Assembly (NCBI GenBank): GCA_019787685.1
Contig: JAHNUO010000001.1
Coordinates: 992,001-1,056,000, forward strand
From: Chiua virens
Taxonomy: Eukaryota > Basidiomycota > Agaricomycetes > Boletales > Boletaceae
Direction: 5' to 3'
Length of the DNA: 64,000 bases
The notes below the pieces were generated by a model, which did no database searches, had not been told where the DNA came from, and saw nothing but the letters and a program-made list of their open reading frames with translations. The translations under genes were made by a program, and so were the position numbers. Below, piece by piece: positions 1-64,000 of the stretch (position 1 is its first letter; every line of letters starts with the position of its first letter).

Positions 1-1258
1 CCTTGCGGAGAATCTCAGGGGGGAGCGCTTTAAGAGGTGGGAGGTTATAGGCAGGATCGAAGTGGTGACGTTGAACCTCCGTCGGGACAGCAGCTTGTGA
101 AGATGATTCCTCAGTGGTTTCACCGTCGGTTTCTTCAAAGCTAAAATCAGGGAGTCCAGGGGCAGGAGATGTCGGGGTGGGAATGAAGGAGAAACGGTTG
201 GATGGATGCGACATCGACAGCAGTGTGAATTACCATCGGGCGGGGCGCATCGTCCATAACAAGCAGGGGCGTCGGGAACGGCCGCAACCATGACAGGAAC
301 AGTGGTATCCTCACTCTGAATGTGCACCATAGTGCTTGAAAATACTGGCGAAGATGATGGATGCAGCAGCTGGGGAGACTCCTCGCAAACATCCTCCATA
401 GGTACAGAATTGTCCACATCGATCGTCTCAGTGACGTGCTCGGTGGCGACACCCTGAGGGGATTGCGATGGTATGGACGAGATTCAGGTGGCGAACTGTG
501 ACTGTGATACTACGGGACTGTGATGCGGCGACGTTGATGCAACGCAAGACGGCGGACGGGGTAGGATAGGCAGGGGGGTCGGGGGGTCGGGGAGTAAAAT
601 CACTTCTTCCTCTTCCTCCTCCATTTTCTCTTCGGGTGCCGGGGATTGCTGGGGGGACGGTGTGGATCGATGTGACACGGGTAACTCGACTTCCGCAGTA
701 GCCTCTACAACATCGTTAATCTCGGCTTCCTCATCCTCTTCTCTTTGGACCGGGGATTTGGTACGCGTTGTGGACGCAGGTGGTTCGGACATCGGCGAAT
801 CTACATCAGGCGCGACCAGTTCCTCGACTTCCTCCGTGACCTCATCGGAAGGAAACGGGACGGAAAGCTCACTGTCGGAGAGATTGAATATCATACCTGA
901 CTCTGGACTGGCAAAATATATAAGTTAGAATGATCCAATAAGAATGAGCGACACAGATCAAGGAGTGGAACGGAACAATGTGCGACACTCACTTCTTGCT
1001 CAGATCAAATCTATCCATAAACTGTTTCAACCCCTCGTCATCATCATTCCCACAATCAATTTGATCCAGTGCGAGGACACCAACGTTGTGTTTCTGTTGG
1101 ATCATGCGGTACATCTCGCGAAGAAGTCCATCTCTCCGCTGCAGTATTCCACTGTGTTGTCTTTAGCGAGAAGTACGAGACGAAGGAATGAATGACAAGG
1201 CTTACTCGAGTTGTGTCACGCGTTCCGCTACCAAGGACTCTGTCAACTCTGCGGACAT
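1..1258 (-). CDS. Acidic hypothetical protein, 3' end off the window
   Basis: Not recognised. From an ATG at 1258 the protein begins MSAELTESLVAERVTQLE and runs through exons at about 1258-1206, 1133-993 and 907-about 554, then 483 leftwards. The introns have ordinary GT-AG ends. The first 80 residues look helical. The middle is rich in Ser, Pro, Glu and Asp with an all-Glu stretch, which suggests a nuclear or regulatory protein with a disordered segment. Near the window edge one frame reads LPPLKALPPEILRK, the most protein-like part of the distal end. The reading frame appears to slip twice by one base between about 300 and 200 (see findings). It is divergent from PDX1, with about 200 bp between start codons. 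The gene continues beyond base 1, so family assignment must wait for the rest. Confidence 0.55.
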
Positions 1259-1460
1259 GCTCTGCAGAATCGAGCGAACGTCGCTTGTCGTCAATGTCTT
1301 CAGCGACGCGCTCTTTTGTCCCTTCTCGGTAGACGATGCGAAGGGGATTGGGGGGGTCAAATTCCTATGGGGTCAAAGGGGGGTCACTCGCCACAAAAGG
1401 GTCGCGCGACTCGCCGAAACTCGACACGGGACGGGCACCGAACGCTCCTCAACCTACGCA

Positions 1461-2617
1461 ATGTCGTTTCGCACCGCCGTCCACGTCGTCGCGCGGTCTG
1501 TTCCCCGCAGATGTATGTCCACTTGTTACTGTACCGTCGCGCTCATACACTAGCGAACAGGCCTGCACCAAACGACCGTCCGTCGCGTCATTACCAACCT
1601 TGAGATGCCTGCCATGTCACCCACCATGACAGAGGGTGGCATTACTTCGTGGAAAAAGCGAGAGGGTGAATCTTTCTCCACTGGCGAAGTCTTACTTGAG
1701 ATCGTGCGTGGTCAGGCCGTGTAAACATGGCTCACTCGTTTACCCTCGCCTGTTTCAGGAAACGGACAAGGCAACAATCGACGTAGAAGCGCAGGAAGAC
1801 GGCGTTCTAGGCAAAATTTTGGTGTGTTGCTCTTGCAGGATATTCCTGTACTCACAGCTTGCTCACATTATGCAGGCACCAGATGGCACGAAAAACGTTG
1901 CTGTCGGAAGAGTTATTGCACTCCTTGCAGAGGAAGGTGACGACATATCCAACCTCGAAACACCCAAAGAGGAATTCAAATCTGCGCCTTCGAAACCTGA
2001 GCCCTCGGTCGCTGCTCCAGCGTCGTCGTTGCTTCCGTCCTCGACGCCTGAATCTCTCCAGGCAGTACCGACACTCTCACATCATTCAACTCGTTCAAAG
2101 CATTTAATGCCCTCTGTCATTCGTCTACTTATTGAGGGTGGTGTGACAAATGCAGAAGTTATCAAGGGAACCGGCGTTCGCGGCATGTTGACCAAAGGTG
2201 ATGTTCTTGCATACCTCGGGAGGGCTTCAAATCCCCTTGGCACCTACAAGCCTCCGAAGAAAGAAACAGCAACACCCACTGAAACGGAGCCACCTGCCAA
2301 GGTATTCTTCATTTTATCACTTTAGAGGCCTGCTTAAGAACTGTGTGCTTCCTAGCCTTTGGATGGTGATGCTATCCGCCACCTGGATCGTGTTAGGACT
2401 TGCAGCCAAGTCCAAGCCAACACCATATGGCAGGTCATTTCCTCCAAAGTCGATCAAGCATACTCATCTACTTTCTACAGCACCGTCAACACCAGCGTCC
2501 TTTGACTCGGTCATCGCCGACTATATTCCACCAGCCCACCAGGCAACACCATCGTCTGTGCCTGTCCCACTGAATCCCAAGGATAGCACTATGACATATT
2601 TTGATGGCTTGTTATGA
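1461..2617 (+). CDS. PDX1: Pyruvate dehydrogenase complex protein X component (E3-binding protein), frame broken near the 3' end
   Basis: Anchors dihydrolipoamide dehydrogenase (E3) to the mitochondrial pyruvate dehydrogenase core. Exons 1461-1512, 1561-1703, 1759-1821, 1876-2301 and 2356 onward join cleanly. The N-terminus is a basic presequence (RSVPRRCLHQTTVRR). The lipoyl domain follows with MPAMSPTMTEGG and the lipoyl-lysine site ETDKATIDVEA. A Pro/Ser/Ala linker leads to a peripheral subunit-binding domain (MPSVIRLLIEGGV ... GTGVRGMLTKGDVLAYL). No catalytic acyltransferase domain follows, which fits protein X rather than E2. In the last exon PLDGDAIRHL is in frame, but GLAAKSKPTPYG and the conserved-looking tail FDSVIADYIPP...FFDGLL-like end lie one base out. 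Read literally, translation stops near 2503. The extent given assumes the tail belongs to the gene. Confidence 0.85.
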
Positions 2618-2741
2618 TCACTGCTGTTTTTTGTGACTTAATATATACCTAGAGTTTCCGCTGAATTCACTACCTGCCCGAGCGACGATGCAAAGCAAGA
2701 TGATTAACTTCCGAGGAACACGTAGCTGACATATACCCTAG

Positions 2742-4567
2742 TCATGCAACTTCGTCGTCTAACGCCATACACTAGGAAGGAACGTGAGCGTATATTTCCT
2801 ACGACATTCATTCATCACACGCACCCTAAACTCTATGAATGAATCCGACGTCCCACCACCTCTGGCTTTTGGCACAGGAACCAGAAATTGCAAGCTTAGC
2901 AGTCCTTCTGCTTCGATCCGCAAGGACGTTTTTGTCGAACTTTGGAGTGCACGTATCGTGTGCGCGATATGCGCGAAGCGGTAGCTGTGAGGATGGTCGG
3001 ACGCACATCATGGATTCAGACAGGTACGCCGCGGACATGCGGTATGTGTCACCTCACGGAAACAGGACGCGAACATTCGAAGCTTTCCAATACTTCTCTA
3101 TCGTTCGGATAATCCATCTACCCCAAGCGATATCAGAGAATAGAGATATTTCACCTCAAAAAGACATGATAAAGGATACGCACCTCGGTGCTCCCAAAAT
3201 CTCCTGATGCTTTGATGCGGAAAAGAGGCTTCAAAGTGCCGACCGTCCCTCCAGCACCCTCTCTGCGCTGACCGGTGCTTTTTGCGACTTCTGCGGCCGG
3301 ATTGCTGATAAAAGTGATTTTGTCACAGGAAGGATCGAGTTCGGACAATGCGTCTCGAAGCCACAATGAGGACTATGCGCATATATGCACGTGGTACGGG
3401 ATGAAACAAGCAAAATTATGATCAGTTTGACGCCCTCGGCTCCCAAGCGCGCGCGCTTCATGATGGCGATGCTGACCTTGAATATAATCTTCAGCACGCT
3501 ATCTCGATTGCGAGTGGGAGTTATAGTGGATGCGCGCAGTAAGTCACAGCACGCACGAGGAGAGCTGTTCAAAACCCACGTTTGATCCCCGTCAAAAGGC
3601 AGCTCAATATTGGGTTCTGGATCGAACGTCGTGATTTCGCATGTCGTCGTAGGCCCTGAAGAATCTTCGGCTCTATTTGCCACGAACAAAATTAGAATAT
3701 TGTTTGAGCATTGGTCATAGCCTCGCCGGATCAAGCCGTAAAAAAAATCGGAGGTCCGGACACATGACGTGGGGAATGAAGGGGGAAAAAAATCAAACGG
3801 GAGGCAAGGCACTTACAGTAATAACGTCAACGGGTAACCAGGCCCTGCATACAAAAGCCGCATGCTTGTCCTTTTTTCATTTCCTGCTCCGAAAAAATGC
3901 TCCAGTCCGCGTGCCGAGTTACCTTGTTGTGGGTCGTTGGACTGGACATCCCGCCCCTTTCCTTTGGTGTTGCCGCGATCATCGTCGGATGCGTCTTCTT
4001 CCCTGCGCCATTTCTTTGGCTTAGGTCCACTTGAATGTGTAGACATATTTGCTGTGCCGAAGATGCCGAGGCACTCGATAAGAGTGGTGAGCGGTATTTC
4101 GAATGTTGTCGAACCTGGGTCATGATCGGGTGCTTGCTGCGTGCGTTGCGAGATTGCAGGGTGAAAGCGGTCTGGAGTATAACTCCATTCGTCAAAATGA
4201 TCTCGATATATGTAAGAGGTTGCTGTGGGGTTACGGCGCGTCAGGAGGCAGCACGAAAGATTGGTGTTCCACAGCACGCACCAAGCACACAATGGGCCTC
4301 TTCTACAGCAATGATCATGCCCATCCCTGTGTCTGCGCTCAGGGTGACGGATGCACGCTGGTCCCGCATGCGATTATTTTGAATTGAAATTTTAAATGGG
4401 CTCACGTTGGAAAAGTTTATGCCCTTTAGGAGGGATGCGAAGAATCTCACATCGCGGACAGAGGCAGTGAGGACCTGTGTAAATGGGCATGTAGTCAGAG
4501 AAGCTCAGAATCGTGCCATGCAAACTACCGGGTTTCTCTCCTGGCGCTGACTCTGCGACAGAAACAT
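2742..4567 (-). CDS. RAD1: DNA damage checkpoint clamp subunit Rad1 (9-1-1 complex)
   Basis: Rad1 forms the PCNA-like 9-1-1 ring with Rad9 and Hus1, loaded at damaged DNA to activate checkpoint kinases. Start at 4567 gives MFLSQSQRQERNP, spliced to VLTASVRDVRFFASLLKGIN. Further exons give TLSADTGMGMIIAVEEAH, SYIYRDHFDEWSY and FEIPLTTLIECLGIFGTA. Downstream are LRDALSELDPSCDKITFIS, PLFRIKASGDFGSTE and ECSRPVSVSYRFAHI (splice donor just after the Val codon). The last pieces are LRIEAEGLLSLQFLV and, after a final intron (about 2825-2779), CMALDDEVA and a stop at 2742. These are the conserved blocks of the Rad1/Rec1/Rad17 family in order. At least seven short introns are needed; none breaks the frame. 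The insert between GTAN and the next beta strand is basic and low complexity. Confidence 0.9.
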
Positions 4568-4883
4568 CTTCTGCGACTCGGGCGACGGCGAAGGAAGAAA
4601 TCGCGTCTACCACGTGACCAATACTAATAGTACTCGGATTTCAAGTTACTTCGTCTGATTTCTCCTCTTCTCGTAGATATCTGTTTTTCCCCCATGATCC
4701 ATGACGAGTCGTACGATAGTCTCATTCGGTTTGTTTGATTGGGTCGTCGTTTACCTGACCGACGCGATCGGAACGGAAAGAGATTTTGGGGATACATGTA
4801 TACGAGCGTCCACCGGCCTCGAGGCGTTGCCTCGTCAAGGTGGTTTAACACCTTTTATAAAATATTGTTTTTTTCAATCTGTA
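4568..4883. other. Intergenic; relic of the array's terminal hairpin
   Basis: No gene is supported. At about 4817-4840 there is a compact hairpin (CGAGGC, 3-nt loop, GCCTCG, on the minus strand) followed on + by CAAGGTGG and an A/T-rich stretch. This resembles the hairpin plus AAGGTTAAATTTTTT seen at every unit boundary in the large array to the right. It may be the degenerate left (3') end of that array, now separated from it by the inverted-repeat element at 4884-5740. Confidence 0.4.
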
Positions 4884-5740
4884 GTTAGAGAACTGCACGG
4901 GTATGGATCACCCGTGACAGGTTACGGGTATGGGTGTCCATGGGTGGTTGCCATATATGGACCCGTGGACCCGCCACCCATCGTGACCAATACCTGCACA
5001 CCTAACCTCATATCTCATCACCATGGCCGCCATTTGATTTGTGGCTTCAAAGCTATTGAAATGGATCACATTTGATCCATTTCAATGGCTTTGGAGCTGC
5101 GCTTTTGCCTCAACACTTCCCGAGCTCGCCTCCTCCTTCTCTCACCCATTTGGACCATTTTCCCCCCATATCTCACCACCATTGCAGCCGTTCGATTCGT
5201 GGCTTCAAAGCCATCAAAATGGATCATATTTGATCCATTTCGCATGGCTTTGGGGCTGCGCTTCTGCCTCAACACTTCCCGAGCTTGCCTCCTCCTCCTC
5301 CTACCCCCTTGGACCGTTTTTACCCCGTATCTCGTCGCCATCGCTGCTGCTCGATTTGTGGCTTCAAAGCCATTGAAATGGATCACATTTGATCCATTTC
5401 AAATGGCTTTGGGGCTGCGCTTCTGCCTTGACACCTCTCAACTTCGCCTCCTCCTCCACCTACCCCCTTGGACCATCTTCATCCCATATCTCGTCACCAT
5501 TGCGGCCGTTTGATTCGTAGCTTCAAAGCCATCAAGCCTCATCATATCTGATGAGGTTTGCATGGCTTTGGGGCTGCAAATCATTCTCACCTTTGTATTC
5601 CATAGTTCCACCAGTTACCCATCATACCCGTCAGGGGCACCCGCAGGATATAGAACCCATGGGTTACGGTACGGGTTGTGACAGGTTGGGTACGGGTTGG
5701 TGCCACGACACCCGTGGGTTCACCCATGCAGAACTCTAAC
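4884..5740. mobile_element. Short non-autonomous DNA transposon with imperfect TIRs (hAT/MITE-like)
   Basis: The left end starts GTTAGAGAACTGCACGGGT. The right end, reverse complemented, starts GTTAGAGTTCTGCATGGGT. Both ends then carry many copies of ACGGGT/ACCCGT and the motif CCATGGGT, a subterminal pattern typical of hAT elements. No transposase is present. The interior is about three and a half tandem copies of a ~159-bp unit, each starting with a near-perfect palindrome. No convincing 8-bp target duplication was found, so an old or rearranged insertion is likely. Class assignment to hAT is inference. Confidence 0.6.
5042..5578. repeat. ~159-bp tandem repeats, each with a long palindrome
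   Basis: Palindromes of 50-60 nt begin near 5043, 5201, 5360 and 5520. Their arms read GCTTCAAAGCCAT... and ...ATGGCTTTGGGGC around a core such as GGATCA-CATT-TGATCC. The spacer reads TGCCTCAACACTTCCCGAGC and then a pyrimidine-rich CTCCTCCTCC stretch. The fourth palindrome has a diverged core (CATCA-TATC-TGATG) with compensating changes on both arms. ORFs reading through on both strands are by-products of the repeat. Confidence 0.8.
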
Positions 5741-6034
5741 AGGGGATGAGTCTACAATGAAGTTGAGTGAGCAGAAACAGCCCAAAAGGGAGGGTGTGCG
5801 CATGCGGGTGGCTGTGCTGCGTCGGCCTACTGAACGGACGAAGGATTTGAGCTCGAGTTCGAATGCCGCTTGGCGAGCCACATGGTTTTCGTTGAGCAAA
5901 AAAGGCAGCTTTGTATTGATAAGCGAAATAAGCGACGGGTAAGTACAGAAGCGAAATAAGCGAAATACGCGAAAAAAGCGTCGGATAGGTATGGTCAGAC
6001 TACTTTCCCGCGCCGTTCTCCCTTTAGTTTTTAG
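5741..6034 (-). mobile_element. Truncated unit U0: tail segment only (type II)
   Basis: From about 5874 the sequence matches the end segment of complete unit U1: CGAGCCACATGG, a GAGCAAAAAAGG stretch, repeated GCGAAATAAGCG and GCGAAAAAAGCGTCGG, then CGCCGTTCTCC just before the hairpin at 6035. Nothing of its repeat interior remains; the inverted-repeat element lies directly to its left. In the orientation of the Helitron gene this tail is the 5' end. The strand given is that orientation. Confidence 0.5.
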
Positions 6035-8041
6035 ACGAGGCGTTTCACCCGAGTCGTTGCCTCGTAAGGTTAAATTTTTTGGGTTTGTAAAATTGAGTAG
6101 GTAGTGGATTGTCTGAGTCAAGGTAAATTATGAGCAAGGTTTTATTTTATTTGAGTATTCAAGTATGTACAAAATTCAAATGTAGACTCATGTAGTTCAA
6201 TGTATGATTGAGGGTGAAACAAACATACCAGAATGAAATCAGGAAGGGTCAAGGGAAGTGGGGTAACCGGGACATGTCGCAGCAGTCTTGGATTGATGTA
6301 AAGGCGGGAATAGGACCTAATTAGAGTAAGTAGAGTGGGCACCAAGGGGCAAATCAACCGGTCGTGAAACGAACGTACCACATTAAAATTGAGACACAAA
6401 GGGGATGGAGGCAAGAGGAGTGACTGGGACATGTCGGGGCTGTTTGACGTCGATATAGAGGTGGGAATGGCAGCTAAATAGACTAAATGGAGTGAGCATG
6501 AATCGACGAATCGATCGACAGTGAAACAAACATACCAAAATGAAATTAAGATCTAGGGAGGATCGAGGCAACTGGGGAGACTGGGATGGATCAGGGCCAT
6601 TTTGGGTCGAAATAAAAGCGGGACTGGTACTTCAAAGGACCAAATGGAGTGAGTACAAAGTGGCAAATCGTTCAATAGTGAAACAAACGTACCAGAGTGA
6701 AATGAGTTGCAAGGAGGGTCGAGGCAAGTGGGGCGGCTTGGGACATGTCGAGGCCGTTTTGCGCAGATGTAATGGTGAGGATAGTACCTAAAAACACTCA
6801 ATGGAATGTGTACTGAGCGTTGAAACTATTGGGGGCGAAACAAACGCACCACAGTGAATTTGAGGTCCAAGGAGGGTCGAGGCATGTAAGATAACCGGGA
6901 CATGTCGGGGCCGTTTTGGGTCGACATAAAGGTGTCAATGGCACCTAGATAGACGTAATAGAGTGTGCCCCAAGTGGCGAATCAACCGGTCGTGAAACGA
7001 ACGTACCACATTCATATTTCAGTCCAAGGAGGCAAGGGGAGCGACTGGGACATGTCGGGGGTGTTTCGGGTCAATGTAAAGGCAGGAATGGCAACTAAAT
7101 AGACTCAGTAGAGTGGGCCCCAAGCGGCAAATCAATTGGTTGCGAAATGAACATACCACATTGAAATTAAGGTCCAAGGGGGGAGGGGAGGCAAGAGGAG
7201 CGGCTGGGACTTGTCAGGGTCATTTGAAGTCGACGTAAAGGTAGGAATGGAGGCTAAATAGACTAAATGTAGTGAATACAAAGCGACGAATCAATCAACG
7301 GCAAAACGAACATACCAGAGCGAAAATAAGATCTAGGGAGGGTCGAGGCAAGTGGATGTGTCGGGGCTGTTTCGGGTCGATGCAAAGATAGGAATAGCAC
7401 CTAAACACACTCAAAGGAGTGAGTACAAAGCGACGAATCGATCGGCGATGAAATGGACGTACCAGAGCAAATTTGAGGTCGAAGGGGGGGGGCTGAGGCA
7501 AGTAGTGTGGCCAGGATGTGTCGGGGCCATTTCAGGTCGATGTAAAGTTGGGAATGGCACCTCAATACACTCAATGGAGCGTGTATCAAGCGACAAAACG
7601 AACAGCGACAAAACGGACGTACCAGAGAGAATTTGAGGTCCAAAAGGGGGTGTCAAGGCAAGCAGGGTGACCGGGATGCATCAAGGCTGTTTCAGGTCAA
7701 TGTTAAGGTAAGAATAGCACCTGAATACACTACATAGAGCAAGTACGAAGCATCAAATCGACCGGTTGCGAAACGAACATACCAGAGTGTGCAACACCAT
7801 GAACGCACAATTGCAGCATGCACCAAATATGGACATCGATCAGAGGCACCAGCCGAGCCACATGGTTTCGTTGAGCAAAAAAGGAAGGAGTGTATTGGTA
7901 AGCGAAAGAAGCGACGGCTGTCGAGATAGACGAAAAAAGCGTCGGGTAGGCCTCACAGCCGACACAGCCGCGACAAGCGAAAAAAGCGTCGGATAAGTGT
8001 GGTCACGACTGTCCCACGCCCCGTTCTCCGCTCACTTTTTG
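6035..8041 (-). mobile_element. Array unit U1: satellite-filled Helitron-like unit
   Basis: Begins on + with a 31-nt hairpin at 6035-6065 (ACGAGGC stem, GCCTCGT), then AAGGTTAAATTTTTTGGG and an A/T-rich leader that reads as a polyadenylation-like region on the minus strand. About 11 copies of the ~157-bp monomer follow, marked by GAAACGAACGTACCA or variants at roughly 6214, 6367, 6523, 6679, 6836, 6992, 7145, 7303, 7449, 7608 and 7768. The type II tail runs from about 7853. No coding gene is supported. Small ORFs on both strands shift frame from monomer to monomer because the period is not a multiple of three. Confidence 0.7.
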
Positions 8042-8164
8042 ACGAGGCGTTTCACCCGAGTTGTTGCCTCGTGAGGCTAGTTTTTTGGGGGGTTGTAAAG
8101 TTTGAGTAGGTATAATAGATTGATTTTGGATATCATGGTTACAAATGTATAGTAGTAGTACAAA

Positions 8165-11100
8165 TCATATTTGCAAGTTTCTAAATACTTCATTCCAAAC
8201 AACATTTGTAACTTTGGTAGATTGGTGATTGTCTGGATCAGAAGGAAAGAGAACTTTGATGTTTCTGGGATGAGTACAACGTGAAAGAGCAACATAGAGT
8301 TGACCATGAGAGAAAACAGGAGAAATCAAATTGAGACCAACATGGTTGAGAGATTGACCTTGAGATTTGTTGATGGTCATTGAATAGGCCAAATGAACAG
8401 GAAATTGCAAGCGACGAAAAGGAACAGGAGAGTCTTCAAGACCACTATCCAAAGCCATGCGAGGGATGAAGACAACATTGTCATTGTCATTGGCACCCAA
8501 TATGCGACACTCCAAAATGCGGCGAGTGGATCTGATGAGTCTCAAGCGAGTACCATTGTAGAGACCATGAATGGGATCCAGATTGCGCAACAACATGAGA
8601 GGGGCACCTTCCTTGAGCTCCAGGTTGTGAAGGGGAAAACCTGAGGGATTGAAGGTATGGAGAACTTCTGGCTGGACATAGTCATATTCTGTGTCAGTGA
8701 CAGAGTCAGCACTGAGATAAGTCAACTTCTGGTCAGGTGCCACTGAGTTGAGGATGGTAGAGTTGATGTCATGGACCTGGACATTCCTAGGAGCAAGAAT
8801 GGTACGATCCAAAAAGTACTGATCAGGCAATGGCTGGTCTCTGGCCAGGAGCTGAGAGTAGATGGCATCAATGAGGGACTGCAAGTCATCACCAGAGCGC
8901 ATGTGTTGAGGAAGGATGAGATCACCATCAGTGGTGCCAATTTGAAGAAGCTGTTGTGCCCATTGATCAGATTCAGGATCATGGCCAAGACGCATATTTT
9001 GAAGGAGATAGTGAACAGTCATGTTGGCCCAGAGGTTGGAGTGTGTAAGAGTGGCAGGGACAATCTGCTCCCTTGAACCATGCTGAATGACAGGAAGAAT
9101 TTGTCTAAAGTCCCCACTGAAGAGGACAGTGATACCTCCAAATGGCTGGTTTCTATTGAGAAGATCCTGAAGAGTACGATCCACAGACTCAACCACATGA
9201 TGATGCTGAGCACCCACTTCATCCCAGATGATAAGAGATGTCTGCTCAAGAAGCTGGTGATTGAGATCATCCTTCTTGATGTTGCAAGTGCTCTGTTCAT
9301 GGCAAGGAATGGGAATCTTGAAGCGTGAATGGGCAGTACGACCACCAGGGAGCAGAAGAGAAGCCAAGCCAGTGGATGCAACACAAAGGACAATCTGACC
9401 TCTTGCACGAACAGCAGAAGCAATGAGCTTGGCCAGATAGGTCTTGCCACAACCACCACCACTATGAATGAACATCATGGATCCAGTGGAGTTGATGACA
9501 CTGTTCATGACTGCATCATAGAGAGCTCTCTGTTGAGGATTCAAGGTAGGGAGACCTCTGTCCACAAAGGCTTGCTGTTCCTGTCTGTCATATGCTCTCT
9601 GCTCATTGATGAGTTGGTTACCCTGGAATTCCTCCCAAATGTGCTGTGGTCTAGGCATGGATGGATAGTCTTCCAAGCGTTTTCCATGTCTCCTGAGATC
9701 TTTGGCTATGAGATGCAAGCCATAATCAAAGACTTGGTCCTGGGTAGGGTCAGGAATGTTGAGAGTGTGGATGAGATAATGCTGTAAATCATCACAGAGG
9801 TTTTGCTTGGATGCCTCCCATAAGCGATCTGGGTCTACAGGAGAGCAATGGACCAGGATGATGACAAACAAACGACGAAGTTGATAGCCCATGCTAAAAT
9901 GAGCAGCCTCCTGAAGGCACAACAACCATTCTCTATCATCCTGCAAGAGACCATGTGCACGACAGGCCTCTTTGAAAGATTCATGGAGATGGCCATTGAG
10001 AGTACGAAGATCTTCAAAGGAAGTAGCACCTATGAGAAAAAGTGATGAATATCAAACCATCTCTATACAATCAATGAACTGACCTTTGACCACAGTGAGC
10101 AAAAGACGCAAATAGAAAGCCTCTCCAGCAGTGGCAGGAATGGAATACATTCTTCCAATGGCCTTGTATCTCTGACGAACCTTCCAAACAGCATGGCCTT
10201 GATGCCAGACAAACCTCTTGGGAAAGTCTTGATAGAGGTAGTCATGTGCACCAGCAGCAATGAGATCAGGATCCTGGTTTGCCTTGAACCACCCAAGAAG
10301 TTGAGTGTCCTTTGCATTGTTGACAACATCCTGCAAAGCAGCACCAGCCTGAAAGACGACATTCTGATTACCTGGGAGATGGACAGAAAGACGATAGATG
10401 GCTGGCCATTCCATGTGCATGGGGAACTCAAAGATATTGTGACAGGCCTGAGTAGAGGAGATGTACCTGGCATCAAGATAAGAACGAATCTCATCATGGC
10501 CTTCTGTCTGAATAGTAGCACGGTCTGGACCCTTGTAGATGTACTTGTGAATATATTTGACAGCCTTGATAGAGCCACAGACTTCCAGATTGATATGACA
10601 GTCAAACTCAACCACCAACTCCCTTGGATGAGGGACCACATGTCTGTTGTCAAAAGTGTCCTCTCTCTTTTGAATGGTCCTGCCATTGTCAGGGCGAGCA
10701 TAGTCAGGATAGCCATCCTCTTTGATGACAGTGACAGGAGTGAATGGCTTTGGAAAGCGCTTTTTGCAGACATTGTTCTCAATACACCTCTGAGGAGAGC
10801 AAGGACCATGAAGCATGACTCTAGAGATGGTAGCATGAAGTTGGGGATGAAGCTGAGGATCTGGAATCTGAGCAGAGATGATGGCATCCACTTGTTCTGC
10901 AACACGAATCTTGTCTGGCTCCTCCAAGAAGATCAAGAGATGCATGTGAGGCAGACCACGTTTTTGATACTCGATGGTGTAGACAAAGCCTGCCACTGTA
11001 CCAAAGTAGCCACCACGAATTTTCTTAAGCAAGGCTTGCTGTTTGGCATGAAAGACCCTTGTGACCAGATCAGGCCTATCCACAGCACTTTGACCTGTTG

Positions 11101-12677
11101 TGATGATCAGATGATGATAAGACACAATAAGGATAAAAACAAACCTGGAAGCAAATTCTGAGTGATTTCTGGCCAGGATCCATTGGCAGTCATGGTGAGA
11201 AAGAGGTCAGGCTTTCTATATTCACGACAGATGGCCAAAGAGTCTTGAAGGAGCTGTTGCATATATCGAGGACCACCCTTGTGAGTGGAGGGCAGAAGGA
11301 CACGACCAACTTGAGCCATGTCCTGAACACCATCTTGAGCCAAACGGTCTTGCAAACCCTGATAGAGATCGGCCCTGAGTCTTGTCTGATTGTTGGCAGC
11401 CCAAGTGAGGTTACACTGATCAATGGAAGCCCAACCATCACAGATCAACTGTTGAAAGAGTCTGCCACCCTTGAAGAGATTGGGTGGTTCTATTCCTGGT
11501 GGACGAACATGAAGTCTGTAAGCATACCACAGCAACTGGGTGACCTTCTTGGAGCGATGAGCACGACCATGACGAACATCTTGGAGTGGAATGTTCAAAT
11601 GCCAGCCTTCCTCACCATGTGGAAAGAAGAGAACATAGTGGAGTGGAAGATAAGATGGATGGAGATTGCTGATGCGATGCAGGCCACCACCTTGAAGACG
11701 AAGGACAATATCACGATCCACTCTTGTGTTCTGTTCACTATCACCAGGGACAATGGCAGCTATCTCATCCACAGTTGGCAGATTGTATCTTCTACCATCA
11801 TTGTTCTGCTGCAGATGAAGTCTCATGCGTACATTGGTGTGCTCCTCTGCAGGCTTTGCCTACATAGAACCAATAATCAGATTGTGTGACTCAAAAAGAA
11901 TGATAAAGTTAAACTAACCCTCATAATTTCATAGGCCTGCTTGTAGAGTGGAGCATAAGGATGAATATCCCTCAGAGTAGTATGCAAATCCAATAAGATT
12001 GCAGGATCCAATTGAGGATTGCCTTGGACACGCCTGTCAGTTGCCTCCTGTGGATCATAGATGTAGAGCTGAGCAAAGGAGGGCTGAAGACCTTCTGGTG
12101 GGATAAGGGCACCCATGAGGTGATGGAGTGTACCATGAATACGAAAGGATGAAGGACCAGAACCTTGGATGGCTTGGTTGTCGACATCCACACCCACAGA
12201 AGTAAAAGCCAAAGTATTGTTATATTGGCGTATCTTCCTTTTGAACTCTCTATTATCCTGAGGGTCATCAAAGAGCTGCTGAAGGACATGTGGCCATTGT
12301 TGAACAGGGGGAAGATTGACCTGGCCTTGAAGACAGCAGATGCCAAAGCGAGGATTATGAATGCCAGAGTTTGTAAGCTTTTCTGAGATGAAGTGGAGAG
12401 CATGGCAATTTGGACATTGAATGTTCATGGGACCCAAAGAATGAATTTGGACAGGCTCAGTATATGGTCTTCCACCAGGAGGGATAGGATAGAGTGGTTG
12501 AGGATCAATAGAATCATGAGAGCTGCTAGAGCCAGAGTCATCAGGATCAGGATTGGGTGGTTGAGGGACATCTTCAGAGGACTCAGAACCAGAATCAGAT
12601 GGATCAGAATTGTGAGGATTGGGTGGTGGTGGTGGTGGTGGTGACAGTGGTGAGCCAGGACTGCTTGGAGGTGACAT
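8165..12677 (-). CDS. Helitron Rep-helicase (HUH endonuclease fused to PIF1-type helicase)
   Basis: Drives rolling-circle transposition: the Rep domain nicks and joins DNA strands and the helicase unwinds. From ATG 12677 (MSPPSSPGSP) the chain runs through a Pro-rich segment, then a Helitron N-terminal domain (NIQCPNCHALHF; QLYIYDPQEA). Introns near 11880-11824, 11160-11115 and 10083-10036 join in frame (EIMR|AKPAEEHTN, LLPG|QSAVDRPDLV, VVKG|ATSFEDLR). Rep motifs: the HUH in RGLPHMHLLIF (about 10945) and the two-tyrosine helix KYIHKYIYKG. Helicase motifs: Walker A HSGGGCGKTYLAK, Walker B LIIWDEVG, motif III FSGDFRQILPV, and late motifs NKSQGQSLNHVG and QLYVALSRCTHP. The total is about 1,490 residues, full length for the family, with no stop or frameshift in this part. 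Confidence 0.9.
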
Positions 12678-12708
12678 AGGAGGGCCTGGAGCTGAATTAG
12701 ATCTATAC

Positions 12709-13709
12709 AGTCAAAGATCAGAAACATATTGATCAATATAGTCAATCAAGACATGCCTTTGTCTTTGCTGGTCCTGCTCATATTGTTCTGCAGACCTTTG
12801 ACTATGTTCACTCAAAGCCTCTGAGAGAAGCCTTTGTGACAGCTGCCTAACTTGATCCATGTATATCTCCTCCTGAGTATGTCTTTCATGGATTTCCTGA
12901 TGTAAGTTCTGCTGTTGTACCTCTGAACGATAGTGACGCTCTAACTCATCACGTTGTTGCAATTGAATTCGTAGTGCCTGAAGATGATGCTGATGTTCTT
13001 GTTCTTGCCATTGCTGTTGTGCTCTGAGAGCATACAGGTGCTGCTGTTCCTGCTCCTGTCGTTGTTGCTGTGCTCTCAAAGCATACAAATGCTGCTGTTC
13101 CTGCTCTTGCCATTGTTGCTGTACTCTGAGAGCATGCAGACGCTCCTGCTCCTGCTCCTGCCACTGTTGTTGTGCTCTGAGAGCATGCAGACGCTCCTGT
13201 TCTTGCTCCTGCCACTGTTGCTGAGCTCTGAGAGCATGCAGACGCTCCTGTTCCTGTTCCTGCCACTGTTGCTGTGCTCTGAGAGCATACAGACGCTGTT
13301 GTTCCTGCTCCTCCCATTGCCGTTGTTGTTGTTGTTGATCAGTAGCATCTTGAAAGTTAATGGTATGCTGATACATTTGATAATTTGGCATGGAATGAGC
13401 TAAGGAAACAGGGGCAGCAGGAGCAAGCACAGAAGATCCAGGCATAGGGGGAGGTGCCTGAGGAACAGGAACATTGTTGACATGGCGCTGTCTGCGCTGG
13501 CGACGTTGCTCATGATCATTATTAAAACCAGCCATCAATTGAGCAGTATAATCAACACGCTCAGGAGGGTTTGGATAGCCCATAGGTGGACCTGCTGGAA
13601 CGTAAGAAGGCTGACGACGGGTTGGTGGAGAGCCCAGAGTACGCTGATCACGCTCAGCTTGGCGAGCAGCATTCTGAGCACGTTGGGGAGAAGTGGGAGG
13701 AGATGACCT
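12709..13709 (-). CDS. Gln-rich upstream ORF of the Helitron, with 18-residue repeats
   Basis: From a splice-acceptor-like site at about 13709 an open frame reads SSPPTSPQRAQNAARQAERD, passes MGYPNPPERVDYTAQLMAG (ATG at 13583), and enters six to seven copies of an 18-residue repeat of the type LHALRAQQQWQEQEQERL. It ends VLIDYIDQYVSDL at a TGA (12709-12711). The next codons in the same frame continue without interruption into the Rep-helicase start. This is therefore either a separate small protein or the N-terminus of Rep-helicase cut by one stop codon. A strongly helical, Gln-rich coiled coil is predicted by eye. The true first exon was not found. Confidence 0.55.
12985..13325 (-). repeat. 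54-bp coding minisatellite in the Helitron ORF
   Basis: On + the unit reads GAGAGCATGCAGACGCTCCT followed by TGCTCCTGCC-type triplets. Six to seven copies are present with a 54-bp period, which keeps the reading frame (18 residues). Copies differ mainly at third positions and in His/Tyr at one site, so expansion is older than very recent slippage. Confidence 0.8.
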
Positions 13710-14565
13710 GGATCAAAACATTAAAGTTAGCCCATGGTAGCTGCAATCATGAAATTGAACATACATGATATCTGAAAACAAAGAGGAGCTATAATAAAAG
13801 AGAACCAAAGAGATCTTGCTGTCTTCTTCGAATGGGTCTCCAGTCAATAGCCACTCTATCTGGACGATACCCTCGCTTACGCAGAACTACTCTTTAACGC
13901 AGAGTATTACGATGTGACGTCACAGGTAAATCACACGAACCTGGGGACCAGATATATCGTCTATCCCTAAACGTAGTGGCTTAACGTCCCACTAAACCGC
14001 CCCTTGTGCACTATGGGGAACAGCAACATTATCCTTATTTATAACGGTGGACGACCGTATGTGCAGACGTGGCTATAGAGTGTCTTTCTCTGGTTATCAC
14101 GTAACCAACGGGCAAAGTGCTAGTGCCAATCTCCTTAACCCTGGAGTCCGGGTATGATACAATCACTACATTCATATTCAAAAAGATGACATTCAATGAT
14201 GAGATCATGGCTTGAAACACTCACCAAAGGCACAAAAGTGCTATCAGACACAAAGGATCAGCAAGGGCAAGGCTTGCCAAGCAAGATCTGTGTCAGAAAA
14301 ATGAAAATGCAATGACATGAGACACTCACCAGAAGCACAGATGTGTCTGGGGACACAAATGGAGAAAATCCAGGCCAAAATGGCCTTATCAGTGAAGATC
14401 TACACTGATAAGATCGCGATTTGAAGGGTTTATGGGTGGAAACTCACCTTTGTTGGGTATCCTGGGCAATTCCAGGGAAGAGCGAATTTTTGGTGATTTT
14501 TTGGTGATTTTTAGAGAATTATTGGTGGGGATATGGAGGAGAGGCACCCCAAAGTGTTGATGATA
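13710..14565 (-). other. Helitron 5' non-coding interior
   Basis: No coding exon can be supported with confidence. On the minus strand several GTGAGT-type donor sites occur (near 14225, 14330 and 14450), each after a short stretch ending in CTTTGG or CTGG-like sequence. A chain of small 5' exons leading into the Gln-rich ORF is therefore possible. Short direct repeats (GACACTCACC; TTTTTGGTGATTTT twice near 14490-14515) are present. Confidence 0.4.
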
Positions 14566-14750
14566 GTTCGAGTCGAAGGGGTGACGGCCCAAATTGAAGG
14601 GATGCCCAAAAAGGCAAGCACGTGGCATTTAGCGACTGAAGCGACCGACGCGACCGACGCGACCGAAGCGCACAGCCGAGCGAGGAGCGAGACAGCCGAA
14701 ATAGGCGTCGGGTATGACTCTCCCACGCCCCGTTCTCCGTTAACTTATAG

Positions 14751-16347
14751 ACGAGGCGTTTCACCCGAGTCGTTGCCTCGTAAGGTTATTTTTTTGGGGT
14801 TTGTAAAGTTTGAGTAGGTAGTGGATTATCTGAGTCAAGGTAAATTATGAGCAAGGTTTTATTTTGTAGACTCATGTAGTTCAATTTATGATTGACAGTG
14901 AAACAAACATACCAGAGTGAAATCAGGAAGGGTCAAGGGAAGTAGGGTAACCTTGACATGTCACAACAGTCTTGGGTTGATGTAAAGGCAGGAATAAGAC
15001 CTAGACAGAGTAAGTAAAGTGGGCACCAAGGGGCAAATCAACTGGTCATGAAACAAACGTACCACATTGAAATTGAGACAAAGGGGGATGGAGGCAAGAG
15101 GAGTGACTGGGAGGTGTCGGGGCTGTTTGATGTCGATATAGAGGTGGGAATGGCAGCTAAATAGACTAAATGGAGTGAGCATGAATCGACAGATTGATTG
15201 ACAGCGAAACGAACATACCAAAATGAAATTAAGATCTAGGGAGGATCGAGGCAACTGGGGAGACTGGGATGGATTGGGGCCATTTCGGGTGGAAGTAAAA
15301 GTGGGACTGGTACCTAAATGGACCCAATGGAGTGAGTACAAAGCAGTGAATCATCCAGTAGTGAAACGAACGTACCACAGTGAATTTGAGGTCCAAGGGG
15401 GGTCAAGGCAAGTGGGGCAGCTTGGTACATGTCAAGGCCGATTTGTGCAGATGTAAGGGTGATGATAGCACCCAAATACACTCAATAAAATGAATAGTGA
15501 GCGCTGAAACGATCGGGGGCGAAACGAACATACCACAGTGAATTTGAGGTCCAAGGGGGGTCAAGGCATGTAGGGTAATGGGGGCGTGCCGGGGCCATTT
15601 CGGGACAACATAAAGGCATGGATGGGACCTAAATGGACATAGTAAAGTGTGCCCCAAGCAGCGAATCAACCGGTTGTGAAACGAACGTACCGCATTGATA
15701 TTTCGGACCAAGGGGGAGGGGAGGCAAGGGGAGCGACTGGGACATGTCGGGGGTGTTTCGGGTCGATGTAAAGGTAGGAATGGTGGCTAAATAGACTAAA
15801 TGTAGTGAGTATGAAGCGACGAATCGATCGACGGCAAAACGAACGTACCAGAGCGAAAATAAGATCTAGGGAGGGTCAAGGCAAGTGGGGTGACCGGGAT
15901 GTATTGGGGCTGTTTCGGGTCAATGTAAAGGTGGGAATGGGACCTAAATATGCTCAATGGAGTGTGTACCAAGTGGTGAAACGATCGGTGGTGAAACGAA
16001 CGCACCACACTGAATTTGAGGTCCAGGGGGTCAAGGCAAGTGGGGTAACCAGGAGGGGTTGGGGCCATTTCGGGCCGACATAAAGATTGGAATGGGACCT
16101 AAATACACTGAATGGAGTGTGTACCGAGCGACGAAACAAACAGCGGCGAAACGGACGTACCAGAGAGAATTTGTCCAAAAGGTGAGGTCGAGTCGAAAGC
16201 GAAGGGACAGCCCAAAAAGGCAACCACGTGGCATTTAGCGACTGAAGCGACCGACGCGACCGAAGCGCACAGCCGAGCGAGGAGCGAGACAGCCGAAATA
16301 GGCGTCGGGTAAGATTCTCCCACACCCCGTTCTCCGTTAACTTATAG
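14751..16347 (-). mobile_element. Array unit U3: satellite-filled unit
   Basis: The hairpin at 14751-14781 is followed by AAGGTTATTTTTTTGGGG and the A/T leader. About nine ~157-bp monomers have anchors near 14900, 15048, 15202, 15361, 15520, 15677, 15836, 15992 and 16148. A type I tail starts at about 16186 with few GCGACCGAC repeats. Monomer spacing is 148-159 bp. No gene is supported. Confidence 0.7.
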
Positions 16348-18787
16348 ACGAGGCATTTCACCCGAGTCGTTGCCTCGTGAGGCTAGTTTTTTGGGGGGTT
16401 GTAAAGTTTGAGTAGGTAGTGGATTATCTGAGTCAAAGTAAATGGTTTTATTTTATTTGAGTATTCAAGTATGTACAAAATTCAAATGTAGACTCATGTA
16501 GTTCAATTTATGATTGACAGTGAAATAAACATACCAGAGTGAAATCAGGAAGGGTCAAGGGAAGTGGGGTAACTGGGACATGTCGCAGCAGTCTCGGGTT
16601 GATGTAAAGGCGGGAATAGGACCTCAATAGAGTAAGTAGAGTGGGCACCAAGGGGCAAATCAACTGGTCGCGAAACAAACGTACCACATTGAAATTGAGA
16701 CAAAGGGGGATGGAGGCAAGGGGAGTGACTGGGACATGTTGGGGCTATTTGATATTGATATAGAGGTGGGAATGGCGGCTAAATAGACTAAATGGAGTGA
16801 GCATGAATTGACGAATCGATCGACAGCGAAACGAACGTACCAAAATGAAATTGAGATCTAGGGAGGATCGAGGCAACCGGGGAGACTGAGATGGATCGGG
16901 GCCATTTTGGGTGGAAGTAAAAGCAGGACTGGTACCTAAATGGACCCAATGGAGTGAGTACAAAGCAGCGAATGATTCAGTAGTGAAACGAACGTACCAC
17001 AGTGAATTTGAGGTCCAAGGGGGGTCGAGGCAAGTGGGGCGGCTTGGTACATGTCGAGGCCGTTTTGCGCAGATGTAAGGGCGAGAATGGCACCCAAATA
17101 CACTCAATGGAATGAGTACTGAGCGCTGAAACGATCGGGGGCGAAACGAACGTACCACAGTGAATTTGAGGTTCAAGGGGGGTCAAGGGATGTAGGGTAA
17201 CCGGGGCGTGCCGGGGCCGTTTCGGGTCGACATAAAGATATGAATGGGACCTAAATAGACGTAGTAAAGTGTGCCCCAAGCGGCGAATGAACCGGTTGTG
17301 AAACGAACGTACCACATTGAAATTTCAGTCCAAGGGGGAGGGGAGGCAAGGGGAGCGACTGGGACATGTCGGGGGTGTTTCGGGTCGACGTAAAGGCATG
17401 AATGGGACCTAAATAGACGTAGTAAAGTGTGCCCCAAGCGGCGAATGAACCGGTTGTGAAACGAACGTACCACATTGATATTTCAGTCCAAGGGGGGAGG
17501 GGAGGCAAGGGGAGCGACTGGGACATGTCGGGGGTGTTTCGGGTCGACGTAAAGGCAGGCATGGCACCTAAATAGACTCAGTAGAGTGGTCCCCAAGCGG
17601 GAAATCAATTGGTCGCGAAATGAACGTACCACATTGAAATTTCAGTCTAAGGGGGGAGGGGAGGGAAGAGGAGCGGCTGGGACTTGTCGGGGCCATTTGA
17701 AGTCGATATAAAGGTAGGAATGGTGGCTAAATAGACTAAATGTAGTGAATACGAAGCGACGAATCGATCGACGGCAAACCGAACGTACCAGAGCGACAAT
17801 AAGATCTAGGGAGGGTCGAGGCAAGTGGGGTGACCGGGATGCGTAGGGGCTGTTTCGGGTGGATGTAAAGGTGGGAATGGGACCTAAATATGCTCAATGG
17901 AGTGGGTAGCAAGTGGTGAAACGATCGGTGGTGAAACGAACGCACCACACTGAATTTGAGGTCCAAGGGGGGTCAAGGCATGTAAGATAACCGGGACGTG
18001 CCGGGGCTGTTTTGGGTCGACATAAAGGTGTGAATGGCACCTAAATAGACATAATAGAGTGTGCCCCAAGCGGCGAATCAACCGGTTGTGAAACGAACGT
18101 ACCACATTGATATTTCAGTCCAAGGGGGAGGGGAGGCAAGGGGAGCGACTGGGACATGTCGGGGGTGTTTCGGGTCGATGTAAAGGTAGGAATGGTGGCT
18201 AAATATACTAAATGTAGTGAATATGAAGCGACGAATCGATCGACGGCAAAACGAACGTACCAGAGCGAAAATAAGATCTAGGGAGGTCAAGGCAAGTGGG
18301 GTGACCGGGATGTATTTGGGCTGTTTCGGGTGGATGTAAAGGTGGGAATGGGACCTAAATATGCTCAATGGAGTGAGTACCAAGTGGTGAAACGATCGGT
18401 GGTGAAACGAACGCACCACACTGAATTTGAGGTCCAGGGGGGGTCGAGGCAAGTGGGGTAACCAGGATGTGTTGGGGCCATTTCAGGCCGACGTAAAGAT
18501 TGGAATGGGACCTAAATACACTGAATGGAGTGTGTACCAAGCGACGAAACAAACAGCAACGAAATGGACGTACCAGAGAGAATTTGTCCAAAAGGTGAGG
18601 TCGAGTCGAAAGCGAAGGGACAGCCCAAAAAGGCAAGCACGTGGCATTTAGCGACTGAAGCGACCGACGCGACCGACGCGACCGAAGCGACCGACGCGAC
18701 TGAAGCGCACAGCCGAGCGAGGAGCGAGAGAGCCGAAATAGGCGTCGGGTAAGACTTTCCCACACCCCGTTCTCCGTTAACTTATTG
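16348..18787 (-). mobile_element. Array unit U4: satellite-filled unit
   Basis: The hairpin at 16348-16378 carries GAGGCTAG after it, the variant shared with the Helitron unit's left end. About 14 monomers run from near 16513 to 18557. The type I tail from about 18598 has an expanded run of GCGACCGAC/GCGACCGAA repeats. Two adjacent monomers near 17290-17560 are almost identical, a sign of recent local duplication. Confidence 0.7.
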
Positions 18788-21095
18788 ACGAGGCGTTTCA
18801 CCCGAGTCGTTGCCTCGTAAGGTTAAAATTTTTGGGATTGTAAAATCAAGTAGGTAGTGGATTGTCTGAGTCAAGGTAAATTATGAGCAAGGTTTTATTT
18901 TGTAGACTCATGTAGTTCAATGTATGATTGAGGGTGAAACAAACATACCAGAGTGAAATCAGGATGGGTCAAGGGAAGTGGGGTAACTGGGACATGTCAC
19001 AGCAGTCTCGGGTTGATGTAAAGGTGGGAATAGGACCTAAACAGAGTAAGTAGAGTGGGCACCAAGGGGCAAATCAACTGGTCGCGAAACGAACGTACCA
19101 CATTGAAATTGAGACAAAGGGGGATGGAGGCAAGAGGAGTGACTGGGACATGTTGGGGCTGTTTGATATTGATATAGAGGTGGGAATGGCGGCTAAATAG
19201 ACTAAATGGAGTGAGCATGAATTGACGAATCGATCGACAGCGAAACGAACGTACCAAAATGAAATTGAGATCTAGGGAGGATCGAGGCAACTGGGGAGAC
19301 TGGAATGGATCGGGGCCATTTCGGGTGGAAGTAAAAGCGGGACTGGTACCTAAATGGACCCAATGGAGTGAGTACAAAGGGGCGAATGATTCAGTAGTGA
19401 AACGAACGTACCAGAGTGAATTGAGTTGCAAGGAGGGTCGAGGCAAGTGGGGCGACTTGGGGCATGTCGAGGCCGTTTTGCGCAGATGTAAGGGCGAGGA
19501 TAGCACCTAAATATACTCAATGAAATGAGTACTGAGCGCTGAAACGATCGGGGGCGAAACGAACGCACCACAGTGAACTTGAGGTCCAAGGGGGGTCAAG
19601 GGATGTAAGGTAACCGGGACGTCTCGGGGCCGTTTCGGGTCGACATAAAGGTGTGAATGGCACCTAAATAGATGTAATAGAGTGTGCCCAGAGCGGCGAA
19701 TTAACCGGTCATGAAACGAACGTACCACATTGAAATTTCGGTCCAAGGGGAGGGGAGGCAAGGGGAGCGACTGGGACATGTCGGGGGTGTTTCAGGTCGA
19801 GGTAAAGGCAGGAATAGCACCTAAATAGACTCAGTAAAGTGGTCCCCAAGCGGGAAATCAATTGGTCGCGAAATGAACGTACCACATTGAAATTTCAGTC
19901 CAAGGGGGGAGGGGAGGCAAGAGGAGCGGCTGGGACATGTCGGGGTCATTTGAAGTCAATGTAAAGGTAGGAGTGGCGGCTAAATAGACTAAATGGAGTG
20001 AATATGAAGCGGCGAATCGATCGACGGCAAAACGAACGTACCAGAGCGAAAATAAGATCTAGGGAGGGTCGAGGCAAGTGGAGTGACCAGGATGCGTCGG
20101 GGCTGTTTTGGGTCGATGTAAAGGTAGGAATAGCACCTAAATACACTCAATAGAGTGAGTATAAAGCGACGAATCGATCGACGGCAAAACGAACGTACCA
20201 GAGTGAAAATAAGATCTAGGGAGGGTCAAGGCAAGTGGAGTGACCGGGATGCGTCGGGGTTGTTTTGGGTCGATGTAAAGGTAGAAATAGCACCTAAATA
20301 CACTCAATAGAGTGAGTATAAAGCGACGAATCAATCAGCGATGAAACAGACGTACCAGAGCAAATTTGAGGTTGAAGGGGGGGTTGAGGCAAGTGATGTG
20401 ACCGGGATGTGTCGGGCCATTTCGGGTCGATGTAAAGTTGGGAATGGCACCTGAATACACTCAATTGAGCGTGTACCAAGCGACGAAACGAACAGCGACG
20501 AAACGGACGTACCAGAGAGAATTTAAGGTCCAAAAGGGGGGGTCAAGGCAAGTGGGGTGACCGGGATGTGTCGGGGCTGTTTTGGGTCGATGTAAAGGTA
20601 GAAATAGCACTTAAATACACTCAATGGAGTGAGTACAGAGCGACGAACCCCTCAGCAGTGAAATGAACGTACCAGAGTGAATTTGAGGTTGAAGGAGGTC
20701 AAGGCAAGTGGGGTGACCGGGACGCGTCGGAGCCTTTTCGGGTGGGTGTAAATCAGAGAATGGTACCCAAATAGACTACATAGAGTAAGTACGAAGTGCC
20801 AAATCGACCAGTTGTGAAACGAACATACCAGAGTGTGCAACATCATGAACACACCACCACGTCGATTGTAGCACGTACCAAATATGGACATCGATCAGAG
20901 GCGCCAGCCGAGCCACATGGTTTACGTCGAGCAAAAAAGGAAGGATTGTATTGGTAAGCGACGGTTACAGAGATAGCCGACACAGCCGCTCACACCCGAC
21001 ACAGCCGACACAGCCGAAAAATACGCGGTACGCGAAAAAAGCGTCGGATGAGCATCGTAAGTACTGTCCCACAGCCTGTTCTCCGTTAAACTTAT
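18788..21095 (-). mobile_element. Array unit U5: satellite-filled unit
   Basis: The hairpin is at 18788-18818. About 13 monomers run from near 18935 to 20815. A type II tail follows from about 20904 (CAGCCGAGCCACATGG, GAGCAAAAAAGGAAGG, CACAGCCGACACAGCCG, GCGAAAAAAGCGTCGG). Its last monomers closely match those at the end of U1, which has the same tail type, so tail and adjacent monomers travel together. Confidence 0.7.
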
Positions 21096-23709
21096 TGACG
21101 AGGCGTTTCACCCGAGTCGTTGCCTCGTAAGGTTAAATTTTTTGGGTTTGTAAATAGTGGAGTGTCTGAGTCAAGGGAAATTATGAGCAAGGTTTTATTT
21201 TATTTGAGTATTCAAGTATGTACAACATTCAAATGTAGACTCAAGTAGTCAAATTTATGATCAACAGCAAAACAAAGATACCAGAGTGAAATTAAAATCC
21301 AGGAAGGGTTGAGGGAAGTGGGATAACTGGGACATGTTGTGGCAGTCTCATGTCAATGCAAAGGTGGGAATAGGACCTAAATAGAGTCAGTAGAGTGGGC
21401 ACCAAGGGGCGAATCAACCGGTTGCGAAACGAACGTACCACATTGAAATTGAGATATAAAGGGGGATAGAGGCAAGAGGAGTGGAGATGTCGGGGCTGTT
21501 TGATGTCGATATAGAGGTGGGAATGGTGGCTAAATAGACTGAATTGAGTGAGTATGAATCGATGAATCGATCGACAGCGAAACGAACATACCAAAATGAA
21601 ATCAAGATCCAGGGAGGATCGAGGCAACTGGGGAGACTGGGATGGATCGGAGCCATTTCGGGTGGAAGTAAAAACGGGACTGGTACCTAAATGGACCCAA
21701 TGGAGTGAGTACAAAGGGGCGAATCATTCAGTAGTGAAACGAACGTACCACAGTGAATTGAGTTGCAAGGAGGGTCGAGGCAAGTGGGGCGACTTGGGGC
21801 ATGTCAAGGCCATTTTGCGCAGATGTAAGGGCGAGGATAGCACCTACATATACTCAATGGAATGAGTACTGAGCGCTGAAACGATCGGGGGTGAAACAAA
21901 CGCACCACAGTGAATTTGAGGTCCAAGGGGGGTCAAGGCATGTAGGGTAACCGGGGCGTGCTGGGGCCATTTCGGGTCGACATAAAGGCATGAATGGGAC
22001 CTAAATAGATGTAGTAAAGTGTGTCCCAAGCGGCGAATCAACCGGTCGTGAAACGAACGTACCACATTGATATTTCAGTCCAAGGGGGAGGGAAGGCAAG
22101 GGGAGCGACTGGGACATGTCGGGGGTGTTTCGGGTCGATTTAAAGGCAGGAATGGCACCTAAATAGACTCAGTAGAGTGGGCCCCAAGCGGGAAATCAAT
22201 TGGTCGCGAAATGAACGTACCACATTGAAATTAAGGTCCAAGGGGGGAGGGGAGGCAAGAGGAGCGGCTGGGACTTGTCAGGGCCATTTGAAGTCAATGT
22301 AAAGATAGGAATGGTGGCTAAATAGACTAAATGTAGTGAATACGAAGCAACGAATCGATCGACGGCAAAACGAACGTACCAAAGCGACAATAAGATCTAG
22401 GGAGGGTCGAGGCAAGTGGGGTGAGCGGGATGCGTCGGGGCTGTTTCGGGCGGATGTAAAGGTGGGAATGGGACCTAAATATGCTCAATGGAGTGAGTAC
22501 CAAGTGGTGAAACGATCGGTGGTGAAACGAACGCACCACAGTGAATTTGAGGTCCAAGGGGGGTCAAGGCATGTAAGATAACCGGGACGTGCCGGGGCTG
22601 TTTTGGGTCGACATCAAGGCGTGAATGGGACCTAAATAGACGTAATAGAGTGTGCCCCAAGCGGCGAATCAACCGGTCGTGAAACGAACGTACCACAATG
22701 ATATTTCAGCCCAAGGGGGGAGGGGAGGCAAGGGGAGCGACTGGGACATGTCGGGGGTGTTTCGGGTCGACATAAAGGCGTGAATGGCACCTAAATAGAC
22801 ATAATAGAGTGTGCCCCAAGCGGCGAATCAACCGGTTGTGAAACGAACGTACCATATTGATATTTCAGTCCAAGGGGGAGGGGAGGCAAGGGGAGCGACT
22901 GGGACATGTCGGGGGTGTTTCGGGTCGACATAAAGGCGTGAATGGCACCTAGATAGACATAATAGAGTGTCCCCCAAGCGGCGAATCAACCGGTGGTGAA
23001 ACGAACATACCACATTGAAATTTCAGTCCAAGGGGGAGGGGAGGCAAGGGGAGCGACTGGGACATGTCGGGGGTGTTTCGGGTCGATGTAAAGGTAGGAA
23101 TGGTGGCTAAATAGACTAAATGTGGTGAATATGAAGCGACGAATTGATCGACGGCAAACCGAGCGTACCAGAGCGAAAATAAGATCTAGGGAGGGTCAAG
23201 GCAAGTGGGGTGACCGGGATGTATTTGGGCTGTTTCGGGTCGATGTAAAGGTGGGAATGGGACCTAAATATGCTCAATGGAGTGAGTACCAAGTAGTGAA
23301 ACGATCGGTGGTGAAACGAACGCACCACACTGAATTTGAGGTCCAGGGGGGGGTCGAGGCAAGTGGGGTAACCAGGATGTGTTGGGGCCATTTCGGGCCG
23401 ACGTAAAGATTGGAATGGGACCTAAATACACTGAATGGAGTGTGTACCAAGCGACGAAACAAACAGCAACGAAATGGACATACCAGAGAGAATTTGTCCA
23501 AAAGGTGAGGTCGAGTCGAAAGCGAAGGGACAGCCCAAAAAGGCAAGCACGTGGCATTTAGCGACTGAAGCGACCGACGCGACTGAAGCGACCGAAGCGA
23601 CCGACGCGACTGAAGCGCACAGCCGAGCGAGGAGCGAGACAGCCGAAATAGGCGTCGGAAATCGTCGTCGTGAGTCGCTCCCACACCCCGTTCTCCGTTA
23701 ACTTATTGA
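21096..23709 (-). mobile_element. Array unit U6: last unit and right boundary of the array
   Basis: The hairpin starts at 21096. About 15 monomers run from near 21267 to 23469, and the type I tail starts at about 23508. The tail ends ...CGTTAACTTATTGA and then host sequence begins at TGTTTTGGG. On the minus strand this is host ...AAAACA followed by TCAATAAGTTAACGG, matching Helitron insertion after an A with a 5' TC. The inner copies have the hairpin at this point instead. Confidence 0.7.
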
Positions 23710-23814
23710 TGTTTTGGGTTGTCAGCTCGGTAGCAATCAGGCCACCTGGCCGGGCCGTTGTCACGTACACAGCGGCAACCTGCAAGTTGTCTCCCCACAG
23801 TCACCTCCGAGACA

Positions 23815-25341
23815 ATGCGTTTCACGATCTCGAACCAGACGTCCGACAGTCTCCTTTGCCAGTTTGACAAGGTCACAAGGAACGAGTACATCCTAGTGCC
23901 CCCGTTCTCCGAAATCGAGGTCTCCCCTAAATGCAGCACTCTCTTGTTCGCCAAGCGCCCGCATGATGCGACCTTCAAAGAACTCGGAGATATCGTTGAA
24001 AGCACAAGTTCTGTCGCAGTGAAACTTACTATGGCATCCGGAAGAAAGTGGCAGCGGCTCACGGGGAAAGGTGACTCTCCCTGGTCCATATATCGCAATC
24101 GGGTGTGTTCTCATGCGCTCGAAACACCCTGGGTTGTCCTAATCATTATGCACATCATGCGTTAACAGATATCCCGCAAACACCATGCATTGATCGTGTT
24201 CCCGTATAGAGATACCTCGTGCTTCCTTGCAAGTATTCCCAATTCGGTTCCCCTTTCGTCATTGATGCTGCCAGGTCAGTCTTGCCCTTTCTTTTGAAAA
24301 TCACCCTTGCGATCTCCCTGCATAGGGACACACGAAACAATGGCGTTTTATGGATGGCCTATCTCACAATGCCAGTCCAAACCCTTGGATACCCAGTTAC
24401 ATGCAGGGATTCGCGTGCTTGACATCCGACTCTCCATTGTAGATGGGAAACTCATCGCATACCATGGAATATTCCCGGAAGTTACCCCATTCGCAGATAT
24501 CCTCATTACCTTGCATAATTTTCTCACTACGCCTGCCACTGCTAGTGAAACGGTTGTAGTTTCTATCAAACAAGAAGACTCTGATAGGAAATCATTTCCT
24601 GAACTAGTCTACGAAGAGATCGTGACGTCGCCCGGCGGAATTGAAATGTGGTATCTTGACAATCAAATACCCAATCTTGGCGAAGTCCGGGGGAAAGCAG
24701 TCATGTTCAGTCGTTTTGGTGACAATTCCGCCAATGGAATCCATCCCCCTATTTGGCCAGACAGTGCAAAGGAAGGTTTCCAATGGGAATGTGATGGGAC
24801 GCTGGTACAAGTTCAAGACTGGTGAGTTCGCGTGTCTATGCATCCTTCAAAACCAAGATATTTGCCAAAACTAAATGGAACGTGTGTTGCTTACCGGGAG
24901 TGACACAGGTATGGCATCCCGTCATTTTTGTCTATCTCCGAAAAGACCTCGCTGGCAACGGAAATCCTCGTTTCACCTCCTGACTCTCCGAATCCCACCC
25001 TTGCGATTTCATTCATGTCAGCTTCATCTATACCCTTGGCCTTACCCTCTATTATTGCATGCGGATTCGGATGGCCAAAATGGGGTCTGGGGTTCGAAGG
25101 TGTCAACGAGCGTGTCGGGAAATGGTTGCTGGATCAACTGGGTGCAGATTACACCAATTGGCAGCGAAACTGGTCCGATTATGGCCATCCGAAGTGTACA
25201 GCTGATAGAACTGACAACTCACGGTTTGGCCCGTTCGCTGACGCGGGCCCGCGGATAAGGGGATGGGCGCTGATGGATTACTATGAAGATCCTATCGGTG
25301 CAGGCGTTATACAGTTACTTGTGGAATGCAATTTCAGATGA
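23815..25341 (+). CDS. PI-PLC X-like phosphodiesterase
   Basis: Belongs to the PLC-like phosphodiesterase superfamily (phosphatidylinositol-specific phospholipase C X-type barrel), which cleaves glycerophosphodiester bonds through two catalytic histidines. From ATG 23815 the N-terminal 90 residues (MRFTISNQTSDSLLCQFDK) form a beta-rich lead domain. After an intron ending near 24171 come VPLSSLMLPG, then a second intron and THETMAFYGWPISQCQ, placing the first His in LPGTHETMA. The second His is in GKLIAYHGIF, with RVLDIRL before it and ETVVVSIKQED after it. The last exon (from about 24906) ends RGWALMDYYEDPIGAGVIQ and a stop at 25341. The Gly/Arg set around GKAVMFSRFG is retained. An alternative upstream start at 23758 exists. 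The Helitron array ends 105 bp upstream. Confidence 0.85.
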
Positions 25342-26189
25342 AGCAAGACCAGGGAAAAGGGGTCCTGACGTCAATGCCGCTGCATCGCGTGTGTCGGTGT
25401 CAGTCAGATTGAAGTCAGTGGCGGATTCCGCGCGGTGGGTTGATGAAAAGTGGAAGAAGTCGGAAGAGGCAGAGTTATTTATCCAGAGCGGGGTTATCCA
25501 GAACGACGCTACTTCTGCTGACGATACACTTGTGATTCGTCGTGGCAACATCTGTTGGTGACCTAATGGAGTAGTACATCGGACTCATTTCGGAAGACAT
25601 GTACAATTCAAAGTGGTAAATCGTGATCTGCACCCTATCCTCCTCGAGCACACGTCATGACATCTTTTCTGGTCAGTCGACTGATTCAGTACCTCGTCGC
25701 GGCTTGGCTCGCGCTATTCGATCATGATGGCCTGAGTCTGAGTCGACCGTGACACATTCGACAACGTGGCTGACATAATTTCTTCTGCATGCACACAAAG
25801 TTTGACGAGCTCGAATCGCCATTCTCGTGGGAGACGGAAATCGCTCAACAGAAAAGTTGCGATCACCACCGTACGTGCGCAGTCAGCAAGTAGCCGAAGA
25901 ATAAGGGTCCTATACATCATAGTAGCAACTGCCTCGTGGAAGCGTCAAGTTTTGCCCCACTCTTTTGGGTCGCACCGCATTCATCCGATCACTCGCCAAG
26001 CTGTCTTGTCAGCCCTCAGCCTTGCAGCCCGTACGCTTAAATACCATGCGCCGTGCGCGAGAAATGTCCCAATTACTCTTCCCTTCTAACCACTCCCATT
26101 CCACCTCCCCTTTCCAAACAGTTCTCCCTGTCGTTGCTGTTTCCCACTCCGGACAGTCTCCTATTCTTACAGAGCAGCTCGAGTTGACC
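25342..26189. other. Intergenic region, nothing convincing
   Basis: Short ORFs occur on both strands (for example 25283-25561 and 25766-26089), but they overlap each other, lack recognisable domains and show no consistent splicing. The right part (26040-26160) is pyrimidine-rich (CCACTCCCATTCCACCTCCC) and probably holds the promoter of the LOG gene. Confidence 0.5.
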
Positions 26190-27487
26190 ATGGTCGCGCC
26201 ATCCAAATCACGCGCCGTAGCCGTGTACTGTGCCGCCTCGCTCGGCCACAAAAAAGCCTACCAAGCGGCTGCATTATGTAAGTCACTAATCCTTCTCCGT
26301 CATTAAGTACTTTACTATTTAGTCACATCACCATTTCATCGCGTAACTAACTGATCATTGTTTCCGCACGGCAGCTGTCGCGCATGCGCTTGTAGCGGCA
26401 AACCGACCCCTCGTGTACGGTGGCGGCAACAGCGGCATCATGGGCGTCGTGTCCGGTGCCGTCGCCAATTATGAGGGCAGTAAAGTCACAGGAATCATCC
26501 CATACGCCATCCTCGCTGCTGGCGGCGAGAAGGACAAAGGCAACGGTCAACCGCGATCCAATACGATCGCCGAACTTTTGGATGAGAAACGGAGGGGCGA
26601 GGTACGTATCCTGGGTTCTTCGGACCCGGTTTCACGATGTGAGCACCTCCAAAATGCTGACGGCCTTCCGTTCTGCCGCTCGGAAATTAGGTGGAAACGG
26701 TGAGTAACTTTGTCCCGTCTACACGTGCACAGGATTAATGAAAACCCTTCCCTGACGGGCGGTGCTTCATTGCGACCAGATCGTCGTCAACTCTATGCAT
26801 GAACGCAAAGTTGAAATGGCAAAACGCGTAGGTGCCTTCATCGGCCTGCCTGGTGGATTCGGCACCTTTGAGGAGGTATGTATTGATGATGTGGTGTAAC
26901 CTCACGCTAACGGGACGACTTTGATTGGTCAGATCCTTGAAGTCATCACCTGGAACCAACTTAATATCCATAATAAACGTAAGTGCCTTAATCCATGACT
27001 TTTTGATCCTGCTCATCTCGATCGTCCCTTTTTTGAATAAATGACCGCAGCCGTTATCCTTATCAACGTCTACGCCTACTACAACCCACTCCGCGACCTC
27101 GTCCGGAACGGTGTCCGTGAGGGCTTTATCCGGCCCGAGAATGAAAAACTCGTCGTGTTCGTCGACGGTCCTGCCGATCACGCAGCACACGAGACTTTTG
27201 ACTGGGGCCAGGCAGCGATCAGCGCGATCGAGGCCTGGGAACACGACAAGATATCCACCTTGCCGTTCCACTGGCACAAGGATGTGGACCGCAGCGATTT
27301 GAGTTATGTGAATGGCCACGTGAACGGCCATGTGAACGCGGAGGGCAATGCCGATGCCGCGAACACAAAATCCAAGGTGGAGCACATCGAGTCGATCCCT
27401 GGGTTAAGCACCCTCCCTGGTCTCAAGCTTACCCATGGGTGGTTTAAGCGAGTGTGGCACGTGCGTTCGAGAACGACGAGGATATGA
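26190..27487 (+). CDS. LOG-family cytokinin riboside 5'-monophosphate phosphoribohydrolase
   Basis: The LOG family (often misnamed lysine decarboxylase-like) removes ribose 5-phosphate from N6-modified AMP; in fungi the substrate is less certain. The start at 26190 gives [17 protein letters not shown]. Spliced exons yield [21 protein letters not shown] (nucleotide-binding GGGxxGxMG), then [20 protein letters not shown] and the signature [10 protein letters not shown], followed by [18 protein letters not shown]. Both family motifs are intact. At least five short introns (first 26278-26374) join in frame. The C-terminus is longer than in bacterial LOG and contains a repeated [10 protein letters not shown] stretch before a basic end at 27487. 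Confidence 0.9.
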
Positions 27488-27708
27488 CTTTATCGCGTTG
27501 GCGTGCTCAGGTTAATTTGCTTAACTAGAGTATCTTTTGATAATTATACCCGCCATCTCAAACGATTTTTTTCACGCTTTCTGTATCCCTTGTTGTAGAA
27601 TATGCCCTCGTTTTCCTACTTTCATGGACGATGTATGTACCACTACGCATGCAGATCTATGCACTTTTATGCTGTGCGCGCGTGATCGCTCGCATACTCA
27701 CTCTTACT

Positions 27709-29362
27709 TCAAGGCTTGACAGACGACTTGCCAAAGGACGGATCTATCTTGCGGGTGGCGTCCATGAACGCGTCTATGTCGGCTTCTGTGACCTTAGCCT
27801 TTCTCTGCGGCATGTGTCAATATCTATTGTTTCGATCAAGACGGGACATGCACACCTCTTGGAAGTCCTTGACAAATGCCTGGAGCAACTGAATACACCT
27901 TGCCTTCAATTGTCCAGTGAGGAGACGGCCTGCGCGATAATCCTGACACAGGACAACCATTCCGTCAGTTCACACATCGCCATCGGCAACCGGAACAGGC
28001 CATCCGAGAAGAGACATAAATCCGAAACCCTCACCTCGCCAAGCATCTTCAACTCCTCATCATCTTCCAAGAAGAAGCTCAAATACTGGTACGCCACGTC
28101 CACTTCCGTGTCACCGCCAAACTTTCGGTGCTCCTCCTCGGTCTCCCGCCCACCGGAGAAGCCATGTCTATTGACTTTGTTCTTGATTTGGCTCGGGGTA
28201 TCGGACATGTATATACTCGAGTTGGGATCTGATGCGCTCATCTTGGTTTGTGGTCCTTGGAGGGCGGGGAAGAAACGCGAGTGAATGAGAGCGGGTTTAG
28301 GATACTTGAGCTTTTGGGCGACGTCGCGCGTCAGTCGGAAGTAGGGGTCTTGGTCGATGGCGCAGGGAATGAGGCAGGGAATATCGGTCACTTGGCCAAA
28401 TATTTGAGGGAAAGAGTTGGAGAACGAGGGTGCGGCTTGAATAGAACAAAAGTGGATCTTGCCGATATTGTCTCTGATAAAAGATGATAATAAGTGTTTT
28501 TAAATTCATCCTCTGCAAACCAGACTCACGAGTCTGTGAAACCAAACGTCGCTTTGGACTGATTGTAGGAAATTTGGCGAGAGATCTTGACGACGTTGTG
28601 GTAGAAGACACCGCCGACAAAGTCGAGATTGCTGAATATGAACGTTTTCTTGAGATTGAAGCCAACGGCAATGATGTCTCTGGTATTGCTTCGAGAAAAC
28701 TTCCGTACGTCATCTATCTTGAGCTCGTGCTTGAACAAGAACTTTTCGTCATCTAAACTACAGAGGTGAACCACGTCCTCGTGATTCTTGAACGAGAGAA
28801 GAACCCACCTGTCAGTTGAATGACTAGCGGGACGTCAAATACGTCCTGCAACCATCTGTTCTAGGATGAGATCGGGGACGACGTGGTCCTAGGAAGACCT
28901 ACTTTGTAAAAATGAATGGAATCATGTGTCCGATATGTATGCTATCACTGCTTGGTCCTCGACCGGTATATAAGAAGAACGGTTTCCCTTGCTCGTACCG
29001 ATCCAAGATACGGTCAAACTCCCTGGCCACCGAAAGAGACGATTTTCAATCTACTGGACACCACGCGTCAAGAACGAGAGCGGAACGCACCGATGGGAGA
29101 AGAACATCCCCCTTCGCAAGAGCGGGTGTGGTTTGTGCCCCGTGAGTTTCTCGAATCGCTCGAGCAACGTCGCATCGACACGGCGTGTCCCAAATTGATC
29201 GATCAACTTGTCATAGTCAATCGCGAGCTGTTTCCCCTCTGCAGAAACGGAACCCTGGACGTCCCATGGTGTAACAACCTGCTCATGCGCCATAGAAGGA
29301 TCGGCTGGTTTGATGGCCAGTGCAGATTTGAGAATATCGACGGTTGCGTCGTTTTGTGTCAC
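27709..29362 (-). CDS. WRS1: Tryptophanyl-tRNA synthetase, cytosolic
   Basis: Class I synthetase that charges tRNA-Trp. From ATG 29362 ([18 protein letters not shown]) the protein contains [25 protein letters not shown] and [13 protein letters not shown]. The next exon has the ATP-binding HIGH-type motif IHIGHMIPF. Later come [20 protein letters not shown] and FSNLDFVGG, then [18 protein letters not shown] and the KMSKS equivalent [13 protein letters not shown]. The C-terminus, after two short introns, is [19 protein letters not shown] with a stop at 27709. This is the eukaryotic form (KMSAS). No WHEP domain is visible. A TATA-like box lies about 45 bp upstream. Confidence 0.95.
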
Positions 29363-29405
29363 TGTAGATTCAAAAGATACGCTTTGGTGGCAGCGCCAGT
29401 ACTAG

Positions 29406-29415
29406 ATTATATATA
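29406..29415 (-). promoter_or_regulatory. TATA-like box upstream of WRS1
   Basis: The minus strand reads CTTATATATAATC about 45-55 bp before the WRS1 ATG. It is the only T/A-alternating run in the upstream 100 bp. Function is inferred from position only. Confidence 0.35.
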
Positions 29416-29670
29416 AGCTGTTCAGACTCGAGCGAAAAAGGAAATCGATTTGACTCATCCATGACTCGAACCGACATAGGCTAAGTCTAAGCGTCAATGG
29501 GTTTACTACGTCATGTGCATACATCGAGTAACCATACGGTGCTCCTCATTGTCCCAAATCATGCCACAGGTCTCGGGATTCATTCGCCCACCTGATCGTA
29601 TATTAGTATCATTGGTGTTATCATTCACTATTTGACTATTATTATAAACATCAACTTGTCCAAGGGTAAT

Positions 29671-29697
29671 GCTGGTGCTGGTGCTGGTGCTGGTGGT
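29671..29697. repeat. GGTGCT microsatellite
   Basis: Four tandem copies of GCTGGT/GGTGCT followed by GGTGGT, in the non-coding stretch between WRS1 and TBP1. Confidence 0.8.
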
Positions 29698-29747
29698 GTT
29701 ATTTTAAATATTGCCCTCGTAGTCCTGCAAGGCGGGCGCAGGCAATA

Positions 29748-30823
29748 TCACGGTTTTCTAAACTCGCACAGCACCGTATATATGGTGTTGAACGCAGTGT
29801 ATATCTCCTCTCTAACCTGGATCAGACAACGTTAATATTGGGAACTCGAACGAAGACCAAGCGCTCAAGACAAGCGGCTTACCTTTGCACCAGTCAACAC
29901 TATCTTTCCTGAGACGAAGATCAACAGCACGACCTTCGGCTTCAGCATACGGTAGATGAGACCGGGGAAGAGCTGATCCGACATCAATAGTCGTCCATAT
30001 AGGCTAATGCAATGATACGTACCTCGGGCTCATAACTGCTGAACTGTCCGTGACTGTAGGCAAGACCCTCCAATCTTATCGGGAACTTGACGTCACAGCT
30101 GCCGACGATATTTTGGATCTTGAATTCAGCAAACTTTGCATCGAAGCCAAGCTTTTGTACAATGCGAGCATATTTGCGCGATGCAAGCCTCGAGTCATCT
30201 TCGCTCTTCGCACCCGTGACGACCATCTTACCCGACGCGAAGATGAGGGCAGTGGTCTTGGGTTCGCGAATACGCATGATGACGGCAGCAAAACGCTAAT
30301 GTGCAAAAAGCGCATTGACGTGCACAAATATGCAAATTTAACATGTAATACCAACCTTTGGATTATACTCTGCGTTTCGCGCATGTAGTGCAATCGTCTT
30401 AAGGTCTAACCGACAATCGAGGTTGACAGTTGCGACGATGTTTTGAAGGGTTGGGACGATGCCTTCCACGGCAGTGATATGTTGCTGCTCGAGCGTTAGT
30501 GGTACTGGAGTGGCAGGGACGGCGGGAGCTGGTGGCGTCGATGGACCGGCGACTGCAGGAGAAGACGCGCCCTTGCTGGTTGTCGTGATGGCATTCGCCT
30601 GGGATGTGGATACGACAGGAACTGGGGCTGGGGCTACCGGTGGTGGTGTATGTGACTGGGAAAGTGGCGATGGCCCAGGTAGAGCGAGACCCGATGGCCC
30701 AGGGAGGCTAAGGGAACTGGGGCCAGGGAGGGCGAGTCCATTGGACTGGGATGGCTGCTGTGGTTGATAGGGAGCGGCTGACCTGCCAAAAGTCACCTGA
30801 CGTGCGGGGAGCGCAAAGGACAT
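29748..30823 (-). CDS. TBP1: TATA-box-binding protein
   Basis: Core subunit of TFIID, used by all three nuclear RNA polymerases. Start at 30823 gives [17 protein letters not shown] and a 130-residue Pro/Ser/Ala N-terminus with LPGPSxLxLPGPS repeats. The saddle domain starts at [18 protein letters not shown]. First repeat: [30 protein letters not shown] and [14 protein letters not shown]. Second repeat: [43 protein letters not shown] and [11 protein letters not shown]. The end is [14 protein letters not shown] with a stop at 29748. The residues of both repeats that contact DNA are present. At least four introns, all in frame. The N-terminus is low complexity and is not expected to be conserved. 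Confidence 0.95.
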
Positions 30824-30920
30824 CTTTTTCGGGATTTGAGATGGCGGTCGCAGTGAAAGAGGGCGTGGGAAAGGAAAGGCGTGGGTGAAAACGGGGCAAC
30901 TCGTCGGGGGAGCGACCTTC

Positions 30921-30928
30921 TTATATAT
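30921..30928 (-). promoter_or_regulatory. TATA-like box upstream of TBP1
   Basis: The minus strand reads CAATATATAAGAAGG about 98 bp upstream of the TBP1 ATG. Placement suits a core promoter. Assignment is by position only. Confidence 0.35.
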
Positions 30929-31484
30929 TGACGAGATTTAAAACTCCGCTTATGATTACAATCAAACCGCAGTCGTGACACTCTCTTGTTTGCTTCCACC
31001 ACACTCACCTTATGATCCGCACGGGTTTCTTTCAATCCGTGTTCACATTCTAGCCTTCCAGACTTTCCTTCATCCTTGCATCCATCTTCCTAAGTACTAT
31101 GTCGTCTTCGAGAGGTGGAATGAGACCAGAATGTAGTTGCAGCCGATATCACGACAATGCTGCGGATGTGACGAATATTCTAGAATCCAGTGCCAAATAT
31201 AGAGATTTATCTCTCACGCCACACATCAGCCTTGACTTCATTCCACTGAGTAGAAAACAATACAAAAGGTGCACATGCATTGTACACCTTATATACCATA
31301 CAGGAAAATATGGGAACCAGTCGTACATAGTATACAGACAATATTCAAACACTGTCCAAAAAATGTTGAAAGTTAGGTTTGATGAATGCACGTTGAAAGA
31401 AAGAAAAAAGGGACAAGAAGCGAGATCATAAAGCTGTATTTGCGCGTCTCAAAAACTTTCGCGCTTCGATCAATACCCAAGCGC
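30929..31484. other. Intergenic between TBP1 and the membrane protein gene
   Basis: A 110-codon ORF on + (31099-31431) and an 80-codon ORF on - overlap completely, have no recognisable domain and contain low-complexity ends. Neither is supported as a gene. The right part is the likely 3' UTR of the membrane protein gene. Confidence 0.4.
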
Positions 31485-32601
31485 TCATCGCCCGCCAAGT
31501 AATGGTCCACGTTCCTCGTCTTCGAGAAGCACGACGCCGCGCGTAAACCTCCTGTACATGCCCCAGATGCCCTTGACAACACAGAACGCACTCAAGATGG
31601 CGAAGACCAGAGACGCCCAATGCACGAAAGATTCTTGCTGTTCGGCGAAGATGGCAAAGAGGGACCACATGATGGCGATGGATGCAGGGAGGTCACCCTC
31701 GATGGAGGTGAAGGCGTAAGCTGCGGCAGTGCCCTCGAGGAAAAAGCTGTGTACAAGATGCACGACTTAGCCGTGGTCGTACTCGCAGACGAGGGGACTT
31801 ACAGCGCAAGGAACACGAAAACCTTGGTCCACACACCAGCAGGTTCGATAATCGCATTGACACCAAAGGCCTCAAAGGCAGTCAAAATGACCAGAACCGT
31901 GGTCCATCCGTGCCACAGCGAGAAAGGAAGGTGCACGAATATTTCGTCGCCCATGTTGGAGGGCACATGGTACTTCTTGACGACGTAGTAGATGTGCTAA
32001 CAAGGATTTACATGTGGGTTAGCAACCTTCGCGAACAAAACATGTAGGATGCAAGCGAAGGATGCGTAGCATCAACAAAAAAGACAGCGCTTTACGGTGA
32101 AAGAAGAATGGAAAACAGCGATCAGGTGAGAAACTCACAGTCACAGTGCTGCTGACGAAGAGTGCGAAGATGAAAGCCACGATGTAGTGGTGCGACGCCC
32201 AGAGATGGACGTAAATTGAATTGAGGAGACCGAGTAGGGCGAACCGCCATGAGATTCCATCGATAATGACCCTTTTCCCAGCTGTGGTGAACTGGTAGAC
32301 GATGGTTCCGAGGAGGAGCAAGTGAATAAGAGTCCTGTCCGACGAATGAGATACGGCGGCAACGGAAAGGGGGTGAATAACATACCAGATCAGGAAAGCC
32401 CACGGAGCGGGAGTAATGTAAGTTTCTTTGCCAGAGTAATAAATATCATGCGGAGCTGCGATGGTGTAGATGTTGGATCCGAGAAACCCAAAGTAGACGA
32501 CGATGTTCACGAGCTAAGGAGGTATGCCATCGAAATCCAGACGGGATGACTAGGAGACAAACCTTGAGCAAAGTTTCGTTAATCCAGGAGCCTTCAGGCA
32601 T
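31485..32601 (-). CDS. Multi-pass membrane protein, DUF1774-like
   Basis: Function unknown. Start at 32601 gives [13 protein letters not shown], spliced to [19 protein letters not shown]. Later segments include [37 protein letters not shown] and [18 protein letters not shown]. The chain goes on to [35 protein letters not shown] and [18 protein letters not shown]. That makes about seven to eight hydrophobic segments. The C-terminus is a short acidic cytosolic-type tail ([16 protein letters not shown]). The PAPWxFLIW followed by a long TM series resembles fungal DUF1774 proteins; this match is from memory and moderate. Introns are short and in frame. Confidence 0.7.
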
Positions 32602-33311
32602 GGTGGACAGTAGTGTGAGGAATGGTAGTGACGAGGACGGTGGGGGGACAGGAGTGAGAGGGGTATGTGGTGCGGTACTCGCTTATGTACCATGTCTTGC
32701 TGTGACGGGCCCTGACGACATGCGTCCGGCAATTACCAAATCGAGCCGATCATTCCATGAGCTTACAAGTACTGGGAGCGTTGCCACCGGGTTTTGCAGT
32801 AGCTACCTCCTGGTCTATATCTTGTATTTGAATGTTCGTAGCTAAACTCAGTGTCTTGACAACAATTACAACTCGCCCACAATACAAGGCAGATCATCCT
32901 CGCCTGCTGGTGGTGGTGGCGCGAAAAACGCACACATAATTCCCGTGAAGTTGCTAGCAGGTGCATGCAGAAAGTGCTTATTTTCCGTTATCTTCTATCT
33001 AACGGCCTCAGCATTCCAGGCTAGATAAGAACGATAAAAAACGGTGGTACATTCGTCTTCCTCGCGCAGCTGCACTCACTCGAAAGACTTAAGTGCAGAA
33101 TATAGTTCCAAGAGGCCACCAATGTCCCCGCGGTTCGACAGCGATCATGATAAAGAGAAGAATGGACAATCTAACACACCGATGTGACATGTATGCACGA
33201 GGGTATTACATTAACTCAAAGACATAAATGCACCGCACATCTAAACCCCTGCGACGATCCTATGAAATGCAAACAATTAGTTCTGTACTGAGGAGTGAAT
33301 GGATTCAGAAC
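32602..33311. other. Intergenic, no gene seen
   Basis: Contains the upstream region of the membrane protein gene and the 3' side of the dynamin gene. ORFs under 70 codons only. A GTGGTGGTGG run occurs near 32912. Confidence 0.45.
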
Positions 33312-35920
33312 TCACTCCTCGGCCTTGTTCAATGCGGATACCATGCTCACTACTTCCTTCCTCCTGTTGACCACGAACTCGCTCTCCTTCATCAATTCGT
33401 CCAGCACGTCAGGTTTGTAGAGTTCTTGCAACAACTCGCGTTGTAGGTCTTCTTTCGAATGGTTCACGAGTGTCAGGACAATCGCCTTCGGGACCATATC
33501 GATCATCTCCCGCTTTACTATGTTGAAGTAGGAGTGGATCAGGAGTTCTACGGCGATATATCGCATGAGCTGGGTTCAAGATCGGATAAGGATAAGTGAC
33601 TCACTGATAACCTCGGTCTCCATGGTCTCTCGTTCGCTCAGTGCCGATTGGGGTCTAATTATCGCGGGTGGCTACGAGGTTGACGGGCATCAGCGACCAA
33701 GTCAAGCAACCTTTTGTCCCAAACAGTGCTTACCGACTCCATGACCGGACCTGCTTTCTTTGGTTGACCTTTCTTCGCCGTCGAGAAGAAGGAACCAAAG
33801 AAGCTCGGTTCATCCTTCTTATAATCGATATCGATATCACGGCCGCCATTAGTTTGCTTGCCGCTTTTCGAATCAGATGCGGGCGGAGGTTTGTTGGCAT
33901 TAAGACGATCCTGGACTATGCTCATGGCCTGCCGAAGCGTCAGTGACATGGATAATCCACTTGCTCGATAATTTACCTTGTGACCACCAAGGAAGTCAGG
34001 ATGGGTCGTGTTAACATAACACGCTTGCATGCTATAAGAGAGCAATTCACTACATTTGAATTGGCTGGGAACACTGAAACTGTACGCACGCGACCATATC
34101 GGTTACAAGTTTGGTCGTTGGGGTCATAGCATTCTTGAAAAAGTTGACAACAACAGCGTTAAAACGTTCTCTCAGAGCAGGGAAGCGTCTGAAAGCTTGC
34201 TGTGAATTGTCATATCAGGAGCTTGTCTCGTGACTGAGAACGAGGACATACGATCTTTTGGAGCAATTGTCCAAGGATTCGGATGAGTTCATCGTACACC
34301 AGCTGACAGCACTTGAGGCCGGGTTCTTCGAGACGTTTGATTTGTTGCTTGACAATGACCTCGAACGCTTGAGTACCAACGAACAACGATGGTGTTGAAC
34401 CCTACAAAGTACTCAAATACTATAAAACCGAGTGTAAGTAGTGACCACTTACGGAAGAGTTGTACAGAACCGTCCTGATATCACCATCCTTGACCTGATC
34501 GAACGGATCGATGTTCTTTACACCATTGTTGAACAATTCATGGAAAACGAAACTGATACGTGCACCGCCACTGAGTTCATTCAGGGATAGATCGTTTGTG
34601 TTACCGTCAATCACGGTACGGAATTCGTTGGTGAACTCAGTGATGACCGCAAGAACGACATTGCCACCTGAACTGTCACCTAGCGGTCCACCCAAGGTCA
34701 TAAGCTCAGCATTAAATTTTTGAAGCTGTTGTGTTATACGCGCTTTGATGTCGGGGAGTGTGTTGCGAATATGTTGCATGAGAATCTGGACCAAGTAATG
34801 TTAACTTTTGATATAGAGAACACAAGGATCGCCAACAAACCATGTTGAGTTTGCGGGCAAGGAAAGGGGTTCCGCAATACTGAAATTTACCCTTATAGGA
34901 AGGATGGGTCTCAAAGAAATTGCGCTCTGCTTCCAGTGCAGCATTGATAGACTTGGACGTATCGATATCTCGCTGTCCACGGTTGACAACTGGTACATAT
35001 CCGAGTCTGAGTGGGATGACGCGGCCTGCAAGAATGTCGACTACGTCTGTCCCTTGGTCCCTGGATGTGAAAATGAGATTTCTACCACGTGAAGTGAGCG
35101 CTGACAACATACATCAAGTCGACCTTCGTCAAAACACCGATTGTGCGAGTCCCTTCCGGATCGACCTCACGAGCTAACTTGAGCCCGTCCGAGTTTGCTA
35201 GATCGGTGTTTGCCGCAGTGACAGCAAGAATTATGCAAGCGGGTCGCGATATGTACTTCAATAGCATATCCTTGATTTGCTTCTCGATGTCTTTCGGTTG
35301 GTCTCCAACAGGCACCTTTGTCAGACCAGGCAAGTCGACGAGTGTAAGAGTTAAGACATTGGGTGAAAATATGCGCAGGTTGATGGGCTGTGGCGAAATA
35401 CCAGCATTGCGGCCAGTTTTTGCTTCTGTATCACGGACAATTTCTGCACGAATCTTGTTGAAGTCATAGAACTTCTCGCCAGGAAGATGTAAGAATTCGC
35501 CCCATTCTGATTCGTTGGCTTGTTGGTCAGAGCCCGCAAGTTGTGCTTAGCGAGATAATCCATGAGACGAAGGACGTTTCGAGTGATAATGTAACGTACA
35601 TGAGAGGCCATTCGGTTGAGGTGGGTTGGCAGGACGGTGGATGAGCTGCAACACGAGTGGTCGTCGTGTCACGATACCGGTACCTCGAGGCAAAAAATCA
35701 CGCCCAACAATGTTCTGCAAGTGAGAATGATCAGCTACTCGACCATAGCGCAGTAGAGGACAGTGGGTACCTCAAGTACACTACTCTTGCCACTACTTTG
35801 ACTACCGAGAACACAGATTTGCGGCAGGTCTATTTGGGATCCCGATGATCCAACTGTGCTAAACACATCTTGAAGTTTGTTCACAACAGTAACGATTTCT
35901 TGACCAAAGCCAGTGGACAT
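33312..35920 (-). CDS. VPS1: Dynamin-related GTPase, Vps1 type
   Basis: Large GTPase that forms collars for vacuolar/endosomal vesicle scission and peroxisome division. Start at 35920 gives [20 protein letters not shown]. GTPase motifs: G1 [14 protein letters not shown]3 [10 protein letters not shown] and G4 LTKVDLMDQGTD, with [19 protein letters not shown] between. Middle/stalk region: [28 protein letters not shown] and [17 protein letters not shown]. There is a basic, Gly/Asp-rich insert B ([18 protein letters not shown]), then the GTPase effector domain [19 protein letters not shown], ending [13 protein letters not shown] at 33312. No PH or Pro-rich domain is present. The insert is characteristic of Vps1 rather than Dnm1. 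Many short introns, all in frame. Confidence 0.92.
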
Positions 35921-36322
35921 GGCGGACGACGTGGAAGATGATATGGAAGTTGAAAACCAAGAAGAACGCGCACAGTCAAGTCGCAGTACTCAGAAACACG
36001 CGATTAGAGCTGCGTAGCACAGCCACGGTCACAACTTCCGCCGGAATATTCAAGCCAAGCGCTTAGCGCATTCAAGTTTGACAGCGTCACAACTGACAAT
36101 CTCAACCGTGAATCCATCTTTATCGACGACGACGACGAACCGTCTGACTGCATCAGGTTTCGTCAGAATGGCTAGCTGCAGGTCACTACAAATCATGGAG
36201 ACCGCAGCACCGCTTCTCCGGATAATCTCGTTACCCAAATTACGTCAAGTTCCACGAATGAGCACCGTGGTGGTCCGAATAGTACCTGCTTCGCCCGCTC
36301 GTCTGGCTGACGAGACGCCGCC
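35921..36322. other. Divergent upstream region of VPS1 and the F-box gene
   Basis: Holds overlapping ORFs of about 60 codons on minus (36050-36238) and 97 codons on plus (36078-36371). The minus ORF (MGNEIIRRSGAAVSMICSD...) is compact but unrecognised and might be a small gene. Evidence is too thin to call it. Confidence 0.35.
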
Positions 36323-37675
36323 ATGTCCACTCAGGCTGTCCCAGAAGAAGCCACTTCTCATCTCAACTTGACGGCAAGTCATGCATGTCTTGCGGCTAAT
36401 CGCGCTCTTTACATTGCCGAAATATTGGAGATGATTTTGGACCAACTTCTCAATGATAAACGCAGTGTATGCCGCCTTGCCTTCACTTGCAAAGCCATCG
36501 CGGAGCCAGCGCTCGACCGCCTATGGGCACTTAATGATTCTCTGGAGCCTTTCATGTCACTATTGCCCAAGGAGTTGGTCCTTGATGTACGTCTAGAGAG
36601 ATCGAGCAGTACCTGCCTCGTCCAGACCTGATGTTGGCATTTTTCACAGGAAAATTCTTGCTTCCAATCTAGCGCCCCGCCTTCGAATCTACCTTTGGAG
36701 AAGTGGGTGACATTCGACAAGTACGCCCGACGCGCTCGTCGATTATACGCAAGAACTGTTACTATGAGCCCTCACCGCGTGTACTCCTCCATTTACAAGC
36801 AGCTCACAGAAATTCGTCCAAACGTCGAGCTCTTCCCCAACCTTAACACCTTGGTTGTTCACGCGAAAAGCGTTCCTGACTCACACCTCAGAATGTTCCC
36901 CACCTCCCTTCGCTCTATCACGTTTAGCTGGGCCAACGCAATGGCTCCAGAGGTTGAAGCTGTCCTCTGGATGTCTGTCATGATTCGGCTGTTTTCGGAT
37001 GCTCCTCTTGTTGAACATATACATTTCGAGGGTTCCCCGAAGGAACCTCTCCAAAACCTTTCCTCGCTCCCTTTCCCGCAACTCCGGAAAGTCACGATCA
37101 AACCAAGTCCCCTTAGCCCAAATGTTCTGCACAAATACTGTCACGCCCTCTCCGCATCCCCTGTACAGGAACTTGATCTACGTTTCGTACGCTGGCCAGA
37201 TCCTCGCATTCAGCCAATATCCGCGGTCTTTCCTTCGCTGAAGAAGCTGTCTTTTGATGGCTCACCTTCTCATGCCATCGAGTTCGTTCGGGTGCTTTCT
37301 AGTCCTGTTCTTCAAGAGTTGGCAATCACTTCTCAAAACGAACGCGGCGGAGACGCACTACATCTGTATGCCGACCTCCTCGTACTCCTCGCAGACAAGT
37401 ATCGCGGTGTGTTCAGAGCATTCAAAGTACAACATCCTCTGCAATGCTGTGAAGAAGCTGATCTCGAGTCATTCCTGGGCGCAGCACGGAGGCTAAGTGA
37501 TGCAGGAGCCGATACCCTCCAAATGAATTTACTTCTTGGGTGGAAGGACATTACACGCGAGGTGCAGGATATGATCGATCCGTCGAAATGGTCGACTTTG
37601 AAGCATTTCAGGATCTCACCTCGTCGTGCCAGCGCGTCGTGGTCCTGGACGGCTGGTAATGTATTTTTTGGATGA
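36323..37675 (+). CDS. F-box/leucine-rich-repeat-type protein
   Basis: Agaricomycete genomes carry large families of such proteins, presumed substrate receptors of SCF ubiquitin ligases. ATG 36323 gives MSTQAVPEEATSHLNLTAS. An F-box-like segment follows: IAEILEMILDQLLNDKRSV, CRLAFTCKAIAEPALDRLW. One intron (donor after LVLD at about 36585, acceptor near 36649) joins to LEKWVTFDKYARRARRLYA. Irregular LRR-like strands come next (LFPNLNTLVVHAK, FPQLRKVTI, VQELDLRFV, FPSLKKLSFDG). Stop at 37675. Annotation rests on pattern rather than a strict motif. Confidence 0.75.
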
Positions 37676-39233
37676 ATTCAATGTTGAAACCAGGGAACAG
37701 TGTAAGATAATGGGTCCGTATGAAGTTCGATTATCGTTTTGCAACTTGTAATGGGACGATGGACGATGTCCGGTTGTCTGAAGGGGATTTGAGGCGAAAC
37801 TTGGCTAACAGTATTATTACAATGTACCGAGGCAATATAATACCAAGAGTCGCAGTTCATATGCTAACTTAGCTCCCGAGACTCCTCAAGTTGAACTCCT
37901 TCGACTTTTATCATCCTCGCTGCACCTTACGATAGCAACTCAGCCAATTTCTGCTACGAAAACTGGAGCATATGGACAAGGTACATGCAATTGTCATTCT
38001 TCCTTTCACTGGTCTATCACTGGTTTCCCTCACTGGGCTTTTGGATAAATAGATACAGCTGACTATGATCTACCCCGGATCAGAAACGAAGTCCCCTAAT
38101 ATACTCGCTGCCGTATTACCTATCGCAAGAACTTGAAGGTCACCCCGAACCATGGGTCCATATGACCCTTCCGTGGACCGTGATCGGCCGGTATGTGAAG
38201 GTCTCCGACTCTGACTCAAGCATAGCTATTTTCCTTCCGAAGGCATCACTTTCTTTGTATGCGGCCTATGATCGATATATGATCGTTGACTCTCATCGAG
38301 AGGAGGTTTTGCACAGCCTCCCGAAGACTAAGGGCCCAAGGGGTGGCGTCCCCGTACAGGGCTGGGATCCGTGATGGATATGAAAAAGCAGGACGTTTAC
38401 TAACTTGGCCTTACTAGACAATTAATTTGCTGGCCAGAACAGACAGTCATTCATAAAGACAAGTTCGTCTTATCACGCCACTGCTGTCCGAGTCGAAGGT
38501 GATGTTGTCAGGGATGCATTAATGATGACCGGAATCCCTTCGCTGACTTTAAATATATCAAGATATATCAAGAGAATCTCGCATGATTTGAACACAGGGA
38601 CGTGGCTTGATGCGCTGGCATTCACTTCGACGAACACGTTTCCTCGTCGCTGCCGCCCTCATTTATGTGTTCGTACCTGATGTTGACTGCTTCTATTTGA
38701 GAATCAAGTAAGGAGAATATACAAAAAGTTATTGATGACCGTCGATAGCGAAGATGAGCTCAAAAATTCAAAGAAACAGTCAGAAGCTCAGTCTTTCGTG
38801 GACAGAAAAAATACTTACTCTCTGAGCTTTGGAGTAAGTCCCTTAATTTCCTCGATGCTGAATGTTGATTTACGTACCAATTTCCAATCCTAGAGGGGCT
38901 GGTTCCTGGTGGACAACACTTCCGACGTTAGTGGAAAGCCTTTTGGTCAGCCTTGTTAGGTATACCGACCACCGTCATAAAGGACGAAAGGTTGTGTTAT
39001 TCGATTTGATTGGACAACTGTGGATCAGCTCAGCTACGGTGCTGCGGATCCGATCACCTTGAACGTGATGAAATTCTGGCTATCTCCTCATTGGTACGAA
39101 ACTAGTCCATGCATCGATTTCCAGCTGACCGATGGCCTGGCGGTGTTTACTTCAACCCTCCTCGATTCGATACGAGAGCGGGCTTTATATTCACCCGCAA
39201 GATCATTTGCCCTCCATTGTTCATCTTGCCAAC
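37676..39233. other. Unassigned 1.5-kb region
   Basis: No recognisable gene. A + strand frame near 38145-38374 (HPEPWVHMTLPWTVIGRYVK ... VPVQGWDP) looks protein-like, and TPQVELLRLLSSSLHLT occurs near 37882, but no start or splice chain joins them. Possibly remnants of a decayed gene. The final 200 bp is the laccase upstream region and contains an ORF without support. Confidence 0.35.
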
Positions 39234-41361
39234 ATGTGGCGCACTCCTCGCCTTTACGTTCTGCTGTCTTTGGCCTGCTCACTTACTCTATCGATCCTTG
39301 CTGCGTCAGGATTTCAGCAAGAATGGCCCTTGCCCTCGGGAGGATCCCGTGTTCTTGGTCCCGTCACACGACTGAACATTGTCAACAAGGTCATCGCTCC
39401 TGATGGGTTTCCTCGATCGTTAGGTGACATAACATTTTTTGACATTTTGTACTGACATCGTCAAGGACCGTACTTGCTGAGGGAACGTTTCCGGCCCCCT
39501 TGATCGCTGCCCAGAAGGTCAAATCTCTCAGCGGCGTCTTGGATTCAGACTGACAATTTCTTCAGGGGGATGACTTCAAAATTGACGTTGTAAACAACCT
39601 TAATGACACCACGATGGATACGTCTACGAGTGTTGTTCGTGGTTTTCGAAGTACACGTTTATATCTGATTCTAAAATCCGTTAGCACTGGCATGGTATTT
39701 ACCAGAAGAAGTCCAACTGGGCTGATGGAGTCACCGGAGTTACGCAATGCCCCATCAAACCGAGCAATAGCTTTTTGCATCAATTCAATGCACAAGAACA
39801 GTCTGGGACATACTGGTACCACTCGCATTTTTCGTCCCAATATTGTGATGGTCTCAGGGGACCGCTGGTGATATACGATCCCGCCGACCCGCACAAACCT
39901 CTCTATGACATTGATGATGGTAGGTGTTTTATTCCGGAAGTTCGAACCAAATGCTCATTTACTCATTCGTCCAGTGAACACCGTCATTACACTCACTGAT
40001 TGGTGGGTAATGAGATTTCGGTATAAATATCAGATTCACTTCTTACAGGTATCACGAGCCCAGTCCTCAAATGTACCTGCCTCCATATATATCCAATGCT
40101 ACGCTGATAAACGGCCGGGGACGGTATGAGGGTGGACCGATGACCCCACTTGCCGTCATCAGCGTCGAACAGGGCAAACGTTATCGCTTCCGCATAATTG
40201 GGGCTTCCTGCGATCCGTGGTTCAATTTCACTATCGATGGGCACATGATGACAGTCATCGAAACGGACGGTATCGAAACGCAACCTCTAATTGTCGACTC
40301 GTTGGCAGTGTACGCCGGGCAACGTTATTCCGTGGTGGTAAACGCCAACCAAACCTTGGGAAACTATTGGATTCGTGCTCTATCAAGTCATCCTAACCAG
40401 ACGTTCGAAAGTGGGCAAAGCTCTGCCATCCTGAGGTATAGCGGTGCATCAGAGCAGGAACCCACCACGAATCACGGACCGTATTTGTTTCCGTACAAGG
40501 GAAAGCAATATTCGCCCGTCGATCTCATCCGGCGCACCTGGCGTCCCAGAGCCAGGAAAGGCAGACGTGAACATCAATCTCATTCCGGGTCTCGAAGACC
40601 ACCGTTATACGATTAACGGAGTAGCCGTTCGCGGACCCCTCGTTGCCCGTTCTCTTACAGATCCTGAGTGGTGCACGCCACCCGTCCGATTTGCTTCCAA
40701 GCGGGAGTGTCTACATCCTTCCACACAACAAGGTGATCGAGGTCAGCATTCCCGCCACAGAGGTCCAAAAAGGTGGTGCAATCGGAGGACCCGTGAGCGT
40801 TCATCTCATCTCATCGTCCCTATCATTTACACGAGCCTCTCCGATAGCATGCCCTTCATCTTCACGGTGTGAGTTATCTTCGTCATGACTCCCGAGGACT
40901 TTCAGTGAAACCATATGACTGTGATTCACAGCACGTCTTCGCCGTCGTCAGAGCTCCTGGAAGTGAGACTTTCAACTTTGTGAACCCCATCAAGAGGGAC
41001 ACGATTTCCATTGGGTTGCAAGCAGACCAGGATAATGTAACGATACGATTCGTTACCGATAATCCCGGGCCATGGTTCATACACTGGTAGGCTCCTCCAA
41101 CGCATAAGTTTCTGACTGGATCTAACGATGCTGTGCGCAGTCACATGGACTTTCACCTGCGCCTGTATGTTGCTATGACTGGGATCGATCGGCTGTTAAT
41201 TCCGCGCTTATTTCAGTGGATTTGCGGCTGTAATGGCAGAAGCGCCTTCTGAAACAGCTATCGAGGAAAGTGAGGTCGTCCCGAGTAAGTGGCTCTGTCT
41301 TCCATTCTCTCGTCATTCTCGACTTCGGCATATAGGCGACTGGAAAAAACTTTGTGATTGA
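39234..41361 (+). CDS. Laccase (multicopper oxidase), two apparent frame breaks
   Basis: Secreted phenol oxidase that couples oxidation of aromatics to reduction of O2. ATG 39234 gives a signal peptide ([20 protein letters not shown]). The four copper-binding regions are present: [52 protein letters not shown] and [18 protein letters not shown]. The Leu after the last motif suggests the usual axial residue. Other family markers: [27 protein letters not shown] and [10 protein letters not shown]. About ten introns. The third copper motif sits on a 21-nt exon, and HP-F of the usual motif is HA-L here. Frame shifts by one base near 40470-40500 and again near 40621. Read literally the protein is interrupted, so it is either a pseudogene or affected by sequence errors. 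Confidence 0.8.
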
Positions 41362-41691
41362 GGGAAGCATGTTGGGGATTCGCAAAAACGCATCCGGTCA
41401 GAGAGAATTTTAGTCACTGTCTCGACTCGGACGCGTGACGAGAATGGTATACGGACCTTGGTTTTCCATCTTGTAGAATCGGTGCAGAGGCCTTGGAACG
41501 AGACTCAGGAGGATCGAGAAATTAGTGTAAATCACTAGGACTGTAAAGACATTGATTATTGGGTACACATTCTCCTCTCTCATGATGTCTTGACAAATAT
41601 CTTCTACGTAAATGATGAAACCTCCTTTACCAGATTAACCGAGGTTAAGACGGAAGATGTCATTGTGACTGATAAATAGTCAGTCGTACTG
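41362..41691. other. Intergenic, laccase 3' side
   Basis: No ORF with support. A/T-rich in the right half. Confidence 0.4.
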
Positions 41692-42298
41692 CTAAGTACT
41701 GGACGATTGAAACGAGAGCACATACACGTAGTAACTGCCACCATCGTTTGCAAGCTGGAATACTTGACTAAAGTTCATTGGGTTAGTCTCCTCATCGACC
41801 TGTTTTTCGTTAGCAAAGGAATAAACATGAGGAAGCGAACATACCAATAATAACCCGGTGACGCTAACAATAATCGCTCCTGGATGTATAGACGGCTGAG
41901 CGTCGATGGTTATCACCTTGTGCTGAACCTTCTGGAAAGGCAATGACTGGGGAATGATCAGCATCAATGGAGGGGTTGAAGAGTGAATAGTTACGGTAAT
42001 TTTCTCGTGAATCTTGGCTACTCCTAAAAACTGGACACTCTCGAACGTGAGCATGGACGTTGGACGCTGCACAAGCCGTCAGATCAACGTGGATCGCGTC
42101 GTTCAAGTGGCCGTTCGGTGGACGTACATATAGGTGAACCAGCTGGGATCGGTCGCGATCGAACGTTGAATAGTAATAAGCCCGTGAACTGCGTCGCGAT
42201 TTCCCTGGTTCCATCGGGACGATTGACGAATGAAACGAGCTTATGTAGTGTATCAGTAGAAAGAGTGGGCAAGCGAGGTAGTTGATCAGTCGCAACAT
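41692..42298 (-). CDS. Unidentified secreted or membrane-type protein
   Basis: Not recognised. A start at about 42298 gives MLRLINYLACPLFLLIHYIS, a plausible signal anchor. Other frames to the left give AIIVSVTGLLLVCSLPHVY (a candidate TM helix), TIHSSTPPLMLIIPQSL and VFQLANDGGSYYVYVLSF. These must be joined by introns I could not fix: donors GTATGTT-like near 41845 and GTGAGC near 42050 are candidates. Neighbours are the laccase and a conserved hypothetical gene. A decayed gene is possible. Confidence 0.3.
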
Positions 42299-42432
42299 AA
42301 CCCAATTAGGAACACTGGCACTATCAGCCCGTTCGCATTAATATTGGCAAGTTGTCTCGATCCCACTCGCAACCGACGCTGACCCCATATGGCTGGCCAT
42401 TTCCCTGCCGCCATTCCCTGCCAAGTCCACCA

Positions 42433-43836
42433 ATGTCAGACCTCCCACGTCCAACTATGCGAAGAAAGAGCTCTGCGCAGAATCTACTATCCTCTTTCAA
42501 ACCACCAGCGAGCGGTCCAACTCCTGGAGGTAGCATCTCTGCTGCGACCGGCGCAGCATATACAGCGGCTGTCCAAACCCCAACAACAAGCGTGACTCCG
42601 GGAAGAGAGTGGGATGGCCAGTCTGTGCACTCGGACACCCTGTCGTCGACTACGTTGGTTTCGAACGGTACATCCGCCGCTGCCCAAGGAACCTCTGTCG
42701 AGTATCTCCGGGACCTGGTCCAGAAACGAATCATTACCCTGACATACATGCGCAACGTACACGAAGGGTACGTAGTCTCGTTCTGCACGAGTGGTGTCTA
42801 TTGAGGCCCCCCAGCCGGAGTCATTGGTTCCATACGATCATGATGTCACGGAGCGAGCTAGACAGAGTGTTTAATAACGTCGCTATGAAGAAACGGTGTG
42901 TACTATAGCTGCTTGTTTGCAATATCACTGACTTTTTTTTTTTGGAAAGGACGCATCGCTTTGCTATTCTCGCGATGTCTCTTTCCAATCTTTTGGATAT
43001 TCCCCAAGCATATGATTACCTTCGTGGCCTACTCAACGTTATGAATGAATATGATCAAGCAAAGGAAGAGCCCGATAAACCCAAATATGTATAGAACATC
43101 TAACGTCCTCGTCACAAGATCAATCTAACCCCGTAGTGTAGCGATTATTCCGGTCCAAAGTGGCGAAACGACAAGCTGCGGGTGGCTTTGCCGAATATAC
43201 CGCGCCATACTCGGACGGGTCAGAAACCTCCTACCTTGTCTCACCCCATATAGTGCGTCAGACCCTACCTTACGTGACTGACAGCGAATTGATTCTGGTA
43301 GCCCTTCCTTCTGGATTACCATCAAACACTATTATCCCTTCTTGACGTGATTTCCGAAGTGTATAATAAGATTTCACGTATTCTCGGTCCCTCTGCATTT
43401 TCGAATTCTGGTCAGCACATGATGGGCCCTCTGGGACTGCTCGCTCCGCATCCGGGGGTGTCATATTTATTCTCCAATCAAGACGTGACACCAAAGCCAT
43501 TGGAGGAGAGTGATAGCAGCTTGTGGGGAATTGCAAATGCTCATATTGCTGGCCATGGAACCGGATTAGGGAGTCCACCTCCAAGTTGGACTGCGGGGTT
43601 GGGGGATACGTTGCTGAAAGTAGATGCAAAATTTAAAGTGAGTTATCAATGATGCTGGATTTGCTGATACCTGTAATGATATCCCACAGAAGATAACGTC
43701 GATTCTACTGAAAGAACTCGACACAGTCGCGCGAAACGGCATCAAGGATGAATTAGCTTCGCTAGATCCCTTACTTCGCGGAGTCGCCGTGACGGAAGAT
43801 ATGCGCGAACAATATGACTTTGAGGGAAATGTATGA
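42433..43836 (+). CDS. Conserved hypothetical protein
   Basis: Not recognised at family level but clearly a spliced gene. ATG 42433 gives MSDLPRPTMRRKSSAQNLLS, a Ser/Thr/Pro-rich N-terminus. Helical segments follow: YLRDLVQKRIITLTYMRNVH|, HWFHTIMMSRSELDRVF, ILAMSLSNLLDIPQAYDYL and LDYHQTLLSLLDVISEVYNK. Next are ILGPSAFSNSGQHMMGPLG and ITSILLKELDTVARNGIKD, with the end MREQYDFEGNV at 43836. The acceptor just before PFLLDYH (GATTCTGGTAG) is needed to keep frame. The all-helical layout without TM segments suggests a cytosolic scaffold or trafficking protein. No catalytic motif seen. Confidence 0.65.
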
Positions 43837-43988
43837 CACGTTCTGTAACGCTTGATGGTTTGCTACACTGTACTATCATTGCATCTTAACATTTATAATA
43901 CTGGGTTCTGTGGGTGATTGGTCGTGTCACGTACCACGTCAAGTCACGGTGTCACATTGCGCGTCTCACTTTCTTCCCTTAGGCTAGC

Positions 43989-45508
43989 ATGTCCACGAAC
44001 AATGTACAACTACTTCTTGCGCAGGACATACCCGACCCGACTGACTTTTCGGCGGTTGACCTACACCAACTAGACGCAAGTTTCCGATGTTCAATATGTT
44101 CTGAGTTTTTCGACGCCCCCATCTCGCTCACATGTGGCCACTGCTTTTGCTCCTTGGTGCGCAATAACAACCCATTCTGGCGCGACTAGGTTGAGAAATG
44201 CACTACTAGTGCATACGGGAACACCTGGCGAGAGAGTCAGAATGTCCAAGCTGTCGGAAATCCGCTATAGAATCACACTTTAGGGTGAACTCTGCTCTCG
44301 AAGAGGCCGTCTCGGCTTGGAAAGCGGCGCGGTATGACTTTTGATTGTATGTTGTCCGATGTTGCTTGCTCATTTATGGTCTTCTTAGACCCAAGGTTCT
44401 CCGTCTCTCTCTCGAAGAGCAGGCAAAAGGAGCTACGGTACATCAGTTAAATAGCGACAAGACACCACGTCGATATCAAACACCCCGGAATGCCCGGAAA
44501 CGCAGGCACATCGAAGCCTCAGATAGTTCGGATTGTGAGATCGTGCAGGCAGCAGGGCCCTCCAAACCAAGAGAGTCGAGTGAGATTGCAGAGTCGTCAC
44601 CACTTCAAGCGAAGAGCGCGAGGAAAGCGTCTCGACGGCAGACAAGCTTGGAGCCCTCATCAGACCCAACAGAAGTGGACCATTGGATAGCAGACCGTGA
44701 GTGTGACCATGCTTTCCCGCTTTCCCGGTCTCTGATCGTCGGTCGTCGTTCAGCGGAATCACTAGTGGAGTGTCCTATATGTGGTACCTCTGTAGAATTC
44801 CAATTGATCAATACCCACATGGATGGGCCCGACTGCGGCCGGAAAGCAGGCTCTAAAGGGAACGATCAGTCTAAGCCGAGCGCAACAGCCCAGTGGTCGA
44901 TGGTATTTAATAACAAGTCGAAGAAAGGGAAAACTAAATATGACAGGTGACTGGCGAACCTTGACATTCGGGCTGAAACTCAATCTTGTCTCTCGCATGA
45001 AGTGATCCGGAGGACGCGATGGAACGATTACCGAAGGCGTCATATGACGTCCTGAAGGATAAACGACTGAAAGATCTTTTATCCGCTAACAAACTGCCTG
45101 TGAATGGGGATCGAAACGCACGGATCGCTAGACATAGAAGGTAAAATTTGCTTCCAATTTTACAATTTGTCCCGAGAAGTTAAGCACTGTTAGATGGGTT
45201 ATGATGTACAACGCAAATCTCGACAAGAGCACGGGTCGTAAGACTGCAACAGAGTTACGGGCCGAGTTGAAGACTTGGGAAGAGAGTCGGAAAGGGCCCA
45301 AACGCGTACTCGACCTCTCTGCCCATGAAGTAAGTTCGCTTTACGCGTCGTTGAGGCGTAATAGATTGATGACCCATGAAAGGTTTTACATAAAGAGGAA
45401 TTTAGCAGACTCGTTGAGGACGTGCGGCAGAGGAGATCCAAGCCTCCAGCACCAGGTGATGTTCTTCGGGAAGATGTGGTTGAAGACGGACACGAAGAAC
45501 ATATCTAA
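43989..45508 (+). CDS. RAD18: Postreplication repair E3 ubiquitin ligase Rad18
   Basis: Rad18 with Rad6 mono-ubiquitinates PCNA at Lys164 to start translesion synthesis. ATG 43989 gives MSTNNVQLLLAQDIPDPTDF. RING finger: FRCSICSEFFDAPISLTCGH, then CIREHLARESECPSCRK after an intron. The linker is basic and Ser-rich. A UBZ4-type zinc finger follows (ECPICG ... LINTHMDGPDC), then a SAP DNA-binding helix pair (LKDKRLKDLLSANKLPVNGD; ARIARHRR) and a Rad6-binding-type region (KTATELRAELKTWEESRKG). Stop at 45508. Domain order matches Rad18. All introns join in frame. Confidence 0.92.
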
Positions 45509-46201
45509 GGTTATTTGTTTAGGTCCCCTCAGATTACCACTGGGACTGCAACTATATCATCACGCCACCTTTTTGAGTAGTGGGAATATTCATGCTGTTC
45601 AGTGGGCAATGAGCGCTCCGTATCTTGCAAGGCTATGTCTGACGCGAACATATCGGCAATTTTTAACTACTCAATTGCGATGGTGGTTTCTATTCAGTTC
45701 CGCGGATCGGACAGCAATTTCCCGACCACAGCATACCAATTTAGTCACTGGGCCTCAAGAAGGTATTTCCCGCAGTTTGCATTGTCTGACCCTCCGCTTA
45801 GCAAACACTGGAGGCTGACGCGAACCGTTGAATGTCCTCATTCGCACATCGCACTCCACAGGGATGAGTAAATTGCTTTCTCCACTACCCCATTGTTGCC
45901 CTCAGACAGTACTGATGCTTTGGTCGCGCTTTGGCGAGTGGCGAGGGTAGTATATAACTCGCCGTTGGGTACGGACAACTCACCGGCAACTTCAAATACT
46001 TTACCCCCGGACATGAGCAGGATCTCGCAAACACGTTCGGTGAGCACTGCCTGCTTGTACTGTCTCCGAGGCATTCGTAACTGAATCCACATGTTTGTCT
46101 AGCTCCTTAGTAATTTAAGTTCGTTTTCGCTTGGTTCGGAATCTGAGGTTTGTTGGCCAGAGAATATCACCACGTGGGTTCAGCTACTTTGTTAATTTCA
46201 G
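45509..46201. other. Upstream region of the first DUF7330-like gene
   Basis: May contain 5' exons of the gene at 46202-46823: protein-like frames include MVVSIQFRGSDSNFPTTAYQ (about 45674) and MSRISQTRS (46014). I could not join them with confidence. ORFs on the minus strand overlap these. Confidence 0.3.
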
Positions 46202-46823
46202 GATGAGAAGGTCGAAACCATCACGGAGCATTTCCTTCCTCGAAAGCGGGATGCTGTGTTTGGTGATCAGTTTGTTTTTCAAACGACATTCCGGCCATGT
46301 ATCAATGCAAAACTGGTACTCCTTGCGCCACTTGCATGTGATGCACCCCCCTTTGCAAAGTCGGTGATCTATCTGTCCAGTCCCACCGGCACAATCAACG
46401 CCACCGTGGTGAGTTGACAGATTCAGATGCGGCTGTTCCGCCGGACTCAATTGGAAATTGTTTCCATTCCAGCATCGACAACTCGAGGTGCAAACCCACA
46501 TGTTTTGTCTCTACATATTTGCACGTGTTGCTGACGTGAAAGTGACGTTACCAGCGCTGTTTCGAGGGGTAATCAACGTCAAAAAGAACGACGGTGTTTA
46601 CAAAAAAGGACAGGCCCGTTACTGCCGTGCGTTTCGTGACCGCGTGCGGCGTGGGTTGATCAGGCTCGACTCGTGTGCGCAGGAGGATGATGACGAGGTG
46701 TATATCCACGCGGAAGGGAGGATAGAAATAAGATTGATGCCGCTGACGGAGAATGATGGTGGTGAGAGCATGGGCTCGCGCGTGGGTCGCCATGTGCGTC
46801 GGATCTTCACTACACGCTACTAG
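46202..46823 (+). CDS. DUF7330-like protein, copy 1 (5' end uncertain)
   Basis: The family is restricted to fungi and of unknown role. An exon from about 46202 reads DEKVETITEHFLPRKRDAVF, then FRPCINAKLVLLAPLA and VIYLSSPTGTINATV. A short intron (about 46413-46473) joins to HRQLEVQTHMFCLYIFARV, then VKVTLPALFRGVINVKK and DEVYIHAEGRIEIRLMPL, with a stop at 46823. Layout (beta-strand pairs ending in a short xEGRIxIRL strand) matches the next gene, 0.5 kb downstream. The N-terminal exon or exons were not resolved. Confidence 0.55.
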
Positions 46824-47313
46824 TTTGTCCATGCGTTTGACAGGCGCTAGGTCGCTTATGTATCGTTACCTCCCAACACATGTAACCTGCCTGCTTAACC
46901 TGTACTATTGTTCATCATTGTGTCGCGTGTGGACAGGCAACTGAGGTATTGTCTGTGCTTTCAGGCAGAGCGTTGACCAAAATGTCAGATACAAGGACCA
47001 AACCTAGCGACGGTAACGGGCGAGTTATTTTAGCGGCGTAATGAAACAAAGCAAGTTGCATGCTTCTTCTGTACGAGACGCCGAGCTCTCCTTTTTGTGT
47101 TTCTGGACCATATGGAAATACAACACTTGCCTTATGGGGCACAAGAGGGGATAACTTGATGCGGGCTCGTGGGCAGCCGAGGAGTCCGCTTATAATAGAC
47201 CGATACCCCGTGTCCTTCCCGCTCTGTTTCACCACGTTCTCAAAGGCACTTCTTACATCCTCTTGCCTCTTCGCTCCCTCCCTCCGTTCTGTTCGCCATT
47301 CGGAGGGAACCAT
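46824..47313. other. Spacer between the two DUF7330-like genes
   Basis: Overlapping ORFs on both strands without domains. The right half probably carries the promoter and possibly a first exon of the second copy. Confidence 0.35.
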
Positions 47314-48087
47314 GGCCAGCTATTGCTCATCCGCGGAGGTCAGTCCTATCGTGCATGATCGAACGCTACATTTCTCATTGATCGACAGAGCACATCCTCA
47401 AGTGATAAACTTGGCATGTTGGTAAGCACCCGTAACTTCGCGAGGGTCCGCTGTCCTCGATTGACCACGATCGTACAGCACGCTGAGCCACGTGGCACGC
47501 ACAAGATTCACTATCAGCCATACAGTGACTGGGATTTTATCCTTGAGACGCAGGAACCTGTCGACCTGTCTCTTGCTATACCGCATTATCGCGCAAGACA
47601 GCAGCCGGTGGATCACCGTCTAAACATGTTCGTTGCCACCACAAGTGCATCTGTAAAACTGAAGATTGTGAGTTTCCGGAATTTCTCATTGGTGCGAACG
47701 GGGACCTTATGGTAAAACAACTAGTGTCGGCCCGTACCTCGGTGCAAATTCTATCTGGAAGTCCGTGCGAATACGTCTAATGTTACCGTGTGGATCCCTT
47801 CCGATTTCAAGGGTCATATCCGACACTTGGGTCAAGCGACGTACTCCGCTGGCTTCGTAAACCGTATCATGGACAATGCTCACCTCAATGAAGACTCCCT
47901 GGACCAGTGGGATATTGATGAGGTGGTCGTGCAAACCAAGGGTGCAGTGACATTTCGCATGTGGGATGTCCACACAAATGCACCCGAGAACTCCCGCAAG
48001 GAGACGCTGAAACGCATGTTTAGCGGCTCGAAGAAACCACAGGCAACGCGTCGCGGCATTAACTGGGATTTCCTGCTCGAGGATTAG
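47314..48087 (+). CDS. DUF7330-like protein, copy 2
   Basis: From a provisional ATG at 47314 (MASYCSSAE, then an intron). The core exon reads IVQHAEPRGTHKIHYQPYSD and RLNMFVATTSASVKLKI. After an intron (about 47669-47727) it gives CRPVPRCKFYLEVRANTSN, VTVWIPSDFKGHIRHLG and YSAGFVNRIM. The end is DEVVVQTKGAVTFRMWDVH ... NWDFLLED with a stop at 48087. The VTVWIPSDFKGxI and GxVxFRxWD strands are typical of this fungal family as I remember it. The start codon is less certain than the rest. Confidence 0.65.
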
Positions 48088-48737
48088 ATCTTGAGCTGCT
48101 CTTTTTCGTTCTTCGTTCGACACATGCTCATTTTTCGTTTGGCTTGCTTGGTTCGTTCATACCAGTGGCGCGCTCGTGGCCCAGGATACCTATTTATTTC
48201 GTCTGACCACTGACACTACTGATCAGTTATGTGTAGCAATCCGAACATCATGTAGCCATGCTTTAACTCACATTTACATATACACAGATATTGTAGCATT
48301 GGATTCTTCCCAAAATCATTGTAGCCGTAGCCATCCATTGGACTGAAGATGAGTCAGGATCATTCGCCCGCCGCTGTTGTCTAAGTACTGAGGCCCGAAA
48401 TTTGGGGACGGTGTCAGGATGACAAATGGTCAAGTTGAAAGGGCAGACTTATGTAAAGCTGCCATCCAACTTGGTTCGCGAACATTACAAGTTATATTCA
48501 ACTTGGCCATCCAGTATGGGATCAACGGTTCTTGTTCCCATCATGCCATCTTTTTGATACACTGGATGGCAGAGCCTCGGGGTATTGACACTGGCCGCGT
48601 CACGCGTTAAAAGGCGGCTCCAATTCCTACGTATGTTGCCAAACTATCTCTCACACTGGGTGGTGCAGTCCTGGTGCGGGTCACCATTGGGAGACTGTCC
48701 GTCCACCTTCATCTGCGACGTGATACCCCTATCGCAA
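48088..48737. other. Intergenic, nothing seen
   Basis: No ORF with recognisable content; A/T-rich in 48200-48330. Confidence 0.45.
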
Positions 48738-49908
48738 TGCTCGGAACATCCTCTCTCGTCAGGAACCTCAAAAGTGAGTGAAAGCACCACGTCGTGTCTA
48801 TCAAGCTCATCAGCATACAGTCTTCACGAGCGTTCTAATTACTATAGCATTGGCATTGACTGCCTGCCGACTGATTCGTCGCTACCAGAGCCGTAGCATT
48901 TGGTGGGAAGATGTATGTGCAATGATTGCATTTGTGGGCGGCATTATCTGCGTCGTGACCTCTTGGTTACACTTCGAACTGGGTAAAGATTGACCATCCT
49001 TTCCAAGTCCGTCGGTCTCACTTACTTACCCAGTCGGCCGACCCTCCGTAATATCGTTTTGGATACATTCACTCACCTACCCTGGCGTTGTCTGGTGAGT
49101 CATTTCCTTTGTGTCTCCAAAAGACCTCAACATTTCTTGTAGGTCTGCGAGATCGGGCATTTTGTTATCCCTGTTACGCATTGTAACACCTCCGCGGAAT
49201 ACGATAATCATCACTGTTGCCCTGTTTGCATTGACGTGGCTGTCGCTGATGATATCGTTCGTGGGAATATGTGTCTCTGGCCACTCATGGGATACCACCT
49301 CAAAAAATCTTCGACCTGGGGAGGGAGTGTTGTGGGTCCCAATATTTGAATTGATTAGTATGTCTTTTTTCATGCGTTCCTGCGGGATCCTAACTTGAGA
49401 TAAAGCAGATATCCTATCTGATTGTACCCTAGCCATCCTTCCAGTCTGCCTGCTGCGTTCCTTGAAATTGGCACCTACCCTGCGGCGATTCATTATTGTG
49501 GCGTACTCTTCCACCATCTTAGTCACTGCTGTGTCCTTTCCTCGGGCTCTATGCCAGATCTTCGACATCCCACCGGGTATCAATGTGGCAATTGATGCAG
49601 AAGTATGTGACGGTTTACCCATCATTTAGAACCTTGGGTTCTCACGCCATCAACACTGACAACAGGTCGGCTGTTCTCTCCTCGTATGCAATTCACTCTT
49701 CGTTACGACACTCATCTATCGTATGCTCCACCGTAACGACGACATTCCCACCTCATATGCAACCAGGGAAACCCTCCAGCTCACGACGATAGTATATGTG
49801 GACGCATATGGTACCATTTACAGCAGCAATAATACTATTTCCAGCGCCACCACGACTTGCCCGAACAAGGATGCGGAAAAACATGAAACTCAGTGCGCTC
49901 AAGTCTGA
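48738..49908 (+). CDS. Fungal rhodopsin-like 7TM protein, copy 1
   Basis: Integral membrane protein of the fungal rhodopsin-like (Pth11-related) type; ligand unknown. ATG 48738 gives MLGTSSLVRNLK, spliced to THQHTVFTSVLITIALALTA. The family hallmark follows: CRLIRRYQSRSIWWEDVCAM ahead of TM2. Later exons supply SVISFWIHSLTYPGVVW, SARSGILLSLLRIVTPPRN, TVALFALTWLSLMISFVGI and CLLRSLKLAPTLRRFIIVA, then LVTAVSFPRALCQIFDIP. The last exon has LIYRMLHRNDDIPTSYATRE and a Ser/Thr-rich tail ending at 49908. About seven hydrophobic segments result. Paralogue at 50523. Confidence 0.65.
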
Positions 49909-50522
49909 GTACTGTCGGTTCACAACCGAACATATATTTCAAAACGAGACGGTTTGCAGTGTATGGATGTGACTCTTGCACTCTCGATCCGGGTCGTCCA
50001 GCACAAGCTTTTTAAATCTCTCACCAGTCCAGTAATTCGGCTCAAACGGACACGTGTTACCTCCTAGCCCGGGAATGGTAGCATTGTACTTGCGCATATA
50101 CTGGTGTTAGTGTTACAAGTACTTTCCGATGGTCCTTAGGTCGGTAAGATCAGTGTTTCAGATATGACACCTACAGACGAGCTGATGATCCGACAGACAT
50201 GGAACGCGTGTTAGATATTATACCTTAGGCTGGCTGGTACGAACGGAGGGTCATCCCTGTTCGCAGTGTTTACTTTTCCCCAGACTACCATCTGCCAAAC
50301 CATCTGCCGAAAAGGCATAACTCTGCCGTAGTGATTGTTATCTTCAGGGCTGCAGCATGACGGCACAGTATAAGTATAGCTAGTCCCAGGGTTCAATCCC
50401 ATGAGAATGTTCAGTGACTTCGGCACAACCATGGGTAGCACGTACCAGTTTTCAGAGTCCACGATGGTATCTATCAGAGGTTTTTGTCCCATTCCTCCTC
50501 GGATTTTCACATCGTTGAATAA
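49909..50522. other. Spacer between 7TM paralogues
   Basis: Probably contains the first exon of the second copy. A minus ORF of 99 codons (50211-50510) has no domain and is not supported. Confidence 0.35.
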
Positions 50523-51635
50523 TTGATAGTCGCAAGCAGTGTTCTGCAGGGCATCGGAATAATGTTGTCCTTGCTTCGGTTGTGGTTCCGACTGAAAATC
50601 CGACGCCTATGGTGGGAAGACGCATGGTCGTTCATTGCATGCATTTGTGCTATCCTATTACTTATCTCAGATTGGATGTATCTGAAGGGTGGTACGTCTC
50701 AGATGGTTTTACGTACTATGAAACCGTCCAGCAGTTTACTTCAGACCATCAGATCGAGTGGTCTCAGCTATTGGAGTATGGATGTATTCTCTCGTTCTGA
50801 CCTGTGTGATATGGTACGTTGTATAATATTCCATTCGTTTATCCCTAAGGTGACTGCTCCAAGGGCCGTTCGTATGAGCATACTGTTCTCGGTAGCTCGC
50901 ATGTTCCACTCGACAACTCGCTTACGCTGTGTTATGATTATGTTGGCCATCCTCTTTACCCTGATGTTTCTTGTCTTTATGTCTGTGAAATTGTGGTGGT
51001 ACACACGGCGAGATCTAGGCTGGCTCGAACGACCTACGTTTTATTCAAGGCCTGCACCTTGGCTGCCTCATTGGATGTACGTCTACGAGGTGTGTAGTAA
51101 GTAAGAGCCTCATGCATTCGTCAGGTACCGAAAATGACGATTGCTCAGCTGATTGTATTTCGGATGTGATCCTCGTCTGCGTGCCTGTGCGGTTTCTCTG
51201 GAGTATCAAGCTCCCTGTGAGGCAGCGAAGGATGATCATCGCGGTCTTTTCTTCGAGCATTCTGGTGACGATAGTGTCAATATTTCGTGCAGTGACTCAA
51301 TTGATACCACTCCGGTCCCTCGTTGGAGTGGCAACGGACCTTGAGGTGCGACTGCTCAAAAGTTTCGTAGAGTTATTCGTCTGATACGAGCTGTCCAGGC
51401 CGCCTTTTCCGTCATCACCTGTAATTTACTCGTGGTTGTGACTCTCATCTACCGCTTCTTCCGGGGAGGATCAAATTTTGATGACTCTGAATCTGATTCA
51501 GAGGGGGACGACTATACGACACCTATCAGGGCTAGGACCACAACTCTCGCACTGACTACGATCGATTTGAGTGCGTTCGGTTGCTCGGAGGGTACCAGTC
51601 TACCATCCACATTCGGGTCGCATCAGGAGCTTTGA
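50523..51635 (+). CDS. Fungal rhodopsin-like 7TM protein, copy 2 (5' end uncertain)
   Basis: Same layout as the preceding gene. The first clear exon reads VLQGIGIMLSLLRLWFRLKI then RRLWWEDAWSFIACICAILL, matching RSIWWEDVCAMIAF of copy 1. Further exons give TAPRAVRMSILFSVARMFH, LRCVMIMLAILFTLMFLVF and, after an intron, DCISDVILVCVPVRFLWSIK, VRQRRMIIAVFSSSILVTIV and ITCNLLVVVTLIYRFFRGG. An acidic/Ser tail (DDSESDSEGDD) ends at 51635. No ATG lies directly before the first exon, so the start codon must be in an upstream exon. Divergent from copy 1 in sequence, so the duplication is not recent. Confidence 0.6.
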
Positions 51636-51836
51636 CTTTATCCTTTTCCACATTCATATTTCACTGAAGTCTCTGATTCTTTCTCCACTCTCGTTCGCCG
51701 TGTTGTAGTCGGATGCTATTTTTCGCTTCGCAGATTCATTTAACTAAAACCTGGGGCATGTACGTAACTTAATAGCACGATGGTAGTGATACTGAATAGT
51801 AGTGGTGACGACAAGTATTTATACTTAACGAATATG

Positions 51837-52559
51837 TTACACCCCATCCAACATCTCCGCAGTCAAGAGACACTTTTCGAGGGTCTCCAGAAGTGTAGAG
51901 TTTTCAAGTGCAGCTGCAACGCGTTCCTTGTCGTTCAACTGCTTGTTCACTAGTGAGATAGGAACAAGTTTCACCCAAGTATGCATGTTATACAAGCGGG
52001 GAAGCGCACCTGCAAGCTCGCTCTGATGGGAGCCGGGCTTCACCCGGATATCGACTTTGAATCTCGGTGGAAGACTACGCAACAGTCGCACCCGGATACA
52101 CAACCCTGGGCAAGAGAGCAACGGTGAATCGCACGCATCTGCATGGAAACGAAACAACTTCATCTTACCAATGAGTGTTGACATACCACAATGCGGCACT
52201 GTCGGTGTGAACTCGACGGCGATGAGATTGTCTCCGATCTCGATTTGTTCAGCTGATACGACTCGGAGTTCCTCCAAGCTGTTTGGATGCTCGGGGTCAG
52301 ATATGGATCTTATAAGGTCTGAGAAGAAGCGTCAAATAGCGCAATTTTCTGCGATGAGATGGAGGATCGTACCGAATATCTCGTCCTGGTCGATGGGTTC
52401 AACGTCAGTGCTACTGCTCCTGTCCTCGTCCTCGTCCCCATCGAGCCAGAGTGATTGACCGGTTTCAAACCGGGACTTTCGCGCGGACTTGCGCGACATA
52501 TAAACGACTGGATTCGCATTGAATATCTTCGTGTCCATCGTTGTCAATGACGAGGTCAT
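51837..52559 (-). CDS. CIA2: Cytosolic iron-sulfur assembly targeting factor CIA2 (MIP18 family)
   Basis: Delivers Fe-S clusters to cytosolic and nuclear apoproteins with CIA1 and MET18. ATG 52559 gives [20 protein letters not shown]. The acidic middle ([20 protein letters not shown]) is followed by [29 protein letters not shown] and [15 protein letters not shown], which holds the conserved reactive cysteine. Next come [19 protein letters not shown] and KPGSHQSE, then [17 protein letters not shown] with a stop at 51837. All blocks of the MIP18/FAM96 family are present. Two or three short introns. Confidence 0.92.
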
Positions 52560-52708
52560 CTAGATCTACTGTCACGCTGGTGCCGGTGTCACGCGAACAC
52601 GTGCGTTTTTGTTATTTGTGACACGACCGTCACAGTACGCGTCGATTGACTTAGCTGAGTTCTCCTTTTCGCAAGTATCCAAGTCACGTTCGCACCTTCC
52701 CCCAAAAC

Positions 52709-54635
52709 ATGCCACCCAAGGTGCGTCTTGCAGTCTTGCTAATGCATGTTGTATCATTGTACTCGCTTACACAGCGTAAACGTGCGGAGGTCGCTGACTC
52801 GGCCATCCAAGGTTCGACGACGCGATCGACCAGGAAGTCGTCTAGAGTGGGTAAGTTTGAGCATTGCAGGGTCATGCACAGTTGCTAAACTGAACCGCTT
52901 GTTGCAGCCCGGGGGAAAGACGGTACCGCCCACGTAAATGGGAAGGCGGGCGCATCGTGCGTGCCTTTGCTTCATGAGGTCCAAGTTATTTAGCGTCCTT
53001 TTCAGTGATTCTGTAGAGGTCAGTGTCGCTTCCTCGTCTGACGAGACCTGGATTATTCAGCAAGGAATGCACATAGCCGCCACCCAAAAAAACGAGAGCA
53101 ACGGGCAAAAAAGGTGCTACAAGCCGAGGTGCAAAGGCACGGTGTGTTCTCCTATATCCGCGCGCAGCTCATTAAGCTAAGAAATAAATTGCACGACCTA
53201 GGATCGATGACGTAAGGCACTACATCGGTTAATTGAAAAAAACTCCGTTTGTCAACTTGCCACCCTTAACAGGATCCCCTCAATTCCACCACGAGCCAAC
53301 AGCAGAGCGTGTAAGTCAACATTTACTCCATCTAAACTCCTACCGCCACGCCCGGGTACTTCTATATCTTCCACACCAATCGGGGTGATCAGATCCAAGC
53401 ATCGCCTGGTTACATCTCCGCATGCGCCTTTCATCCTTTTTGTGTTGTGTTTCTAACAAATTCGCAACTAGTGATGAGCCGGACGTCTCCGAGCAAGCTC
53501 CCGTATGTCTGTCTCCCATGCATCAAAGTATCTTGCTGACATGTGTGCCATCATCTTACAGACTGTACCGACCAGGGTAGAGTATTCCCAACAACGAGCA
53601 CAAGCGCTCTTCAACAGTTTTGCAGACGATGATGACCCCGACGTGATAGGACCAGAGGGCGTGGAGAGACTGTACAAGGAGGCTAGTATACCATTGGAAG
53701 GCGGTCAGCCACTCATCCTGGCGTGGCAATTCAACGCACGGGAGCTGGCCAAACTTGACCGATCCGAGTGGCTCCAAGGAACTGAAGCTCTACGGTGGGT
53801 GGTCAAATTATGCACATCAGGTTGGCAGGGTAACCTGACTGTGTATACACAAGAATTTCATCACTATCGGCGTTCGCAATAATGTTAAAGGAACTGGATG
53901 ACCTGGTCATTCAGGGCAAGGAACCGATAACGCTCGTTGCTCCTGTAAATTCCGCCAAGAAGCCCACTGAAGCGGACTCCCAGCAAGTCTATAACAGAGT
54001 CCGCTATTCGCAGTACGCGTCAGATCGCAATGCTGCTTTCTCTGAATTGTATCAATTCTGTTTTACGCGAGCTAAGGAGACGTGAGTGACCTAATTTTTT
54101 CATGCTGTCTTAACGCTGGCCCCCAGACTTGAAAGCAGGAACATAGACGTTGAGGTGAACCGCGCCTACTTGTCTTGCTCCGCCTAATCTCAAATGCCAA
54201 CAGACAGCTATGCTACTGTGGTCCGTCTTATTGGCTTCACGATACCCGATCATCACCGAGTTGATTGAATTTCTGAACGTGAGTACATCGTTTGTTCATG
54301 TCGCCGTGATGCATAACTTTCCGCAGGAAAACGGGTCCTATAAGGGCATCAGCAAAGATCGGTGGAATATGGTCAGCTTCTCTTCAACAAGACAGTTCTG
54401 AGAAGCTGGTACTGATTTTGTTGTTAGGTGTATGAATTTTGTCGCACCGTCGATGATGGATTGAGTAATTATGAAGCCGACGGGGTAAGTCGCTTCCGTA
54501 CGCATTCCTGATCTCTCTGAACACCTTTTCTCTTTCCAGGCTTGGCCTACCATGCTAGATGATTTCGTTACCTGGAAACGAGCTAGAATGACATATTCCA
54601 CGGACGATACTAAGTCTGCGCCAATGGACGATTAG
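52709..54635 (+). CDS. DCN1: Defective-in-cullin-neddylation protein (DCN1-like E3)
   Basis: Scaffold-type NEDD8 E3 that promotes neddylation of cullins with Ubc12. ATG 52709 gives MPPK, spliced to RKRAEVADSAIQGSTTRSTR, a basic N-terminus. The PONY/DCUN1 domain begins at QRAQALFNSFADDDDPDVIG, then GVERLYKEASIPLEGGQPLI and LAWQFNARELAKLDRSEW. Later exons include YASDRNAAFSELYQFCFTRA, LWSVLLASRYPIITELIEFL and SKDRWNMV|YEFCRTVDDGLSN. The signature DGAWPTMLDDFVTWKRAR follows, with a stop at 54635. No UBA domain was identified at the N-terminus. Around ten introns, some with short exons. Confidence 0.9.
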
Positions 54636-55388
54636 AGACGATGATATGGACACGCTTAACATAAGTTACAGGGCCTGTATGAAATCCCTCTCCAGCATCT
54701 CCATCTGTGTATCAATTTGAAGCTTTGAAGGTCCGTTTAGCTTGCAACAGTCATTCTCAATGACATCGTATCTACATCTGTTGGTGGTTGGTGTCTCCTG
54801 TCCGTGCGTGTGACGTCCTACAACGTTGCAACGACTACGTTCGTCTGAATTGTGTCCTCTTGCTCGGTGGGTCGTGTAACGGGAGCGAAATGTAACAGAG
54901 GGAATTGGCGAGCGGCTTCGTCTGCCCCTCATGCTTCCCGCTAAGATTGAAACGCGATGTTCGCTTATCGGAATGGCAACAACATGGATTCGGGTTCTGG
55001 CACGAGGGCGACCCTGTGAGGAAGAGGTGGAAGACCCAGGGATGGTCAGATTGCTTCCCATCTGCCGTGTATGCAATTAAGACGAGGATTCCAGCGGGGA
55101 TCTGAAGATTGGGTCGGACGGGCTTGTAAGATAGGGGTGGTGCGATTCATGCAGAGATGATAGCGTGGCCCGCAAGACAAGAACAGCTGGGAAACAGATG
55201 AGAAGAAACAACGCGACAAGTCTAACGTGTCTACTTATTCAGCATCAGGTATAGTTACCATGGATCAGGGATGCCTTGAATAGTGAACACGCATTTCCGG
55301 GCGAATTCACGCACAATCCGCTGTTGCATTGAATTCGTGCAAATCTCGAATTTTCCAAGACAAATGCACCAACCACCGCCAAATCTAC
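54636..55388. other. Intergenic between convergent DCN1 and NOT4
   Basis: Only short overlapping ORFs (for example 54666-55076 minus, 136 codons of low-complexity basic sequence). No gene supported; expected to hold both 3' UTRs. Confidence 0.45.
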
Positions 55389-58300
55389 TCAAAACTCGTC
55401 CACTTCAACTGGCCGTACTCCCTGCATCTTCTCCATCGCCTCCCTCAGCTCCGTCTCTGCGAAAACGGCCGCCTCCTTTGTGACCAAGAGTTTCTTTTCG
55501 AGCTCGTCCACGGTCATCGGCCGCAACTTGTTGCTCTTTTTCTCGGTCGTCATTGCGATGGTGTCGAATTTCTTTAGGGTGCTTCCGGACCGAGGCATAA
55601 ATGCATAGCGATCCCAACCGTTGTCATTAAAAGTAAGGACAGCGCGGACAGCGGCGGTGTTGATATCTCGATGGAGCTCTTCAAGCTTTGAAAGTTGAAC
55701 TTCCATCCAGCGGGCGCGACGTTCAAGGGCGAGTGTGAGTGCGGCGACTTCGTCCTCCTTGCCAGCTGTGTCGTCGCCTGTGTCATCCAAGAAGTCGTCG
55801 CCCTTGAGCATATCCCTGAGGACACCATCAAATGACGAACTGTCGTCCCATGTTGTGCGAGGAAGAAGCCGCAATAAGTCAGAAATTGTCTGGGTCAATG
55901 TCTCAAGAAGTTGCTGAAAGGACGTCACGGCGTTGTCGATGGAACCAGAAGGCATGTTAGTAGCGAATGAGCCACCACCGACCGAGAGAGCTGATAGAGC
56001 ATGGACCAAAGGGCCATATTCCAATGGCATCTTTGCGGCAGGGTTGATTTTTTGCATGTCAAAGAAGGGGTGGTTAGGCAAGTCCATGGACGGATACTTG
56101 ACATCAAGTTCGTCCAGAGTATCTGCGAGCGATGCTCGCTCTACGGGAGAAGATCGATCGACGGACGGGGATCGAGATACGCTGGGGCTTCGTGACACGA
56201 CCTCACTGCTCTTCCCGGGAGGCGCCGCTGGGGTTTCTGAAGCAACGACGGATGGTGCGGCCGACATCTCGTCGATGGCGACGTCATTGTCCTTCGGAAT
56301 TTTGATAGGGCGAGCGACTGGTTTATTCTTTTTCGGCAACTTTGAACGGATGGGTGCTTGGACAACTGGCTCAGACGCCTTGGGAGAAACAGGTATCTGT
56401 TTTTCGACGACAGCTTTCTTGGATGTTGCCTTGGAGCCACCACCTCCTTTCTCCTGTCCTTTCGTCCTTTCGTTCTCAGGTTCCGCACGACTTTCTTGTT
56501 GTGCCTTCGCGATCCTTTCCTGCTCGGCTTGTGCAGCCTTCTGCTGAGCGGCCCTCTCCCTTTCAAGTTTCTCCTGCTCGACCCTCGCTTTCTCTGCTTG
56601 CTCAACCTTTTCCTTCGCCGCTCGAATGGCAGTTAGCCTTTGCTGCTCCGCTTCCTTCTCTTGGGCAAGACGTGCCTTTTCTACGGCGCGCGCTGCTGCC
56701 TTCTCCTGAGCCGCTTTCTGTCGCTCGGCAGCACGTTGTTCAGCAGCTGCCTTTTTGGCAGCCCTGCGTTCGACTCTGGCCTGGTCCTTACCAGTGTCTT
56801 CCGATTTTGGTGTCTCGGCAGCCGGCGTTTGGACCTCGGGCGTGGGTGCCGCTATGGAATTGCTTGTTACTGCACCGAGGACTGGGAATTCCGTGGTCGA
56901 TAGGGTAGGCAACGGGGAGGGTGGAATAGAAGGCGGAACTGGGAACGCATAAAGAGAACAAAGGTAGCAAAGGAAAATTCGTCAGCATCATCATACCAGA
57001 TGACCAGGAATGAGAATGAAAGGGGGGGAGGGATCAGGAACGATGAGCGTCGAGGAATAGGCGAGGTGATGGGGTAACAATAAATGGGGATAAGTTTAGA
57101 ATGGATTATGAATGGTCGGCGTCATCATCATGGACAATAAACTAGTACGTCTCCAGCTTCAGTAATTCATGGCGGCACGACGAGTGAATAATGACGATGA
57201 GAAAGGGGATCAATAAGCGACCCATTCATTCCACAATCATGGTCGTTGATAATATTTCCGCACTGCAAGCACGGCGCTCGGTACTCTGACCTGGGACTCC
57301 CTCCCCTAATGAAAGAAAAATACTCACTATTAACAAGGGGTGGCTGAATTTTCGAGGAATCCACTTGCAGCTCAGCGCCATTTTCGTTTCCAACATGATT
57401 TATGGGACCCTGAGGATAGCCCAACCCAGGAGGAGGTCCAACGGTCATGTGCGGTAGCGCGTGGTTTACACCGACGCCGGAAAGGTTTGAGGGAAAGATC
57501 GTATCGGGATTCGCGGGAACCGCTGTTGGAAGGACAGGGGATGCGAATCGGGCAGACATGATCGCCGGGTCGTTAAATGTCTGGTTTTGCGCATACGGAT
57601 AATGTTGGTTCTGATCTATACCTTAACAAGGAGAAACAGGAAAACAAGAATGAGGACCATGAAATATCAGTTGGAAGTGCAAAGATAACAGTACAAAAAG
57701 AAAGAAACGAAATCGTCAATGTTTGTAGCAGCACCTCATACGAAGAGAAGTCTCCTACCAGGGGGGGGATTGGACATTGCGCTGGCTCGTTCACGACTGG
57801 ACTGAATAAATTCACGAAGCTGAGCCTCGCTGACAATTGTCTGATCAAAGGGCTGGAAACGCGTGTGCTGCTGCTGCTGCGGTAGTTGCGATTGCGAATG
57901 GGGTTGTGTTGCGGATGCATGCGCCAACGATGAAGTTGTATGGCCATAGTCGATACGTGGGGGTACATTCCAACGTGGTTGAGCCGATGATGTAGTTTCC
58001 CCAGTGAAGAAAGAATGGTGACTTTCACTTGCACTAAGCGGCGAGGCGGCGTTGGCAGGTGAAGAAGCAGCAGTGGATCCCTGACGACCTTGTGCGAATC
58101 CAAACCTTGACACTTTCCTTTCCTCGTCTGCGAATGGAGACTTCCGTGGAGAAGATGAAACTCCTAGGGGTAACACGACTGGATCCTCGCTGGCCTCCCC
58201 AAACGGATTAAAGGAGCCAACATAACTAGATCCTCCCGCAGGCTGGCGCTCAAGAGGGGTGCGAAGAGAAAGAGGATCATGCATCGATCGACTGGGATAT

Positions 58301-60388
58301 GTAAGTCCGGGAGGTGAAATGAATGCTCGTGATGGTTGTGCAGATAGTCGGGTCGGACGCAAGGCAGGGAAAACATCCATGAACCCGCCTGGCAGGGGTG
58401 TGTTGGCTTCTGCCTCGAGATCAGGGAGGGCGATGTCTACGTTGAGCTCCTCGCTAGCGAGTTTGGGATCTAAGTTGAAGCTGAATCCGCCAAATTCATT
58501 ATCTTCTCCAGACACCATTCTAAGCGTGCGATCGAGATCCGGAAAGATGTTGATACTTGGGACAATGGGTGCATTTTCACGGCGAGACTTCACGTCGTCA
58601 AGTAGAGCTTGGGCAGCAGTAGAAATTTGATAAGTAGACTGCGACGGGTGAATTCCGGGTGGTACAAGAGGATCCGTTTTGCGAGAAAGGGGAGGTAGAC
58701 CGGGAGGTCCAGGAAGGCAAGGAGGTATATCTAGTATGCTCTGGGCTACCGGTGGAGTGGATTGATCGGATTCAGTAGATCGGGGACGAACCGGGGAAAC
58801 ATCCTGAGAACCTGAACCAGCGTCGGAATCCACCGCTAAAGATGGAGATGGAGATGGAGATGGTTGTGGTACGGCCGAGTCTTTAGTGCGCAATGATTTC
58901 ACTTCCAGTGGTGTAGCCGGTCGCTGAGGTAATGTAATGGCACCTGGTGTTGGCGGACGCGAGGAAGATGTGACAGACGGTGTTTTCACACTCCCTGTGA
59001 CGGACCCACCCTTGCGGTCATGATTCGAGCGAGTCGACGATTTAGTGTCACCAGTAGTGACGACATTGCGAGAATGGCGCTGACCGCCCCGTCGATTTGG
59101 TCGTTGAGCGACTATAATAGAAGACTGCGTTGGAGCAGTCGTCGGGGGAGGCTGTGATGCGGTCTTACAACCCCATGCCGCGGCACGCGGCAGTGCTCCT
59201 GTGAAGTGTGTTAGACCGTGGGCACGTTTGGTTGAGTTGCCTTACCATCGCCTTCCTTGGCGGTGCGCGAGATACTCTCGGTGTCCTTGATTGTATGCTT
59301 CCTGAAAAAACGATTAAAAAAATACCATAGTGTTGAAATGGAGAGCGAACGCACAAAGTAGTAAGGTCCTCCTTCGTGAAGCAGTCCTTCTCATTCCCCC
59401 ACTCATGCAGGTTCATACAAGTGTGATCTGGACAACTAACGCCACGGAGGAAAGACATGCAGTACTTTGTTGTGCCAAAGCTTGCTCGCATGACCTCGCG
59501 ACCTCCCCCTGGAGAAGGTGCACCATCAACCGTAGAAATGCACCGAGCAGCATCTTCGCGACGGTGGTAGGTGATATAAAGACCAAGAACGGGGGTACCA
59601 CCACCAGTGCGCTTGACCAGCAAGATCTTGGATATCTTGCCATATTGACCGAAGTAGTCATTCGAACGTAGCGTAGGAATAAGCTTGATGGAGTTTAATT
59701 AGGTATGATGTGATTCAATTAACGATCCACCTACCTCCTCCTTGGCGAATCGAGGACCGATCCCGACCACATATACTACATTGCGTTGGACCACGCGCAC
59801 GTTAGCAAGGTGGCGACGCCCTGATGCCTCGAGTTCTTTGCGCTCGCGCTCGCGTTGTTTCTTTTGCTGTGTGAGGCGTTTGTGACTGATTGCGCAGACG
59901 ATGAGGAGTGGGTCATGAAAAAGAAAAGATATAGACGAAACATACTCTTCCTTTGCAATAGGTTTGAATTGGACGGCTTCATCAGTATACTCCCTTCGAC
60001 AAGCGGGGCAGCGGCCGTTGAGGTTCTGCTTGATGTGATGCCAGCAGAAGCGGCAGATCTGGAAAAGAGGTTGCAACATGGGTTTCATAAAGGTGACGCG
60101 ATGATGCATACCTGGTAACCGCAGACACATGGCTTGAAATTGAGGTCAGAAATATCCATCTCTTCGAGACAAAGCGGACATTCGGCGTCATCCTATAATG
60201 ATCAAGAGAAAAAATATGGTTACTGCAACGCGAGGAAAAGCACAACAAGGACGTACTGCATCGTCATCACTCCAGTACGCGTCTTGCACCCCGGCCAAGA
60301 CATGGGACTTTGACTGATGTGCGGAGAACCCGGCATGTACGACGGGTGCTGGTAGAGAAGGATGACCGTGGAGTCTTGTGGAGGACAT
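55389..60388 (-). CDS. NOT4: CCR4-NOT complex E3 ubiquitin ligase subunit 4
   Basis: NOT4 ubiquitinates ribosome-associated substrates and links mRNA decay to protein quality control. ATG 60388 gives MSSTRLHGHPSLPAPVVHAG. The C4C4 RING is ECPLCLEEMDISDLNFKPC, CGYQICRFCWHHI and GRCPACRREY. A Lys/Arg/Glu coiled linker leads to the RRM (VQRNVVYVVGIGPRFAKEE; YFGQYGKISKILLVKRTGGG) and a CCCH finger (YCMSFLRGVSCPDHTCMNLH). A long disordered Ser/Pro region follows. Exons near 58989-57736 and 57559-57330, plus a large 3' exon (from about 56955, including LSTTEFPVLGAVTS), complete it. That exon has an Ala/Gln/Glu/Lys coiled coil and a helical C-terminal domain ending at 55389. Treating the 3' exon as part of NOT4 rests on an in-frame acceptor and on the known long form in basidiomycetes. 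Confidence 0.85.
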
Positions 60389-60557
60389 TGCGGGGAAGGC
60401 GATGTGTGCTGTCGAGGATGTGACGAACGATGAGGAGAAGGGGAGAGTTACAAGATGCGTCAACGCGACACACAATGAGGCCAACCTCGTCCATTATTTC
60501 CCACGCACTATTGTTTGCTCTTGTTTGCCAGTGGCGGGAAAAAAATCATTTATTCTA

Positions 60558-60573
60558 TTTTTTTTTTTTTTTT
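60558..60573 (+). repeat. Poly-T tract
   Basis: Sixteen consecutive T residues in the 200-bp divergent promoter between NOT4 and the DEAD-box gene, 19 bp before the latter's ATG. Such tracts exclude nucleosomes in fungal promoters (known generally; inferred here). Confidence 0.6.
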
Positions 60574-60591
60574 GGTAAATTGACATCATCA

Positions 60592-63003
60592 ATGTTCGCT
60601 CGTCTGCTTGTCCGTTGGCCGCGTTCGTCCCCCGTCGCGCACGCTAGATCATTCCGTACGACATCGCTGGCAAGTGCGGCCGTAGCCTTGAAACCGAGAT
60701 TGGCACCCACAACCCCCGCGCAAGAGCCTCCAGCCGATGAATGTACTAACCGAGCACACTTTTCGTCCACAAAGTTCGCGGACGCGCCGATATCGAGCAG
60801 GTCGAAGATGGCAATCCCACACGAGTATGTATTCACTTCACCAGTCGTCTCTTCGGCCTTGAGCTGTCGCTATGCTAACAGCGTCTCAGGTACATGAGTG
60901 ACGTCCAAGGTATTTTTCTTCCGTTTGGTATAGCCCCGCGTGATAGTACTCACCCGATGCCGTGCAGAGGCAACACTAGAGGTGTGTTCTTCTCACACTC
61001 TCTTAGCTTCGCTTACCCTCCATAAAAGCTCGGTCTTTCTGGCGCAGATCTCCTTGTTCAGGCAAAGACTGGAACAGGTGCGTGTCACAACCGTTTTCTT
61101 CATTACAGGCACAGATATTGATTCCAGGTAAAACGATGGCATTCCTTTTACCTGCCATCGAGCAACTCGCCAAAAAACCTGTACCCCGCGTCGGGACGGT
61201 CTCCATTCTTGTGCTGTCTCCGACGCGAGAGCTAGCCATGCAGGTCTGGATCAGTCCACACGTCTGTCCTTCAAATATTGATATCCATGCTCTCAGATTC
61301 AAAACGAAGCCAATACTCTTGTGAAAAACCATCCATTCAGGGTGCAAGCACTCATTGGTGGTACCAGGTATTTTTCTACGTTCGTCCTGTTCCGGCATAG
61401 CTCACGAAGATCCTTTGAAAGTATCGGCATGCAAAAACAAAAACTGGCTAACCAGCGTTGCGACATTCTGGTTGCGACGCCTGGTCGGCTTCTCGATCTC
61501 CTCGGGTCAACTCGTTTGGCAGAAAAGCTGCGATCTATTCAAACTATTGTACTGGATGAAGCCGATCGCCTATTGGACGTCGGGTTCAAGGATACTTTAA
61601 ACTCGATTTTTGAGTTCCTCCCCGACCGTGATCAAAATCCTCGCCAGTGCATGCTCTACTCCGCCACACTGAGTCGGGACGTCAAAGAGGTCAAGCACGT
61701 ATCCTGCATGTATGCTCTCCGACAATTGACATTTTTTTCTTCACTGCACAGATCACTGCCCTCTATTTAACCCCCGACCACAAGTTCGTATCGACTCTGG
61801 CGCAAGATGAAGTCAATACTCATGAGCATGGTATTATATCGCATCCTCATTCTCAGTGGATTTGTCTGATCCTTTTCCTTGTAGTCCCTCAGACGTGTCT
61901 TACTGTACCGATTGACGGCACCATAAAAGCCACTGTGGCGGTCTTACGGGATGACATTACCCAACATGGAAATCACTCAAAAGCGATGGTCTTTTGCACG
62001 ACTGCTTGGGGCACTTCTGCCACCGCTAAACTTCTTGAGGATGCGGGTGGTGGAACATTACCTCGCGTCTTCGAGATACATAGTAGGATGACTCAAAACA
62101 GACGCTTAGCTGTTGCTCAGAACTTCAAAAGGGCAAAAAGTGGAATATTGGTGACATCCGATGTCACTGCACGGGGTATGGACTTTCCTGGGTTAGTCAC
62201 CTTTACACGTCAAATACTTTTGATTGAACGTTCCCGGTGATAGGGTCACACTTGTCGTGCAAGTTGGCCTTCCTTCCTCTGGCGAGCAGTATATTCACCG
62301 CCTTGGTCGTACGGCTCGCGCCGGTCGATCCGGTAGAGGCGTGATTATTCTCACTCCCGCTGAGTCTGGCTTCCTTAGAACACCGAACATGCGAGCCCTT
62401 CCGATTCAGCCTCACCCAGAGCTTCAACTTCCTTCCTTACCCCGCCCGGAACTCGACAGGACTCTACAGATCCAGGCATACAGTGCATGGCTCGGTTTCA
62501 ACGCACAGTATACCAGGCAAATGTTTAAATCGAAGCAGCAGTATGTCAATGAAGCGAACAAGTACGCTCGGGATGTCCTAGGGTGGGCAGATGAGTTTGA
62601 GGCACCGCCGCTCAGCCCACAGACTGCACGTAATCTTGGCATATATGGTTTGGATGGGGTAAACGCGGGTAGCTCTGGTAATGGATTCAGGCGGGATGAA
62701 TACCAACGTGGTTCTCCTCGATCCCGGAGCCCATCCCGGAGATCGTCGTGGGGGGACGAGGATACCCAGTTGGGTCGCACATCCGCACAGGTGCGACGCT
62801 CGCCTCGTCCAGACTCTTACAAACCTCCGTGGCAAAGGGAAGACGGTGCATCCGATGACGGATTTACACAGCGCCGACTTTCGCCTCGCCGGGATTTCGA
62901 CGGTCGATCATCTTACAGACGATCCCAGTTCGGATCTAGTGACTTTGCAGATCGGAATCGCAGTCGAGGTCGGACAGAACGAGGGTGGCAGGACGAATCA
63001 TAG
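60592..63003 (+). CDS. Mitochondrial DEAD-box RNA helicase, Mss116 type
   Basis: ATP-dependent RNA chaperone for mitochondrial intron splicing and translation. ATG 60592 gives a basic presequence (MFARLLVRWPRSSPVAHARS). Motif I: LVQAKTGTGKT, continued after an intron by MAFLLPAIEQL. Ia: LVLSPTRELAMQ. Ib: ILVATPGRLLDLL. II: IVLDEADRLLDVG. III: CMLYSATLSRDV. IV: SKAMVFCTTAWG. V: ILVTSDVTARGMDFPG. VI: YIHRLGRTARAGRSGRG. A C-terminal domain (LGFNAQYTRQMFKSKQQYV; DVLGWADEFEAPPLS) and a basic RS/RRD-rich tail, as in Mss116/CYT-19, end at 63003. The HRLGRTAR variant is usual in this subgroup. About eight introns. Confidence 0.92.
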
Positions 63004-63146
63004 ACGCAAGGATGGACATGAGCATCACTCATTCGCCACTCGGTTGTCACTATTTAGATATTACCTTATTATACTAGACTCGCAGCATGTCTTATTGAAA
63101 ACCCCGATCAACACTGCTTGCACATCGCAACTCACTCATAAAGACG

Positions 63147-63763
63147 ATGGAAGGCGTTTCACAGCTCCCTCAAGGCTTGCAGCCCCAGGCAGGCCAAGCC
63201 AATGCAGAAGAACAGGCACAGAAGGAAGCAGAGGAAACCATGCGTAGAGATATGTTGGCGACGGTGCTGGACACGGCTGCTCGCGAGCGACGTAAGTAAC
63301 GTCCGAGTCCCCTCAGGGTCACTCTGATCCTTTCTCGATGCACACGATTCACGATTCGTCGATGGACTGATCGCACGCACCCGCGCTATACATGGCACTA
63401 TTGACAGTCTCCCGCATCGCGCTCGTGAGTCCCGAACGATCGCGGCAGATCGAAGGTATACTCGTTCGAATGGCACAATCTGGCCAGCTACGTGGTAAAG
63501 TGAGCGAGGAGCAGCTCATCGAGCTGTTGGAACAGGTAAGCAGGGCCAGTTGTGATTCTCCCGAGTCTCGTCCCCTCTGTCTTTGTCAATGGTGGCTCAC
63601 ACCTTGTCGTACGTGTAGATGGAGGAGGCACAGAACAAGACGGGTACGAAGAAGACGACAATCAAGGTGGGTGTAAGATGTTATCTAAACACTGGTTCGA
63701 AGAATGATCATGCGCTACTAGTATCAACGGAGGCCAGATTTCGACGATGACGACGACTTTTAA
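63147..63763 (+). CDS. PDCD5-like DNA-binding protein
   Basis: Homologue of human PDCD5/TFAR19 (yeast Sdd2/YMR074C type), a small helical protein tied to apoptosis-like responses and TRiC binding. ATG 63147 gives MEGVSQLPQGLQPQAGQANA. The exons yield KEAEETMRRDMLATVLDTAA then ALVSPERSRQIEGILVRMA, QSGQLRGKVSEEQLIELLEQ and MEEAQNKTGTKKTTIK, with an acidic end (RPDFDDDDDF). These are the hallmarks of the family (RIxLVxPExA, GQIxxKVxExxL, IxxRRxxxDDDD). About 125 residues; four exons, with a short last exon after an intron ending in CTAG near 63721. Confidence 0.92.
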
Positions 63764-64000
63764 TGTCGCTCGAACGTCATGTGCATGTGTCGTGCTACCG
63801 CTGGCAGCTATTCATGTTTCCTAGTTTTTACAATCAGAACGAATCAGTGTCGTACCGTACGCCACTAACATCACCACCTTTCGTCAAGTCAGGTATCATT
63901 GATTCACTATCCGCAGACAAAGAGTTCAGGTATAATATTCCTTGACGAACCTCCCCCACTTCTCGATCACAGGTTTTATAATCAGATCCCACTCCTTTCC
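63764..64000. other. Right edge, nothing supported
   Basis: 3' UTR of the PDCD5-like gene and beginning of the next locus. No ORF with content. Confidence 0.4.

Follow-up and report, generated by a model that had tools for sequence, protein, structure and literature searches.

How did one tandem array come to hold both satellite-filled units and a Helitron with a Rep-helicase between the same ends? The array, A1, lies in a window of 64,000 nucleotides (bases 992001 to 1056000 of contig C1 in the 48.3-Mb assembly of Chiua virens), and the original prediction, made from the letters of this window, read it as a series of Helitron derivatives propagated in tandem through rolling-circle copying that did not terminate at the 3' end, with a likely master copy inside. 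The closest named match to one protein of the window is from Paxillus (Boletales; 71%), other mushroom-forming fungi ranking lower, so that the host is likely a mushroom of the Boletales. The description of six like-ended units was borne out: the hairpin GACGAGGCGTTTCACCCGAGTCGTTGCCTCGT was found at six of six unit starts (6034, 8041, 14750, 16347, 18787, and 21097; ≤1 mismatch) and in 0 of 100 shuffles, ~157-bp monomers fill five of these units, and the remaining one (8043 to 14751) carries the Rep-helicase. What had been taken for a left flank is itself a complete element of 1,233 bp (U0), so that a seventh unit is added at the left and the array starts at 4803. U0 belongs to a second family, the ends of which are related to, but different from, those of the main family. 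A1 consists of seven head-to-tail Helitron units from 4803 to 23709 (Table 1), with the U0 3' end and a host A (4802) at the left and the 5'-TC end of U6, followed by a host T (23710), at the right. These units are complete Helitrons of several subfamilies, joined without an extra base.

Table 1. Features of array A1 (positions in the window) and the eight arrays with these ends in the genome
Feature	Location	Strand	Description
U0	4803..6035	-	Complete non-autonomous element of 1,233 bp, U0 family; contains a ~159-bp repeat of its own
U1	6036..8042	-	Non-autonomous Helitron of 2,007 bp, filled with satellite; nearest relative (96.7%) in A3
U2	8043..14751	-	Helitron with Rep-helicase, 6,709 bp; ends common to the satellite units
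U3	14752..16348	-	Satellite-filled, 1,597 bp; nearest relative 93.6%, in A3
U4	16349..18788	-	Satellite-filled, 2,440 bp; 99.4-99.5% to units in A3, A6, and A8
U5	18789..21098	-	Satellite-filled, 2,310 bp; 98.9% to a unit in A5
U6	21099..23709	-	Satellite-filled, 2,611 bp; 97.5% over 94% to a unit in A7
3'-terminal hairpin at a joint (example)	6034..6065	-	Pattern match, ssDNA fold
Rep-helicase frame	8165..11826	-	Three exons (11826-11145, 11094-10084, 10029-8165); 1,185 codons
A1	Window		7 units
A2	C2		3 units
A3	C3		9 units
A4	C11		2 units
A5	C19		6 units
A6	C19		7 units
A7	C35		4 units
A8	C48		5 complete units and the tail of a sixth

The Rep-helicase frame is open across its three exons, the two introns being of the GT-AG type (50 and 54 bp), and the product has the Pfam domains PF14214, PF05970, and PF21530 (Helitron_like_N and PIF1). 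It has the HUH motif, two-tyrosine motif, and PIF1 helicase of the RepHel protein of canonical Helitrons (Helitron1): H60/H62 and Y191/Y195 are invariant in comparison with six relatives, and we take HMH to be the HUH motif and YIHKY to be the two-tyrosine motif. No further Pfam domain was found after the helicase in 8165 to 9946. The frame lies on the minus strand; each unit therefore has its Helitron 3' end on the hairpin side (head) and its 5'-TC end on the tail side, and Helitron direction in A1 runs from right to left. The predicted master copy within A1 is not special. Six further Rep-matching elements with main-family ends lie in four other arrays (two each in A6 and A8 and one each in A3 and A7), others are solitary (including C1:1613372-1620708 and C21:118068-125359), and two longer elements with U0-type ends also hold Rep (C48:13370 and C30:170758, with 81% and 79% identity, respectively, to the Rep of the window). 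Another Rep-helicase match, at C23:487596, was considered as a candidate copy with other ends; it has no head within 2 kb on its head side, and the contig stops ~2 kb further on.

Genome-wide, the hairpin matched 63 times at ≤3 mismatches (reversed-pattern control, 0) and the tail 44 times at ≤3 mismatches (control, 1, so that a weak tail match may be due to chance). The stretches around these pattern matches were fetched and contain 67 heads (≤5 mismatches) and 57 tails (≤4 mismatches). Thirty-six of the 67 heads directly follow a tail, and all 31 of the remaining, outer heads are preceded by A; outer tails are followed by T in 17 of 21 cases when duplicated loci are counted and in 13 of 16 by independent locus, the exceptions being in C6, C12, and C14. 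The target can be read from an insertion in C30 (with copies in C66 and C4), where an element splits a satellite unit: the flanks, once joined, match U1 of the window without gaps at 77 of 80 bases, and A and T are each present once. From this uninterrupted relative, the element is TC...CTCG (in Helitron direction) in an A^T site, without target duplication, as in canonical Helitrons (Helitron1). A true insertion into a satellite unit thus has flanks that are adjacent in an uninterrupted relative, and the prediction that the Rep-helicase unit of A1 is not such a simple insertion was correct.

The 5' terminus is also that of canonical Helitrons, with tails ending in GA (TC in Helitron direction) at 36 of 36 joints. 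The 3' terminus is not CTRR: the main and U0 families both end in CTCG. Over the last 30 bp, the ends of the two families are 64% (head) and 71% (tail) alike. As single-stranded DNA, the main-family hairpin folds into a 7-bp stem with a 17-nt loop (−6.0 and −6.1 kcal/mol for two variants, with z values of −1.7 and −1.8), and z is between −1.7 and −1.8 in all three ends folded (two main-family ends and U0). In canonical Helitrons the hairpin lies about 10 to 12 nt before the 3' end; here, the 7-bp stem of the main family reaches the element end, and the 6-bp hairpin of U0 lies ~17 nt before it. The elements work like Helitrons and have a Helitron protein, and they are members with a variant end rather than strict CTRR members. 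Assignment to Helentron/Helitron2 was ruled out by the A^T target (not TT or T-rich) and the lack of an extra endonuclease domain.

The satellite units were found, as predicted, to be non-autonomous Helitrons with the ends of the Rep-helicase element. A 321-bp monomer probe gave 227 matches; among the matches listed, all are in loci with these Helitron ends and none is free-standing satellite DNA, and with 40 of 83 candidates scored, a free array may exist elsewhere. The best of the listed matches outside the probe itself (95 to 97%) are in other arrays, and many further ones are at 72 to 94%. The repeats therefore seem to have traveled as filling and not to have been newly amplified where they lie.

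The genome search for copies with the same ends, which had been proposed as a check, returned solitary elements, some with a Rep-helicase, and eight arrays of 2 to 9 complete units, all from one genome. By hand count, 43 complete elements are in arrays and 8 two-ended elements are outside them, the latter number omitting older one-end copies; few mismatches were allowed, and older copies are therefore undercounted. All 36 joints read in the eight arrays are exact (CTCG|TC, 0 extra bases), 33 of them having also been flagged as exact in a separate pass, and no second recognizable head was found within 120 bases of any outer tail. Seven of these joints (one each in A1 to A5 and two in A8) connect a U0 element with a main-family element, with no base missing from either end. 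Copies as long as U0 stand at the right edge of A2 and the left edges of A3, A4, and A5, and the 1,233-bp U0-type elements of A1 to A5 are 98.9 to 99.8% identical among the five. The neighbor pair of U3-U4 type recurs in A1 and A3, with 99% similarity over the 150 bp on the left side of the unit. One pair of adjacent units in A6 shows 96.0% similarity.

Joints of this form could arise in more than one way. If rolling-circle replication passed the 3' hairpin and a multiunit chain were inserted in one step, exact CTCG|TC joints would be equally expected; published tandem Helitrons have been read in this manner (PMC4067079 and PMC5876387), and the one like adjacent pair in A6 would also fit. Neighbors in such a concatemer would be closest relatives at their origin. 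We compared units using 44 full-sequence rows, in pairs within size class (the long A7 and A8 units were left out), and none of the 30 satellite-filled array units had its nearest relative within that set in its own array (mean of 3.8 in label permutations; P(≤0) of 0.045 to 0.055), a shortfall that is borderline as a deficit and whose force is against a local excess. Adjacent units are, on average, 91.2% alike (n = 20) versus 91.7% between arrays (n = 379), and the complete 2,440-bp type is present at 99.1 to 99.5% in A1, A3, A6, and A8. In most near-identical pairs compared, identity decreases beyond the unit limits, and the left flanks of the U0-type copies in A1 to A5 are only 44 to 54% alike. 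Same-subfamily pairs within arrays were fewer than expected at clustering thresholds of 0.88 (22 versus 28.8; P = 0.054), 0.90 (3 versus 10.1; P = 0.0004), and 0.92 (1 versus 5.9; P = 0.005). Shared ordered neighbors numbered 9 versus 9.9, 3 versus 3.9 (at 0.90), and 1 versus 1.5 expected, so that block transfer left no trace above chance in shared neighbor pairs at the three thresholds. For a chain derived from one unit, each of these relatedness results should have been reversed, and the concatemer model is therefore not supported; the mixing of two end families within arrays also argues against it. Multiplication by a nonstopping rolling circle, the mechanism originally predicted, is improbable as the origin of these arrays.

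Circular elements might instead integrate by homologous recombination, crossing over in the terminal sequences that they share with a resident. The ends are common to main-family elements, and heads and tails reassort, as crossovers would cause. Head-tail covariance within units was nil (Mantel r of about 0; P = 0.5), the corresponding similarity across joints gave an r of 0.16 (P = 0.07), and two pairs of near-identical units are unlike at one end (0.75 over the first 150 bp in units 5/31 and 0.87 over the last 150 bp in units 10/27); the missing covariance and these single differing ends indicate that recombination between elements has also acted. The seven U0/main joints do not fit this route, as the U0 ends are complete and stand beside complete partner ends, whereas crossing over within the tail should produce hybrid ends and move the U0 tail to the opposite end of the array. 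The U0 tail is absent from the far right of A1, A3, A4, and A5, and the exact words shared within the terminal 150 bp are 9 to 26 bases long (six partners tested). Crossing over is thus an unlikely source of the arrays as a whole; site-specific joining accounts for the U0/main joints, and recombination may have contributed as well in main-main cases. We give still less credence to the fusion of different elements at their joined ends outside the chromosome, followed by a single insertion of the mixed circle, and regard it as very unlikely. It would use the same end chemistry and would explain why young U0 copies stand at array edges beside older-looking partners, but many different elements would be needed per circle (up to 9 units), and shared neighbors between arrays are not in excess.

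With element limits defined, joints exact, closest relatives elsewhere, and two end families mixed, we consider it likely that A1 arose through successive insertions, with independently mobile elements entering at the cleavage sites of resident Helitron ends. The Rep of autonomous copies would nick a resident element at its normal transposition cut, for which the candidate sites are A|TC (5' edge), CTCG|T (3' edge), and CTCG|TC (an existing joint), the last having the same form as the joint of the circular Helitron intermediate. Rep would then join the incoming element at the nicked resident end, and with the same cut sites in every product, arrays would grow. The satellite would be cargo within some elements, copied along with them, and recombination may subsequently remove copies that are too similar within one array, so that mixed arrays would remain. 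The stacking is probably performed by the Rep-helicase; the Helraiser transposase is reported to cut joined-end sequence precisely in vitro (PMC5876387). Several observations weigh against this reading: heads and tails do not covary within units, two near-identical pairs are unlike at one end, the U3-U4 neighbor pair recurs, one adjacent pair in A6 is alike, and the outer tails in C6, C12, and C14 lack the T.

Compared with the 36 joints at ends, a check of the outer flanks against the units gave two independent insertions within elements, the one in C30/C66/C4 and one at the right edge of A8 (C48:29353), where the right-hand flank matches the inverted interior of a unit at 97%. Internal AT sites number 6,931 in the 39 sequenced array units (0.070 AT sites per base in the fetched DNA). 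Selection for safe landing sites would not be expected to single out element ends when thousands of other sites are available within these arrays. Helitron ends are where Rep must cut for transposition. On balance, and with less assurance than for A1 itself, we lean toward a more general proposal: Helitron ends are homing sites, the transposase preferring its own excision cut sites on residents across subfamilies and families, so that tandem arrays result from successive insertions of mixed elements and not from rolling-circle copying. Should ends indeed act as targets, an array would offer a comparatively safe place to land in a genome of 48 Mb and would provide a simple route to long tandem blocks of satellite-bearing elements.

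Abutting Helitrons are known; what is new is the scale, the mixture, and the test against concatemers. Tandem Helitrons of bats, silkworm, rice, and maize likewise abut head to tail and have been reported as the result of bypassed termination or neighboring insertions: bypassed termination is the interpretation in one source (PMC4067079), tandem copies are cited in another as support for rolling-circle transposition (PMC5876387), and in Myotis one Helitron 5' end abuts another 3' end, with support from an empty site (PMC4778049). In contrast to these cases, complete copies here commonly take part in joints, up to nine units stand in one array, several subfamilies and two end families occur together, and the concatemer model fails when tested. 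Neighbors are not each other's closest relatives, and tandem arrangement alone is therefore no proof of rolling-circle copying; for the arrays of this one genome, we favor insertion over rolling circle. In fungi, three Helitron copies in tandem are described in Metarhizium acridum, with a choice between two insertions at the 5' end and a rolling circle left open, and self-insertions are described for Helitrons of Fusarium oxysporum (PMC5148889). Those elements are also fungal but are Helitron2-like and represent one case, whereas eight arrays bear on the choice here. TE dimers are tandem copies that have been attributed to repeated insertion at one site (McGurk and Barbash 2018, cited in PMC12628747); they double the same type of element, whereas here different subfamilies meet at Helitron ends.

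Plant centromeric Helitron arrays (Xiong et al. 2016, cited in PMC12628747) are likewise long and tandem but consist of truncated copies, and many of those arrays carry multiple 5' ends with a single 3' end, in contrast to the complete units with both ends found here. DINE-1 and the oyster Cg_HINE are satellite-bearing Helentrons (PMC4067079 and PMC7492417), in which tandem repeats are likewise the filling of non-autonomous rolling-circle elements; they are of the Helentron type with T-rich targets, whereas in the present case the target is A^T and whole elements are stacked. HELPO1 and HELPO2 of Pleurotus are also mushroom Helitrons, with an A^T target, a TC start, a Rep-helicase, and autonomous and non-autonomous copies, and HELPO2 ends in CTTG instead of CTRR (PMC4289320); the elements described here differ in the 3' CTCG and in the main-family hairpin that reaches the end. 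The main text of that paper has 0 occurrences of the word "tandem," and in the portions of the literature searched, we found no description of mixed end-to-end Helitron arrays.

The position at which arrays grow bears on the proposed serial insertion at ends. A target at the 3' edge or inside an array would be G^T and not A^T, which counts against serial insertion. Helraiser insertions at non-AT sites are reported to occur, in small numbers (46 of 1,751; PMC4778049). Terminal branch length along the array gave no growth polarity (rho = 0.13; P = 0.48; n = 30). Growth at the A|TC edge alone would make units younger toward the right. Short terminal branches (0.0009 to 0.0049) make the U0 copies look young, yet they hold the left end of four arrays, and of the 20 units to their right in A1, A3, A4, and A5, 14 have no relative of at least 98.5% at 90% coverage, a count made among fully fetched units, which lost or unfetched source copies could make misleading. 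The presence of young elements of the U0 and U4 types beside units without close relatives suggests that elements have also been added at the 3' edge or between units already in place.

Among the satellite-filled units of the eight genomic arrays of abutting Helitrons, subfamilies show reassorted heads and tails (3' and 5' ends, respectively), which suggests that elements have recombined with one another or that templates have been switched from one element to another. Ends of the main and second families are joined in a hybrid element on contig C12, the Rep of which is 79% identical to that of the window and the right flank of which is C instead of T. Tandem-repeat filling is present in the second Helitron family too: U0, its representative at the left end of the window array, has its own repeat, with a consensus differing from the 157-bp monomer.

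Members of the same subfamily tend to be in separate arrays, which may reflect either the loss of near-identical direct repeats or some target immunity. At the right edge of array A8, which lies ∼200 bp into another, inverted Helitron-ended element, the flank is 97% like the interior of a unit. In the window, a PI-PLC-X domain frame (Pfam) starts ∼600 bp past the right edge of the array.

Coordinates of features (window positions unless a contig is named)
Feature	Position	Strand
∼159-bp tandem repeat in U0	5005-5535	
Open frame in Rep-helicase unit	12711-13583	minus
51-bp repeat, 6.4 copies	12989-13316	
PI-PLC-X domain frame	24307-24825	
Hybrid element, 3' end main type, 5' end U0 type	C12:1350760-1357457	
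Right edge of A8	C48:29353	
Paired element copies	C14:302575-303913; C14:307534-308872	
Copies with shared left flank	C36:111091; C51:22904; C51:98290; C64:66879	

The paired C14 copies of one element are 100% identical and oppositely oriented, and their adjacent flanks are the same; they likely arose when a segment of host DNA was duplicated in inverted orientation. Four other copies have almost identical left flanks and were therefore copied as part of either a host repeat or a duplicated contig region.

Upstream of the Rep-helicase frame, the Rep-helicase unit contains an open frame that includes the 51-bp repeat; this frame has no match in Pfam and is possibly an N-terminal exon.
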